DNA of 64,000 nucleotides, taken from assembly GCA_011947345.1 (NCBI GenBank), contig JAAVTG010000051.1:124001-188000 (forward strand), given 5' to 3'. The stretch comes from Phytophthora quininea (Eukaryota; Oomycota; Peronosporomycetes; Peronosporales; Peronosporaceae). This document shows positions 1 through 64,000 of the stretch, piece by piece. The notes beneath the pieces are model-generated. The model was not told where the DNA came from, ran no database searches, and saw only the letters and a program-made list of their open reading frames with translations. The position numbers and the translations under genes are program-made. Positions within the stretch are counted from its first letter, which is position 1, and each line of letters begins with the position of its first letter.

Positions 1-35
1 GTCGTGGAGGAGCTCAGCATGCCAACGGGGCCGGA

Positions 36-1118
36 ATGTGCGTGCAATGGATCTTCGACCGAGGCGCGTGGAATATGACAGCGACGAACAAGGCCTTCGC
101 GTATGTTTTCAACACTCCAGCAGAAGACCACAAGATTGCTCGCGTCTTGAGCAACCGCAAGCCCAGCGCAGAAGTCCCGCTGTTGTCGATCGACCCCTTC
201 GACTCGGACACGCACCAGAAAATTGCCTCCGTTGCATCAGCGCTATTCGTCGCTTCGTCTGGGCTTGACACCGCACAATATAACGTCAACGCACCAGTGC
301 TCGAGACTCTCATGGCGTACCTGCTCCGCCACTACCCAGCGCTGAAGGCTCTTTCGGCTGATGGCCCTGCGATCCAGCGGCTGGAGGCTTGTGCTGTCGA
401 GAAAGGCTTCTGTGTCAATGACTTGCTGGCTTGGTCGTCTCACCTGACCTGTGATCCAAAACCCACCGAGGAACAACATACCGGGGCCCCACAAGAAGCA
501 TCGACCGATGTTACCAAGCACCCCGTGTTTCTCCATCAAACCGCCTTGATTGAACAATTAATTCAAGTGAACAAGACACTCGACGCTCGCTTGACAGTAA
601 TGGAGGCTAAGCTCTGCAACAAACACGCACGGACACCAACACTGCAGGAAACAAGTGAGGATACAAGTAGCGACAAACAGCCATCCAAGCGACGACGTAC
701 CTCTCCAGCTTCGAGCCTCAAAGACACCTGGTTTGCGTGGTACGCTCAAGAGCCGCGAATGTGGAGCTCGACCGACGGCGCTACAAAGCACACTCGGTCC
801 AACGCGAAGTGGCTTGTTGGCTTCATGAAAATCTTCCTGACCGACGGCTTCACGCTTGTTGAAAGCTCACCACGCTATCGAGACGATGTCCTTGAGGTCG
901 GGGCTGCTGCCGAAGTCGCGGTGCTGGAACTTCTTCGTGGTCATGGGATCAAAGCGCGCGGTGGCAACAATGTGTTGAAGTACCTGCGGGGGCTCCACAA
1001 GTCTGGTTTGCTCAATGAACACGTCGCTCGCTTCAATCACCTACAACGAGGAGGTCACATCATGGATCCTTCACCGGGACACACGCAAAACATCATCGAG
1101 TTAGTGATTGCAGCTTAA
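36..1118 (+). CDS. Unknown oomycete protein, probably repetitive family
   Basis: One uninterrupted frame of 360 codons from an ATG. I do not recognise a named domain. Residues 1-150 are mixed alpha/beta-like, residues 180-235 are polar and end in a basic stretch (KRRRT near 225) that could be a nuclear localisation signal, and the C-terminal 130 residues hold the most ordered-looking part (motifs DTWFAWY, SNAKWLVGFMK, RYRDDVL). The stop lies 97 nt before the start of a chromodomain protein on the same strand, so the two may belong to one mobile or multicopy unit. An upstream start outside the window is possible because the frame begins only 36 nt from the edge. Function not assigned. Confidence 0.55.
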   Translation: MCVQWIFDRGAWNMTATNKAFAYVFNTPAEDHKIARVLSNRKPSAEVPLLSIDPFDSDTHQKIASVASALFVASSGLDTAQYNVNAPVLETLMAYLLRHYPALKALSADGPAIQRLEACAVEKGFCVNDLLAWSSHLTCDPKPTEEQHTGAPQEASTDVTKHPVFLHQTALIEQLIQVNKTLDARLTVMEAKLCNKHARTPTLQETSEDTSSDKQPSKRRRTSPASSLKDTWFAWYAQEPRMWSSTDGATKHTRSNAKWLVGFMKIFLTDGFTLVESSPRYRDDVLEVGAAAEVAVLELLRGHGIKARGGNNVLKYLRGLHKSGLLNEHVARFNHLQRGGHIMDPSPGHTQNIIELVIAA

Positions 1119-1215
1119 TTTCATTATCGCACCTCCGCGGCCAGTCGTTCTTGCAGCCGCTTGTCCCTCCGAAATTGAAAGCTCATTCTGCATCTTACAC
1201 CCGCAACACGTAGCC

Positions 1216-1749
1216 ATGCCTTCACGCAAGCCCTCGAAGAAAGCGGTCAGCTCAAGGCAGGAGTTCAAGGGCCTCTGTATCGCTGTTGGAAAGACGTTCA
1301 AGATACGTGTCAGGGATGAAGTTATTCGCCATCTTCGACTTACCTTGAACACGACTGTCGCCTCTGCAAGTCTCCTCCCCGAAGCTCTCGAGGTGATCTT
1401 CGCTGCTCTTGCCGATCGGAAGAAGCGCCGCCCCACGCTGAACGATGTGCACGAGTGGCTTGTCCCTCCCGAAGACGCTGGCGTTGACGCGGAGGCTGAA
1501 GACGACGAAGGCGCGGTCGACGCTCCACAAGATGAGCCCCAGCACTACGTGCGCAAGCTGGTCAACTGGAAGCGTGAGAACCGCACCACGTACTACCTTG
1601 TGGACTGGGAGCCGACTTGGGAGCCTCGATGCCACGTGAATCCCACCGTCGTCGCGGCCTTCGAGAAGGAGCGCCGCCTGCTTGTCCGCAAAGCCTTCAT
1701 CGACGACGAAGCTGTAGAAGACAACTCGCTCAACGCCACAGAAGCATAG
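1216..1749 (+). CDS. Chromodomain protein with H2A-like N-terminal helix pattern
   Basis: The first good ATG (MPSRKPSKK) gives 177 residues. The C-terminal third (about residues 112-155) reads like a chromodomain: a hydrophobic strand, then aromatic residues in YYLVDWEPTWEPRCHV, then a helix rich in charged residues. Residues 30-78 have the spacing of a histone H2A fold: a VIRHLR helix, a loop, a long helix ASLLPEALEVIFAAL, a basic loop KKRRP and a final helix NDVHEWL. Between the two lies an acidic linker. Chromodomains bind methylated histone tails; the histone-like reading is my inference from pattern only. It follows an unknown gene by 97 nt. Such proteins in oomycetes are often tied to mobile elements. 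Confidence 0.5.
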   Translation: MPSRKPSKKAVSSRQEFKGLCIAVGKTFKIRVRDEVIRHLRLTLNTTVASASLLPEALEVIFAALADRKKRRPTLNDVHEWLVPPEDAGVDAEAEDDEGAVDAPQDEPQHYVRKLVNWKRENRTTYYLVDWEPTWEPRCHVNPTVVAAFEKERRLLVRKAFIDDEAVEDNSLNATEA

Positions 1750-1825
1750 GATGAGTCAATCATAACGGTTAATACAGGGTGTATTACATGCTTTACAACA
1801 CTAGATACATCACACTACACTGCGT

Positions 1826-1953
1826 TGAACACTGAGCTTGACCTCCAGATGGAACAGCAAAGTTAACCTCGTCACAGAGTACACACAACATGAATTTGTA
1901 TGCGGCATCGAACACAGAGCTTAACCTCCGAATGGAACAGCAATGTTAACCTC
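1826..1953. repeat. Two imperfect copies of a ~45-bp unit
   Basis: A unit of about 45 bp occurs at 1826-1870 and again at 1909-1953. Each copy carries GAGCTT, then ACCTCC, then ATGGAACAGCAA and GTTAACCTC, with a few substitutions. A CA-rich microsatellite follows at about 1961-1987. The stretch lies between the chromodomain gene and a tRNA-like sequence; no coding potential is visible. Confidence 0.6.
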
Positions 1954-1990
1954 AACGCGCGCACACACACACACATACACACGCACTGTA

Positions 1991-2061
1991 GCTCATGCCT
2001 GGAATCGAACCAGCGCCACCGAGTGTTTTAAGCTCGGGCTCATCCACTGGGCATCATGAGC
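1991..2061 (-). tRNA. tRNA-like sequence (tRNA pseudogene or SINE head)
   Basis: On the minus strand the ends pair as a perfect 7-bp acceptor stem (GCTCATG with CATGAGC), 71 nt in all. A D-arm (GCCC AGTGGATGA) and a T-arm with the intact B box GGTTCGATTCC are present. The anticodon stem CGAGC/ACTCG has a C-A mismatch next to the loop and the D stem has one mismatch, so the anticodon (AAA by simple counting) is doubtful. No T-run terminator follows directly. A tRNA pseudogene or the head of a tRNA-derived SINE is more likely than a working tRNA. Confidence 0.5.
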
Positions 2062-2713
2062 GGTCGAGACTTGCGCCCGAGAGCGGCAAAATCCCGAATG
2101 ACAGCTCGGCAGTGAATGCCAGCCACACAGTTTGTGTGGACACGTGGCCACTAACCCAGCGTATTTACGCTGCCCGTAAGAACAGGCTTTTACGTACCCA
2201 CTCTTTTGGCCCCCGATTTCCGAGGCCGAGCATCGTTTGTCAATTTGCCGGCTGCAGAGCACATGGCTCTGCAGCGCTAAAAATGTATGTTTTAGTTTTT
2301 GCCTCTATCTTTGCCCACAGGCCGTTTTAGAGCCTGGGAATCCGCCTGTAAACTCGCCTTTGTATGGCTCTCTTAGGATTCTCAAATCTACATGTGGTTT
2401 CAAACCTGCCTTTTTAGACTCTTTTCTGATCGGCTCTTTTCCCTCCGATGTACCGCTTTTCCGGTACGGGTCGGAGAAGGTCGACGGTCGGAGGTTTTAC
2501 ACTATGGAACATACTCGGTAGCTCCAAGGTTTTGACCAATCACATGACGATCGTATCGTAGGTTGCTGCTCTTCCGAATTCTCGAACTTAATTCGATCCC
2601 ATGGCCACTATACTAAAATGAACTCAAGGAATTTGCGAATCCCTGAATACATAGGCTGGCCTGCCTACGTTTTGACATAAAACTCCATATAAAACTTACG
2701 AAAGCACGAGAAT
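2062..2713. other. Intergenic stretch without recognised gene
   Basis: About 650 bp with short open frames only. I see no domain, no intron pattern and no strong repeat. The 2340-2500 part has several TTTT runs. Confidence 0.4.
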
Positions 2714-2815
2714 GAATTTTCCGAGACGTTGCATCCTTAGATGCTGGTGGAACGTGGTTGGACTCGAATGAGGTTATCAAGCTGTAGATTTCTTCATGTG
2801 CGGTGGATGTTGGGT
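2714..2815 (+). pseudogene. Relic of ankyrin-kinase gene (pseudokinase start)
   Basis: This 102-bp stretch matches 21088-21199, the beginning of the first kinase domain of the intact gene in this window. Shared blocks include GATGCTGGTGGA/GATGTTGGTGGA, ACGTGGTT-GACTCGAATG and GTGGATGTTGGGT. It has lost about 10 bp and a TGG codon has become TAG. Nothing else of the gene is recognisable around it, so it is a small decayed duplicate rather than a gene. Confidence 0.75.
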
Positions 2816-2963
2816 GAGATGTACTACGTTAAGGTTGAATAGTCCTGCTGAAGCTATGTGGTGAAGGAGACTCAGTAAGGGTGAGTTCAAGTTGGGTTGA
2901 AGTTAACCATCTCTAGCTCAAGTATCCCCCGACTTCTTTAACTCATTTGGTTGACCCTCCCAA

Positions 2964-2979
2964 CCATTCCCAATTTTCG
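2964..2979 (+). promoter_or_regulatory. Oomycete-type core promoter (Inr+FPR)
   Basis: CCATTCCCAATTTTCG fits the known oomycete start-site consensus (Inr TCAYTYY followed directly by the flanking promoter region CAWTTT). It lies 11 nt before the ATG at 2990, which fits the very short leaders of oomycete genes and supports that start for the AAA ATPase. Confidence 0.6.
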
Positions 2980-2989
2980 CCAAGAAGTG

Positions 2990-5180
2990 ATGTCGACGTC
3001 TACTGCTTTTGAATCTGACGTGATCAACACTTTGTGTACGGGCAATGCCGTCTCCGACCTCATCGTGTGCATGACGGTGCCCGCCGTCGTGAAACGCATC
3101 GCCGACTCGGACCAAGACGAACTGAGAGTGACCGAGTCGGTCGTCAGGTTCGTCCACAATTTGCTATTCCCACGGAATTATGTGACTCACGTCGTGGAGA
3201 CCAAAGAAATCACCGGGAACTACAGCACGTATCGAGTCGGCGAGGGGTCCAAGGGCAGCGAACTTGTCACAATTTATGCAGTGATATGGGAGCACTTGCA
3301 GAGGAAGTATGAGGTCGCTGTGTCGCTTTTGACTGGAGGTCTGCTGGAGTCTCTCACGACGGGATAATGTCGATCGACGGAAACTCTCGGCGTACTGCGG
3401 GCCAGGCAGTTGTGTGTGTTGAAAGGTTGATTCAAGAATGAAAAGAAAATGAAAGCTTGCTATCCTACTGCAACCTCTTGCGCTTCACTACAGCCTCTTC
3501 AATATCGTCATTCCAACAAGCTGTTGTTGGTTTTACTGGGACTGGCAAGTTGACCATCTCGACACGACTCCTCAGCTGTTGCAGCTTGAGTTGCAAACAC
3601 TTGCACTTCAACTCGTGACAGAACTGCTTCAAAAGGCCATTTTACTTTATCTCACAGAACATCTTGAGCTGACGGATAAGCCCGGACGGTACGAGCTCAT
3701 GGAACGGCCCAACGCGAAGAGATTCCTCGAGGAGAAGGAGTTCCTGCACATAGATCTAGAGAAGAGGAAGCGAATCAAAGCGCTACTTGATGAAGCTGCC
3801 TCTCCTGAGGTAGCCAAGCTTGGCGTGAGTGTGCTGCCACCTCGCAACCGCTGGGTGACAGTAGAAGAAGGAGTCGAGTTTATGAACGAGACCAAGAAAG
3901 AGAACGACGACAAGAGCACGACTATCCAAGAGACCAAGACGCTCTTTCACCTCCGATCGAATTTTGCTGATGGACCGGAGAGGATTGACGCCTTTGTGAA
4001 GAAGGCGTTTGAATTTTACCGGGACATCGAGAACAAGAAGTTTACCAACGACACGTCCCGGTACATGTACGTGCGTTCGTCGGATCGACCGCCTGCTTCG
4101 GATTCAGATGATGAGAGCAAGACCAATGCGCCGTACCACAAGCGCTATGCTTTGGGGGACGACAAGACCTTCGACAACGTCTTTTTATGAGAAGGAGTCG
4201 CTACTGCAATTGTTGGACCACTTCGAAAACAAGACTGGTAAGTTTGCCATTGAAGGCTTCCCCAACAAGGTCGGTCTTCTGTTGTACGGTCCTCCTGGAA
4301 CGGGCAAGACGAGTGTGATCAAGGCCGTCGCAGAAAAGACTGGATGTCATGTAGTGAACGTTTCTTTGGGCAAAATCAAGACCAACCAAGAGCTCATGGA
4401 CGCCATGTTCGATCTCCGATACGCGGTGGACGGTCTGGATCTGCCTGTGCGCATGAACTTTAAGGACATTGTGTTTGTGATGGAAGACATCGACTGCGCA
4501 TCTTCAGTCGTGGCCAGTCGTGAAGATGGATCAACGACACCAGTGTCGGAGACGGCGGAGGAAAATAAAGAGGCTGCTTCGAAGGAGGCTGGTGAAGAGA
4601 AGGAGGCTGCAACAACTGAAGATGCCCCAAAGATGGAGTCGCCACTGCCATTCTTCCGTCGGAGAAAAGACGCTGCTCGTTTTTTCAGTTCTGGTTTGGA
4701 TGATGATGACGACGACGACGACGATTTCTTCGCTGCATTGCTGCAATCTCAGGGGAGTTTGAAGGCTTCGGTCCGATCGGTCCCAAGATGAAGGGAGGGT
4801 TTGTGTCGTCTTCCAACTCGACCGACAAGCTCAACCTCGCTGGTGTGCTCAACGTTCTGGACGGAGTCATCGACTGTCCGGGTCGGATTGTCATCATGAC
4901 GACGAACCACCCCGAGATGCTGGATCCAGCTCTTGTACGACCTGGACGGATCAGCAAGAAGATCCACCTCGGCTACATGTCGACGGTGCAAATGGAGAAG
5001 ATGATCGCGTACTACTTTTCATCCACATTTACATCGGAACAACGGAGGCGGCTGGAAAGTATCGAGGCATCGAAGCACGAATTCACACCAGCCGGGATTG
5101 AAGAGCTCTGTGCGGAGTACAACAGCATCGATGAAGTTCTTGAGCAACTGGTCCAGAAAGTGGCGCCTAACACACAATAA
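2990..5180 (+). CDS. BCS1-like AAA ATPase (frame broken)
   Basis: Resembles the mitochondrial chaperone BCS1 group of AAA ATPases. The N-terminal part (2990-3367) is followed by a part from about 3660 carrying VSVLPPRNRWVTVEEGV, typical of oomycete BCS1-like proteins. The AAA core has Walker A GPPGTGKTS (about 4293-4319), Walker B-like VFVMEDIDC, and the sensor/arginine region MTTNHPEMLDPALVRPGR (4897-4950). A long acidic D-run (4699-4725) sits before the second half. Breaks: the link 3367-3660 is unresolved (intron or insertion); at TTTTT 4182-4186 the frame shifts; at GGGG 4752-4755 one more G would keep the frame. An ATP-driven protein translocation or remodelling role is known for BCS1; the substrate here is unknown. 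Confidence 0.7.
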
Positions 5181-5871
5181 ACAATTTTCACCGTCTTGTC
5201 AATGCAGCCAGGTGGATTATGATCATCAATCAATGCAGCATAATCCCACTCACGAGCGAACTCGGGACTCGAGGGAAATGCTTGCAGTGCATATTTATCA
5301 TTTCACGCCGCGGATTACTTGTCGTGCGATGTCTTGGCAAATCCATAAACACCACTGCCCGCTACACACTCCTCAATTTCCTCCCCAACGCACTCGGAAT
5401 AGGTCGATAGTACTCCCGCTTTGTCGTGCAGGACTCCAGAACATCCAAAGTCGATCATTTTCACCAGACAAACAGTTTCCGTTGCCCACCAGTCAAGTCC
5501 CGGAGCAACAATGCCGATATCAACATGTTTGTCATTTTGTCACTTCGTGGTCGGGTGGCTTATAATCACCGATGGCTGCATATCAATAATCGCCGAAGAG
5601 CTTGGGATTTGACTCGATGAACAGATTTCATTGGCATGCTTCTCTTTCGTGACATGTGTCCGCAAGATTACTTGAGCTGTGGTGTCTTGACAGATCCGTA
5701 AACAATCATCTTCATCATAGGATATCCAAGCACACCGAAATGAAATGTACAGCATTGCCGCGTTGAACTCGAGTAGTAGCACCCAAAACTTTGACAAAAA
5801 ACTGAGCAAGCACGATCCTTTTTCATCCCACAACGCTTTCCCATCTTTCATCATTCCATAGCAACTACCCC
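5181..5871. other. Gap with a possible decayed C-terminal coding piece
   Basis: On the minus strand about 5505-5315 an open stretch of roughly 68 codons runs from VDIGIVAPGLDWW to a stop after VYGFAKTSHDK. A second end of the same kind (VYGSVKTPQLK, stop) lies at about 5720-5685. I do not recognise the family. The region follows the AAA ATPase and precedes the 3' end of the M96-like gene, and looks like remains of an older gene. Confidence 0.35.
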
Positions 5872-6991
5872 CTATCGGTCAGCAACTTCATCAGCCACGG
5901 TCTCCTGGATTGTCAACCAATACGCCCGCATCTGCAGTCCCCAGGCGCCCAAAAGCTTCTCCACTCGCGTTGAAATCTTGTCCTGGTTTTCTGCGAAGAT
6001 CTGTCCGTAAAACTGAACGTGGCACGCTTGTTGGTGGTCCTGCGAATTGGAAATGACAAGCCAGGAATGTCCACACAGCTGCAGATCTTGACCAGGAGGG
6101 AACAAGTTGCAGACGCCAGCAAGACGACTCGATCTTCACTAGCTTGAAATTTACGCACAACCTGGAGACCACGAAAACCTCCGACTTCGTAGTTGTGGAG
6201 ACGAAGGTTGACGTCGAAGCCCTTGGCCACGGCACCGGAGTATTTCCAACCAACTCGACCATTCTGCCGTGATTGTCGCTCTTGGCGCGTTGAACCCTGC
6301 AGCCAAACAAAGGCATGTCCGCTGGGAAGACAGAGTCGGTATCCAAGTTGAGCTTGTTGGCGCGCTCGCTCAGCTGCTGCACCATGAGTATGTCATCCTC
6401 CCGTGACACCACAAACCGCTGGTTCGTAAAGACAAAGACTTGGTCCTGTACGCAAGAAATCGTTAATAGAGATGCTAGGTACGACGCCTAGAACAACGAC
6501 CACTTACGTCAAACGCGGATGTGTCCGAAAGCGCTTCATGTAGCTCCTTGCTGACCGCCGCTTGACTTTCTTGAATCGATTTCAGTCTGCGGTTGATTTC
6601 CTCTGCCTGACGCCTCTTGTGGTATTCCTCCAGCGCAGTAGTAGCCCACTGTTGGGTTTCTTTATTAGTTTGCAGCGCATTGATGCCAGCAGGTTTTTCT
6701 TTTGGCTGTCTGATGTTCTGAATCGTTTAACCCGTTCTTCCATCACCACCACCTGTTGACGTAAGTCCTCCATCTCGGCCTTCTTTCTGCGTAAGAGCTC
6801 CGTGGAGTACCCTGAGCGATATTTTCGCTTCCGCTGGGCTCTGGCTGGTTTGCTCTTCGTCTTCACCTGGGAGTCGGTAACGTTGTCTGTCCCAGTATTC
6901 CACTCAGAGCAAAGCCCTCGACCTCTCCGACGCTCTCGATGAGCGCTTTGGTCGCCTTGATTTCAGCGTTTACTTCTTCCGAGGATTTCAT
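5872..6991 (-). CDS. M96 mating-specific family / START-like protein
   Basis: Order and motifs fit the oomycete M96 mating-specific family: an N-terminal coiled-coil/basic part (RAQRKRKYRSGYSTELLRRK, then a helix to QTNKETQQW), a middle EEINRRLKSIQESQ, an intron at 6446-6507 (GTAAGT...TACAG), then VVSREDDILMVQQL and the lipid-binding-like C-terminal half (HGRMVELVGNTPVP, VVRKFQASEDRVVLLA, SWLVISNSQD). The ATG at 6991 follows GCATTTTGAATTTTGC, a good oomycete core promoter. Frame breaks occur at CCC 6891-6893, near 6710, near 6235 and near 6110; the first three fit one missing base in a short run. Biological role of M96 proteins is poorly known; expression in mating is described for the founding member. 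Confidence 0.6.
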
Positions 6992-7693
6992 GGCAAAATT
7001 CAAAATGCTCCCTCCTCGAGTCATCCTGACCTCACCCGGATCGGATGTGTTGTAGCGGATCCGCAGTCGGCTTTGTAATCATTCATACCGCATCATTCGA
7101 AGTGCGCTGTTCCGTCTCAACCAGCCGTTAAAATGTTGCCAAACGCAGTCAATTCGAGCCGCAGGATTTAGAAGAAAAAGTTGCTGTAAACTAGCTGGCT
7201 GGGCTCGTCCGAGCTTGGAGCTTGGTCAGTGCCATTTGCCACTAATGCACCACGAATTAGTTCCAATACACCCCAGAAAAAATGATGACCCAGAGTATTC
7301 GGGGGTTTCCACCAGGAACTATCTCAAAAACAACGCACCCCAAAACATCCGATTTGCCATAGCTGCCGTCGAGGGTGACGTGAATTCTCCACTGCTGTAC
7401 ATGGTGCTGAAGTTGATACTACCGTCCAGGCCAATCCCTCGAAGAGGAGGTCACGCTGCAGCTTGCTCGTTGTTGGGCGGTGTCTTGCCAAATCCATAGA
7501 TGCTGCTCGTACTGGGTGCACCCCTTGGGGGTGTCTGGTCGGCGATGTGCTACAGCGCTACTACGAAAATCCCCAACGACAGCACGCTGAGCTTCATGCA
7601 GTCGACAGAGCGGTGCGAACCGCACGTGGAATTGGGCAAGTAACACTGCCAGTAACAATCACTAGTTCGCAAACCCGAGCTTCCTGTTGGTTT
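6992..7693. other. Gap with a possible secreted-protein remnant
   Basis: On the minus strand an ATG at about 7597 starts a hydrophobic stretch (MKLSVLSLGIFVVAL) followed at once by a stop, then GAPSTSSIYGFGKTPP. It could be a broken secreted gene, and the IYGFGKTP end resembles pieces at 5.3 and 5.7 kb. No intact gene is visible. Confidence 0.3.
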
Positions 7694-8014
7694 TCAGCAG
7701 ACACTTCCTTTGGTGCTCTCAAACACCAACGACTCTGCAAGTTGTGCGCCTGCTTTACTCGACTGCGAAAACCGCTGGATGTCGGGCGGAAGCTCGGAAG
7801 AGTGAATTGTGTGGGCCTTCGAGCAGATGTAGCGACACACAACGCGCTCGACGCCATCATCGCAGTGTTCCAGCCTCACCAACAGTCCAAAGACGAGCAA
7901 AACAAACCGTGAGTTGACATATTCGTCGCCAAGAGGGATCAAACGTACGCTCCAACGGCACTGCGGTTCACTGTCGGGGTCTTCTTAAGCGGATGCAATT
8001 CATCATCGTCGACA
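7694..8014 (-). pseudogene. 3' part of the transposon-split bZIP-like gene
   Basis: Minus-strand coding remains (VDDDELHPLKKTPTVNR, then GDEYVNSRFVLLVFGLLVRLEH to a stop at 7694) abut the right-hand (gene-wise 3') side of the pogo element. The sequence on the other side of the element, ending at 9713, is the 5' part of the same gene. Frame is not continuous across the junction, so the gene has decayed besides being split. Confidence 0.5.
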
Positions 8015-9712
8015 TACAGACAACGACACAAAAAGCCGGGGTACACAAAACCCGGGGCTTAAACAGAAAACCAATACAAAATTTTAGCCAATCAAAATTG
8101 CATTATATATTTTCTTTTGCCAATAAAAACGTAAAATTTGGTTGGTGCTGCTATAAAACAAAGGCTGACCCCTGCATTCCGAGACGCACCATTTCAAGAC
8201 GCGCAATGAAGCGCAAGCAGCAAGGGTACACAGTGAAGGAGAAACTGGAGGCGCTCGACCTCATCGAGGCGGTGGGGTTGTCGGAGGCCGTCGCCGAGCT
8301 GGGCTACCCACACGGCACAGTGGACGGCTGGTGGCGGTCTCGCGACAGGCTTCGTTCCTTCACCGGGAACAAGCTATCCAAGACGACGAAAGGGCAGGGG
8401 CGCAAGGAGAGCTTTCCCTTCACCCCTGCTCTGGTGACTTTTATGAAAGACACGCGTCGAGATGAAGAGGTAAGCACAGCACATTTATTGAGTATTGATA
8501 TTTATACTAACTAACTTCCTATTAGTGGCTCACCACCTCTATCATGATAGGTTTTATAGAAGCCAACTACTGCCTCTGGCTAGAAAGCTACGCAGAGGGC
8601 AAGACATCGCCCGCGAGTTGTCGCCGTGCGCTTGAAAGACTCCTCCAACGAACCGCAGACAGGTATTTTTGTATTTCAGTACATCTTAGAATATTAATGC
8701 TAATTTGTTGCGTGAAATATTAATTTGTATTGATTTTAGATATGGGTTCTCAACTCAAAAGCCCAGGAAACAAAATTGCCTAGTGCTGATCTTTTGGAGA
8801 TCAAGGCTAACTTTGCAATAGAGTTTTGGTCTACCTACAGCTCCTATTCCCCTGCCGAAATCTACAACGTCGACGAAACGGCGATAAACTTCGACATGCC
8901 GCCCGCGCGAATCTGGGGCGTGAAGGGAAGGAATGGGTCCGCCAAAGTCAAAGACTTGACGAAGCACTCAGGCCGCATGACAGCTGTGCTTACGATTAGA
9001 GCAGACGGTACGTTTTTATTTCTTATTTATTTATGTTATAGTTTACTTATTTTCTCTCTTCATTGTTTTAGGAAAAAACTTCCAATTCTTTTCATTTTAC
9101 GCGGCAAGTTGGGCGGAAGCATCGAGGCTAAAGAACTGAAGACCCTTCCAAAAGGCCATTTTTACACGGTTCAAGAAGCAGGCTGGATGGACGCTGTGGG
9201 TTGGCAGTTTTATGTTAAAAATTTGCTAAAATATGAAATCGACAGCCCAGCGCTGCTCCTTGTCGACAACTTCGACAGTCATGTGTCGGAGCAAGGAGTG
9301 CGCGTTGTGGCCGAGGAAGCCTGTGCCACCGTGGTCCCTTTGCCCCCAAAAGCACCTCAGTGTGCCAGCCATTAGACGTGGGGGTCATGGGACCACTTAA
9401 ATCACGAATTCGTGGCTGCTACACACCTAAAAGGGCCTTCCAGCGCCTAAAAACGTCTAAAAGCTATAAAAGCTACGATTAAGGCGTGGGAAGAGTTTTC
9501 ACCAGATCTAGTTATTCGTAGCTTCGAAACAGCAATTCCTAGGTATGAGTCATTTATAGTTTAACTCGCCTTATAAAATTCCGGTTTTTGCACAATTTAG
9601 GGTAAATATTATCCAATCAAACACCAGCTCTGTTAGCTTCCGAGTTTTTGTGTCCATAATTTTTGTATGAGAACCTAGACTGATTTACCCGGCTTTTGTG
9701 CCGTTGTCTGTA
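8015..9712 (+). mobile_element. pogo/mariner-type DNA transposon with TIRs
   Basis: The ends are inverted repeats of about 27 bp: CAGACAACGACACAAAAAGC at the left (from 8017) and the reverse complement CAGACAACGGCACAAAAGCC at the right (to 9710). Both are flanked by TA (8015-8016, 9711-9712), the target duplication expected for the Tc1/mariner superfamily. The element of about 1.69 kb holds one transposase gene. It interrupts a bZIP-like gene on the opposite strand. Confidence 0.85.
8206..9540 (+). pseudogene. pogo-like DDE transposase, three introns, frame breaks
   Basis: Starts MKRKQQGYTVKEKLEALDLI, a CENP-B/Psq-like helix-turn-helix. Catalytic acidic residues are visible in YNVDETAINFDMP, LLVDNFDSH and QPLDVGVMGPLK, the DDD arrangement of pogo/jerky transposases. 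Introns: 8470-8525 (GTAAGC...ATTAG, branch CTAAC), 8663-8739 and 9008-9071, all with good splice ends. Frames fail to join at AAAA 8772-8775 and AAAAAA 9073-9078, each as if one A were missing, and again near 9358. The last breaks make it a doubtful active enzyme. The end is uncertain (stop near 9480-9540). Confidence 0.75.
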
Positions 9713-10811
9713 GTCCCACCAGATAAAAGTACCCCCTGGTCGTTCACGCGGCAGTAGGAAATACTGCGGCTCTCAATAAACACTTGCTCGCTTGAAGAGC
9801 TGCTCTGAAAACGATTTTCTGATACTGCGTAGCGGATTTGGAAATCTGCCGCCGACATGTCAAACTGCTGCTCGGAGCTGTTCACCAGAGAGTAGTTTGG
9901 TCATATTACCCCGCTGGTCATGATGGCGCTGCGAGCCGCGTCGAACGCTTTGCATACGTCTCCAGTCTCCAGCGCAAACACCGCAAGCGACGTCATCCCG
10001 AAGCTCGATTCGCCAAGATTCAGCGGCACCCACGAGAAGTTTGGTGTCGTGCATGCACGCGTACGCCGAGTCTCGTTATGAAGGATCCGTGACGCTAGTT
10101 CCAATTTGGCGTCGGTGCATACCGCCTCTAAGGCGCTTATGCGGGACTGGGTATTCCTCGGTGGATGCATCGGTGTGTGTAGAAAATAACACATATTTAC
10201 ATCGCCACAGCTTGACTTAGGCAACGCAAGCGCAGCTTCAAGACCTCGCGCGAACTCGTTCCTAGAGTATAACTCTCGCCGGAGCTCCTTGTTTTCTTCC
10301 TCGACTTGTTTGCGAGTCCGGGTGAGAGGCAATTTCGATTGCGCGGAAAAACCACTGCGAGGGTTTGTACTCTTCAAAAGCTGCAGATTCCGAGTTAGAG
10401 CGCACTCTTCAGCTTTCAGTTCGACTAGTTCGACCTTTTCCGGATACGGAGTCGCCGAGCGGCATGAGCTTTCTTCACCCGCCTGCGTTCCCGAGCAACA
10501 TCAAGGGACGAGGCCTGTCTTCTATTACTTCTCGGTCCGACCATCGACGGCGATGATTCGTCCTCGGTGGGTGGAAGACTTGCGGCTTGGATGCTCAGCG
10601 ACGGAGACTCGAGTCGGTCTGAAGGGTTGACACGAGCAGTACTCGCGCGGTTGTCAGTCAGGAGCTGCTCAAGCCATTCATCGGGAGGTAGGGACAGCTC
10701 CGGAGCCGCGCCGCACGCTGCGAACAGATGAATGAGATGTAGCACACAGTCGCGAGTGACTCACCCAAGCAAAGGCACCATACCTCGATCGTAGCTCGCA
10801 CTTGAGTTCAT
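9713..10811 (-). pseudogene. bZIP-like transcription factor, split by two elements
   Basis: ATG at 10811 (MNSSASYDR), intron 10718-10783 (GTATGG...CGCAG), then an acidic N-terminus and a basic region AHAARRLRIRK that aligns with the GCN4-type NxxAARRxRxRK box. The position of the invariant Asn is Lys. A heptad leucine pattern (VELVELKAEECALTRNLQLL) follows after a break at TTTT 10436-10439. A second coil KQVEEENKELRREL comes next. An in-frame TGA lies at about 9903 and the gene stops dead at the pogo element. The LINE sits directly upstream, its target duplication covering the ATG. Known P. infestans bZIPs with changed Asn are reported; function here is presumably lost. Confidence 0.65.
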
Positions 10812-10822
10812 CGATGAAAACT
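10808..10822 (+). repeat. LINE target-site duplication, left copy
   Basis: TCATCGATGAAAACT, identical to 19604-19618. On the minus strand it contains the ATG of the bZIP-like gene. Confidence 0.9.
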
Positions 10823-11122
10823 GGACTCCGGAATTAGATCGACACAGCGCGAGTGATCGGAGTCGAGGGGACAGGGCTGGCTTAGAGTCAGCTTGAGACG
10901 AAATATCTTGAAGATTGTATGGAACTATGGCGTCCGCCAGCCATCGCAGTATGCTTGGGCATGAGGACGTCCCAATGGTAGGGATAGCTCTCCTCTGAGG
11001 GGAGCAACAGAAGAGAGCGGAACAAGAAGCGGGACGAAGCGAATGCGGGCCCACACGAATCAAGGCATATGTGAGACGGAGTATGATGACGAAGAGCTCA
11101 TTAGGACGATGTCCGAGGATGA

Positions 11123-12616
11123 ATGGAGTTATCTCGAAGACCAGTTCCAAAAACCACGTGTGTAGTGGTGTTCTCGATGACTGGATCGTCCGCGATGGTT
11201 GAAGAATGTAGGCTTACACTAACACACTTCCGCCAGGATATCCTCGAGGTCTGTCGTCGTGAAGGTGTTACATTCGTCGGCAACACCTTGACGGAACGTA
11301 CAAGCAAGAAGGCAGTGATAAGACAACAAGAGGACCATGGGCTTAAAGAGAAGTGGCTCACGGGGATACCATCCCAATTGGATCGAAAGTTGTGGAACTT
11401 AATGAAACCGGGCTATGTGGACATTAAAGGAATTCGGATTTGGATGCAGCCTATGTTTACTGGACGGAAGAACACCAATCTCACACTTAATGAGTTGGAA
11501 TATGTGAACGGCAACCGCATCTCATTTGTGCAGCTGAAGGACAAAATACGAGTCTGGGGAGGGACAGATGTGCTAATTGTATCACATCGCTCGTATGTCG
11601 ACGCATGAGAGAACCGCCACGATACCAGACGCAGCGCCTGTGATTGCCTGCAAGTTGCTGCCTACAGTACACCACAGATTGTGTACTCGTTTAGGCTATT
11701 CTTTCCAAGTGAATCCGAAGCCAACAGGGTGTATCAGGCTTTTCTAGAGTCGCAACGAGAAGTAGTATATCTTCATGGGGATCCGACAAGCACTATACTG
11801 TTGAAGCCCGTTCCTCAGACCGAATGGGATGCGGCTGGTGGAGTGATGTATCGCCCAGGTAATGACAACCTAACAGAAGCAGCATACAAAGTTGGAATTT
11901 TCGGAATACGGGCGGAAATGCACCCACGTCACATAGAGCAGGTATTTGCTGACAATAAACTTGGCAACGTTCGTGTGGAATTCAGAGGAAGTCAATCTCT
12001 GTATGGGATCGGGACTTGCTCATCCGAAGAGCAGTTGAGGACAGTATTGGAGAAATTCGGCCCTGAAGGAACCATGAAGTTTAAATACAAGAAAATCACC
12101 CTGTACCTTCGTCAGTGGCTGGATGCCCCACCTCAACGTAAATGCTTTGGGTGCGGCAAGCCCGGACATGTAAAACAACAATGTCCAAGGAATTTACCAA
12201 GCTATCCAGTTATTGAATCTCGTCGAAATGTCAACACAGAAGACAACCCAGCAAGACCAGCTACATCCGAGGCTTTGAGCCAGGATCACATGCGAAATTT
12301 GGAACAGTATATTGATAGCAAGTTAGAGCGCGTAGTTGCGGCTCGCACGGAACACCTCGAACGTCACTTAGAGCGACTTGAAGGGCAACAGCAACGGACG
12401 ATCGCCGTGCTTGACGACATTTCAAAGCGCTGGCAATTGACAATTACGTCGATGGGGGAAAAGTTCGATCAGCAACTGCAAACACTAGGCGAACGAATGC
12501 AAAATTTTGGGGAGGGGGACAAATGCACCAGTAGATTTGATCTCCCAGCAAAATTTTACTGGCAACCGAATGGGGAAATGGCTGATCCTCGTAGTATTGC
12601 TTGTCCACTTTGTTGA
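11123..12616 (+). CDS. LINE ORF1, gag-like zinc-knuckle protein
   Basis: One frame of about 497 codons, interrupted only by a TGA at about 11606-11608, after which the same frame continues. The C-terminal half carries a CCHC zinc knuckle CFGCGKPGHVKQQC (about 12143-12184) and then a coiled coil with LERHLERLEGQQQR. In LINEs ORF1 binds the element RNA and forms the particle. The stop is either a nonsense mutation or a recoding site. It overlaps the start of ORF2. Confidence 0.75.
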
Positions 12617-15600
12617 TGCCGCTGCGGCATGGCCACCAGTGGCTATAGCAGATGTTGATGCAGTTACGCAGCCGGACTGTGTCGCCACTGCAGCCAATGT
12701 GGTAATCGCTCACTCATTGGGAAACTCCATTGCTACAGAAGGAGTTGCTGAACGGACCGTCGATTTGGTTGGCAACAGAAGATACGAGACAGCACGACAC
12801 CAACGTGCCGGGAAACACCGTCGGAAGTGGTGCCCTGTTCGACTCCCAATGTTGAGTCATGGGGAACCGATTCGAAGCACGGTACTACGCAGGATTCTGG
12901 AACGGGAGCATTATTCAGGCGACTATATAGGAGATGCTGGTAACGCGTTCAGACAAGATGAAAACGCCGTTCGGATCAGCACGAGTAACATCAACAAAAA
13001 CTTGCGTCGTAAGATGGACGAGGAACTAGCTGGATGGATGATTGCCAACAACCAGGACATGCTTGTAGTTAGCGATCCGGGTGTTCGGGGCAACAGGGTG
13101 GAGCAAGTCTGGGTCGGTACGTTGGACAACACGACGAGAATCCCGGGTCTGCTGGTTACGGGTACAAAGTACATTGCTATAGCCCTTCAGCGAGAGCGAT
13201 GGGAAAACAGGATTCGCAAGAACAGTATTATCTACTCTCCTAGCCAACGCTCTATGTGTATGCAAATCCGCTTAGGCACCGCGCGGGTGATGTGGATTAT
13301 CGGGACGTATATTCACCACTCTCCAGATCGCCATGAAGAACTAACATTGATCGAGTGGAGCTGGATTCAGCAACGCATCGCAGAAGCACGACATGACCAG
13401 GGTATAGTAATTGTGGCCGGCGATTTCAACACGTACACGGATGAGGCACTTGATCGACAGGGTGACGGTGAGAGATCAACGGCGGCCCAAGCGATGAGCC
13501 AAAAATTTTCAGAATGGGTTAGCTCAAATGGTTTAATATCGTCTTTTCGTCTCCGCCACCCTTCAACCTGCAAATACACATACTCGCGGAGTAACATCAA
13601 GACAGCTCTGGATGATATCTATATCTCGGCAGAGCATGGATCAGCAGTGGTGTCCAGTGGAATATGGCTAAACAGCATCATGTCCAGCGACCACATTGGT
13701 ACACCATGTGCGATTCTACGATGGGAGAGAGGGGCTCGAATCGCAGCGACAGTCGAGAATATTACTCCAATTCGTGTCGTGAACACCAGAACCAAGACCG
13801 CAGAAGAAATGCAAATGTTCACAGCAGCTACAGCACAGCTTTTCGCCGAACGAAAACTCTCGCTTATCGATGATATCGATGACGTGGCTGATTCGGATGA
13901 GGCGATATTGGAGTGGCTTGAGAGAGCTATCGGGAACATGTACCAGTGCATGCAGGAAAGTGCGAAGAAATTATGGGGGAAAGCAATCAATCGAAGCGCC
14001 ATTTGGCGCGTGCTGTGAGCATAAAATTTAGCAATCGATGTACTGCTCAACTTCGCCAAACGCTTGAGTTGACAAAAGTGGCAGATGCAAGTGTAACCGA
14101 TCTTATCACGGCCATGAATGCGATCATGTGGCCGAAGTGGGTTATAAGACCAGAGCTTCTTGCCGAAGGCTGCGCCCACGAATCCGCTACGCACAAATTG
14201 AGAGAGGAATTTACACAAATTCCGGCGAGCCGAACCATAGCGGACCTGAAAAGGTGGATACACTGCATATACAAAAATGGCGAGCAGTGATACGCATCAG
14301 ACGCAATTGGAGAACCACACAGCTACGCTGCCGTATAAAAGACCAGCGACACAATTGGTTCTCTAATGGTGAGATGAGAAGATTTCTGAACAGCACATTG
14401 GGTAGCCAAAATCCCCCAGTCACAATCCGCAGCGCCATAGTCTCCGACTCACAGTCACCTAGGTACACGGAGGACCGCACCGAGGTGCAGAGAGAATTAA
14501 GAGCTCTTCTCGATAACTGGATCCCCGCAGATGAACGAACAGAAAAACCTAGATATTTAGAAACTCTCTCAGATGATGATGCCGAATCTCTTCCGGACTT
14601 CGCGCGAACCTGGATATTGCCGGACATTCGGCGAGGGGGACGCTTTACAGATTTCTGGAAACAGGATGGCAATATGTGGGAGCAATATCAATACACTCAA
14701 GAGATGCAAATCGATATTTACAAGCAACTAAAGCAGCACGTGGCTCCAGGGTTTGGTGGGATCTCGCAAGAAATGTGGATCGCTGCACCGCCGCTCATTC
14801 GGGAACGCGAGCGTCGGGTTATCGAGCTCATATTGCGGATTGGGAAAGCCCCTCCCATTTTGCGTCACAAACAAATGATCTTCTTGCCGAAAACGCAATA
14901 CGTAGACCCAACGTTGGATAATTCTAAAGGCTTGCCGCCATGGAGGCCAATTACAATACAGTCGGCATTGGCAAGCCGGCTGCTTCTGGTTGTTAAAAAG
15001 TTTGTGGAACCGGGGATTCCTATCAGTGTGATGCAACATGGATTCCAAAGAGACAGAACGGTCATGGATGCTGCCCTTCTGGTCACACTCTTAACTGAGC
15101 GTGCTAGACAATTGCGGGAAACGTTGATTCTAGTCTCCAAGGACTGCTTAAAGTGCTTCGACCGCATTCAGAAGTGGTGCATGGACCTCCTCTACCGAGG
15201 AATCGGTGTTCCAGAACTTCCTCGACAACTGATGATAGATCTGCTAGGTCCGGGGAGATCGACGTGCGAACAGCGTTTGGGTGGATCTCCACTGGAATCC
15301 GGGAGTTCGGTATTGGACAGGGATCAATACTATCTATCCATCACATAGCTTGCTACATGGACTGCCTGCAGCAACAGCTAGAAAAATGCCCGGATCCAGT
15401 TCGGATTGAGCACAGCCAACATGGCAACGGAATTGAGATCAGCAGTACATTGTTTGTCGATGATCAATTAGATGTTACCACGTCAGCAACGGGCATACAG
15501 GCACGGGCAGAAGTTACGAATATGTTCACCGGGAAGCATGGCACCGGCGGGGTTTTGGTGCTATAAAGTCATTTATGATGTATCTTGCGGACAAGACTGT

Positions 15601-18600
15601 CCACTTCGAATCGATCTCCTAAATGACGGTCAAGGAAGACCCAAACCTGTCCAAATTGTGGCGCCAGCAGAAGGATTTAAACACCTTGGAATCTATCAGG
15701 GTGGGTGTAACCAGTGGGAAGCTACGATTGCGCCAGTGTGGTCTCGATTGCTTGCTGAAGCGCAGCGGGTACAGAGCATGCAGCTATCACAAGCTCAACT
15801 ACGGTATATTGTGAATAGTGTTTGGATACCTCGATTGCGGTATCGGTTGGTATTAGGAGGGGCTATTACAGTGGCTGGGATCGTGGATACATTCATCAGG
15901 CAGATTGCTCGGAACGTGCTACGTCTTCCGTATTCTACCCCGCGTTTTTCTACTATGATCAACTCAACGGTCTGGGATTACTCAGCTGTGAGACTGATGC
16001 AAACAGCCATCGAGTACAGGAGGCGCTTCGGATACTGAATTCACCGTGGATCCCGGTTTATCATGTGCTAGTAGAAAGGCTGGAAGCGTACCAAATAAAT
16101 GCGGGGCTGCCGGACAATCCGCTATGCGCTCCTATCTGCCCGCCGGTGCAACTCACCAGCTGGGAAGCGCAGATAATTCGCTTCGCTGCGAAAATGGATC
16201 CTCCCCTTCAGTTTGCTTGCCAATGGATACCACCGCCCGGAGTACGGCCGCATCGGAGTAACGATCGAACGCTGCTAGCAATAACGCCGTCAACACTGCG
16301 GAGTGCACTCGTGGCAGTTAACTGGAACACTCCATTCAAACTTATCTATGTCGGGGACATTTGTACGACATACGGATCCCACCTGATAACAAAAGCTGAA
16401 CTACTACGAAAGGGTCGCTGGTCGGAGTCAAAACTCGGTCGAGTGAATATACTTTATGAGCACTGGAAGGCGAGGTTGGTACTCGATGGCACCGTTACGT
16501 TGCATGACCCGGTAGGGTGCGAGCCGATCTCACGAGGTGTGGCTTCGTATCACATGCGGATTGGAGTCGGTGAGTGGATTGTGGCAGTGAAACTCGAAGA
16601 AAATGGGGCGACCATGCGTGTACGAAGCTACGAGCTTGGCTACAGGGAAATAGGTGAAATTACTCGGCATCGACTCGGGATAGTAATTCCAATTCGATGG
16701 TGGTACGAACGGCCGCGAGGCAGTGATGTCTGGTACGAGCGGACACACAGGGCCGTGGTAGAAGAATTTGAAGCGGTGTGTGTGCCAGTTATACCTACTT
16801 ATTTGCCGCGGTCTCGAACTCGCCGTGACAGAATTATTTTGTGGACTACGACACAGATCGAAGGCGTTTCCGGCGTGAACAACATCAGCGTGCTCCAGGA
16901 AGCTTCAGCACGAAGTAGCCTAAGGTACTCAAGTACGCTGGCTACAGGAGAGCCAATTGAAGTTGCAACAGCGTGTACGGAATGTGGCAGGCACCGAGGT
17001 GAACGCTGGTGTCAGGTGTGCGGTAGATGGCACCATACAAACTGTATGCCAGGAAATTGTAGCATACCAATCGGAAGTGGTACACTGTTAGATGTTAAAC
17101 AGACCGCTAGCATGCAATATGCCTGGTGTGAAGGTGACAGGAACCTATCAGTTCAGGCAGGGGATGGAAGTGTTCTTGAGGCAAATTCAACCGGCACGAA
17201 AGGTAGTTGGGCATTCCAAATCCCGACGGGCTACACAGTCATGGGACAGCTTCGGATACACCGCCCGGACATCACGTCGACTAGATGTGAAGTTCATGCA
17301 CTACTTGCGGGGTTGCAACTTTATGGAGACGACGGTATCCAGATCTGCGACAACAAGAGCGCCATATCGATATTTGAGAGAGCACGCGCAATCTCTCAAG
17401 GACGAGAGCAGGATGTTAAATATCGAGATATACACCGCACGGAACTACGTTCACTGAGCAAGGCAATGAGGCCGGATGGGACAATGAAGGTGGTATGGGT
17501 TCAATCACATCGAGAAGGAGAATTTACGTCAGACACCCAACTTCGTAAGCGACGCCAAGCGCTCGCATGCGTTGACAGAGCGGCCTTGGAGTGCCATCAA
17601 CGGGAAATGATGGCATCGTACGCCTCGTGGATCGTGTTTGACAAGGTCATGATTGTTGATGAGGAGGGTGCGCTGGTGCTAGGAAGCACACTACGGTACT
17701 TAACAAAGCGAGTACATGGTGATCAGCGGCGTCGCTACATGCTTAAGCAAGCGCAAAGGGGGAAGCCCGCCATGTGTTGACGGAAGACGAAATAGAAATG
17801 ATCACAAAAGATAAGTGGACAGACAGTCTGCGCCATTTCTACTGGAGAGCGCGCGCCAATATCTTACACACCAACGCAGTCAAACACCGGTTTGATGAAC
17901 GGTGGCCCGAAGAATGTACAATATGTGTGGACGAAGCTATCGATACTCAAGATCATCGATTTGGCCTCGACGATACTGGTTGCAGAGATTTAGCCAAGCT
18001 GACGCAGAGATTGAATGCCACGTTTGGTAAGATAGATTCTAACAGCTGGTTGCCGGATCAACACATCTTGCTCCCCGGAATCGCACATTCAATTGGAGTG
18101 GATGCGGGCTTGGAGGCCCGCGAGGCGTGGACACCTGCAGCTCAGACACAACACTCTTGGAGGATAATGGTGCCGGTGGGATCACTGCTCTGGGCCAATG
18201 CTCAATGGCTGGACTGGTTGGGTGATGTGGCACAATTATGTTGTGACACGAGGTTTATCACCTTACTCGAGAATGAGATCGTTCCGATAGTGAGACGAAA
18301 ATGGCGGTGTATGATTCCTGTATACTTGGTTGAGGTGGTAAGACAACTGCATCCCGTTGTTGGGTTCTACGCTGCATTCCTTCCGCAATGGACACCAGGA
18401 TGGGCAGCAGCCACCTTTCACCACCGGTTTGCATATGATCAGTTCCCAGGGTTAGCACATCTCAACGCTCCAACGGAGGTTCACGTGTGGTGGTTGGATG
18501 ACGTCTATCAGCCACATTCGGAAGAGTGGTGGAGATGTTGGCAAAGATTATACGAATCGCGACTTATGTCGTCCAGTCCGGTGTTTTGGGTCGCTACGAG

Positions 18601-19396
18601 CTTTGGCTCAGAGGGCCACCGATGGATTGAACATATAGGCTGCCGGTGGATAATAAAAATCCCAGCGGGGGCGTTAAGAATGCGGACCGAGTCGTCAGTC
18701 GTCCAACGCCATCCCCATGATCGACGATACGTTGTTCAACACAATGCCGTTGCACTCTTAATCGGTGTGATCGCTCAGAGAAGTGAAGTCGAAAGGATCG
18801 CAAACCGATCTATACCGTACTGGAGGCACTCACTACAGTTATACTATACTGATGAGTGGCTAATGAATGAGTGGACTACGGTGGGTAGTGGTGATGACGT
18901 TGCAGATACTTGTCATCCCGTCCTTGACTGGTATAACCAAAACAGTGACAGCATGTTGCAGCCATCGTGGTGGGCGCAATTGCGCCAACAATTGGATCGT
19001 CTTGGGTTGGCAGTGTACGACGCCCCTAAAGGATGGACGCGCTACCCCACAATGACGCGTGGCAGTCTGGAATGGGCACACATAGTCTCATACACGGCAG
19101 GCCAAACGAAGAGTCTACACGCAACATACTTTTATAGCGTGTGGTTGGCCTTGCGGGAGCACTGGAAATTTACTTGCACGCGTGATGCTGCAGACGTCGA
19201 CTACCGGGATTGCAATGTACTGTTAGCCGATGTCAACCAAGGTATCCAGTCTCGTAGGCAAAATTGGACGCGTCGTTCTCAGACGAAGGTATCCCACCGA
19301 CTGCAGGAGCGACGACAGTGGATCCATGAACGTGGACGTCGGTGGCTAGCAGACCGACAACAGCACCTCGACCGCCCCAGTCAAGGCTCGGTATGA
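12570..19396 (+). CDS. LINE ORF2: endonuclease-RT-RNase H plus long C-terminal part
   Basis: Domains in order: APE-like endonuclease (VVAGDFNTY near 13420; SSDHIGTP near 13683), reverse transcriptase (palm aspartates in SKDCLKCFDRI near 15140 and FVDDQLDV near 15455), a Cys/His cluster CTECGRHRGERWCQVCGRWH, RNase H (AGDGSVLEA, CEVHALLAG, ICDNKSAI, VQSHREG, 17160-17530), then about 540 residues (17774-19396) rich in Trp that I cannot name. Frames shift at GGGGG 13975-13979, AAAAA 14273-14277, about 15250, 15550, 15620, 16030 and GGGGG 17758-17762; three of these are clean homopolymers. The copy may be near-intact or recently dead. Confidence 0.8.
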
Positions 19397-19603
19397 GGGT
19401 CCTGGGATTCCCATTGCATAACTTTCATAGTACGTGTAAGGCTAACTTGCTAGTAAGAGCCGGGAGGTTCTACGAGCAAGTTGGCTGTGTGTGGGCTACT
19501 ACCGCGGGTTGGTACACATGGTACGTTATCCGTAGGCGAGGTTGCAGCAGAGCGCAATATTGGGAGTAGTTAGCCCGTAAAAACCGCAACAAATCAAATC
19601 AAA

Positions 19604-19618
19604 TCATCGATGAAAACT
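19604..19618 (+). repeat. LINE target-site duplication, right copy
   Basis: Second copy of the 15-bp duplication, directly after the AAATC-type tail of the LINE. Confidence 0.9.
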
Positions 19619-19894
19619 CAGTTGTCGAGGTGCACCCTGCGTGGTATAGTTTCTCTAAGACACAGTACGATTACGTACCTGGTGTAGAATTCTACCGGTA
19701 GTTATCCGCAAAAGGAGTCGCGGACCGAGCGGCCTGTAGGGAGATACGAGCATGAAGCAGCGAGCTCGACTGCGTGTTGCGTTGGGCGTAAAATCAGCAG
19801 TGTAGGGCTTGCACCGGGTATGTACACAGCAGCGGGAGGGAATTGCGGCACTCATCAATCTGTGAGGGAGTGAGCAAGTGGAGTGACTAAACGC

Positions 19895-22800
19895 ATGACC
19901 AACAAGGAGCTGGAGCTGCGAGAGGCCTGCGAGCGAGGCGACTTGCTGTCGGTGCAGCGTCTGGTGGATACGGAGGACGTGTCGGTCGAGGCTGCGGACG
20001 AGGATACCAACTGGACGTCGTTAATGTTGGCAAGCTGCATGGGAAATGTGGAAGTTGTGCGGTTCCTACTGGAGAGAGGTGTAGAGGTGAAGCTGAAGGA
20101 CAGAAATGACTGGACGGCGTTGATGTTTGCTGCCAGTGTAGGTCATTTGGAGGTGGCTAAATTGCTCGTGGGCAAATGCAGCGCTTGCTTGAAGCAGACT
20201 GGTAGGAAGGGACGAAGGGAGTGGTGGACAGCGTTAGCGTTCGCAGCCAGGAATGGCCACGACCAGTTGGTCAAGTGGATCGTACAGGTTGATGCTAATA
20301 TGAACGCTGAGGATGGCTCGACGCCATTGATGCAGTTGTGCAAGTGTGGGAAGGTAGATGTGGGGCTTTTGAGGTGGCTAGTGATAGACCTCAATGCGGA
20401 CGTGAACGCTAGAGATGAAGACGAAATGACTCCGTTGATGTATTATTGCGAGAGCAAAAGCGTAAGTGTGGACGTTTTGAGATGTTTCATGTCGGAGCTT
20501 GGCGCCGAGGTAAACGCTCGAGACAGATTCGAAAAGACTCCGTTGTTGTATTACTGTGAGAATGAGCATACGACTGTGGATGTTGTCAGGTGTCTGGTAA
20601 AAGACCTTGGCGCAGATATGAACGAAAATATTCCATTGCTGCATTACTGCGAGAATGGCAATGTAATTGTGGACGTCGTGAGGTGTTTTGTGATGGAATT
20701 GGGCGCAGATGTGAACGTTCGAGACGAACTCTTCGGACGGACTGCGTTGATGAATTACTGTACGAATGAAAATACGAACGTGGACGTCGTGGGGAGCTTA
20801 GTGGCGGAGTTAGGCGCAGATGTAAACGCTCGAAGTAGCTCCTCTGGAGCCACCGCACTGTCACTGGCGGCTCAACGAGGAAAAGTTGATATAGTTAGGA
20901 TTCTACTTACTTTGCAGGCAGACCCCAATACGACCGACGATGACGGTTTCAGTGCTCGCGATCTCGCGTCTCGAAATGGTCACAAAGGCGTAGAAGAAGT
21001 GCTAACCTCGCACGTTATCCAAGACCACTTGTGGTCATCACGCCCAACCTCAGAAAAAGAAAGTGGAGAATTCGAGCGACGGAAATTGAATTCAGAGACT
21101 TCGCGTCCTCAGATGTTGGTGGAGACTTCCTTGGTACGTGGTTCGACTCGAATGTGGTAATCAAGCTGTGGGCTTCTTCATCTGCAGTGGATGTTGGGTT
21201 TAAGGAGCAAGTAGACCGCTGGTTTTCATTGCGCCACCCTAATATTCAAAAGTTGTACGGAGCTGTCCACGACGGGTTGGATTTGTTTGTGTGCGAGCAC
21301 ATGGAATATGGGTCCTTAGACAGTTTTGTCCGTAGTAAGAAGCCAATGGACTGGGAAGCACTAAGTGTTACCAGTGTTTTCCGGTACATGTACGAAGCTG
21401 CGTTGGGTCTGCAGTACTTGCACGAGCGTGGGATCGCTCACGGAGATGTCCGACTGGGGAACATCTTAATTGGTGGTGACGGTATCGCCAAACTGGCAAA
21501 TGTGGCAACGACCAGCAGTGTTTCCCCTGATACTGTACGGGCAGAAAATATCGCATTCACGTCCGACACGCAAGCGTTTTGTGGGTGTTTGATTGAGATT
21601 GGTGTAGCTGTGCGGCGTTACAGTCGTCAATCACCATTCCTTGGCATGTTGAAAGCTCTGATCAAAGAAATCCGCCATACCAGAGTTGTGCATTTTGGCT
21701 TCATCGCTGGTCGGATAAAAACCATAATGGAGGCGATACAGGAAGAGGAACCGAAGGATGAACCATCCGCCTCAGCAGACGAGATTCTTGTAAAGCTGCA
21801 GGAAGTTCGAGACACTGTCGATGCGTTTGACATCGACCTCTACAGCGAATTATGTGATGAGCTTGAAACCACCTGCCGCAAGATCATTGATTCGAGTCCG
21901 TCAATTACTGTTCAAACCTGCGAGGATACAGTCAGTGTACTGGATAACATTCAGGCCGCTATTGAGAACCAACAGTCTCGGTCGGAGAACGTGATTCAGC
22001 GTCTATCCTCGAGTTGCGCGAGTGATGGCTCGTTGGATTTCTTCCGCCAGCAAATGCAACGCCTAATGAATGTACTTGGCGCGTCAGCAGAGGTATATCT
22101 CGACCTGGACAAGCACTTGTTGGAGATGAGCAACCATAAAGTCGATGTGTTCGTGTCCGAAGTGGACAAAACTCTGACAGTCCTCCACCCAAGTGATGCA
22201 GAAGACTTGGTGGCGTTGCTGCAACAAGAGTTAAAGAGCGACAATTACTCCCCGGGACAACGAGAGATCATCCAGAAAGCATACGACGAGGCTATGTCCA
22301 ACTCAGGAGAGGTATTGACGTCGTTACCTGAATGGTTCATCGGCCAGTATGAGCTAGAGAATGAAATTGTTTTCGCGCGAGGAGGCTTCGGCGAGGCGTC
22401 ACGAGCCAAGTGGCTCAACTCGAACGTTGTTGTGAAGAAGATGATCACGAGCGAGTCAGACGACAAGCGTCGAGCACAAAGAGAAATGTTTCAACACGAA
22501 ATTTCCTTGTGGTTTGAATTGAATCATCCGCACGTAGTAAAGCTGTTCGGAGGCTGCCACGTCGGAACGCCTTTCTTCGTTTGCGAAGATGCCACGAACG
22601 GGGACCTGAGCTCATATCTGAAGAAACACCCAGGTGAGGTGTGGGAGAAGTTATACGAGGCTGCGTTAGGACTCGAGTATCTTCATGCTCGGGGTATCCT
22701 CCACCGCGACCTAAAGTGCGATAATATCCTCGTCGGGAGTGACGGCCGAGCAAAGCTGACAGATTTCGGCTTGAGCGCATCAGCGAGCGCAGCAGACCAA

Positions 22801-23532
22801 GGTAAAGTGTCTGGCGCGAGTCGATGGGTGGCTCCGGAGTGTTTGGGTGGGAACAGGGCGTCCGAGGCTTCTGACATTTTCTCGCTTGGGATGTGTATCG
22901 TTCAGGCCGTGAGTGGGAAGTTGCCATGGGGAAACGAAATGGATAACCAAGTCGTTGCTTGCAATGTTAAGAAAGGACAACTCCCTTCACGTCCACCAGT
23001 ATTCACAGATGCACAGTGGCAGCTCGTGGAGAGCATGTGCAAACTCAGTCCGGCTGAGAGGATGGATCTCCTTGTTGTGGTTGAGCGCCTCAAAAGGTTT
23101 GCTGATGACCCAAACTACTCTACCACGGAGCTACAACCCCATGCCGATGTGGTTGCAATTATCCACGACGTTAAGCAGACGCTGCCACAGGAAGAGAAGG
23201 ATCTGCACAAACGGGTAGCTTGTCAAGTGTATGAGCTGGTAATTGCCCGACTCGAAGAGCTTGGTGATAATCTGTGCAGCGTCGTTCTGAAGCAAAGACT
23301 CCCTCCTATCGCATTGTCAGCAAGGGAGTGGGCTGGTCGCCTGGTGGAGCAGCAGTCGGCCATCGAACTGGTGCAAACAGTGTTTCAAGGATTCGCACTG
23401 CATCGTCAATTGGATCGAGTGTTAGCCGGGTTATTTGTTAGACCGTCCAATGACGTGCACCACTGGGAAGAGAAGTGTTTGGGGATGCTGAACGCAGGTG
23501 CAGTGTCGACAACTTCAATTGCAGAAGTGTGA
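19895..23532 (+). CDS. Ankyrin-repeat protein with pseudokinase and TKL kinase domains
   Basis: First ATG in frame is 19895 (MTNKELELREACERGD). Ankyrin repeats fill about residues 5-370, several in a degenerate form with YYCEN repeats. The frame shifts at AAAAA 21054-21058; one more A joins the two parts into about 1,212 codons, with WRIRATEIEF as the linker typical of oomycete TKL kinases. Kinase 1 (21090-21700) has HGDVRLGN for HRDLKxxN and LANVA for DFG, so it is a probable pseudokinase. Kinase 2 (22350-23110) has a Gly loop ARGGFGEA, VVVKK lysine, HRDLKCDN and TDFGLS, so it looks active. A signalling protein; partner and signal unknown. Confidence 0.85.
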
Positions 23533-23778
23533 GACCAAATGGAAGGCGATCGTGTGTGAGTGAGGTGTAGTATCGTTCGCGGTTGGTTATTCCCATGACG
23601 AGAGCGGTCAGCGTTGCTGTCGGTACATGTCTTTTGGGCTACGAGGAGGCTGGGATGGAGTTATGATGGTCATTGTTCTCGCCGAAGAAGGTTTCTCAGT
23701 TATGGTCTTGTGGTGTCTTAGCAAATTCATTAACAACTTTACCTTCCTCACACTTCTTCACAGCGATATGAAGTATGA

Positions 23779-24357
23779 TTACTTGCTGTTCTTGGCGCGG
23801 ACCTCGTCGGCTAGTTGCTTCAAGTTCTCCAGTTTCTCGTCACCAGCGACGCGGATGGAGACCCACTCCTCCATGCGAGTACCGCCAATGCCGTCGTAAA
23901 ACTTGAGTGCGCCTTCGTTCCATCGCAGACACCACCACTCCAGTCGGCCTTTTCCTTCGCTGATGCGCTGAGTTTCTTCAGCCAACGTACCAAACAAGAG
24001 CGTCGCGAATCCTCGTCGTCGGAATGCTGGCCGCACGTACAGATCTTCGAGGTACACACCAGGAGAAGCCAACCACGTGCTGTAGTTGTAGAAGAACAGC
24101 GCCATGCCGGCGATTTGGTCGCCGACCGTGAGGACGAAGCAGTGAGCGACTTTGCGGTTTGGAGCTCCAGACAGCGGGAAGCCTGGCATGTTTTCCTGAG
24201 GGATGTCGTCGACGAAGTTGACGGTCTCCAATAACTTTTCGGGCGTGGCCTTGTTCGAGTCCGCCTCCTTCTCGAAATCCGCGAGCTCTTGGATCATAGC
24301 GGCGATCTCTTGGACGTCCGCACGCACAGCGCGACGGATCTTTGGCTGGCCGGCCAT
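23779..24357 (-). CDS. GNAT acetyltransferase, diamine/spermidine type
   Basis: 192 residues from ATG 24357 (MAGQPKIRRAV), intact frame. The acetyl-CoA site is clear in VYLEDLYVRPAFRRRGFATL (residues about 107-126), the signature of the spermidine/spermine N1-acetyltransferase branch, and WWCLRWNEGALKFYDGIGG follows where that family has WxxLxWNxxxxxFY. It transfers acetyl from acetyl-CoA to an amine, probably a polyamine or small diamine; substrate is inferred from the family. It stands tail-to-head with the EttA-like gene 160 nt upstream. Confidence 0.85.
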   Translation of the reverse strand: MAGQPKIRRAVRADVQEIAAMIQELADFEKEADSNKATPEKLLETVNFVDDIPQENMPGFPLSGAPNRKVAHCFVLTVGDQIAGMALFFYNYSTWLASPGVYLEDLYVRPAFRRRGFATLLFGTLAEETQRISEGKGRLEWWCLRWNEGALKFYDGIGGTRMEEWVSIRVAGDEKLENLKQLADEVRAKNSK

Positions 24358-24519
24358 TGACACTCTTGACTGATACGCAGGACAAGAAGGGCGATTCTGA
24401 AGTGAGGATTGGGCAGGTACAGCACTCGTTTATGACCGTGCTCTTCGTCAGTTCAAGACAGCAGACATTGTTAACCAGACAAAATGTTTCTCTATGCAGT
24501 GAAGTGTTCAATCAAGACT

Positions 24520-26349
24520 CTACTTGGCTGGCTGCTTGCGTTCTCTCTCGTACTCGGTGTAGTTGCCATCGAAGAACTCGACGTGACCATCACCTTCGAA
24601 TGCGATGATGTGGGAGCAGATGCGGTCCAGGAACCATCGGTCGTGGGAGATGACCATGGAGACGCCGTCAAAGTCTGTAAGAGCAGCCTCAAGAGACCGC
24701 AGCGTGTCCACATCCAGATCGTTCGTGGGCTCATCCAGCATCACCACGTTGTGTCCTCCTAGCAGCATCTTGGCCAGGTGCACACGGTTGCGCTCTCCGC
24801 CACTCAGACTCCCCACCTTCTTCTCCTGCATCGGTCCTCGCAGGTTGAAGCTCGCAATGTACGCACGTGTGTTGATGCGGTCGCCGCCGATCTCTACAAA
24901 CTCATTATCCCCGAGATCTCTTCGTAAACGCTTCGTCGGGCGCTCAGCTCGTCGCGACTTTGACTCACGAAGCCGAGACTGACGGTCTTACCGAGCTCGA
25001 CGGTGCCTTCATCGGGATCTTCAATCCCGGAAATGATGTTAAATAGGGTGGACTTGCCCATACCATTGCCGCCCACAATGCCCACAATCGCGTGCGGTGG
25101 GATCTCGAACGAGAGCTTGTCAAACAGCACGCGGCCGTCATCCAGCTTCTTGCGGAGGTTCTTAACCTTAATAACCTTATTACCGAGACGGACACCGGAC
25201 GGCACAACGATCTGACCATCTTCGACACGCGAGGACGCTCGGAACCCGCTGGCTTCCATGTCCTGCAGCTTTTTGAGACGAGCCTTGTTGGCCTTCTTGC
25301 TACCTTGGTGGTCACGCGACCAGGCGATCTCGGACGCGATCTGCTTCGCTCGGATCGCATCCGACTTGCGTTGCATGTTGAACCGGTTGCGACGCTGGGT
25401 CAGCCACTCGGTATAGTTGCCTTCGTACGCGTACGTCTCTCCTCGGTCGAGTTCTAGCACCCAGCCAGCCACATTGTCCAGGAAGTAGCGGTCGTGTGTG
25501 ATCGACAGCACCGTGCCTCTGTACTTTTGCAAAAGTCCTCCAGCCAATGCACTGACTCGGCATCCAAGTGATTCGTCGGTTCATCCAGCAGCAACATGTC
25601 TGGCTTCTCCAGCAACAATCTGCACAACGCTACACGACGGCGTTCGCCACCGGAAAGCACCTCCACGTCTGCATCGGCAGCGGGCACTCTCAACGCCGCC
25701 ATTGCCTTCTCTACTTCGTGACTCAAGTCCCAGCAGCCCAAGTGCTCGATCTTGTCCTGCAGTTCGGCCTGCTCCTCCAGCAGAGCGTCAAAGTCTGCGT
25801 CTGGCTCCCCATAGCCAAAGAAACCTCGTCGAATCTCTTCAGCAGGTCCTGACTCTCCTTCAGGCCGTCCATAATGTTCTCGTAAACATTTTTACTGGAG
25901 TCTAGCTGCGGTTCTTGAGGGAGATACCCCACTTTCAGGCCGTCCTTGACCCACCGCTCGCCGTCAAAGTCTTTGCGTACGCCTGCGACGACCTTGAGCA
26001 AGGTGGACTTGCCAGTTCCGTTGGGACCTAAAACGCCGACCTTGGCGCCACGTAGGAAGCCCAGACTTACGCGTTCGAAGAGCTTCTTGCCGCCAGGAAT
26101 GGTCACGCCCACGTCCCGAAGGTGACACACGAAGTCTCCCGGGACGCCGCCCCCAGCGTTGGACGCGGCTGCAAAATTGCGCATAGCATTACCAGCATGT
26201 TGGGAAGCTGCCAGCCAATGCGGAGTGCGTGGGGCGAGCTGTAGCCCACGCACGCCTGCCGAGAAGGAAGGCACTTGACGCAGCATGTTGCCAGCGTTTG
26301 TGTGGCCGTACGTGAACGCTACGTCATTGGTGAAAACTGCAATTACCAT
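24520..26349 (-). CDS. ettA: EttA-like ABC-F translation factor, organelle-targeted
   Basis: Two ABC domains: Walker [12 protein letters not shown] and signature [11 protein letters not shown] with [12 protein letters not shown]; second [31 protein letters not shown]. The linker arm between them ([25 protein letters not shown]) fits bacterial EttA, which gates ribosome entry into elongation by ATP charge. The ATG at 26349 or, better, 26286 ([16 protein letters not shown]) begins a basic, Ser/Arg-rich presequence, so a mitochondrial ribosome is the likely partner. The frame breaks at CCCC 25807-25810, AAAA 25531-25534 and CCCC 24909-24912; with one base more in each run, the length is exactly 611 codons. 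That pattern points to consensus errors. Confidence 0.88.
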
Positions 26350-26660
26350 AAAACAGTAGTGATAAAATCCAGAGCTTTCGCCTCGAAAAACGTTGTCTTT
26401 ACCTTGGTTTTAGTATGGTCAACTAACGAATCTTTTCTAGACGAGAAAAACGTTTGTGTGCCTTGTGGTGGTGGTTGACGATCACGATCTGCTTCAACGC
26501 GGTGTGGTGCATCCCCGGGCAAGCACGTTGATGTGGTTGCAGACCGACCGTCTTACCTTCACGCAAACGTGGCTGACGTCCTCGCTCTTCAGCCACAAGC
26601 TTTGTCAATCAAGTTGTTATCACTTCTGAATTGGCCACGTATCCAATAAGTCCCGTCGCC
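26350..26660. promoter_or_regulatory. Divergent promoter region
   Basis: 311 bp between the starts of the EttA-like gene (minus) and the dehydrogenase (plus). It must hold both promoters. I see no motif that I would name with confidence. Confidence 0.45.
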
Positions 26661-27824
26661 ATGCTATCCATTCTTCGCTGTGCTTCCCGCTCTTCGCTGC
26701 TGCTTCGACGCTTCTCCACCGTCTCCGACCGTCTCAATCTGGCGGTCATTGGCACAGGTCGAATGGGCCGCATCCGCCTGGCCGGTATCCAAAATGACCC
26801 ACGTGTGAACATCGCTGCGCTCGTGGATTCCAATGCGACGGCAACGCAACGCCAAGAGCTGGGCAGCCAATTCGGAACGCAGTGCTTTGCCAACGTACAA
26901 GACGCTGGCGAGGCCTTGCACGCCCAAGGTCAACAAGTGCACGGAGTGTGGATCTCGACGCCGACCCCGACCCACTTGGAACTCGTCAACGACTGCACCA
27001 ACGGAGCTTTAGGCGACAGTGTCAAAGCGATCGGCATTGAGAAACCCGTAGCTGCATCAGTAGAGGATATCGACGCTGCGTACCAAACGTGTCACAAGAA
27101 TGGCGTCAAGCTGGTGTGTTCTTTTCAAAGACGCTTCGATCCGAGCTACGAGGCGTTGAGAACGCAGTGTGTGGAGAACAGGAGCATCGGCAAGCTGCAG
27201 TCCATCCACACAGTGTTTCGAGACCATCCGTGTCCGCCTGTGGAGTTTTTAAAGACTGGAGGAGATCCGTTTCACGACTTGGCAGTGCACGACATTGACT
27301 ACGTGTGCAACTTGGTCGGCGAATACCCGAACAAGGTGTACGCACACGGTACCAGTCTGTCGAAGGAGCTGAGAGAGCTCAACGTCATGGACAAGGCCAG
27401 TGTTTGGCTGGAATTCCCTACGACGGGTGTGGTCTGCACGATGGATCTAAGTCGTAGTGCTGAGTACGGCTACGATCAACGGATCGAAGTGGCTGGAGAG
27501 CACGGAATGCTGCAAGTGCAAAACCCAAGTCGAACTGCTTTGGTGCAGTCCACGAAGGCGGGGCTTACGTCCGATATCTTGCAGCATTCTTTCCCTGAGC
27601 GATTCCGTGAGGCCTATCTGCTGGAGCTCGACAACTTCATTGATGTGATCGAAGGCAGAGCGAACCCGCGAGTGCACTGGGCTGCTTCACGTATGAATAC
27701 GATCATTGCTGAGGCTGCTCGCATCGCAGCGGTGGAGAAGAAGGTCGTCACCATCAAGTACAGCGAGACGAAGCAGACGTCGCCTAACACCGACCCGATC
27801 CTAGAGTGTGAGTACGAGTACTAA
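26661..27824 (+). CDS. Gfo/Idh/MocA dehydrogenase, inositol 2-dehydrogenase-like
   Basis: Intact 387-residue frame from ATG 26661. MLSILRCASRSSLLLRRFS is a good mitochondrial presequence. The Rossmann motif AVIGTGRMGRIR follows at once, then IEKPVAASVEDID (family EKP motif) and FQRRFDPSY, with HDLAVHDIDYVCNL supplying the catalytic DxxxH-type residues. Family members oxidise sugars or inositols with NAD(P)+; myo-inositol 2-dehydrogenase is the closest match by motif, not proven. The first ATG of the frame was not used because the presequence begins at 26661. Confidence 0.85.
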   Translation: MLSILRCASRSSLLLRRFSTVSDRLNLAVIGTGRMGRIRLAGIQNDPRVNIAALVDSNATATQRQELGSQFGTQCFANVQDAGEALHAQGQQVHGVWISTPTPTHLELVNDCTNGALGDSVKAIGIEKPVAASVEDIDAAYQTCHKNGVKLVCSFQRRFDPSYEALRTQCVENRSIGKLQSIHTVFRDHPCPPVEFLKTGGDPFHDLAVHDIDYVCNLVGEYPNKVYAHGTSLSKELRELNVMDKASVWLEFPTTGVVCTMDLSRSAEYGYDQRIEVAGEHGMLQVQNPSRTALVQSTKAGLTSDILQHSFPERFREAYLLELDNFIDVIEGRANPRVHWAASRMNTIIAEAARIAAVEKKVVTIKYSETKQTSPNTDPILECEYEY

Positions 27825-28058
27825 GCAAAACAGTTCCTCTGGTCAATGAAAATGAATTGTGAGCTTGTCATTCTGACGACCTGCCTCCAAAGGGAATCCC
27901 ATCCGTGAAGCTGATCATGCCTCAAATCAAACGACCAGCCGCACATTTCCACGTCACTTGAGGAACCTTGAGCTGTGCTATTGTTTCCTCTTTGCTTGCA
28001 ACGAACACGCAAGGTATCCACTGCACTCGAAACTCATGTCGATCTGCGTTGATGTCGC

Positions 28059-29246
28059 CTACTCGCTCCTTCTGGCGAGCTCCTTGAGCAGCTCGGCGGT
28101 CGAGAGCGTCTCCAGCTCGACGGCATCCACGTCCAGCCAGTCCACAGGGTTCTTGAGCACCTCGAGCGTCTTGTCTTCCCACGATCCTTTGGTAGGAGCG
28201 TGCATGTACTCCCAACGAGCCGTCAGCGGGAGCGACATGAGGATCGACTCGACACGGGAGCCAGGCGTCAGCAACCCGAACTTGGTGCCGCGGTCGTACA
28301 TGATGTTGAACTCAACGTAGCGGCCGCGACGGATCTGCTGCCACTCCTTTTGCTGCTTGGTGAACGGCATGTCGATACGTTTCTTCAAGATCGGCACGTA
28401 GGCGTCCAGCATGGAGTTGGCGCAGCTACGGATCATCTGGAAGCTCTCCTCGGACGTGTCCGTGAGGTCATCGAAGAAGAAGCCTCCGATTCCACGCCCC
28501 TCTTTACGGTGAGGGATGTAGAAATACTCGTCACAGGCCTTCTTCCACTTGGGGTAGATCTCGGGGTCAGTCTTGTCCAGCTGCGTCTTGTACACAGCGT
28601 GGAAGTGACGAGCATCTTCCTCGAACAAGTAGCTCGGTGTCAGATCGGCACCGCCACCGAACCAACCGATTTTCTTGGCCTTGCCGTCCTTGTCCAAGTA
28701 GCCCGTCTCCACTTCAAAGTAGCGGTAGTTCAGGTGGATGGTAGGGGCCATGGGGTTGTGCGGATGCATGACCAGACTCACGCCACAGGCGTAGAATGGC
28801 AACTCCTGTCCTTCCTTTAGGTCTTTGCCTCTAGCAGTCATCTGTTTGACTGCGGCAGGCGGCAGTTTGCCGTGGATGATGGAGACACCCACGCCAGCCT
28901 TCTCAAAGACGTTGCCGTCCTGCAGGATGCGGCTACGGCCACCACCGCCGTGACCTTCGCGCTCCCATTTGTCCTCACGGAACTTCTTGCCATCCACAGC
29001 TTCAATACCGGCGCAAATCTCGTCCTGGACACGTAGGATCAGCGCTTCCATCCTCTTGGGCAGTGGAGCTTTGGTGTCGAACTCGATCGAGCTCTTGGGG
29101 ACTTTGTCTTGGGACAAAGGTTGATACAGGAACTCGGACGTGGGGATCTTGCCCTTGCAGTGGCTGGACTGCGTGGCCGAGTAGATGCCTAGAGCAGGCA
29201 GAGCCACGGCCATCGAGGGCTTGAGCAAAGACCGGAGGTGGCGCAT
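28059..29246 (-). CDS. CPOX: Coproporphyrinogen III oxidase, copy 1
   Basis: Intact 395-residue frame. The start at 29246 ([20 protein letters not shown]) gives an organelle presequence before the conserved domain at [14 protein letters not shown]. Family marks: [84 protein letters not shown]. The enzyme makes protoporphyrinogen IX in haem synthesis by oxygen-dependent decarboxylation. A second copy lies 295 bp upstream in the same direction. Confidence 0.95.
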
Positions 29247-29541
29247 TGCAGCGGCAGGTTCTTGAGCAATACACAGATGATCTTGAACTGGAACCTGCGG
29301 TCGGGAGCGAAAGTATCCTGACGCTTTGTTGGTGTAAAAGACACGAACCAACGATCCAACGACGGACATCCGTTGACGGTCAAGTTGATGCGGCACGCAA
29401 AGTAATGGAGCTGGACGGCAACACGTGCCTGCAATGGCTCTAGACGTTGGCACTGTGGGCAAATACACGTATACTTGTCGGTGTTTGAGTTGGTTGGATA
29501 TCTACACGCAGGTACGTTCACCATGGAGGACAGGAGCCGTT

Positions 29542-30655
29542 TTAGGGCTCGATCTTCATCCAGTCGACGGGGTTCTTGAGCACTTCGAGCGTCTTGGCCT
29601 CCCACGAGTCCTCCTTGGGCGAGTGCATGTACTCCCAACGAGCCGTCAGTGGCAGCGTCATCATGATGGACTCGACACGTGAGCCGGGGTCAGCAGCCCG
29701 AACTTGGTGCCGCGGTCGTACATGATGTTGAACTCGACGTAGCGGCCGCGACGGATCTGCTGCCACTCCTTCTGCTCCTCGGTGAAGGGCATGTCCTTGC
29801 GGAGCTTGAGGATCGGGATGTACGAGTCCAGCATCGAGTTGGCGCAGTGGCGGATGGTCTGGAACGTCTCCTCGGACGTGTCCGTGAGGTCGTCGTAGAA
29901 GAAGCCGCCGATGCCGCGGTGCTCCTTGCGGTGAGTAATGTAGAAGTAGTCGTCGCAAGCCTTCTTCATCTTGGGGTACCACGTGGGGTCGCGCTTGTCC
30001 AGGATGGTCTTGTAGACGGTGTGGAAGTGGCGAGCGTCCTCTTCGAACAGGAAGCTCGGGGTCAGATCGGCACCGCCGCCGAACCAGCCAATCTGCTTAG
30101 CGTTGCCTTCCTCGTCCTTGCCGACCTCGATCTGGAAGTACCGGTAGTTGAGGTGGATCGTGGGCGCCATCGGGTTGCGCGGGTGCATGACCAGACTGAT
30201 GCCGCACACGTAGAACGGCAGGTCCTTTCCAGGCGGGAGCTCGGCGTTGCGCTCGGTCATCTGCTGCGCCGCAGCGGCCGGCAGCGTGCCGTTAATGATG
30301 GACACGGCCACGCCGGCCTTCTCCATGACGTTGCCGTCCTGCAGGATGCGGCTGCGGCCGCCACCGCCAGCTTCGCGCTTCCACTCGTCGGTGCGGAACT
30401 TCTTGCCGTCCACGGCCTCGATGCCGGCGCAGATCTCATCCTGGACACGGAGGATCATGTGCTCCATGCGCTTGGGCAGCGGAGCCGACGTGTCGAACTC
30501 GATACTGTCCTTGGGGGTCTTGTCCTCGGACATGGGCTGGTGCAGGAAGTCGGCCATCGTGGGTGCTGGAAGTGTCTTGCTTGTGCTTCGGGGAGCAGAT
30601 TCGAGACTGTGGCAAGGGTCTTCATGGCCGCAGACTGCGCTGCAAGGACCGGCAT
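29542..30655 (-). CDS. CPOX: Coproporphyrinogen III oxidase, copy 2
   Basis: Paralog of the neighbouring gene with the same motifs ([40 protein letters not shown]). The frame from ATG 30557 ([10 protein letters not shown]) breaks at GGGG 29686-29689, close to the C-terminus; one more base gives exactly 339 codons from 30557 and the expected end [13 protein letters not shown]. Upstream, ATG 30655 ([19 protein letters not shown]) would run into 30557 if GGG 30561-30563 were one longer, supplying an organelle presequence like that of copy 1. I therefore place the likely start at 30655; the safe core is 29542-30557. Confidence 0.88.
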
Positions 30656-31159
30656 GCGAGCCAAGGCTGCAAGCAGCCCTCGGCCAGCGATGGTGAGCCC
30701 CAGGTCATCAGAAACGCAGCGTCATTCTGCAGTAAAGGTGCAAATGCCGCTCAACTGCTACACTAACCGTATCACGTCACAGACGCGTACTTAGCGAATC
30801 AGATCGAACTTAGCGCCGATCTTGGTTTGGTTTAACTTGATTTTAGTAAAGAAGAAAAAGGGGTTTTACCAGCCCCTTACGAAATAGTTGCAGTGCAAGC
30901 AGCATGCTCTGCAAGATGTTGGAGCAGCCCAAGTCCGAGCCGTGTTAGTATTGCTGCTAGACAAGGAATGCGCGGCGAGAATTGCTCGTCCTGAAGTGAA
31001 AAGGAGGTTCTCCCACCGAGGCGGCTGTGCATCGACAACAAAAAATGCATTTCGTGGCTGGCCAGCCGCAAAAAGGCTATTCTACAGGTTATATGCTTCA
31101 CATATTCGGCCCAAATACAAGCCCGCCGAATAAGAACATCCCATGAGCATTCGTTGATC
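30656..31159. other. Intergenic region between CPOX copy 2 and coiled-coil gene
   Basis: About 500 bp between two divergent genes. It should hold both promoters. No gene is visible apart from short frames. Confidence 0.4.
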
Positions 31160-32281
31160 ATGTCCGAGCTGCTCGTGGACGTGCCGCAGATGCAGCGCGA
31201 TCTGCACCGCGCGCTGGACGAGAACGCGTATCTGCGCGCGCAGATCAAGAAGCTCAAGGCCGACGACGTCATCTCCAGCCCGCCGCGCCCCAGACGGTCG
31301 GCGAAGAAAGCCACGACCAAGCCGAACGAAGATGACGCAGATTTTGACAAGGCGCTGGCGAGGCGGCAGAGGCGTCTGGACGCCAAGAACGACAACAAAG
31401 AGGAGAAAGCTCTGAAGCTTGAGCTCAAGAGCGCCAACGACCGCGTGGAATCCCTGGAGCGCTTACTACTGGACGCTGAAGAGACCATATGCCACTTGAA
31501 GGCTGAGAAGCTGGAGGCCTTGAGAAATGTCGAGAGATTGAGCACGGCAGGGTTTACAAGAACTACAGAACAGGACAAAGAGAGTAGGAAGCTGGTGCTG
31601 GAACTGGAGAGACGACTGGCAGAGCAGAAGCAAAGCCATTCAGTCGAGCAGGAGCAGCGCATGGCTGTGATTCGGGAGCAGGAGAAGGAGATGACGATGC
31701 TGAAGAAGGACTTGGAAGAGCGAACTAAAGCAATGGAGGAGCTGCAGCAGAGACACTTAGACCTGTTGGAGCTGGACGGTAAGGCGGTGAAGAAGCGAGT
31801 GGCCAGTGGAGTGGACCAGCTGAGCATCATTGGAGAAGACAGCGACAATGAGGCTGACAAGGACAGCGAAGATGAGACCGACAAACCCAAATTGAAGAGG
31901 ACAGCGAGTCGAGCCAGAGCGTCTGCCATGTCAGCTCTGCCTAAATGGCAAGAGGAGCTCGTGCGCCACCCGACGCCGGTGTTCGACATGGACTCGCCCG
32001 AAGTCAACTATCTGCTGAAAGCCTGGACAAGCAACAGGAGGAAGATTCAGTATTTACGTCGCTGGCTCATTCAGGTGACGACGACCAAAGGTTTGCTGCC
32101 TGGAGACTTCCCTATGGGCGTGGAGCTCCCGCGACTCCCTCCTGAGGTGCGCGACGGATTCCTCACGCTTGTACTGCCACTGCTCCGTAAGCAGACCGAG
32201 CGCGAGATCCTCGCGCACTCCCGTCGCTACAACGATGGGTTCCATACCGATCTACGTTTCCGTGCTGTCCCGCGAGAGTAA
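31160..32281 (+). CDS. Coiled-coil protein of unknown function
   Basis: Intact frame of 373 residues from ATG 31160 (MSELLVDVPQMQRDL). Residues 60-225 form a long, charged coiled coil (EEKALKLELKSANDRVESLE, LEERTKAMEELQQRHLDLLE). An acidic linker follows (EDSDNEADKDSEDETDK), then a compact C-terminal part with AWTSNRRKIQYLRRWL and LPLLRKQTEREILAHSRRY. I do not recognise the family. The stop is 36 bp from the 3' end of the convergent TEDC1-like gene, so their 3' regions may overlap. Confidence 0.75.
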   Translation: MSELLVDVPQMQRDLHRALDENAYLRAQIKKLKADDVISSPPRPRRSAKKATTKPNEDDADFDKALARRQRRLDAKNDNKEEKALKLELKSANDRVESLERLLLDAEETICHLKAEKLEALRNVERLSTAGFTRTTEQDKESRKLVLELERRLAEQKQSHSVEQEQRMAVIREQEKEMTMLKKDLEERTKAMEELQQRHLDLLELDGKAVKKRVASGVDQLSIIGEDSDNEADKDSEDETDKPKLKRTASRARASAMSALPKWQEELVRHPTPVFDMDSPEVNYLLKAWTSNRRKIQYLRRWLIQVTTTKGLLPGDFPMGVELPRLPPEVRDGFLTLVLPLLRKQTEREILAHSRRYNDGFHTDLRFRAVPRE

Positions 32282-32317
32282 CTCAGTTAGTCCTGTTGCG
32301 TTGTGCCGTTTTTGAGT

Positions 32318-33840
32318 TTAGCGTAGTTGTACGCCACAGTATTCTTGTGAGATTTCGTCAATAACACTGGATAATTGCTCTTGTAGCCGAACCACGTCTT
32401 CCGCCGTTGCTAAGCGTGTTTTTCTTGAGCTGGCGCCATGGTGGTTAGCGCTTTGGGCAACCCAAGAGCGCTCAGAGCGGAGGAAGAGTTTCTGGGGATC
32501 GAACAGCTCTTGCGTCTGCACTTGCTGCACAAATCTCTCCACCTTCGTCTCCATCTGTTGCACTTTTGATCGGGATTTTTGACGGGATATCCATTTCTTC
32601 CTCTCCTCTTTGTATCCCTGCTCTATTTGCTGGAAGGACGCCGCGTGCTCTTTAAACAAGGTTTGTACTTCTTGGACCCGAGCACGCAGAGCTGGGTGGG
32701 TTCGAGAAGACACCTGACCGACCTCATCTTCAGTCTTGCTAAGCGCTAGCACAAGCCCATTCATCCACTTGTAAAAGAGTGCTTCATCCTCAATCATCTG
32801 GATACTACGCGGCAACAAATCAGCTACAACGACAAGTGGGCCTCATTCACTGCAGACGCGTACCTTTGAGTCAGAACGCGCACCTGATCAGCCAACTTGG
32901 TTGCCGGTTCTGCAAGCAGGTTGAGTACGTAGGCGGGAATCAGATCGTCCTTGTGCTCCTCGCTCTTGTTCTGTATCTGCTCGAGACGGCGAATCAGTCG
33001 CTGGTGATAACGAGTGTACACCTCCAGCTCGTTCAGATGACTTTGTAGACGACCAAACGCACTGTGCAGCTGATGCATCTGCGCCTCTAATGGTAGCGCC
33101 TTCCCGTCCGGCAGTGTCGTTGAAGATACCACATCCACCGCTACAGTTCGAACACTGTCTTCATCCAGGTCAACATCCTAACACTCACAGCAAAACACAT
33201 GAGTCTTAAAATCATCGCAGCCCTCTTACTAACCACTTACATTCGGGAAAGGGGGCAGCCTGAACCCCTTCGTCCGAGTCATCCTCTACAAAATACAAAC
33301 CACCATCAGTCCCACAGCATTCAACACAACACTCCTCTCCAAGCTCTCACCTCTAAAATGAACGTCTGTTGTCTCTCAAACATACGAGAGTATGCTACCA
33401 GCCATGCAAACGCCAGCAATAACACCTGGCTACTCGGCCTCTTGCTGGAATAGAAGCTTGAGCAGACAAAGCCCCAGTCGTACAGGTAGAACCTCACCAG
33501 CTCTATCTGCAGTTCTGCACTGCATCAAAACGCTCTCAAATAAGCGCTACACCTTCTCTGGATGTTGAAAACAGTACCGACCATGCATTTCCGGGTCCGA
33601 AATGTCCGTCGCTTCGTTGATTTTCTGCATTTCCTCGGCAACCACATCAAAGTCCGCCAGTACCACCAGTAAAACGTCGTGCAGCAGTCTCCAGAGCGTC
33701 CAGTATTCCGTCTCGGACGTCTGGTCCTTCTTGGCCTTACGTAGCAACTCTACTCCGGCGTAATGGACGCCGATGGACTCGAGTGCGAGCCGCAGCAGCG
33801 CCCCGAAGCGCGGCGTCCGAGGCGACGTCCTCGAGGTCAT
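32318..33840 (-). CDS. TEDC1-like protein (tubulin epsilon/delta complex)
   Basis: Five exons: 33553-33840, 33351-33506, 33241-33285, 32864-33177, 32318-32804; introns 33507-33552, 33286-33350, 33178-33240, 32805-32863 all GT...AG and all phase-consistent. The N-terminal motifs (LLRKAKKDQ, EYWTLWRLLHDVLL, then IELVRFYLYDWGF and VLLLAFAWLVA) follow the order of vertebrate TEDC1: RAKFD, LWQLLFRVL, LVKSALxxxGY, LLLALSWLLA. The C-terminal 250 residues are coiled coil. TEDC1 works with TEDC2, delta- and epsilon-tubulin in keeping centriole triplets; basal bodies of zoospore flagella would need it. Assigned from remembered motif order, so moderate confidence. Confidence 0.6.
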
Positions 33841-34467
33841 TTGGTTTTGTCTGCTGCGCTGTGATTGGTGGGAAATGGTTTATAGCAGAAATTCGAAAGA
33901 ATTTTCGGTGAAACGCTTTTTGCAGGTCCCGCCAATCAACAAAAACGCTTGAAACGCGCTAGTCGCCTGTCGGAGTGTGAGGCTGTCGTATGGAACTTCT
34001 TGCTGCGCCATACCAGCATACTGCTTCGCGCCGCTGTTTTCAAAATGCGCGCTCGGAATCTATTAGCTCGGGCGCGACATTCATCTGTAGATCTCCAACG
34101 GCGCTAAGTGCGGTCGGCCTTCGATTTCGAAAGAATTTTTTCCGCGACCACGCTCGGTGGGGCTGATGTGGACTCTCTTGTAACGTTGGAGGGGCTCCTC
34201 GCAATGCCATCTCGCCATGCAAAGCATGTCGTATCTCTCTCCACGACTCGCTTCTGTAGCAGCTAGCACTGCAAGCGGAGCCTCCTTACCAGCCTGGTGG
34301 CGAGCTGCCCGTAGAAATCTGGCCAAGTTGAAGTGCTCGCACTTGGTTCTTGTATGCCACCCCGAAGATACTTTTGTCGTGTCAGACGTGGCGTTCGACC
34401 GGTCAGCTGCCTTCTCGCCGCTTGGTCTCCTCTAGCTCCATTCCCGAATTTGCCCCTCATTGCCACA
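33841..34467. other. Intergenic region
   Basis: About 630 bp between divergent genes (TEDC1-like and a small protein). Several short frames, none convincing. The promoters of both neighbours must lie here. Confidence 0.4.
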
Positions 34468-34788
34468 ATGTCCCCCACCGTGGAAACCTGCGCGCCCTCC
34501 ATCGACGCGAGTCGCTTCGCGGACGTTCGCAGCGCTCGCAATGCCTCGAGATGTGCGCACCGCATCCGACTGAGCTACCGGGACGAGGCCTATCGCCAAC
34601 GCGTCGAAGAACGCACCAAGTGTCTGATCGCCGACGCAACATCACCCGTGGCCAGCAACAGCACGTTGTTGGCCAAGAAGGCCCTCAAGTACCGTAAGGT
34701 CTACGACCGGATCTCCGGGGTCGACGTTAACGACCCCAACGTCGACGTGTTGGAGCTGCTGGGCGTCAACTGGTGCAAGGCAACATAG
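34468..34788 (+). CDS. Small unknown protein
   Basis: 106 residues from ATG 34468 (MSPTVETCAPSIDASRF), uncharged start and a basic, helical middle (RCAHRIRLSYRDEAYRQRVE). No signal peptide and no domain that I recognise. The stop is 20 bp before the ATG of the membrane protein, so it might be its upstream exon or a separate gene. Confidence 0.4.
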   Translation: MSPTVETCAPSIDASRFADVRSARNASRCAHRIRLSYRDEAYRQRVEERTKCLIADATSPVASNSTLLAKKALKYRKVYDRISGVDVNDPNVDVLELLGVNWCKAT

Positions 34789-34808
34789 AGAACCGTATCG
34801 AACGGCTA

Positions 34809-36598
34809 ATGTTCAGTGCCGTGTTGCTGCGTCAAGTATTTATTCGTGCTACGTGTCTTAGGTCAATGTACTTCCGTGCGTTATCATCTATTCTTGTAGA
34901 CTCGTCGATGCACGAACGTGTATTGCAGTCGACTACGGGTTTTAGCATCATGTCACGCAATGGCCCTCGCTTCTCGCAGACTTCGAAGCGGCCACGACCG
35001 ACGTTGGTCAAGGCGATCAGCAATTTCAAAGCTGTTGCACCAGAACCTGCCGCTATCCATTCCTCATGGCTATACGAACTACCCTCGTCCGAAACTTTGC
35101 CTTCGATCGACCTCTCCAAGACGCCGATGGCGTCAGTCTTCCGCAGAGAGAAATACAACCAAGTTTTGGAGTTTATGCGCACCAAGTACAAGTTCGTGCT
35201 GCTGATTAATCAATCGCTGGCGTTCACGTATTACGGCGTCATCTTCTTCCACTCGAGTGCTGTCCGAGCGGGTATTGCCATGTCGTACTTTAGTGCCGTC
35301 GTCCCATTCTGCTGCACCGCCGGCTTCTTCTCGTTGGACCTCTTCAAGCTGCTGGCTTTCAACTACGAATTCGTCTTCATTTCGTCGGTCAATACGCTGC
35401 AGTGGGTCGCGTTGGCCGGTGTCTACAACGACATCCGCTCCATCTCATGCCTTCTTACGTGGCTGTTTGTCCAGATGGTCCTCGTTCTTGACTGTAATTT
35501 CCGTACGTTCCAAGCATCGACCAAGTCCATCGTGATCGGCATCCCTGCAGTATTGATTGTCGGCGCATGTTGCATGAAGGTTTACCTCAAACGGTGGCGA
35601 CAGCGTCAAAGTACGTTGGGTCATCACCAAATCCGGTGCGTTATGCTTCGTGCAAGGCTATATCTTTGACCGGTTGACGCGTCTGTACGTGGATGACGGC
35701 ATGCTCTGTTGCGGTCCATGTCAAATGCCCAAACGAGTAGCGTCGAAATGTTATCCTCAGAACCGCATCTTCAAAAGCTACGGGTGTGCAAAAGACCGTT
35801 AAATATCGTCGACACTCGACGAACGATGCTTCCAGCGCTTGGGAAACTACTTGTCGGTCGTCTGGATGATAAGGTTCTCATCTCGCTGTACTTGGTAGGA
35901 TCGGTTGGTTTGCTTGCTACAGCGTGCACGTGGGGGCTATTACTGTTTAATCCACAGTTGTGCGACGGAATTGAAGCCTTGGGACTCATCACATTGGTCT
36001 GCACAATGCTGTTCACAATGACCTTCTTCGCAGCGTCTCAGCGAGACTTGGTTCGTGCCTTGTTCTTCAACTTTGACTGGGTGTTTACCGCTGTCCAGAT
36101 CCATGCCTTGGCACTGGCGTTATGTGACTTGTTGCAGTGGAAAACGTCATGTTGCTGTGCTATTGCGGCGTGTTGGTTCTGGTTTTATTGGATCCTCTTC
36201 CTCGACGCTCTCACTCCACCGATTAAAGCTGCTTTTCGGTTCCGTAAAATTTACGCGGCACCGATCATGGCCGGATTGCTATTGTCTTCCCTCGGCATCG
36301 TGGTGCTTTTCTTGCTTGACGATCCAATGAGCCCTTTTCTAGTGAACCGGGTGCTGTGAAAGTTCCACATCTCAGAAGATCGCTGGTATGAGCTTCACAC
36401 CGCGAGCTTTGCAGCTCTAAGCGTCATTACCATTGTTGGTTGGAACTTCCGGCTGGTGCTGGAGCTACCTCGTCGAAATGAACATGAACTGCTGTTCCTA
36501 CGAGGATTGCTAGAGTACACTAGTCCGTTCGATACTTTCCCCATGGAAGAGACCAAACCTATTGCTGTTCAACCTTCAGAAGCGAGTGCCGTCCGCTA
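34809..36598 (+). pseudogene. Multi-pass membrane protein, interrupted
   Basis: Part 1 (34809-35669) has a soluble N-terminus and five hydrophobic segments (FVLLINQSLAFTYYGVIFF, SYFSAVVPFCCTAGFF and others). Part 2 (about 35715-36598) has more (KVLISLYLVGSVGLLA, ALGLITLVCTMLFTMTFF, AAPIMAGLLLSSLGIVVLF). Between them, 35595-35780, coding seems to move through another frame (VRWVITKSGALCFVQGYIFD). Part 2 has an in-frame TGA at 36357-36359 after VNRVL; the same frame then stays open to 36598 with another membrane segment (ASFAALSVITIVGW). I take it as a damaged gene; sequencing error is possible for the frame changes but less so for the TGA. Its 35968-36345 part has a copy at 42282-42636. Confidence 0.55.
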
Positions 36599-36643
36599 GG
36601 TGTCCGTTTCGAACCATAATTTTTTATATTCATTCCTGCATCT

Positions 36644-39600
36644 ATGGATATACACGAGTTGAGAGCATGCTATAAGGCTTTGATCCACCGTCGTGAAACT
36701 CGTGGCGATCTTAGTATTCAAACCCCGCAGGGCTTTCAACGACTACGGAAGAAGTATCATCCTCGTCTTCGGTTCAGCATCGGCGCTAGTAAAAGCACTG
36801 CAACCTTAGAAGAGGATAGTGACGGCTCAAAGCTCCATGAATTTGTTGCTGTTTATTTCGACACCGACGTATCAAAAATGATCGAGGATGTTTGTTGGTC
36901 ATTAGCACATTTTGGAGACAGTAGCAAGGTAAACTTTTGGGTTAATATTTAAATGATACTGAGAGAGGCTAACGAAATTACTTTGTTAGGTTCCAGCAGG
37001 ACAAGAGCTAGATCAAGAAAAGTATTTGATTTTTGCAAGTCGTTTGATCCAGTGGGTGTTCCCCAAACTACCTCAGAATGAAGCTGCAGGAATTGCGCGG
37101 TACGATTGGAACTGCAACCGAAAGCTCTCTGAATTTGGTAGTGAGGGTCTAAATCTACGAGGATTTACTATGACTCTGATTGATCTTGCAGTGACGTGCA
37201 ATGTGAGAAGAAAAACATATTATATTCAACTGGAAAATCTAACATGTGTGTGTTTCCGATGTGGACAGAATGGTTCCGTCGCTAAATGTCTCGAATTCTT
37301 ACAGTTGATGACCCAGTGGGTGCGACATCCACTGACCAGCTCAAAAGTACACGACGTATCGCCCCCAAAGCCAACAACTTGGCACAAAATACCTATGACA
37401 ACGCTGATCCTACTCGACATTGGTCCGCATGGATTACTTTGTGAGCTGCAGGTGAGAATTTCCCACTACCCAAGAAAATATAAAGGATTGACTTTTTCGA
37501 ACTGGCCAGACCAAAGTGAACTCAGCACGTATAGCTGTCATGGTAATAGCAAGTGATCAAAAGTTGGTGGTGTCTGTCTGCCAAACACTTATGTTCGCAA
37601 CAAACTAACGCGTATTATGTTGTAGTGCAATTACAATGCGGCTTGCCAAAACCGCAGCTTTGTTGGATTCGGAGTCATCGGCAAACAGCTCAAAGAGCGA
37701 TAGTGGAAAGCACTTGGAATTTGAGAACTTACCCCCAATGTTCCATCTTTGATTATCGTTCCAAGCTCTTTTATCGACCACCAGCGGAAAAAATGTATGT
37801 TTGCTTTCGGGCGGAGCCTCGAGACTTGAAATTGGCAAAGAATAGCGAGAAGTTTAGCACAGAGACTCGAGATGGTATACCAGGATTGAATCCCTCTCGT
37901 ATCGCTCTCTTTACGAGCATGTTGGAACCGAACTCTCTCCAGTCCAGCAATCACGCTGTATGCATGCATGTGGATCGAATGAGTACTCAAACATTTCGAA
38001 TCGACCGCAACGTACACCTCGGCAAACGATTTTCAGTCTTCGTGACGGCATCACGTTTGGAAAACGTCGCCAACGCTGAAAGTCAGTCGATCTTCAAAGA
38101 TGCCAACCCTGAAAGTCAAGTCGTCACATTTCCACAACAATGGTCTACATCGTTAAGTTCTGCGACCGAAAAGAAAACTATTGCTTTTGAGCCTGCGAGC
38201 AGTAATGGTATATCAAGTAGCGACTATTACCTCTGTATCTTCACGCTTCTTGGAATTAACATTGAAGTATCTGGCGATTACGAACAAGTATCTCATGGAT
38301 CTGAAGAAATTGGCGAGGTAGAAAGCCAACCATCTGATGATACCGGTGACGAGACCGAGACTGCTACCGTAGCAGCTACGACAAGTGTTGGTTTATTACG
38401 TGAACTCTTGTTGCTTCAGAGAAAGCGACATCTTGAAAGTACGTCGGAACCTCCACCAGAACTCCTCGTAGGGACAGGAGTCGACACGTTCAAGCAGGTT
38501 TCTGCAGCCGACTCACTGCGAGCCAAGGTATAAACTAAATTACTAATACTTTCATGATAATTTCTTTAACAATTTTTACTACTTTAGATCCTTGAATCCC
38601 GTGAACAGGAGCGACTTGCTCGGCTGCAGCAGCTCGAAGAGGGTATTCGAAAGAAAATGCTTACAAGGCAACCACACCGACAAAATACCTCTAAGAATCA
38701 AGAAGTTGGTTCTGGCGATCCAGTCAAACCCTCGCCAAAGTTGGAGCTTGGCAAGCATGTGAACTTACTAACAACTTTCTTTCATGAAATGGCGGTACAT
38801 CAACCTCGGCTCCACGAATTACACGGCAATGCAACAGAAGATGAAGAGGCGGTAGCGGAACAGCAATTGCTTAAAAGCTTTGGCGACATTTTCGACCGTG
38901 ACGTGGACTTATTAAATACTGTGGACGAAGAGAAGTGGAGTACTGACAGTGCAAAAATTATGCGACGAATGTCGTCCATTAGCACAAATCTTCCGAAGCA
39001 AATTCTTAGCGAAGCTTCAGGTGAAGAAAATGGCGAGAGTATGTGGACTTTCGAAGACTATGAGAATACTGCTCAGTACATTGAGCAGTTGATGGAAGAC
39101 GTTGGGAATTACAAGACCGATCAACAAAAACAGCAAACTGTAGCAGATACTCAACGCAAGAAGGCAGTGATGACTCAACTAATTGAGTCTTGGGAGTATG
39201 CACAACATCGGGTGGGCAAACTAGCAACACGACAGCGACTCACTGAAATTGAGGACAAGCGACGAAGTGAGTGGATTAAGTCTCACCATGTCCAGATACG
39301 AGAAGACGTAGCTGCTGCACGTCGTGATGATCGGCCGGAGAGACCTGCAATTATTCTACCAAAGCAGCGATTTCTTGTGGAAGAGCAGTCGATTCCTTCG
39401 ACTGCAGTATGGGAAGTACCTGGCTCGCCAAGGAATGATGCACCTGTACTGGCATCAGGATCGCTAGCAGCAGCAGGACTTGTTCGACGTTTTCGGCCGG
39501 AGACACCGTGTGCTAACAATTCGACAGCATTAAAGCCACACCGCCCGATTCAGCAACCGGTGGTGGTATCACCACCACCATCGACGCGACAAAGCAATAA

Positions 39601-40137
39601 TATTGCATTACGCTCTGCTGCATTCTCACGAGCTCGAGTACGACGTATTCGTAGTGCTCGAGCGTACTCAAATGGAGCTGGTCGACAGACAACGCGACGA
39701 ATTACGTCGGTCTTGTCGCCAAAGGATCAGCCGGTAGAAATGGTGTCCCTACAAAAGAAGGCTGTTGCATTTGATATTGACCCTGCAATGTTGACCAGAG
39801 ACAGCCAGCCTTGTGATCAGGAATCTTGCGAAGATTTTGCCGTGCAGGAAGAGGAGGAATCCATGGCCGACGAAGAACCTACGATTGAAGAGGTTTCTGT
39901 TGAAAGTAAAGCAACAAACGGCAAGCCTAAAAACGAAAGAAGAAGCGACGTGCAGTGCCTCTCAACGTCGCGAGATTTCGGCGCAGTGTGATGGAGCTCG
40001 CGTCGCTACCGGCAAAACTTGGAGCTGCTGCTAAGGGAGAGTGGCAAGGTGACGACAATTTGAGTGGTGTATTTCCAAGTCATCCTGATCAACACAAGAC
40101 CAACTCACAACGTTTCCGGCACGACAGAAAGCTTTAA
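36644..40137 (+). CDS. Long multi-exon protein, unknown function
   Basis: Starts at ATG 36644 (MDIHELRACYKALIHRR). Likely introns: 36929-36990 (GTAAAC...TTAG), about 37443-37625 (GTGAGA...TTGTAG), 38528-38587 (GTATAA...TTTAG); a further one near 37202 is possible but the frame is also open there. The middle is beta-rich (FYRPPAEKMYVCF); the C-terminal half is acidic and helical, with a basic tail (RRIRSARAYSNG, KKKRRAVPLNVARF). The frame shifts at CCCCC near 37730 and AAAAA 39929-39933. I recognise no family. The 39822-39905 stretch has a copy at 42190-42280. Confidence 0.55.
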
Positions 40138-40210
40138 GTCGAGTTCGACAATATATTTTCCACGAACTGCTTGCTTCATTATCACTCTGGAAACCCCCAA
40201 CGAGTTCTCT

Positions 40211-41501
40211 ATGATGCAGCTATCTCCTGTGGACGCACGAATGGTCCGGTTTGGCCTTCGCGTTCTGCTAGTGTTTCCTCCTGGATGCTGTAAGACCACT
40301 TCTTTCAATCTGCAGAGGCTTCAACAGTCGCTTACACAAGTACTTCAAGAGGACTTTTTGTTTGTCTTGACTGGAGAGCTTCAGCCCAACGAATCGACAG
40401 GAGAAATCTGGATTCGACCGCGAGAAGGCAAAAGGAAGATCCGTTGGAAGAATTGATTGAGATCAAGGAAGTTGTTGACCCCAACGTGGTGGTAGCTGAA
40501 GTGCTTCGAACGACTCCTATCGAGTTTATCCCAACGAGGTCGAGCCGCCAACTTCTTGCTGTCAGGTGCAGTCTGCTAGTCGACAAGTCCCTCGTTGTTG
40601 GTGTTAACGCTGAGCACGGGGTTATGGATGCCGAAGGCCTCGCACTCTTCCTACAACAGTGGAGTCGGCGCTTACAAAGTCTGGAGAGGTCCTCCGATCT
40701 CCACATGCGTCACGACCGTCGTCTATTACTCCCGAAAACAGCCAGAACTATATCGAAGTCGCATCCCGAGTATGCGTGCACTTGTCATTATTCAACACAA
40801 GACCCGCGTCCTGTGGCTTCTCTACCTCCAAATGTCAGCACAAGACAGAAAGTCTTCCACTTGTCGACGGAAAAGATGAAGCGTTTGAAAGAAATTACAA
40901 CTCTTGGAGACGTCGGATCTCCGCTCAGCTCACTTGACTGTGTCACTGCCTTATTGACGTGGATGATCACCCGCAGCAGAGGAAGAATCGACACAGTTCA
41001 AGTCTCTACAGCAGTCAACATTCGACGTCGTCTACAACCCCTCTTCTGGATAACTTCACCGGAAACGCAGTCCTCCCAGCATTATCAACTCATTCTGCGC
41101 AAGACTGGCAAGATAATGACCCTAGCGCAGCAACTTTGAACCGAGTCGCTCGACGAGTTCGAGACTCCATCAACAAATTCGACAACAACTTCATCCACGA
41201 CACTGTCGAACTCCTCGCTGCTCACCAAGATCCAAACTCGTTGAAACCTGCCGTGCAGTTTTCGTTCGGCTCCGATCTCCTCTTTTCATCGTGGCGAGGA
41301 ATTGGCCTGAACAGCAACATCAACTTCGGCAACAAACCCGTCTACGTCGGTCCGCCGACCATCTCCAATTGCGACGGCGTTGTCATCTTCCTTGAAAGCT
41401 TGGATAGAGAACCAGGAGTCAATGCACTCGTCTTCTTGGAAGAGCAAGCAATGACCAAGCTGGAAACGCTGTGGAGAAATACAGCACAGCTGTTGGAATA
41501 G
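40211..41501 (+). CDS. BAHD-type acyltransferase
   Basis: BAHD enzymes move acyl groups from CoA to alcohols or amines. Marks: LSPVDARM near the N-terminus, the catalytic HxxxD as HGVMD in NAEHGVMDAEGLALFLQQW (about 40615-40660), the crossover SSLDCVTALLTWMITRSRG, then LLDNFTGNAV and, in place of DFGWG, SSWRGIGLNSNINFGNKPVYVG. The frame breaks at AAAA 40430-40433 and CCCC 41038-41041; one base more in each gives exactly 431 codons from ATG 40211. A start-site-like TTCATTATCACTC lies at about 40170. Catalytic His and Asp are present, the DFGWG motif is altered. Acceptor unknown. Confidence 0.75.
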
Positions 41502-41594
41502 CTGCAGCAACTACTGTACTACTGTAGTATACTCTTTTATTTGCGCAAACAGATCTTGAGCTGCCACGTCAGCCTTTCCATTCATCAGAGCACC

Positions 41595-42144
41595 ATGGGC
41601 AAGATTGAGGCCCGTTTGGCCGAGTTGGGCTACGAGCTGCCTGCTGCGGGCGTGCCCAAGGGCAACTACGTCAACGTCGTGCGGACAGGCGACTACATCT
41701 TCACGGCCGGCCACCTGCCAATCTCGACGGCGGGAGAGCTCATCACGGGCAAAGTGGGCAAGGACCTGACTGCCGACGAAGGCTACGCGGCTGCCGAACG
41801 TGTGGCGCTCGCTCTGTTGGCCACCCTCAAGAGTACGCACACTTTGAAAAAATAGGTGGTTTCGAGGATGGTATTAACTTTTCTTGAAACTTTGGTACAG
41901 AGGAACTGGGCGACCTCGACCACATCAAGCGCGTGGTGAAGCTCACGGGCTTTGTCAACTGCGTCGACACGTTCACGGCCCAGCCGACCGTCATCAACGG
42001 TGCGTCGGACGCTGTGGCCAAGATCTTCGGAGATAAGGGAAGCACGCTCGCTCAGCGGTGGGCACCAACTCGCTGCCGTTGAACGTGGCCGTGGAGATCG
42101 AAGCCATCGTCGAAGTCGAGTCCGGAGCGCCGTCGCTCTCGTAA
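41595..42144 (+). CDS. RidA/YjgF family deaminase-like protein
   Basis: ATG 41595 (MGKIEARLAELGYELP). Exons 41595-41832 and 41901-42144, intron GTACGC...GTACAG. RidA marks: YVNVVRTGDYIFTAGHLP, GKVGKDLTADEGYAAAER, KLTGFVNCVDTF, PLNVAVEIEAIVE. RidA proteins hydrolyse reactive enamine/imine intermediates from PLP enzymes; this subgroup (YjgF-like, with a longer N-terminus) is often called L-PSP-like. A break at GGG 42038-42040 separates GDK from the end; one more G gives exactly 161 codons and the family-like GKHARSAVG. Confidence 0.85.
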
Positions 42145-42185
42145 AGCGGTAGCTGATGCGGTTGTCTTGCAAAATACCAAGCATG

Positions 42186-42636
42186 TTTACGGGATCTTGC
42201 GAAGATATTGCCGTACAGGACGAAGAGGAATCGATGGCAGGTCAAGAATGTACTATTGAAGAGGCCCCTGTTGAACGACAGAATTGAAGCCTTGGGATTC
42301 ATCGCATTGGTCTGCACAATGCTGTTCACAATGACTTTCTTCGCAGCGTCTCAGCGAGACTTGGTTCGTGCCTTGTTCTTCGACTTTGACTGGGTGTTCA
42401 CTGATGTCCAGATCCATGCCTTGGCACTAGCATTGTGTGACTTGTTGCAGTGGAAAACGTCGTGTTGCTGTGCTATTGCGGCTTGCTGGTTCTGGTTCCA
42501 TTGGGTTCTCTTCCTCGACGCTCTCACTCCACAGATTAAAGCTGCTTTTCGGTTCCGTAAAATTTACGCGGCACCGATCATGGCCGGGTTGCTCTTGTCT
42601 TCCTTCGGCATCGTGGTGCTCTTCTTGTTTAACGAT
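42186..42636 (+). pseudogene. Chimeric duplicate of two neighbouring genes
   Basis: Positions 42190-42280 match 39822-39905 (C-terminal part of the long unknown gene; shared ATCTTGCGAAGAT-TTGCCGT and GAGGAATC-ATGGC). From 42282 the sequence switches to a near copy of 35968-36310 of the membrane-protein gene (TIEALG, FFAASQRDLVRALFF, AAPIMAGLLLSS in protein). The two sources are 3.5 kb apart and in the opposite order. The Fanzor element cuts off the copy at 42637. Confidence 0.8.
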
Positions 42637-42779
42637 CCGCTACAGACTTCGCTAACACGAGCTCATTGAGCTCGTGTCGGTTCGACCTCGCTTCGCTGTA
42701 GCCCGAAACGAGATCGCTTGTCTTCTGGGGTCTAGCGATGAATCGCATGCACTGCCAGCGATCCTGCACACGTGAACCG
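42637..42779 (+). repeat. Left terminal inverted repeat of the Fanzor element
   Basis: Nearly perfect inverted copy of 45005-45149. It contains an internal 11-bp inverted repeat, ACACGAGCTCA with a one-base centre, at 42655-42677. Its inner 48 bp correspond to the antisense of the last codons of the Fanzor gene. Confidence 0.9.
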
Positions 42780-43032
42780 CTTTGTTGTAGGAGGACAAGA
42801 CACAAAATTCTCATCACTTTTGCTGGATAATAGCTGTTGGCGAAGAAGAACTGCCGCGGCTCGAATGCCAAGGAACACAACCTGATGCTGTAGAATCATT
42901 GCTATATCGAGAGACTATGCTGCTCCGCTGCCACTTCGACGGGAAATATAAGCTTTACACCCAGCCATCGCTTCATGACGAAGATGCCTGATTGCCACCT
43001 TCAGTTGTGGTTTTGCCTTATCGACCGCAAGC

Positions 43033-45052
43033 ATGCCGGCCCAAGCTTCTAGTACGCGCAAACGACCGCCGGATGTGGGCGTTCCCAAGCCACCTTCCTC
43101 GTCCGTCCGTGCCAAACGCCGGCGACGGTCAAGTGGATGGGCCCAGCTTCGCACCAGCATCCGGAACGCGATGCAACAAGTCCGAGTCCTGGTGTTCGTG
43201 CACGTGGCCGATGCCAAGACATGCCTCGATGTTCGGATGGGAGCTGTCTTTCGCTGGAAGAAGATCGGGTGGATGACGCTGCAAGCCTTCGCTACCATTG
43301 AGCGCCATCAGCTGGAGGACCGCTTGCTCGAGCTCGAGCAGTTCAGGAGGGAAGACCTGACGACGTCGACGGACAAGGCCGTCCAAGCGCGTGTCGACGA
43401 GACACTTTCACGGCTGGCAGCCCACGTCTTGCGTGGACACGTTCAAGAGTACCGTCCACTTTTGGCAAAGCTTTCGCCGGAGTGCCGCCGTCAGCTGAAC
43501 CAGACGTTTGATGCGAGTTTGCTTGAGACGTTGACGCCACCAACAGACGTCCTGCACCCTAACTCCTGGTTCTGCTTCCAGACGCAGTCAAACTCGGCAC
43601 CACGACAACATACGCTGCAAGAGCTCGGAGACTTTGCCCACACGAAAACGTGGCTTCCGGACGACATCAAGCATGCCGAGAAGTGTGTGGCGTTTGACAC
43701 GAAGGCTGAGCGAGCAAGATCCATCTCCAACATCGAGGGGACCATCAATGTTCTCAAATGCGACGCAGTGGCCAACGCAGACGACATCGCTTCGGCCAAG
43801 CACCTCCTCTCAACGATGGCGACCGACGACAAGCTCATGATCTCTCGGACGCGGAAGTACCAATTGTTTCCAAGCGCGGAGCAACGACAACAACTGCGAG
43901 AGTACATGGGTACTTGCCGCTGGACATACAATCAGGCTGTTGCCCACTTCAGAAAAACTACAATGTCCAAGGCCGCTGCATTGCGAGATCTGTACGTGAC
44001 GAAGACTACCAGTAAAACGAGAGTGTATCCTGATGCCATGGGGCCACCTCCAGAGTGGGCATTCAACACCCCAAAAACTTCCGGTACAACACACTGCGCA
44101 AGTTCGAGTCAAATGTCAAGAGTGCGTTCAGCAACAAAGAGAACGGCAACATTGATCACTTCAAAATGCGGTTCAAAAGCAGGAAAATGACGGTCGCTAC
44201 TTCACTTTCTGTGAAGATGCGAACGCTGCCAAAATCACGTACGTAGAGGGCGAACCAAGAGCGATGCTGTCCATTACAAAGCTGGAAAATATTCCTATCC
44301 GGTGCGACCCAGGACTCAAGATTTTTAGCGAAATTCAGATCACAAACGAGAACGGATACTGGTATGCTGTGATTCTGCAGTACGTCCGCCCTCAAGAGTG
44401 TGTGAACCAAGGAAGAACGATCGCGCTGGACCCTGGTCTTAAAGCTTTCACGACCGGCGTGGATCTTGATGGTAACGCTCTGCACATTGGACGTGGCAAT
44501 CGAGAGCACTTGGATCGATTGCGAGGCCGAGCAGCAACAGCTCAGCGGCAGATGTCTAGGATCAAGAATCTCCATGGACATCGCAGTGGAAAACAGTGGA
44601 GGGCGTTCGTGAGAGCCAAGCGAGCGTTCGACTGTGCCACAGCCAGGATGAGGAATTGCGTCAAGGAGTTGCATTATCAGACGTCTGCATACCTCGCCAA
44701 GCACTACGACACCATCGTGCTTCCGATATTCAGCTCGAAAAGCATGATAAAGAAAAGCTGCAAGCGCAACCACACGTACAACAAGATGCTTCTGGGACTC
44801 AAGCACTTCCAGTTCCGAGAGCTGTTGAAGGCCAAGTGCGAGGTGGCGGGCAAGTCACTGGTTGTGTGCTCGGAGATGTACACCACTCAGACGTGTGGGC
44901 GCTGCTCACGACTGCATTTGAAGATCGGCAACAAGGACGTATTCGAGTGTCCGCACTGCGACCACGTGGCTGGCCGAGATGTGAATGCCGCCTTCAATAT
45001 TCTTCGGTTCACGTGTGCAGGGTCGCTGGCAGTGCATGCGATCCATCGCTAG
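43033..45052 (+). CDS. Fanzor RNA-guided nuclease (eukaryotic TnpB)
   Basis: About 673 codons. Residues 1-270 are an N-terminal extension with a basic patch (KRRRRSSG) that could be a nuclear signal. The TnpB N-terminal helix region follows (TRKYQLFPSAEQRQQLREYM, CRWTYNQAVAHF). RuvC-I: IALDPGLKAFTTGVD. The place where TnpB has its RuvC-II Glu reads YDTIVLPIFSS, without Glu; a Glu sits instead in VVCSEMYTTQTCGRC next to the zinc finger (CGRC...CPHC), as in Fanzors with a moved catalytic residue. RuvC-III: GRDVNAAFNIL. The frame shifts at AAAAA 44073-44077 and AAAA 44184-44187; one base more in each makes 2,022 nt, an exact codon number. Likely function: cleavage of DNA guided by an RNA from the element's right end. 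Confidence 0.88.
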
Positions 45053-45149
45053 ACCCCAGAAGACAAGCGATCTCGTTTCGGGCTACAGCGAAGCGAGGTC
45101 GAACCTCGACACGAGCTCAGTGAGCTCGTGTTAGCGAAGTCTGTAGCGG
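45005..45149 (-). repeat. Right terminal inverted repeat of the Fanzor element
   Basis: Pairs with the left repeat. It overlaps the last 48 bp of the Fanzor coding frame. Internal palindrome at 45109-45131 (ACACGAGCTCA arms). In TnpB/Fanzor loci the guide (omega) RNA usually comes from this end, so this is the candidate scaffold. Confidence 0.9.
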
Positions 45150-45151
45150 TC
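45147..45151 (+). repeat. Gypsy target-site duplication, left
   Basis: CGGTC, identical to 50322-50326. Its first three bases are the last three of the Fanzor element. Confidence 0.85.
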
Positions 45152-45398
45152 TGTAGTGGCTTTAGACCTTGCAGCTTGAGAAGTCGACTTGGGTGCTTGC
45201 TGGTAAATCGAAATCTGTATTGAGCGCAGCATTTGCTGCTTAAGCGTTGGTTTCTGTTGGTTTCTGTTAGTTTCGCCTAGTTGCGCTTCTTTGGATATGC
45301 AGTGTGCCTTCGTGAGATCTGTACGATCTCACGGTCCGTTGCTTGTTGTTGTTGCTTGCTTGGATATGTCTGCTGGTACTTGCTGGAGTATCACTACA
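45152..45398 (-). repeat. Gypsy LTR (3' LTR)
   Basis: 247 bp, TGTAGTGGC...ATCACTACA. Three differences from the other LTR. Confidence 0.95.
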
Positions 45399-45449
45399 CC
45401 GCCCTCCAAGCAGATTTATCCGTCGTCCTAGGTGTATCCGATGGCTGAG

Positions 45450-48400
45450 CTAGTTCTTGTGCTTGTTGCGTTGCTTCTTTGCTGGCTTTGCGCTGGAAGC
45501 AGTGTTAAGGGCTAGTTTGTCACGGTGCGTCTTGATGTTCGACACGAAGCGAGTGAGGTCGGCATCTTGCGCTTTGCTGATGTAGTCAAGTAGTTTTGTG
45601 GGAACGTCTTCGTGCATGGTCCGTACCGGCTCCCACGAGTCCTCGATATCCTCGAGCCCTTCCCAGCTCACGGGTAGCTCGAAAGTGTGCGTTGCGCTGC
45701 GTCGGTGTTCTTTGAATTCTTGAACAGTCAGGTAAATATCCTGGTTGGCGATATGCTCGAGTATTTCTTCACTCACCTCAAAGCTGCTGTCTGCGTAGAG
45801 TTTGAGACGTGATGGGTGTGCTTCACGTGCTTTTCCGTTGATAAGTTGTTCGATTAGGAAGGAATTGGCCTTAGCATCGATCACTTTGTAAGGGCCGATC
45901 CATGTTACTGAGAGTTTGTTGCGAGGTAGCTTAGAGTCGACACGTGACCATAGCACGTAGTCACCGACGTGAAAATTCACTGGTTGCACTCCACGTTGAT
46001 GAGCTTTGTTGCGTTCGGTCTGCTGGGCTTTTGCGTCGGCAATGGTGTGATGCATCGAGGAAAATGAGCTGCGTAGTAGTTCCACTGATTTGGCAATGTC
46101 GATGCTGAGTGGTGCAGTGGTGAGAACATTGCTGCTGCTGGCACCTTCGTTGGCAACAATCTTGTTCAGCGGGTTTGTTGCTTTAACGCCGAGGAATACT
46201 TCGGCTGGTGCATGGTTGGCAAGTGATGCGACGGGGCTATGGTTGAGATTGGACTCAATCAAGGGCAACAGCACCGCCCATTTGTCTTGCGGTAACTTGA
46301 ATTCCAGAAGCATCACTCGGAGAACCTGCAAAATGTCCCTATTCAGTCGTTCAATACTCCCATTGATCCACGGGCAGTAAGCGACTGTGAAGGTTTGCTT
46401 CATTTGTGTTTTGTTGCAGAGCTCATCCAGTAGTTGGTTCTTGAAGTGTGTCGCGGAGTCGCTGATAAGTAGTTGAGGCATTCCATACCTCATGCTCCAT
46501 TCAAGAATTGCTTTGGCTGCTGTAGAGGCATCCGGTGTTGAACACTCGATCAGTTCACAGAAGTGCGAGAAATCGTCTTACAAGACGAGTAGATAGTTGC
46601 TAGTACCATTGTAGTCTCCAATGGATAGATAATCCATGTGCAGCGCGTCATTACGTTCACTCGAGCGGTAAATCTCGCCCCACGGTCTTGGTATTATCTT
46701 GCCACCCTTGACGTGGCAGCATAGCAGGCAATTTGAGCAGAATAGTCTCGCTTGCTGGTTAAGTTTTTCGATGTGGAAATGCTCCTTCAGGTGATTAATC
46801 ATTGCGTTAACGCCACGGTGGCCCATGATGCCGCAGTGGGCTATCACCATGATGCGTGTTATCAGTGCAGTGGCATCGGAAGGGATCCACAGTCGGTTGG
46901 CGTTGTCGCGCCATTCACCTGCAGCGGATTTGCTCAAGCTTGTGGGTGGCTTGTGCGTTGCATTTGCTTGTGCAGTGAGAATGTCCTCAACTGAAGGCCA
47001 TTCAGTGTCAGGTTGAAGAGGGCGTAGCGATGTCGGACTGATGTCGTGCTGCTGCACGCGCTTCATCGGGCTGGTATCAGCTGTGGGTTTCATGCAAGCC
47101 CAGCGTGATGCCATGTCAGCCCAGACGTTTGCTTCTCCGGTAATGTGATCGATTGTGTACCGCAACTCGTTCAATTTCAGGCTCCATCGCTGTAATTTCC
47201 CTCTAACGTGTTTCTTGATCTCCTCACCAGGTGCAAAGATGAATATGAGGTTGCGGTGGTCTGAATAGAGCCGAAACCCTTTCGACCTGATCAAGAGGTA
47301 GTCTAGATCTGTGGCTGCCTTGATTATTGGGTAAGCTTCCTTTTCCGACACGCTCCAATGCAGGGCTGCGTCCTTGAAAGTGCCGCTCATGCAGTGTACC
47401 AAGCGGTGGTCCTGCTCCGTGATGTCCATTGTGGCGTTCCAGTTTGCAACCACGGTTAATATGATGCTCCAACCACTGTCGCTAGCGTCAGTGAACAGAC
47501 ACAGTTCATCTTCTTCATCGGGTGTTACTAGTATAGCTGTATCTGCCAGTAGCTGCTTCACAGCCGAGAAACTATCTTGTTCTGCATCTGTGAGAGTGAC
47601 TGGCAGCCTTGCTGCCACGCGTTTCGTGCGACGCGTACCCGAGAGTGCAGTTTGTAGTCGATTTTGTAGTGGTGCTGCAATTCTGGCAAAGTCAACCAGA
47701 GAATTGCGCATCCAGCCAGCTGCACAAAGGAATTGCTGCAGTTCAGCTATCGTAGTCGGCTCCTTCATGTCAGTCAACGTTTTGATCTTGCTGGGATCGT
47801 AAGTGATGCCATCAGGTGTTATGATGTGTCCACACCACTTGGCGTTCAGAGTGTACAAGCAGATTTTGTTTAGTCCAAGAAAGAGACCGTGCTTGGCAAG
47901 AGTACGATAAACTTTGTCCAAGGTCACGAGAAATTCATCAATTGTGCCGGCGTAAATCAACAAGTCATCTATCCACGCGAGAACACTGTTATAGAGTAGT
48001 TCAGCTTCACGCAATATTTTCTCCACTGATTGCTGGAAGTGGATGGAGGAATCAACTGATCCCTGTTGAAGTCGTGTGGGAGTAAAAATGCCATCCTCCG
48101 TCATGTACGACTGAGACTCTTGACTCACTTGCGCCAGAGCCATTTGCCAGAAGCTCTTTATGAAGTCTACTGTCTGTTTGTGAGGCTTCTTCTTTGCATG
48201 CTGAAGGCGTGTGCTCAGGCTTGGCATTGAGCCTGCAAGCGGTTGAATTTTTTCATTGACGCGGCGAAAATCAACCGTTTGACGAAGCTCATGTGCTTTT
48301 CCCGGCTTGCGTACAGGTCGGGCTGGGCTAGCCCATCTGCTGGATTCATTGCGATAGACCCATCCATAGGACACTAAGTTGTCGTTGAACTGCTTCATCC

Positions 48401-50030
48401 ACTCGCGTTCATGTGGGGCGTAAGTTCGTGGTTTGCAGCGAACAGGCTCGGTCCCCTCCTTGAACCGGATGACAAAGGGCTCGATCTTTGACGGTGGGTC
48501 GCTGCCTATTGAGACTCGCCAGATATCGTATCTGGTGATGACATCTAGTAGTTCTTGCTTCCTGTCATGGGGAAACCCATTTGCGACAGCTTCATCGACC
48601 AGGTGCTGTAGCTTCTCAAGTATCACGCTTTTGTCAGGTGGGTCAAACTTCATGGGGGTAGCTGATTCAAATGGGTCGAAGTCAACAACTTCCCTGTTGG
48701 CAAGAGAGTCGAATTGTTTGTCGACGTCAATACCCAATGCCTTTAGCGTCAGTGATCCAAGTAAGAATTCATCTTCATCCATCTCTGTGATAATGCATGA
48801 CACGTTGCGCATTCTAACCTTTCCTGCTGGTGTTAGCAGCTCCAGGTTGAGTAGAATTGATTCTTCGCATCTGATTATGGCTCCACCAACCGCTTTGCCA
48901 TCGATTGGCCTTGCGAGTTTTTGTGGGATCACATCCGGGCATGCTTGGCAGACTTCGTTGACCACAGTTCTTGGAATCACATTATGCTTGCTCCCGTTGT
49001 CGAGATGATATGGCATCATGGCTACGCCATTAAAGGCGACGTGCTTGAACGGGAGTTCTTCATCTACGTGAAGGAAACGCTTCATTTTTGAAGGTTCGCT
49101 GGGCTTTCTCCGTTCCATGAAGGCTTGCATAGCAGTTCTCTTCTGCTCTTCAGTAGCTGAAGGACAGTCGTTAACCCAGTGCGGGCCTTTACAATGCAGA
49201 CATCCTTGAGCTGGAGCCGGATCTCGCGTCTTCCTCACTGTTCGTTCGGGTTTGTGTTCATTTCCTGAACGTGCATTTGCTGTTGATTCGTGCTTCTCAT
49301 CATTTGGTGCTGGCTTTTGGCTTGGTTTTGATGAGGTTCTGTCCCTGCCTGCGCTGTACGTGTCGAAAGATTGCTGATTCTTCAGAGCTTCTGTCTTGAT
49401 GACATCAAATAGGCGGGGTACATTGCTTTTGATCGAGAGATCAGGTTCCTGATGCAGCAGGACTTGTTCCTTCAACAGAGGTGGATGGAGATTGTCCGTC
49501 AGCAACTTGCACTTCAGCTTGTCGTTACCTTCTGAAGTATCGCACAGACCGCTCTCTTCAATCAGTTCTTCAAAGCGATCAAAGTAGTTCAGAACGCGCG
49601 CCTTGACATCTCTTTGCCGTAGATCCATCCTCAAGTGCTGCTTCATGATTGCATGGATGTTGGGAAGCTGATCATTCACCATGCTGGAGATGATGGCCTT
49701 GATGGCTGCTACCAACTTCTGCTCGGTCATTTCGCTGACCGGGACCTTCAACTCGTAATCGCAGAAGGTCTTCAAGAGTCTCTTGTTGATGCTGTTGATG
49801 ACAGGACGCATAGCCGTCGCTATCGTCTCGCCCGATTCTTGGCATCGAGCTCGGACTGCATCCTCATACATCTCTCGCTCTCGCTTCCATTTGACAAGAG
49901 CTTCGTGCGAAAAGCAGACTATCTCCGGCGGTTCAATCGCAGTCCAGAGCTTAGTCGTACTCTTCACTGTCGTGTCACCATTTTCTCCGGCGGTGTTGGC
50001 ACGACTGCGTTTTGACTTGGGCTTGGCCAT
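45450..50030 (-). CDS. Gag-Pol polyprotein of the gypsy element
   Basis: Reads from ATG 50030 (MAKPKSKRSRANTAG). Gag-like region, zinc knuckle CLHCKGPHWVNDC, protease-like PYHLDNGSKHNVIP, reverse transcriptase (VDFRRVNEKI, AWIDDLLIYA), RNase H (LFTDASDSGWS), integrase zinc finger (HRGVNAM...CSNCLLC), integrase core (LHMDYLSIG, LISDSATHFKNQ, INGSIERLNRD) and a C-terminal chromodomain (FELPVSWEGLEDIEDSWEPV). The only interruption is an in-frame TAA at 46578-46580, at VL-DDFSHF, between the integrase zinc finger and core. That nonsense codon would stop integrase; the frame is otherwise open for about 1,526 codons. The protease DNG instead of DTG/DSG is unusual. Confidence 0.93.
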
Positions 50031-50074
50031 AGCCCAATGCTAGACTAGATCTTGTGCACAGCTAAAGTTAACTT

Positions 50075-50321
50075 TGTCGTGGCTTTAGACCTTGCAGCTT
50101 GAGAAGTCGACTTGGGTGCTTGCTGGTAAATCGAAATCTGTATTGAGCGCAGCATTTGCTGCTTAAGCGTTGGTTTCTGTTGGTTTCTGTTAGTTTCGCC
50201 TAGCTGCGCTTCTTTGGATATGCAGTGTGCCTTCGTGAGATCTGTACGATCTCACGGTCCGTTGCTTGTTGTTGTTGCTTGCCTGGATATGTCTGCTGGT
50301 ACTTGCTGGAGTATCACTACA
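50075..50321 (-). repeat. Gypsy LTR (5' LTR)
   Basis: 247 bp. As the coding strand is minus, this is the promoter-bearing LTR. Followed at 50322-50326 by the second CGGTC. Confidence 0.95.
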
Positions 50322-50340
50322 CGGTCTAGTTATTGTACGT

Positions 50341-52339
50341 TCACTTGCGACTGACACTGAAGCGTAGCGCTACGTAGCCGAGCACTCGGAAGAACAAACT
50401 CAGCAGCACGAGACTCCAGACATCGGTCCACACGGATTGGTCTGGAATGTCGTAGCTTAGCAGCACATCATGTCCGGTCATTGGAGAGCAGGCAGCTGCT
50501 GCAGTGCCATCTAAATTGCACGGTACGTTCGACACATTCCTCCAGAAGACACGCATGAAGCCAAAGTAGCCGTATTTGAACGGCGTGACAAGTTCGAGCC
50601 ATCGGAACATTGCTGGCACTCGTTCTGGGTCGACAAAGAGACCACCAAGGAGAAGTAGTGGCATGATAATGATGTTGCCTACGATCGGAGCGATATCCAC
50701 TCGGCGACAGATGCAGGACACGGCGTAGCCGAACGCCACACAGGAACTGTTAAGAACCACCAGCAGAATCAACATGCGCAAGAAGACGACGAATCCAGGG
50801 CTGCCGAAGAACCCGAAGATCAACATGTAGATCGGAACCAGGTTGAGTGTCGGTAGCGCAATCTGTGACGGGAGTTCGCACAGGTTCTTAGCGAGGAACC
50901 AGGCGCCGATGCGGTACAGACCCACATCTAGTTCTCGATAAACGATGGGAAGCTCCACTGGCACGGAAATAATGGCGGGCATGGAAGCTCCGTAGACTTG
51001 GTCCGTCACGATGTAGAAGAAAGCCCCGGCGAAGTTGCGGATCCCTTTTGGTCGATCTGCAGCTGGAAGTAGATGAGACCAAGCAGAAAGGAGAAGATGA
51101 GCGTCTGTAGCACTTGTAAACGGAACGCCATGGGGTCACGAGCAAGTCGGAGAGCGTTGCGATGTGCGAGGACTTCCACTTGAGCTAACAGCGACAGCCG
51201 CGTGCGGTCGTAGTCGAATAAACCTTTTTCAAGTCTAGTTTGTCTTCTTCACGACCTTCGACGTCCATGTAGACCACGACGTCCACTGCGTCTCCACCTT
51301 GCGGCTGCTCTGTCCAAGTGGATGTCGTAACAAAACTCTCTGTCGGTCTTTGCTGGTGGACATCCATCCATGCATCTTTCAGTCTTTGAACTCGAGCTAA
51401 ACCTTCTTTATCGGTCGCTCTTTCTAGCAAGACTAGCTGCTCCATGAAATGATCTGCAGGGTTCATAAACTGCGGACACGCCAGTCCCAGCGATGCGAAA
51501 TGTTCGATCGCACTACTGGCAGGACCTTGATACACCGTCGCTCCTTCCGCTAGTAGATAAAGATCATCAAACAATGCATACACTTCTGAGGACGGCTGGT
51601 GGATCGCCGTGATGACTGTGCGCTTGGCTGCAAGCTGCTTCAACTGCTCTACCACCACTCGGGCCATGCAGCTGTCCAATCCAGAGGTCGGTTCGTCCAC
51701 AAAGAGGACGGCAGGGTTAGTCAGAACCTCCGAAGCAAAGGCGAGTCGCTTGCGTTCTCCGCCAGAGATCCCTCTAAGCATCCATCCACCGATTAAAGTG
51801 TCTCTGCAGGTCGTCAGTCCCAGCTCCTCGATCACTGCGTCCACTCTAGTCTGACAGAACTGTCTAGTGACTTGTCCTCCGAGTCTCAACCTCGCTTGGA
51901 ACAGTAAATGTTCCCTCACTGTCAGCGTCGAGTGGAATAGCTCATCCTGCATGGCGTAGGCTACCAGCTTCTTGGTTTGGAGGTTCCAACCTCCAGCTAC
52001 TCCGTCCACCAACAGGGTCCCTTCCGCAGTAGTATTCCTGCCGGACAAGCAGTCCAGTAGCGAGCTTTTACCAGCTCCAGAAGGACCCATCACGGCCAAA
52101 AGCCGTCCCGGTTGAGCCACCCCATTGGCATTCTGAAGAATGAGCTTCTCCGAGTGTCCGTTCGGGACTTGTAGCGATAGGTCTCGCCATTCCAGCGTCA
52201 GCTTTGGAGCTTCCGGCAGTTTGTTGCTGCCTTGTTGGTCCAGTAGAGCGACGTCTTCCTCGTAGACTGCGGAGGAATCGGAAGCGTCTTTCCCTTGAAC
52301 GGGACGCCAGCGCAACGTCGACGGAGAAGGCGACACCAT
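50341..52339 (-). CDS. ABCG half-transporter
   Basis: Nucleotide-binding domain first, membrane domain second, as in the ABCG (White) family. NBD: Walker A MGPSGAGKSSLLDCLSGRN, GISGGERKRLAFASEVL, VLFVDEPTSGLDS, AIHQPSSEVYALFD. Membrane part has about six helices (FSFLLGLIYFQLQ, YRIGAWFLAKNL, MLILLVVLNSSCVAFGY). Breaks at TTTTT 51225-51229 and at CCC/TTTT 51043-51049; one base more at each gives exactly 667 codons. Exports lipids or hydrophobic compounds in relatives. Transcribed away from carbonic anhydrase copy 1, and its 3' end faces the gypsy element. Confidence 0.88.
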
Positions 52340-52951
52340 TGCCGAGCCACGTCAGACTGCAGAATGAGAGCGAGGGCACACCGAAGTCATAGCGGCGGGA
52401 CGAGCGCAGTAAAGATGACGCGCATTTTCCGGCTGAATATAATGAAATGATCGCACCAACATTGAGATGGCTACATTGTGTGATGGAACACGAAATTATG
52501 TTCTGTTTACTTGTTGAGGATGTGTCGCGATGTTTACTTTGTTGTTGCATTGCGGCTATTATAGAGATGCTTCCATTGCCAGTCTTGCGATCGACAATCG
52601 ACAATCGCCATCGCCCGCTCCAGCAAGTGCTGTAGCCTCACTGGCAATAACATGCTTGCTCCGCGTTGAAATGACGCCTCGATCGCATCGTGAAGTGCCA
52701 ACCTGAACCAGAACTGCAGCCGTGTCTTCGCATCGGTTAGAAGGTCATTCTTGTCCTGTTCACAATGAACAGATGGTCACTCCTCCACTACGTCAAGCTC
52801 CACAACCGATCCTGAAGCGACTCCTTTTCAACTTGTCGAGCACTTACGAACGGTCAGGAACTCGTTCAAACACCGGATGCAGTTCGTTTGGCACTCCCCA
52901 CTTTCCAATTCTCTTCCGACAACCACAACCTTCTCTCCATCGACCACACTG
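52340..52951. promoter_or_regulatory. Divergent promoter region ABCG / carbonic anhydrase
   Basis: 612 bp between two head-to-head genes. GGCACTCCCCACTTTCC at about 52888-52904 resembles an oomycete start-site element for the carbonic anhydrase. Similar sequence precedes the other two copies. Confidence 0.45.
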
Positions 52952-53907
52952 ATGAAGTTCCTCGCCTCAGTTTCCGCTCTCGTCGCTGCCGGTCTGACTG
53001 CTTCGACTGTCGCTGATGTGTCGACAGGCCCCACTTGGGGCTACCAGGCTGACCATCCGAGCATGGTCGCTTCTTCCGAGTGGAAGAACCAGTGGGAGGC
53101 CTGCGGTGGCACTCGCCAGTCCCCATCGACATCGAGACAACGTCTGCTGTCCAGAGTAAGAACACCGGCAAGACCAAGAGCTCGCTCGCTTTCAGCGGCA
53201 AGTGCTCGCAGTTCAACATGACCGAGCCGCACGAGCCATTGGAGGTGGACGCTATCGGAGGTGCGTGATGAACATCATTGTCTTTGGTTCAGTCACTCAC
53301 CGTTTACGTTTCGCAACACCGACAGGATCATGCACTGCCTCGGCCAACGGCACAGCGTACAAACTGGCCCAATTCCACCTGCACGCGCCATCGGAGCACA
53401 CTCTGGACGGAGAAGCTCTGGATGGGGAAATCCACTTTGTGCACAAGTCCAGCGACGGCTCCGCGCTGATGGTTGTGGGTCTTTTCCTCAAGGTGGCCAA
53501 GACGAGCGACCCCTGGTTGGTTCCCGTCCTTGATGGTCTTGACCACGTCAACTCGACCGAGCAGCACGAACCAGTTGTCGTAGCGCTGTGAGTTATCGTC
53601 GTCTGCTCACTTCATGTTGCGGCCGGACCACTAATGCGTGTTTGGCGTGATACAGGGAATCGTACTCGGCGCTGATCAAGAAAGCCATCAACGGCGGCGG
53701 CCTGTACAACTACCCAGGCAGTCTGACAACCCCGGATGCGGTGAGAATGCGGACTGGTGGGTGGTGCAGACCCCAATCAAGATTTCGGCCATCGACTTCG
53801 GTCGTCTTCACCAGGACTTGGTCGAGTACAACATCACCAACGATGGAGACAACGCTCGTCCAGTGCAGCCTCTGAACGGACGCACCATCACGCACTTCGA
53901 CTATTAG
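52952..53907 (+). CDS. Secreted alpha-carbonic anhydrase, copy 1
   Basis: ATG 52952; MKFLASVSALVAAGLTASTV is a signal peptide. Exons 52952-53260, 53326-53587, 53656-53907, with introns GTGCGT...GACAG and GTGAGT...TACAG. Alpha-class marks: WGYQADHPS, QSPIDI (after the first break), zinc ligands FHLH and the His of EIHFVH, and SEHTLDG. Breaks at CCCC 53121-53124 and CCCC 53730-53733, both as if one C were missing. Hydrates CO2 to bicarbonate outside the cell, probably at the wall or host interface. Head-to-head with the ABCG gene. Confidence 0.88.
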
Positions 53908-54012
53908 CTGTATTACAACAAAACACAAAGTTAGTGTTTCCAACACCGCTACGAGAGAGAGGTACTAAATACATGACAAATACACGTACTGTTTGCTGAG
54001 AATAGAGACACC

Positions 54013-54631
54013 GCCCAGGATGCCCAGTAGATATGGACTGTAACAGCCGATATGTTGATATACCGCACATTATGTGGGATTGTCAGCGAGCTCGGCAATT
54101 CTGGCGATTCCTTTTAACTCACTGGTTTGGATGTGCGGTATCCGTGGAAGAGATCCAGTGGTTCAGCAGGAACATTGCCCAACGTCAAGCTTCTCCAGTA
54201 AGCGAGGAATTCATCCGTCAAATGTGTGCAATGTACGGTCAATTCAACGAGGACACGGAAACGGCGGCCCAACGAATGTGGTGGGCTCTGTGTAGTATGG
54301 CGTTTACCTTGCTTTGGCAGACCCGCAACAGCATAGTACACGAAAGAAAAACTTGGACGGCGCAACACCAAGTGAAGAGTGTGTGGGGAAAATGCTTAGG
54401 GCAAACACATGCTGTTGCTCGGAAAGAAGCACACAGACCACAAAGCAGGATGCAAGGAATATATCTCAGACTAGTTCATGGACTGTCTGGATAGCATGCC
54501 CGAAGCTCCCGACCGGAAACTGTCATACGTTTTCAAGCGGCCCAAGACGAGAGAACCAACGATGCTCATCGATTGAAGCTGCATCAAGGAGACTAATAAC
54601 TAATCGTTAAATAGACTACCTTGCTCTCTTT
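54013..54631 (+). mobile_element. 5'-truncated LINE fragment
   Basis: Flanked by TGAGAATAGAGACACCG (53996-54012) and TGAGAATAGAAACACCG (54632-54648), a 17-bp duplication with one change. The insert of about 620 bp holds an open frame (54033-54494) with IMWDCQRARQFWRFLLTHW, the C-terminal zinc-finger-like region that follows reverse transcriptase in many LINEs. It is not the same family as the full LINE at 10.8-19.6 kb. It lies only behind carbonic anhydrase copy 1. Confidence 0.7.
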
Positions 54632-54959
54632 CTGAGAATAGAAACACCGTTTGGTAGTATTACGTGTACAGTGTCCACACCGCAAATTCGACTGGCCAAT
54701 TCATCACGTGGACTGCATCGCATGCCCAAACGTCGTGCATGAAGTAATCGAGTGAGTTCTTTAGACTGTTGCCGCGGGATCACACGACTCCAGCCAAACA
54801 TCAAACTCAGCATTGACGTGACTACGCTCGCGAGTTAGGCAACCCCACCGCTCGGATCGACACCACCATTCGGCTCATGCGGCAATCCTCGACTTGAACC
54901 CTAGGATACCCCCTCGAGCGGTGTTCATCCACCCTAAACTCCAACACAAATCCTGAAAC

Positions 54960-55100
54960 GACAACTTCCTTGGTGGAAGTCCCTTCCGTAAGAGTGTTCT
55001 TGCTGGACAAGCAGTCCAACTAGGTACTCTTGCTAGCTCCAGGAGGATCCATTGCCGCCAGAAGGCCACGTTGAACGACCCCCATTGATGACGGTCGCAA
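54960..55100 (-). pseudogene. Decayed ABCG Walker A fragment, copy A
   Basis: Minus-strand translation VQRGLLAAMDPPGASKST, stop, LDCLSSKNTLTEGTS aligns with AQPGRLLAVMGPSGAGKSS, LLDCLSGRNTTAEGT of the ABCG gene. It sits upstream of carbonic anhydrase copy 2 in the same head-to-head arrangement as the intact pair. Confidence 0.8.
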
Positions 55101-55510
55101 CGGCTGATTAGGCCGGAATGCCCGGCCGACACATCGCCACTTTAATTGTCGCTCACAAATCGTGATTGAACGTCGTCCCATTGCGCCATTACCGCCTTGT
55201 CAAAGAACTTCTTCGCGGGGGTAATGTACTAGTATTGATTAATCACTGTGAGCCACCGTCGAAACGGCAAGTCGTGTGCAGCTTGGAGGCCACCACAACA
55301 GCAAGCAACAGTACCCGTCGATACCGGTAGCCACCGCGCTCTCGAACCGATGCGTTCGGGCCCAAAATGTTGACTCCAACAGATGGCTGTATCGAATGCT
55401 CCGCCGCCACAACTGAGCACGCGGCCCCATCCTGAGACGACTCCTTGGCATTGCCCCACTTTCCTTTCTTCTCCGGACGACCTCAACCGCCCTCCTTTCC
55501 TTTCTCCACG

Positions 55511-56466
55511 ATGCTGAACTTCCTCGCTTCGGTCACCGCTCTAGCTGCTGTCTGTTTGACTATTTCAACTGCTGCTGACGTGTCCACCGGTCCTGTCTGG
55601 GGCTACAAGGAGAACGATTCGAGCATGGTCGCGGCGTCCAAGTGGTCTGAGCACTGGGAGGCGTGCGGTGGCACTCGCCAGTCCCCATCGACATCGAGAC
55701 AACGTCTGCTGTCCAGAGTAAGAACACCGGCAAGACCAAGAGCTCGCTCGCTTTCAGCGGCAAGTGCTCGCAGTTCAACATGACCGAGCCGCACGAGCCA
55801 TTGGAGGTGGACGCTATCGGAGGTGCGTGATGAACATCATTGTCTTTGGTTCAGTCACTCACCGTTTACGTTTCGCAACACCGACAGGATCATGCACTGC
55901 CTCGGCCAACGGCACAGCGTACAAACTGGCCCAATTCCACCTGCACGCGCCATCGGAGCACACTCTGGACGGAGAAGCTCTGGATGGGGAAATCCACTTT
56001 GTGCACAAGTCCAGCGACGGCTCGGCCTTACTGGTCGTGGGCGTCTTCCTCAAGGTGGCCCAGAAGACTGATGGCTGGTTGCTTCCCGTCCTTGATGGCC
56101 TCGACCACGTCAACTCGGTGGAGCAGCACGAGCCAATTGTTGTGACTCTGTGAGTTATTGCATCGACTCTTTGTGATCGAGGCAGGCCCACTCACGCTCG
56201 TTGTGGTGATACAGGAAATCGTACTCGACGCTGATCAAGAAAGCCATCAACGGCGGCAGCCTGTACAACTACCCAGGCAGTCTGACAACCCCGGATGCGG
56301 TGAGAATGCGGACTGGTGGGTGGTGCAGACCCCAATCAAGATTTCGGCCATCGACTTCGGTCGTCTTCACCAGGACTTGGTCGAGTACAACATCACCAAC
56401 GATGGAGACAACGCTCGTCCAGTGCAGCCTCTGAACGGACGTACCGTCACCCGCTTCGACTATTAG
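55511..56466 (+). CDS. Secreted alpha-carbonic anhydrase, copy 2
   Basis: MLNFLASVTALAAVCLTIST signal peptide, then the same exon layout as copy 1. Zinc-site FHLHAPSEHT and EIHFVH are kept. Breaks at CCCC 55683-55686 and CCCC 56289-56292. In copy 3 the second run has five C and is in frame, so at least this break is probably a consensus error or a very recent slip. Part of a 1,918-bp tandem duplication. Confidence 0.85.
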
Positions 56467-56877
56467 CTGTATTACAACAAAACACGAAGTTAGAGTTTCC
56501 AACACCGCTACGAAAGAGAGGTACATGACAAATACACGTACTATGTTTGCTGAGTATAGAGACACCGTTTGGTGGTATTACGTGTACAGTGTCCACACCG
56601 CAAATTCGACTGGCCAATTCATCACGTGGACTGCATCGCATGCCCAAACGTCGTGCATGAAGTAATCGAGTGAGTTCTTTAGACTGTTGCCGCGGGATCA
56701 CACGACTCCAGCCAAACATCAAACTCAGCATTGACGTGACTACGCTCGCGAGTTAGGCAACCCCACCGCTCGGATCGACACCACCATTCGGCTCATGCGG
56801 CAATCCTCGACTTGAACCCTAGGATACCCCCTCGAGCGGTGTTCATCCACCCTAAACTCCAACACAAATCCTGAAAC

Positions 56878-57018
56878 GACAACTTCCTTGGTGGAAGTCC
56901 CTTCCGTAAGAGTGTTCTTGCTGGACAAGCAGTCCAACTAGGTACTCTTGCTAGCTCCAGGAGGATCCATTGCCGCCAGAAGGCCACGTTGAACGACCCC
57001 CATTGATGACGGTCGCAA
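56878..57018 (-). pseudogene. Decayed ABCG Walker A fragment, copy B
   Basis: Same fragment as 54960-55100, shifted by 1,918 bp, upstream of carbonic anhydrase copy 3. Confidence 0.8.
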
Positions 57019-57428
57019 CGGCTGATTAGGCCGGAATGCCCGGCCGACACATCGCCACTTTAATTGTCGCTCACAAATCGTGATTGAACGTCGTCCCATT
57101 GCGCCATTACCGCCTTGTCAAAGAACTTCTTCGCGGGGGTAATGTACTAGTATTGATTAATCACTGTGAGCCACCGTCGAAACGGCAAGTCGTGTGCAGC
57201 TTGGAGGCCACCACCACAGCAAGCAACAGTACCCGTCGATACCGGTAGCCACCGCGCTCTCGAACCGATGCGTTCGGGCCCAAAATGTTGACTCCAACAG
57301 ATGGCTGTATCGAATGCTCCGCCGCCACAACTGAGCACGCGGCCCCATCCTGAGACGACTCCTTGGCATTGCCCCACTTTCCTTTCTTCTCCGGACGACC
57401 TCAACCGCCCTCCTTTCCTTTCTCCACG

Positions 57429-58385
57429 ATGCTGAACTTCCTCGCTTCGGTCACCGCTCTAGCTGCTGTCTGTTTGACTATTTCAACTGCTGCTGACGTG
57501 TCCACCGGTCCTGTCTGGGGCTACAAGGAGAACGATTCGAGCATGGTCGCGGCGTCCAAGTGGTCTGAGCACTGGGAGGCGTGCGGTGGCACTCGCCAGT
57601 CCCCATCGACATCGAGACAACGTCTGCTGTCCAGAGTAAGAACACCGGCAAGACCAAGAGCTCGCTCGCTTTCAGCGGCAAGTGCTCGCAGTTCAACATG
57701 ACCGAGCCGCACGAGCCATTGGAGGTGGACGCTATCGGAGGTGCGTGATGAACATCATTGTCTTTGGTTCAGTCATTCACCGTTTACGTTTCGCAACACC
57801 GACAGGATCATGCACTGCCTCGGCCAACGGCACAGCGTACAAACTGGCCCAATTCCACCTGCACGCGCCATCGGAGCACACTCTGGACGGAGAAGCTCTG
57901 GATGGGGAAATCCACTTTGTGCACAAGTCCAGCGACGGCTCGGCCTTACTGGTCGTGGGCGTCTTCCTCAAGGTGGCCCAGAAGACTGATGGCTGGTTGC
58001 TTCCCGTCCTTGATGGCCTCGACCACGTCAACTCGGTGGAGCAGCACGAGCCAATTGTTGTGACTCTGTGAGTTATTGCATCGACTCTTTGTGATCGAGG
58101 CAGGCCCACTCACGCTCGTTGTGGTGATACAGGAAATCGTACTCGACGCTGATCAAGAAAGCCATCAACGGCGGCAGCCTGTACAACTACCCAGGCAGTC
58201 TGACAACCCCCGGATGCGGTGAGAATGCGGACTGGTGGGTGGTGCAGACCCCAATCAAGATTTCGGCCATCGACTTCGGTCGTCTTCACCAGGACTTGGT
58301 CGAGTACAACATCACCAACGATGGAGACAACGCTCGTCCAGTGCAGCCTCTGAACGGACGTACCGTCACCCGCTTCGACTATTAG
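57429..58385 (+). CDS. Secreted alpha-carbonic anhydrase, copy 3
   Basis: Nearly identical to copy 2. At 58207-58211 it has CCCCC, giving the open end PGCGENADWWVVQTPIKISA through ...RTVTRFDY, stop 58385. The first run (CCCC 57601-57604) is still one short. It is the best of the three copies. Zinc ligands as in the others. Confidence 0.88.
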
Positions 58386-58512
58386 CTGTATTACAACAAA
58401 ACACGAAGTTAGTGTTTCCAACACCGCTACGAGAGAGAGGTACTAAATACATGACAATAGACTTACTATGTTTGAGGGTAGAGGTATCACAACTTGTTGT
58501 TTATACCGGCGT

Positions 58513-60051
58513 TTAAGCAAGTCCGATCTTCTGACCGCTGGCAAAATACGTCTGACGCTCCGCCCATGGCGCAGTGTTCGGGTAGATGAAGATGGGGTAC
58601 AGTGCGTTTCCATGAGAGGCTGTAGAGAGCATCGATTGCTCGTTGTAGTCAAAGTTAAATGACATCACGGTATCATACTCGTCCAAACACGGTGGCTGTA
58701 ACAAATACCCCAGTAAAAACCTGGAGAATGAGTAGGAGTAAGACACAGATACTTACCTCAGTACAGTAATACCATCCCAGGACATCGTGTTTCTGCCACG
58801 AGCTGCTAGTCGATGCAGTAAACCCCTGAAGTAAACAGCAATTAAAATACTACAGTAGCGAAGGATCATTCGCATGACCTCACGCACCACAAACGCTTCG
58901 TCGGAATCTAGTCGTAGTGTCGCCGCTAAGTTGATCGGAATCGCTATGATTGGCACATCCGAGTCAATTCCTGTGTCCATAAACACCGCCAACGTCCCAA
59001 CGCGACGGCCCTCAGACACATCTTTGATGAACTTTGGCAAGTTGGTTGTCGCCGAGAAGTACGGCACGTAGTTGTGCTATGCAGTATGCGGGTTAGCGGC
59101 GCTCAAAACTCTAGGAAAATGAAAGTGAACGCACCACCACCTCCGAGTAGTATCGGATTTTCACAATGTGGACAAGGCCGTCCGCTAGATCGTGGACTGC
59201 AGCTGCAGAAAGCCGCGCGCTTTCCGTGTCTTCATTGGTGCCTTGACCACGGGAGTAAATGGCGACATGGTCGTAGAATACATCCGCGTCTTCGTCGTTG
59301 AACCACGTGTCGAACTCGATCGCTAGCGAATTCCTTAGCCCCGGGTAGCCCATGCCAGTATCTCCAGTCGCAAGCGTCGCCGTGCGATTTGGATGTGAAT
59401 GCAGCACAAACGCGAATCCATCGCCACCATGGACAGCACAGCTCTCGTATTCGTGAAGGCCAAAGTTTTGGTCTTTGACTGTAAAGCAATGGCGAGATTG
59501 ATCGGTGATCTGAAACGTGAATCGTGTTTCAAACCCTTGGAGGATTGGCAGTGGTTGGGCATACCACACTGAAGAGATCTGATGTGGCTGTGAAGGTGTC
59601 AAACGGAGACGTACTGGACATTGAACTGTGTCATCACTCGCTGCAAAGGCGTCGCGATGGCCGAGCATGGACGTCTCCACTGCGATCCGTCCGCTGGTCG
59701 AATGGTTCTCTGTATCTCGCGTATCAAGTCGATAGGCTTCGATTTGCTCGGTCAAAATCACTTCAACTGAGGCTTCTCGTTCGTCGTCAGCACCAGCACG
59801 TGTAGAGTACTCAGTCTACATTCGTGAAGTAAACAATAAAGTTTGTCAAGTGTATCTTTGCTTCATAGTTTTAAATTCACGTCAAGACATACACTCGCCA
59901 GTGGTGTGCAGCTACTTGTAGCAGCATTGCCATTTAGCACCAAACCTGTGGTCCCGTTGAAGTTGTAGTAAACAAACTCGGCGTCAACGGTAGCCCCAGC
60001 AAGGGCAATTAGCAACGCGATCTTCCTTGTCATTATCATGCGACCTTTCAT
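58513..60051 (-). CDS. Secreted legume-lectin-like protein
   Basis: ATG 60051; MKGRMIMTRKIALLIALAGA is a signal peptide. Introns 59810-59892, 59077-59140, 58826-58887 and 58696-58756, all GT...AG; the joined exons are 1,269 nt, an exact codon number. The lectin fold shows in FETRFTFQI, GGDGFAFVLHS, SLAIEFDTWFN (metal-site region) and VGFTASTSSSWQKHDVLGWY, the usual end of this domain. Expected to bind sugars outside the cell; ligand unknown. The C-terminal 60 residues follow the lectin fold. Confidence 0.82.
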
Positions 60052-60132
60052 AATACTTTGGCCTCCAGGGCCAAACACTGAAACTGGCGTTGTCAAATAC
60101 AAATTAAAAACAAATTCCACACTAATTCTCCA

Positions 60133-60806
60133 TCACTTCTGGTGTTTCTTCCACTTGTAAAACCCTCGATAGAAGGGTTTACTCGCTTTCAGTTCCAAGC
60201 AGTCGGTCTCCACGACAGTTTGCTGCTCCTTGTACCATTGAAACATCTCCACACACTCGTCACTCTCTATTTCTCCACAGTTTTCCTCCCTGGCTTGTCG
60301 TATTAGATCATAGTACTTCTTGCACGTTGTGGACGCAATGTAGTCCACGTATCCCTCCCAGAAAGCTTCGGAATGGGCCGTGCGGTCGCACAGCTCGTCC
60401 AGCTCGTGTCTAGTGCTGTTGTACATGGCAAAAGCTTCGTAGCAGAAGAGCGGCCAGATCTGTTGCTTCCATGGTCGATGAGCATTTACCCCGAACATTC
60501 CGAAGCTGCTTTGGCTTCTGTAGCATGAAATAGTTCGCACGCGTGGCGCTTTTGCCACGTATTGTAGCGGTCGAGAAAAACCAGAACTTGGGAATTAACC
60601 TCTGGGTATTGGGTTAATTGCTCTGCACAACGAGAGAGCGCGGCCTGATGCTGGTAGAAGAGCTGGAAGCTGTCCACGCATTTGGAATCCAACGCTGTAG
60701 AGGCTTCCACGTCGCAGCTCTTGTCCACAAAGCTGCAGATGGCCACAAAGTTACCGCACAAGTCAGCGGAGACGACAGACAGCAGCAGGAACAGCACCAG
60801 CAGCAT
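60133..60806 (-). CDS. Secreted Cys-rich protein, unknown
   Basis: ATG 60806; MLLVLFLLLSVVSADLC is a clear signal peptide. The mature part has about 13 cysteines and two similar-looking helical halves. It breaks at CCCC 60489-60492 (minus GGGG); one more base gives exactly 225 codons. No RxLR or LFLAK motif seen. A secreted oomycete protein; role unknown. It lies 82 bp from the lectin gene in the same direction. Confidence 0.7.
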
Positions 60807-61195
60807 CTTTGTTGAATTAACCCTTTTATCTTCGTCAAAAGATTTTTTTGTTTATGTATCAGTTAGGTGCATGTAGTTTGGGTTTGTCGAAAATGCCAGG
60901 GGATGTCCCGCCACCATCTCGACCAATCAGCACCATCGGCACCACCTGTACCTCCTTCGTCCCGTTCGTTTGTCCCGCTTCCCCCGCGTCCCCAGCAGAT
61001 CGCGTTTGGGCTGACTGGCGTGCTCGACGTTCGACTTCGCCAAACTCCTGTTGCGCAGGCGAAGCGACTTATCACAGCCTCCTCGGGGCCTCTACTGCGC
61101 AGACACACATGACGAACAACCACTACAAGCAGCCTCCAGCATAGCGAGCGATAACGGGTACGTTTTGGCGATTCATTCAGACACGAAGAATCTGT
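60807..61195. other. Intergenic region
   Basis: About 390 bp between the Cys-rich gene and the end of the transposase-like gene. Nothing recognisable. Confidence 0.4.
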
Positions 61196-64000
61196 CTAAT
61201 GTGCTAGTGCTCGCTGTGTTTGTTCTACGCGTGCATGAAGGATTGACGCCTCCGTCTCCACATTTTTCCTCTTCTTCTGGCAACTTGGGCATGATGTAGC
61301 CCTGATTTTCTTGGGTGGAGGGTGAACTTCAATCGGTGGCATCGCTGCCTTTTGCTTGCGCTGCTTTTTCTCTTTCAGCCGGCACCGCAACGCGTTCAGT
61401 GTCATGTTACTAGAGGGATATTTTTGCCGAAACAGTCCGTAGATGTATGTCCACTTGTGCGGAGCTTGCGGAATTGAGTCTGCCATCGACTTGAAGAAGG
61501 CGAGGTCGTCACCTGCTATGCTGGTAGGTGGTGGAGATTGAAGCAGCTGCAAGTGAGGCAATTCGTTGTTAGATTGGTGGAGTGAACCAATGATCCGTCT
61601 GCTGTCGTTGGCGGTGGCTGCAGAAGTCGACTGCGGACTTGTAAATGTGAAGTCTGCTAAATCGGAAGCTGCTGGAGATGCTGCAAGTGTTGGATGGCCA
61701 CCATGTGCAGAATCGGCTGATTGAGTCGCTGCCACGGCCGCTGAAAAAGGTTGTGGTGCTGCATACTGCGCAAGGGCGGCCGGACATACCTTTAATTTGA
61801 TTTTCAACGCTGCACCTCGGTTGCTAGCTCGCTTCAACGCTCCCCATCTGCGCTCCAGATAGTCGTCTGTTTTGGGGTAGATCCCGTCACACGCACGACT
61901 TGCAAACGCGTATACACGCATGAAAACCTTCTTCCGGCTTGTAAACAACTTGGAGCTGCGCAGTGCTTCGAAGAGCTCAATTTGAAGTTCCTGCTCTTGC
62001 GCGCTGGACTCGGAGGTGGGTTTGTAAGTTTTGAACGCAAATAACGGGCGAGATTTGGCTGACGACTCCTCTTGCTTCTGTTTCCCTTTCGTGTCAGCAG
62101 AAAGTGACTGGAGCTTTGACGAAATGGTCGAATAACTGCGTCGCCGTAGTGTAAGACTCTTGTTCACTCCGTTCAAGACTACGATATTGAACAATATCGT
62201 AGTCACCAGCGGACAGGTGGACCAGGAATCGCTCTCTCGTGCTTGTTCGTCCCTCACTTGCCGAAGCAGCTCGTACTCATGTAAGGAGAAGCCTACTGTC
62301 GACTCGTAGTCGAACTCTTCGAGTTGCAATAACCGGAGGAATGCTGACTTACTTAACCGCTGCCCAATTTTGTTTGTGTTGTTTTTCAGCAACAGCTCAC
62401 GAACGGTTTTCCTGTGTCGACGTGAAGCAGCGAGAGCTTCATCCAGCCGTTCTGGCTGAACGCGAGCAGTCTCAAACATTCGCATCCACGTGCTGAAGGA
62501 GAAGTCGAGAGAAGATGCTGAGCGATACGTAGGTTCTTTCAGCGGCTCGGATAAGACGTGGTGGACAAATGCGAGTTGGGGGATTCTGGTAGAACGCCTT
62601 GCGAAAGAATGGCCGCTTTTGCCAGCTCGACGAAGTCAATCTCCCCGAAGGAAGGATTGCGACCAAACTTGGATCCAACTCGTAAGTTGTGGCGAACTAT
62701 GAAGATGTCTAATATTCTCAAGCCCACGTCCACGGAAATCGTTCGGTTCAACAACTTCTTAAGAGCGGAGTGAAAGCCTTCAAGTTGGCTGGTAGCGACA
62801 ATGCGTACAGGCTTTTGCGGCATTCTCGGTAGTCATTATCATGGACGTAAAGGTCGCCAACTCGGATCTGCTTCGCGTTGCTATTCCAGCAACCACTCCA
62901 AGTAGCCTCTGTACACGAGAGGTCTGTGAGATCAACAGATTCGACAACTTGCTTAAACTCCTCCTCCATTTCCTCGGGTGGACGCAGCTGACGATCAACC
63001 GTGTATAAGGCACTGCGCAGCTGCTTTTAATCCATTTCTGTTTTGCTTGTGTCGACAGCTTCGACGAAATTCGTTCGATCAGGTGGAACGGGTCTTGCTT
63101 GATGCTGACAGCACTTCCAAATATGTTTGACACCATTCCTCGAACAGCGTTCGCGTTGTCGCTTACGAGAAACAGCTCATTTGAGGGATCCGATGACAGT
63201 GTGGGAGATATCGTCTCCAGCAGCGCACTCGTCTCTTCATTGTTCTCCGAACGGGTCAGTCTTCTCCCCACAATTTGACCTATTTCGTTTTGAACTAACA
63301 GTAGCAATTTTGCATCTTGCAGACCTTCTCGCTGCCCACTACCAGTCCATACCTTTAGCCGCTTGCAGAACTTAACTGAGTGATCTATCCGGAGAACTTT
63401 CCTCACCTTCATCCGCTTCATCAATAATTCACACAGGGGACTATAAATTGAGGTCATCTCCATCCAAATCGACGTCAGCACCTTGCTATCCACAACTCCA
63501 TTGGCACTGCAATACTGCTCCACTGACGGGGAGATGCAGCGCTATAGCTAGGATTGACAGTTTTTAATCGTCGAATCCGCTCCGAAAAAATAGTATACAA
63601 CTTGTAGTACCGCGAAGTTCGACGGCGGCTGACACTAGCGACAACACTTGCAAGTCCATTCGCGGACATGATTCCGTAGTGTACCATGTCGAGCAGATCC
63701 TTAGAATAACCAGTCTTAACACCTAAAATGTAAGGGAAGTGAACAATTGTCTCCACGTTCGTTTGTAGGTACTCGTAGGTGACCGTCGAAAAACACGAAC
63801 GACTTGCTCCAGTGCATTGATACTTCACGTACAGTAAGTCCTGCTTTCCATTAACATCCTCCACCACGCGCTGAAGATACTCTTTCACTCTCGGTGTACA
63901 GAGACAGCTTTTCACAACACACGATGGCTTGCCGTTCTGATTCAGACACTCGGGGACCCACACAACCACTGGACGATCAAACAGGCCGCCTAAAGGACAC
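61196..64000 (-). CDS. DDE transposase-like protein with C-terminal DNA-binding part, partial
   Basis: Runs in from beyond the right edge. Candidate catalytic residues: LRIDHSVKF (D), LVSDNANAVR (D), TSQLEGFHSALKKLL (E). This D-D-E order with Q-EGFH resembles eukaryotic MULE/IS3EU-type transposases; the exact superfamily is not certain. The C-terminal third (61196-62485) is Ser/Ala-rich with WTYIYGLFRQKYPSSNMT, a Myb/SANT-like helix group, and a CPSC knuckle. Frames break at GGGG 63528-63531, near 63030, 62830 and 62490. The first is a clean homopolymer. Ends not seen in the window. Confidence 0.6.

Follow-up and report, generated by a model that had tools for sequence, protein, structure and literature searches.

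The closest precedent for the Fanzor family described here is provided by CRe-1, CRe-2, and CRe-3, Fanzor1 families of Chlamydomonas reinhardtii that have been read as one-ended Helitrons (Bao and Jurka, 2013; PMC3627910), and this precedent reduces the novelty of a one-ended spread of Fanzor genes. According to the part of that paper drawn on here, CRe copies combine a Fanzor gene with an intact 3' end, 5' truncation, variable target duplications, and, in some copies, captured sequence, all of which are shared by the present family. CRe ends resemble Helitron2, CRe insertions follow TTTT, and CRe genes have introns (PMC3627910, same part), whereas in the present family no other element was found to carry the terminal sequence (hereafter the tip), most joints were followed by GG, the aligned copies had no intron-sized gaps between them apart from nested transposons, and one copy carried an inverted far end together with a glutathione S-transferase (GST) gene.

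In the portion of PMC10711439 used here, the guide scaffold is reported to be built partly from inverted repeats in both Fanzor1 and Fanzor2*, the latter being cut-and-paste transposons of Chloropicon and molluscs. The present family resembles Fanzor2* in its Fanzor2-like protein and in inverted repeats whose predicted place is within the guide scaffold, but Fanzor2* elements end in inverted repeats and are flanked by clear target duplications (PMC10711439, same portion), whereas here the left repeat was exceptional. IS607-type Fanzor2 is comparable in its protein (see the best structure match below) and in the GG at the right joint, which resembles the IS607 GG crossover (PMC10711439). IS607-type elements are described, in the part of PMC3627910 drawn on here, as having neither target duplications nor inverted repeats, whereas duplications were found here, and inverted repeats in two copies. 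A further difference is that the genome contained no match to serine recombinase (PF00239), which was matched in 10 of 14 control genomes. SINE-like elements mobilized by non-LTR retrotransposons have a fixed 3' end, 5' truncation, variable duplications, and far-end inversion, as do the Fanzor copies. They differ in that here no A-rich, simple, or repeated 3' tail was found in the right ends of the copies, no non-LTR element in the genome shared the Fanzor tip (23-nt tip, up to 3 mismatches), and the cargo encodes a putative RNA-guided nuclease.

The locus lies in a window of 64,000 nucleotides, that is, the whole stretch of DNA that was analyzed, and its features are listed in Table 1. The original prediction described a Fanzor nuclease in a transposase-less element with inverted repeats of about 145 bp and a possible TA target duplication. 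The repeats were confirmed, with an outer block of 43 nt (42637-42679/45107-45149) and an inner block of 101 nt (42679-42779/45005-45105) that were each 98% alike; the 11-bp palindromes near both tips were likewise present, and the right repeat overlapped the last 48 bp of the gene as described. The predicted limits (42637..45149) held to within 2 bp. Because the target duplications of tip-only insertions (see below) place the tip at GCTACAG...CTGTAGC, the outer CC/GG belongs to the target, and the element is 2 bp shorter on each side; the empty site of a sister copy, on contig C274, supports this limit to within about 3 bases. A Tc1/mariner carrier with TA target duplication found no support, since TA is internal to the conserved tip and the duplications seen in the family were 10, 12, and approximately 20 bp long, starting with GG; the window copy itself showed no duplication. 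No transposase was recognized in the window element from its open reading frames (ORFs) and Pfam domains, in line with a transposase-less carrier, but the view that the inverted repeats define the element is not supported, as they were present in only two of 12 compared copies.

Table 1. Features of the Fanzor locus and its immediate flanks (positions in the window).
Feature	Position	Strand	Basis
Left flank: 3'-truncated gene copy, no Pfam match	42208..42638	+	Homology to longer paralogue (35957-36325 and beyond)
Fanzor element, tip to tip (GCTACAG...CTGTAGC)	42639..45147	+	Target duplications of tip-only insertions
Left inverted repeat, an inverted copy of the right (3') end	42639..42779	-	Found in 2 of 12 compared copies
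Left tip palindrome, 11-nt arms around one base	42655..42677		Sequence
First Fanzor ORF, 385 aa, with HTH_OrfB_IS605	43033..44190	+	ORF list, Pfam
Second Fanzor ORF, other frame, 262 aa from ATG; RuvC and zinc-finger part, DPG and alternative glutamate	44264..45052	+	ORF list, Pfam, signature match
Right end: final 48 bp of gene and guide-scaffold-like region up to tip	45005..45147	+	Repeat comparison, copy alignment, RNA fold
Predicted stem 1 of right-end RNA	45020..45044	+	Centroid fold; pairs kept in 96.9% of cells, 11 ends
Predicted stem 2 of right-end RNA	45068..45101	+	Centroid fold; pairs kept in 96.4% of cells, 11 ends
Right tip palindrome, 11-nt arms around one base; stem 3 of predicted RNA	45109..45131		Sequence, RNA fold
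Gypsy LTR retrotransposon against right tip, outside the Fanzor element	45152..50321	-	LTRs, domains, duplication

The gene was identified as TnpB/Fanzor by PF12323 in the first ORF and PF07282 in the second, both over the cut-off, with PF01385 below it in the second ORF; the PF07282 region corresponds to the Cas12f1-like/TnpB zinc-finger domain. The single gene of the original prediction proved to be split over two frames, and the window copy therefore looks broken. The gene of the sister copy on C687 (L012) was also split; there the overlap between the two open frames falls elsewhere in the gene, which makes decay or an assembly error a more probable cause than an intron. Among solved structures, the closest by sequence was 'TnpB-like protein L79' (E 7.5e-12), which we take to be the mimivirus Fanzor2. 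The best phage match was a Microcoleus phage protein with the same DPG and alternative-glutamate signature, and no viral relatives were found among 7 pattern matches in IMG/VR viral contigs. The protein of Microcoleus phage My-WqHQDG that has a Fanzor-like TnpB signature (L077 19-1704) is annotated as hypothetical. The Fanzor molecular fingerprint, given in the portion of PMC10711439 used here as DPG in RuvC-I plus a glutamate placed six residues ahead of the first zinc-finger CxxC, was matched in the window copy and in L012, with its two signatures 145 residues apart, and had no match in L013, of which a single open frame was tried. The window gene appears to be a broken member of a Fanzor (Fanzor2-like) family, with RNA-guided cutting as its putative function.

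Folding of the right repeat as RNA gave a predicted three-stem structure beyond chance (-60.8 kcal/mol, z -3.2, 0/200 shuffles as good), and the left end, read antisense to the gene, behaved similarly (z -3.0, 0/200 shuffles as good). Much the same three stems were predicted from both repeats, the right one ending at the tip, which agrees with the earlier proposal that both ends could make the same scaffold RNA; the scaffold-in-repeat organization reported in PMC10711439 (portion used here) provides a precedent for that proposal. Pairing was conserved in 96.4% of 329 cells over 11 ends (6/500 shuffles as high) and dropped to 26-54% after the partners were slid. Covariation support was weak: the score was reached by 5/500 shuffles, and a two-sided change occurred in one pair only, for which 251/500 shuffles did as well. 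No Rfam match was found in 42500-45300 up to E 1.

On the left side of the window copy, the similarity of the truncated gene to a longer paralogue 6 kb away ended at 42638, where the tip begins, and the continuation of that paralogue was absent elsewhere in the window from 37201 on. On the right side, the Gypsy element, whose LTRs were 98.8% identical, had inserted 4 bp from the Fanzor tip, with a 5-bp duplication (CGGTC) at 45147-45151 and 50322-50326. As Gypsy abuts the right tip, the true right flank of the Fanzor element starts near 50322, and with Gypsy removed it reads GGTCTAGTTATTG. The assembly yielded no empty site for the window copy; its left flank occurred once more (the paralogue at 36 kb) and its right flank once only. 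With Gypsy skipped, no target duplication was found at the window copy (223/500 shuffles as good). Elsewhere in the window, we observed a tandem duplication of approximately 1.9 kb with 99% identity (54629-56549 and 56547-58474, together 54629-58474), an 88% copy of it (52888-54013), and two adjacent coproporphyrinogen III oxidase genes on the minus strand (28059-29465 and 29661-30554).

When the left repeat was searched against the 87-Mb genome, other copies emerged, giving 14 aligned rows that correspond to 12 ends (two each from the window and C687, eight single), and a protein search gave 62 matches, mostly distant. Twelve copies were compared. The right end was present in those of the window, C687, C162 (two), C591, C375, C527, C586, and C186 and C709 (both short), and was missing in those of C171 and C942 (C942:109468). 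Tip-only pieces, C942:146247, other protein matches without repeat DNA, and more distant family members were outside this count, and C375, C527, and C586 were counted as one insertion because their flanks are common to all three. The ten right ends stopped within a few bases of one another, and the other side differed: relative to the window element, the alignments started on the left at position 1 (window and C687), 173 (C171), 182 (L013), 193 (C591), 201 (L014), 341 (C375), 831 (C527), 1397 (C586), 2334 (C186), and 2360 (C709), the starts of C527 and C586 reflecting later loss. The two copies with a left repeat, namely those of the window and C687, were identical at its inner junction, and both lacked an upstream sequence common to L013 and C171, which suggests that the left repeat arose in their common ancestor. 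The shared left boundary of L013 and C171 was also considered as a true left end and was dropped, as the similarity seemed, by eye, to continue past it with a gap.

The 23-nt tip pattern occurred at 14 places in the genome with up to 3 mismatches, comprising ten right ends, two left ends, and two tip-only pieces; all were ends of this family, and none lay outside it. An internal 23-nt pattern occurred at 7 places, all in known copies. The raw comparison of 14 with 7 overstates the excess of right ends, because C375, C527, and C586 retain a diverged internal region (more than 3 mismatches) and because a reversed tip pattern, used as a control, alone gave 2 chance matches in the genome. Right-end-only pieces numbered four (C186, C709, and the two tips) versus two without a right end (C171 and C942), so the excess of right ends was slight.

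A TGA codon was found in L013, L014, and C591 where the window copy, L012, C171, L015, L016, and L017 read CGA. As L014 carries both TGA and a target duplication of its own, a copy with a stop codon probably moved, which suggests movement in trans, with the reservation that the site is a CpG at which recurrent mutation is possible. Further observations concern the surroundings of the copies. A 99.8% identical inverted duplication of GST genes flanked Fanzor copy L013 (1-2149 and 6152-8300, on C162). A transposon with inverted repeats of approximately 255 bp starting with CACTGCC was present in or beside the copies of L014 (488-2017) and C591 (L074, from 625 to ~2166 of the joined stretch), and a Helitron with a PIF1 helicase was nested in the zinc-finger region of the C591 copy (L011 1801-4563). 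The distant Fanzor families of this genome (L041, L044, and L047; L037 and L045; L028 and L029) had shared right ends of their own, e.g., CCCAAGGCG, with different flanks.

Target duplications were tested in 12 rows, each against 500 shuffles, and three rows stood out, with 0/500 shuffles as good. In C709 (L010), about 29 bp of tip lay between two perfect copies of ATCTGCGAGACC (12 bp), and a paralogous GST unit in L013 represents the empty site, with one copy of ATCTGCGAGACC. In C281 (L070), about 57 bp lay between two copies of ATTTACTTCC (10 bp), and an empty site was not found. The third insertion, L014, bears the gene, lacks the left repeat, and had a duplication of approximately 20 bp with 2 to 4 differences among three copies; its insertion site was empty at the paralogous site in L010. 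An empty paralogous site was thus available for two of the three duplication-bearing insertions. In the other nine rows, including the window and C687, a convincing target duplication was absent (19 to 492/500 shuffles), and short matches in C591, L015, L016, and the far end of C687 (19 to 48/500 shuffles) were excluded as duplications. The supported duplications belong to copies without the left repeat. No duplication was readable for L009, because its right flank was absent beside two insert-free paralogues of its left flank (361-base stretches). A 70-bp sequence, 86% alike between L070 (1583-1652) and L013 (2288-2354), was located beside the tip-only C281 insertion and Fanzor copy L013; by eye, it looks like the 3' end of paralogous genes.

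The duplications of the three supported insertions started with GG just outside the tip. Counted by eye in gene orientation, GG directly followed the tip at 8 of 10 joints judged independent: window right, window left, C687 left, L014, C375/C527/C586, C591, and the tip-only pieces of L070 and L010. At these joints the tip varied somewhat, being shortened to CTGT in L014 and ending in T in C591 and the L070 piece. Bases other than GG followed the right end in L009 and in the GST lineage (L010, L012, and L013). It was already present in the empty sites of L014 and of the left side of C687, and one of the two bases differed in the L013 empty site of the C709 tip.

The C687 copy differed in the extent of its insert. 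Contig C274 was 97% alike over 479 bases of the C687 left flank and lacked the insert; clear similarity stopped at ACATACC, where C687 reads GCTACAG, and BLAST extended the match three bases into the tip with one mismatch. The left repeat formed the fixed end of the insert, which extended past the right end of the element through the GST gene that adjoins this end in L010, L012, and L013; C274 resumed only beyond the GST gene. At the far end, approximately 13 bp of filler and 74 bp of adjacent source sequence, inverted, lay between GST and the flank, about 100 bp of the C274 target sequence was missing, and the gap between the two source pieces was 7 bp in L010 and 37 bp in L013. Such a far-end inversion of adjacent source sequence was seen in one case, this one, by comparison with L010 and C274. 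Twin priming during target-primed reverse transcription characteristically leaves an adjacent segment inverted at the far end, and the 74-bp inversion together with the target loss is as expected of it. The GST gene points at the right end of Fanzor, and read-through from it, antisense across the Fanzor gene as far as the left tip, would yield an RNA with the content of this insert. One-ended insertion is supported for three insertions by their target duplications and for this fourth by an empty site with target loss.

The explanation that we tentatively favor, with somewhat less than even confidence, is that RNAs whose 3' end is the guide-RNA hairpin are copied from that one end through target-primed reverse transcription. 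Such RNAs would begin at different promoters upstream, all finish at the hairpin tip, and be reverse-transcribed at a nicked target by a non-LTR-type reverse transcriptase acting in trans. The expected outcome would be left truncations, variable duplications, an occasional far-end inversion, and co-mobilized genes. The fixed 3' end, 5' truncation, and variable duplications (convincing in 3 of 12 rows) typical of target-primed insertion were all found, and the non-LTR-type endonuclease family had 14 matches in the genome, 7 of them over the cut-off. Against this explanation stand the missing A-rich or simple tail, the failure to find a non-LTR partner with the same tip, the single case of inversion with its unequal gaps (7 and 37 bp), the nine rows lacking a convincing duplication, the joints in L009 and the GST lineage that lack GG, the slightness of the right-end excess, and the abundance of Helitron genes in the genome. 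We infer an RNA intermediate for the movement. The second repeat of the window copy would then be a secondary inverted copy of the same end rather than one half of a cut-and-paste pair, and in the C687 sister copy it served as the anchored end; the most plausible reading of the inverted repeat is a surplus copy of the one end that is active. Among the titles found on Fanzors, in a search with most subscription journals outside its reach, none concerned GG-targeted or tip-only Fanzor insertions or a reverse-transcription model.

One-ended rolling-circle copying of DNA, starting or stopping at the hairpin tip in the manner of Helitrons as proposed for CRe-1, 2, and 3, is the main alternative, though a rather doubtful one. 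The CRe families have the same signature of intact 3' ends and 5' truncation, with duplications of approximately 7-19 bp and occasional captured sequence (PMC3627910, in the part drawn on here), a terminal hairpin near the fixed end fits, and Helitron_like_N had at least 152 matches in this genome, nine of which shared the top score. However, the Helitron nested in the C591 copy, the single one read, ends TC...hairpin...CTAG, unlike the Fanzor ends in both tip (CTGTAGC) and target (GG), and all 14 tip places belong to the Fanzor family. Moreover, the duplications and the far-end inversion are unusual for a Helitron, although CRe copies do have duplications.

Distinctly unlikely is a non-autonomous cut-and-paste element with long terminal inverted repeats and a duplication of approximately 10-20 bp other than TA, of which the tip-only pieces would be excision footprints left after incomplete gap repair. 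The repeats are indeed long and similar, the window and C687 copies both have two of them with the same inner junction, and footprints with one residual end inside the duplication are known from DDE transposons. This reading is opposed by the ten of 12 compared copies without a left repeat, by the lack of a convincing target duplication in either two-repeat copy, by the extension of the C687 insert beyond its right repeat, by the varying duplication length (10, 12, and ~20 bp), and by a tip that was found in no other sequence. Least probable is repair at Fanzor's own breaks, in which a target-bound guide RNA would be copied into DNA with its scaffold end beside the target and the cut offset would give the duplication: the predicted boundary between scaffold and guide is indeed where the inserted pieces end and the duplications start, and Cas12-like nucleases cut the non-target strand at a distance close to 10-12 bp, but the copies have little in common in their right flanks other than GG, so that no donor guide matching the new target was seen, and the ~20-bp duplication and the gene-carrying C687 insert fit less well.

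Within the favored target-primed copying of tip-ending RNAs, a stronger version, which we consider unlikely, is that the mobile unit would be the guide RNA's own 3' end: whatever RNA terminates in this tip would be reverse-transcribed into GG sites, whether scaffold fragments of 29-57 bp, whole Fanzor genes, or host genes whose transcripts run into the tip, such as GST, with the Fanzor ribonucleoprotein perhaps nicking the target. Paired inverted repeats around a Fanzor gene are, on this view, no proof of cut-and-paste movement. Fanzor genes move without a transposase of their own, and if the guide-RNA end suffices for this, the RNA of the nuclease would double as its mobility signal. If true, this would account for the 3'-anchored Fanzor families of distant eukaryotes and would show that RNA-templated insertion coupled to an RNA-guided nuclease has a precedent in nature.
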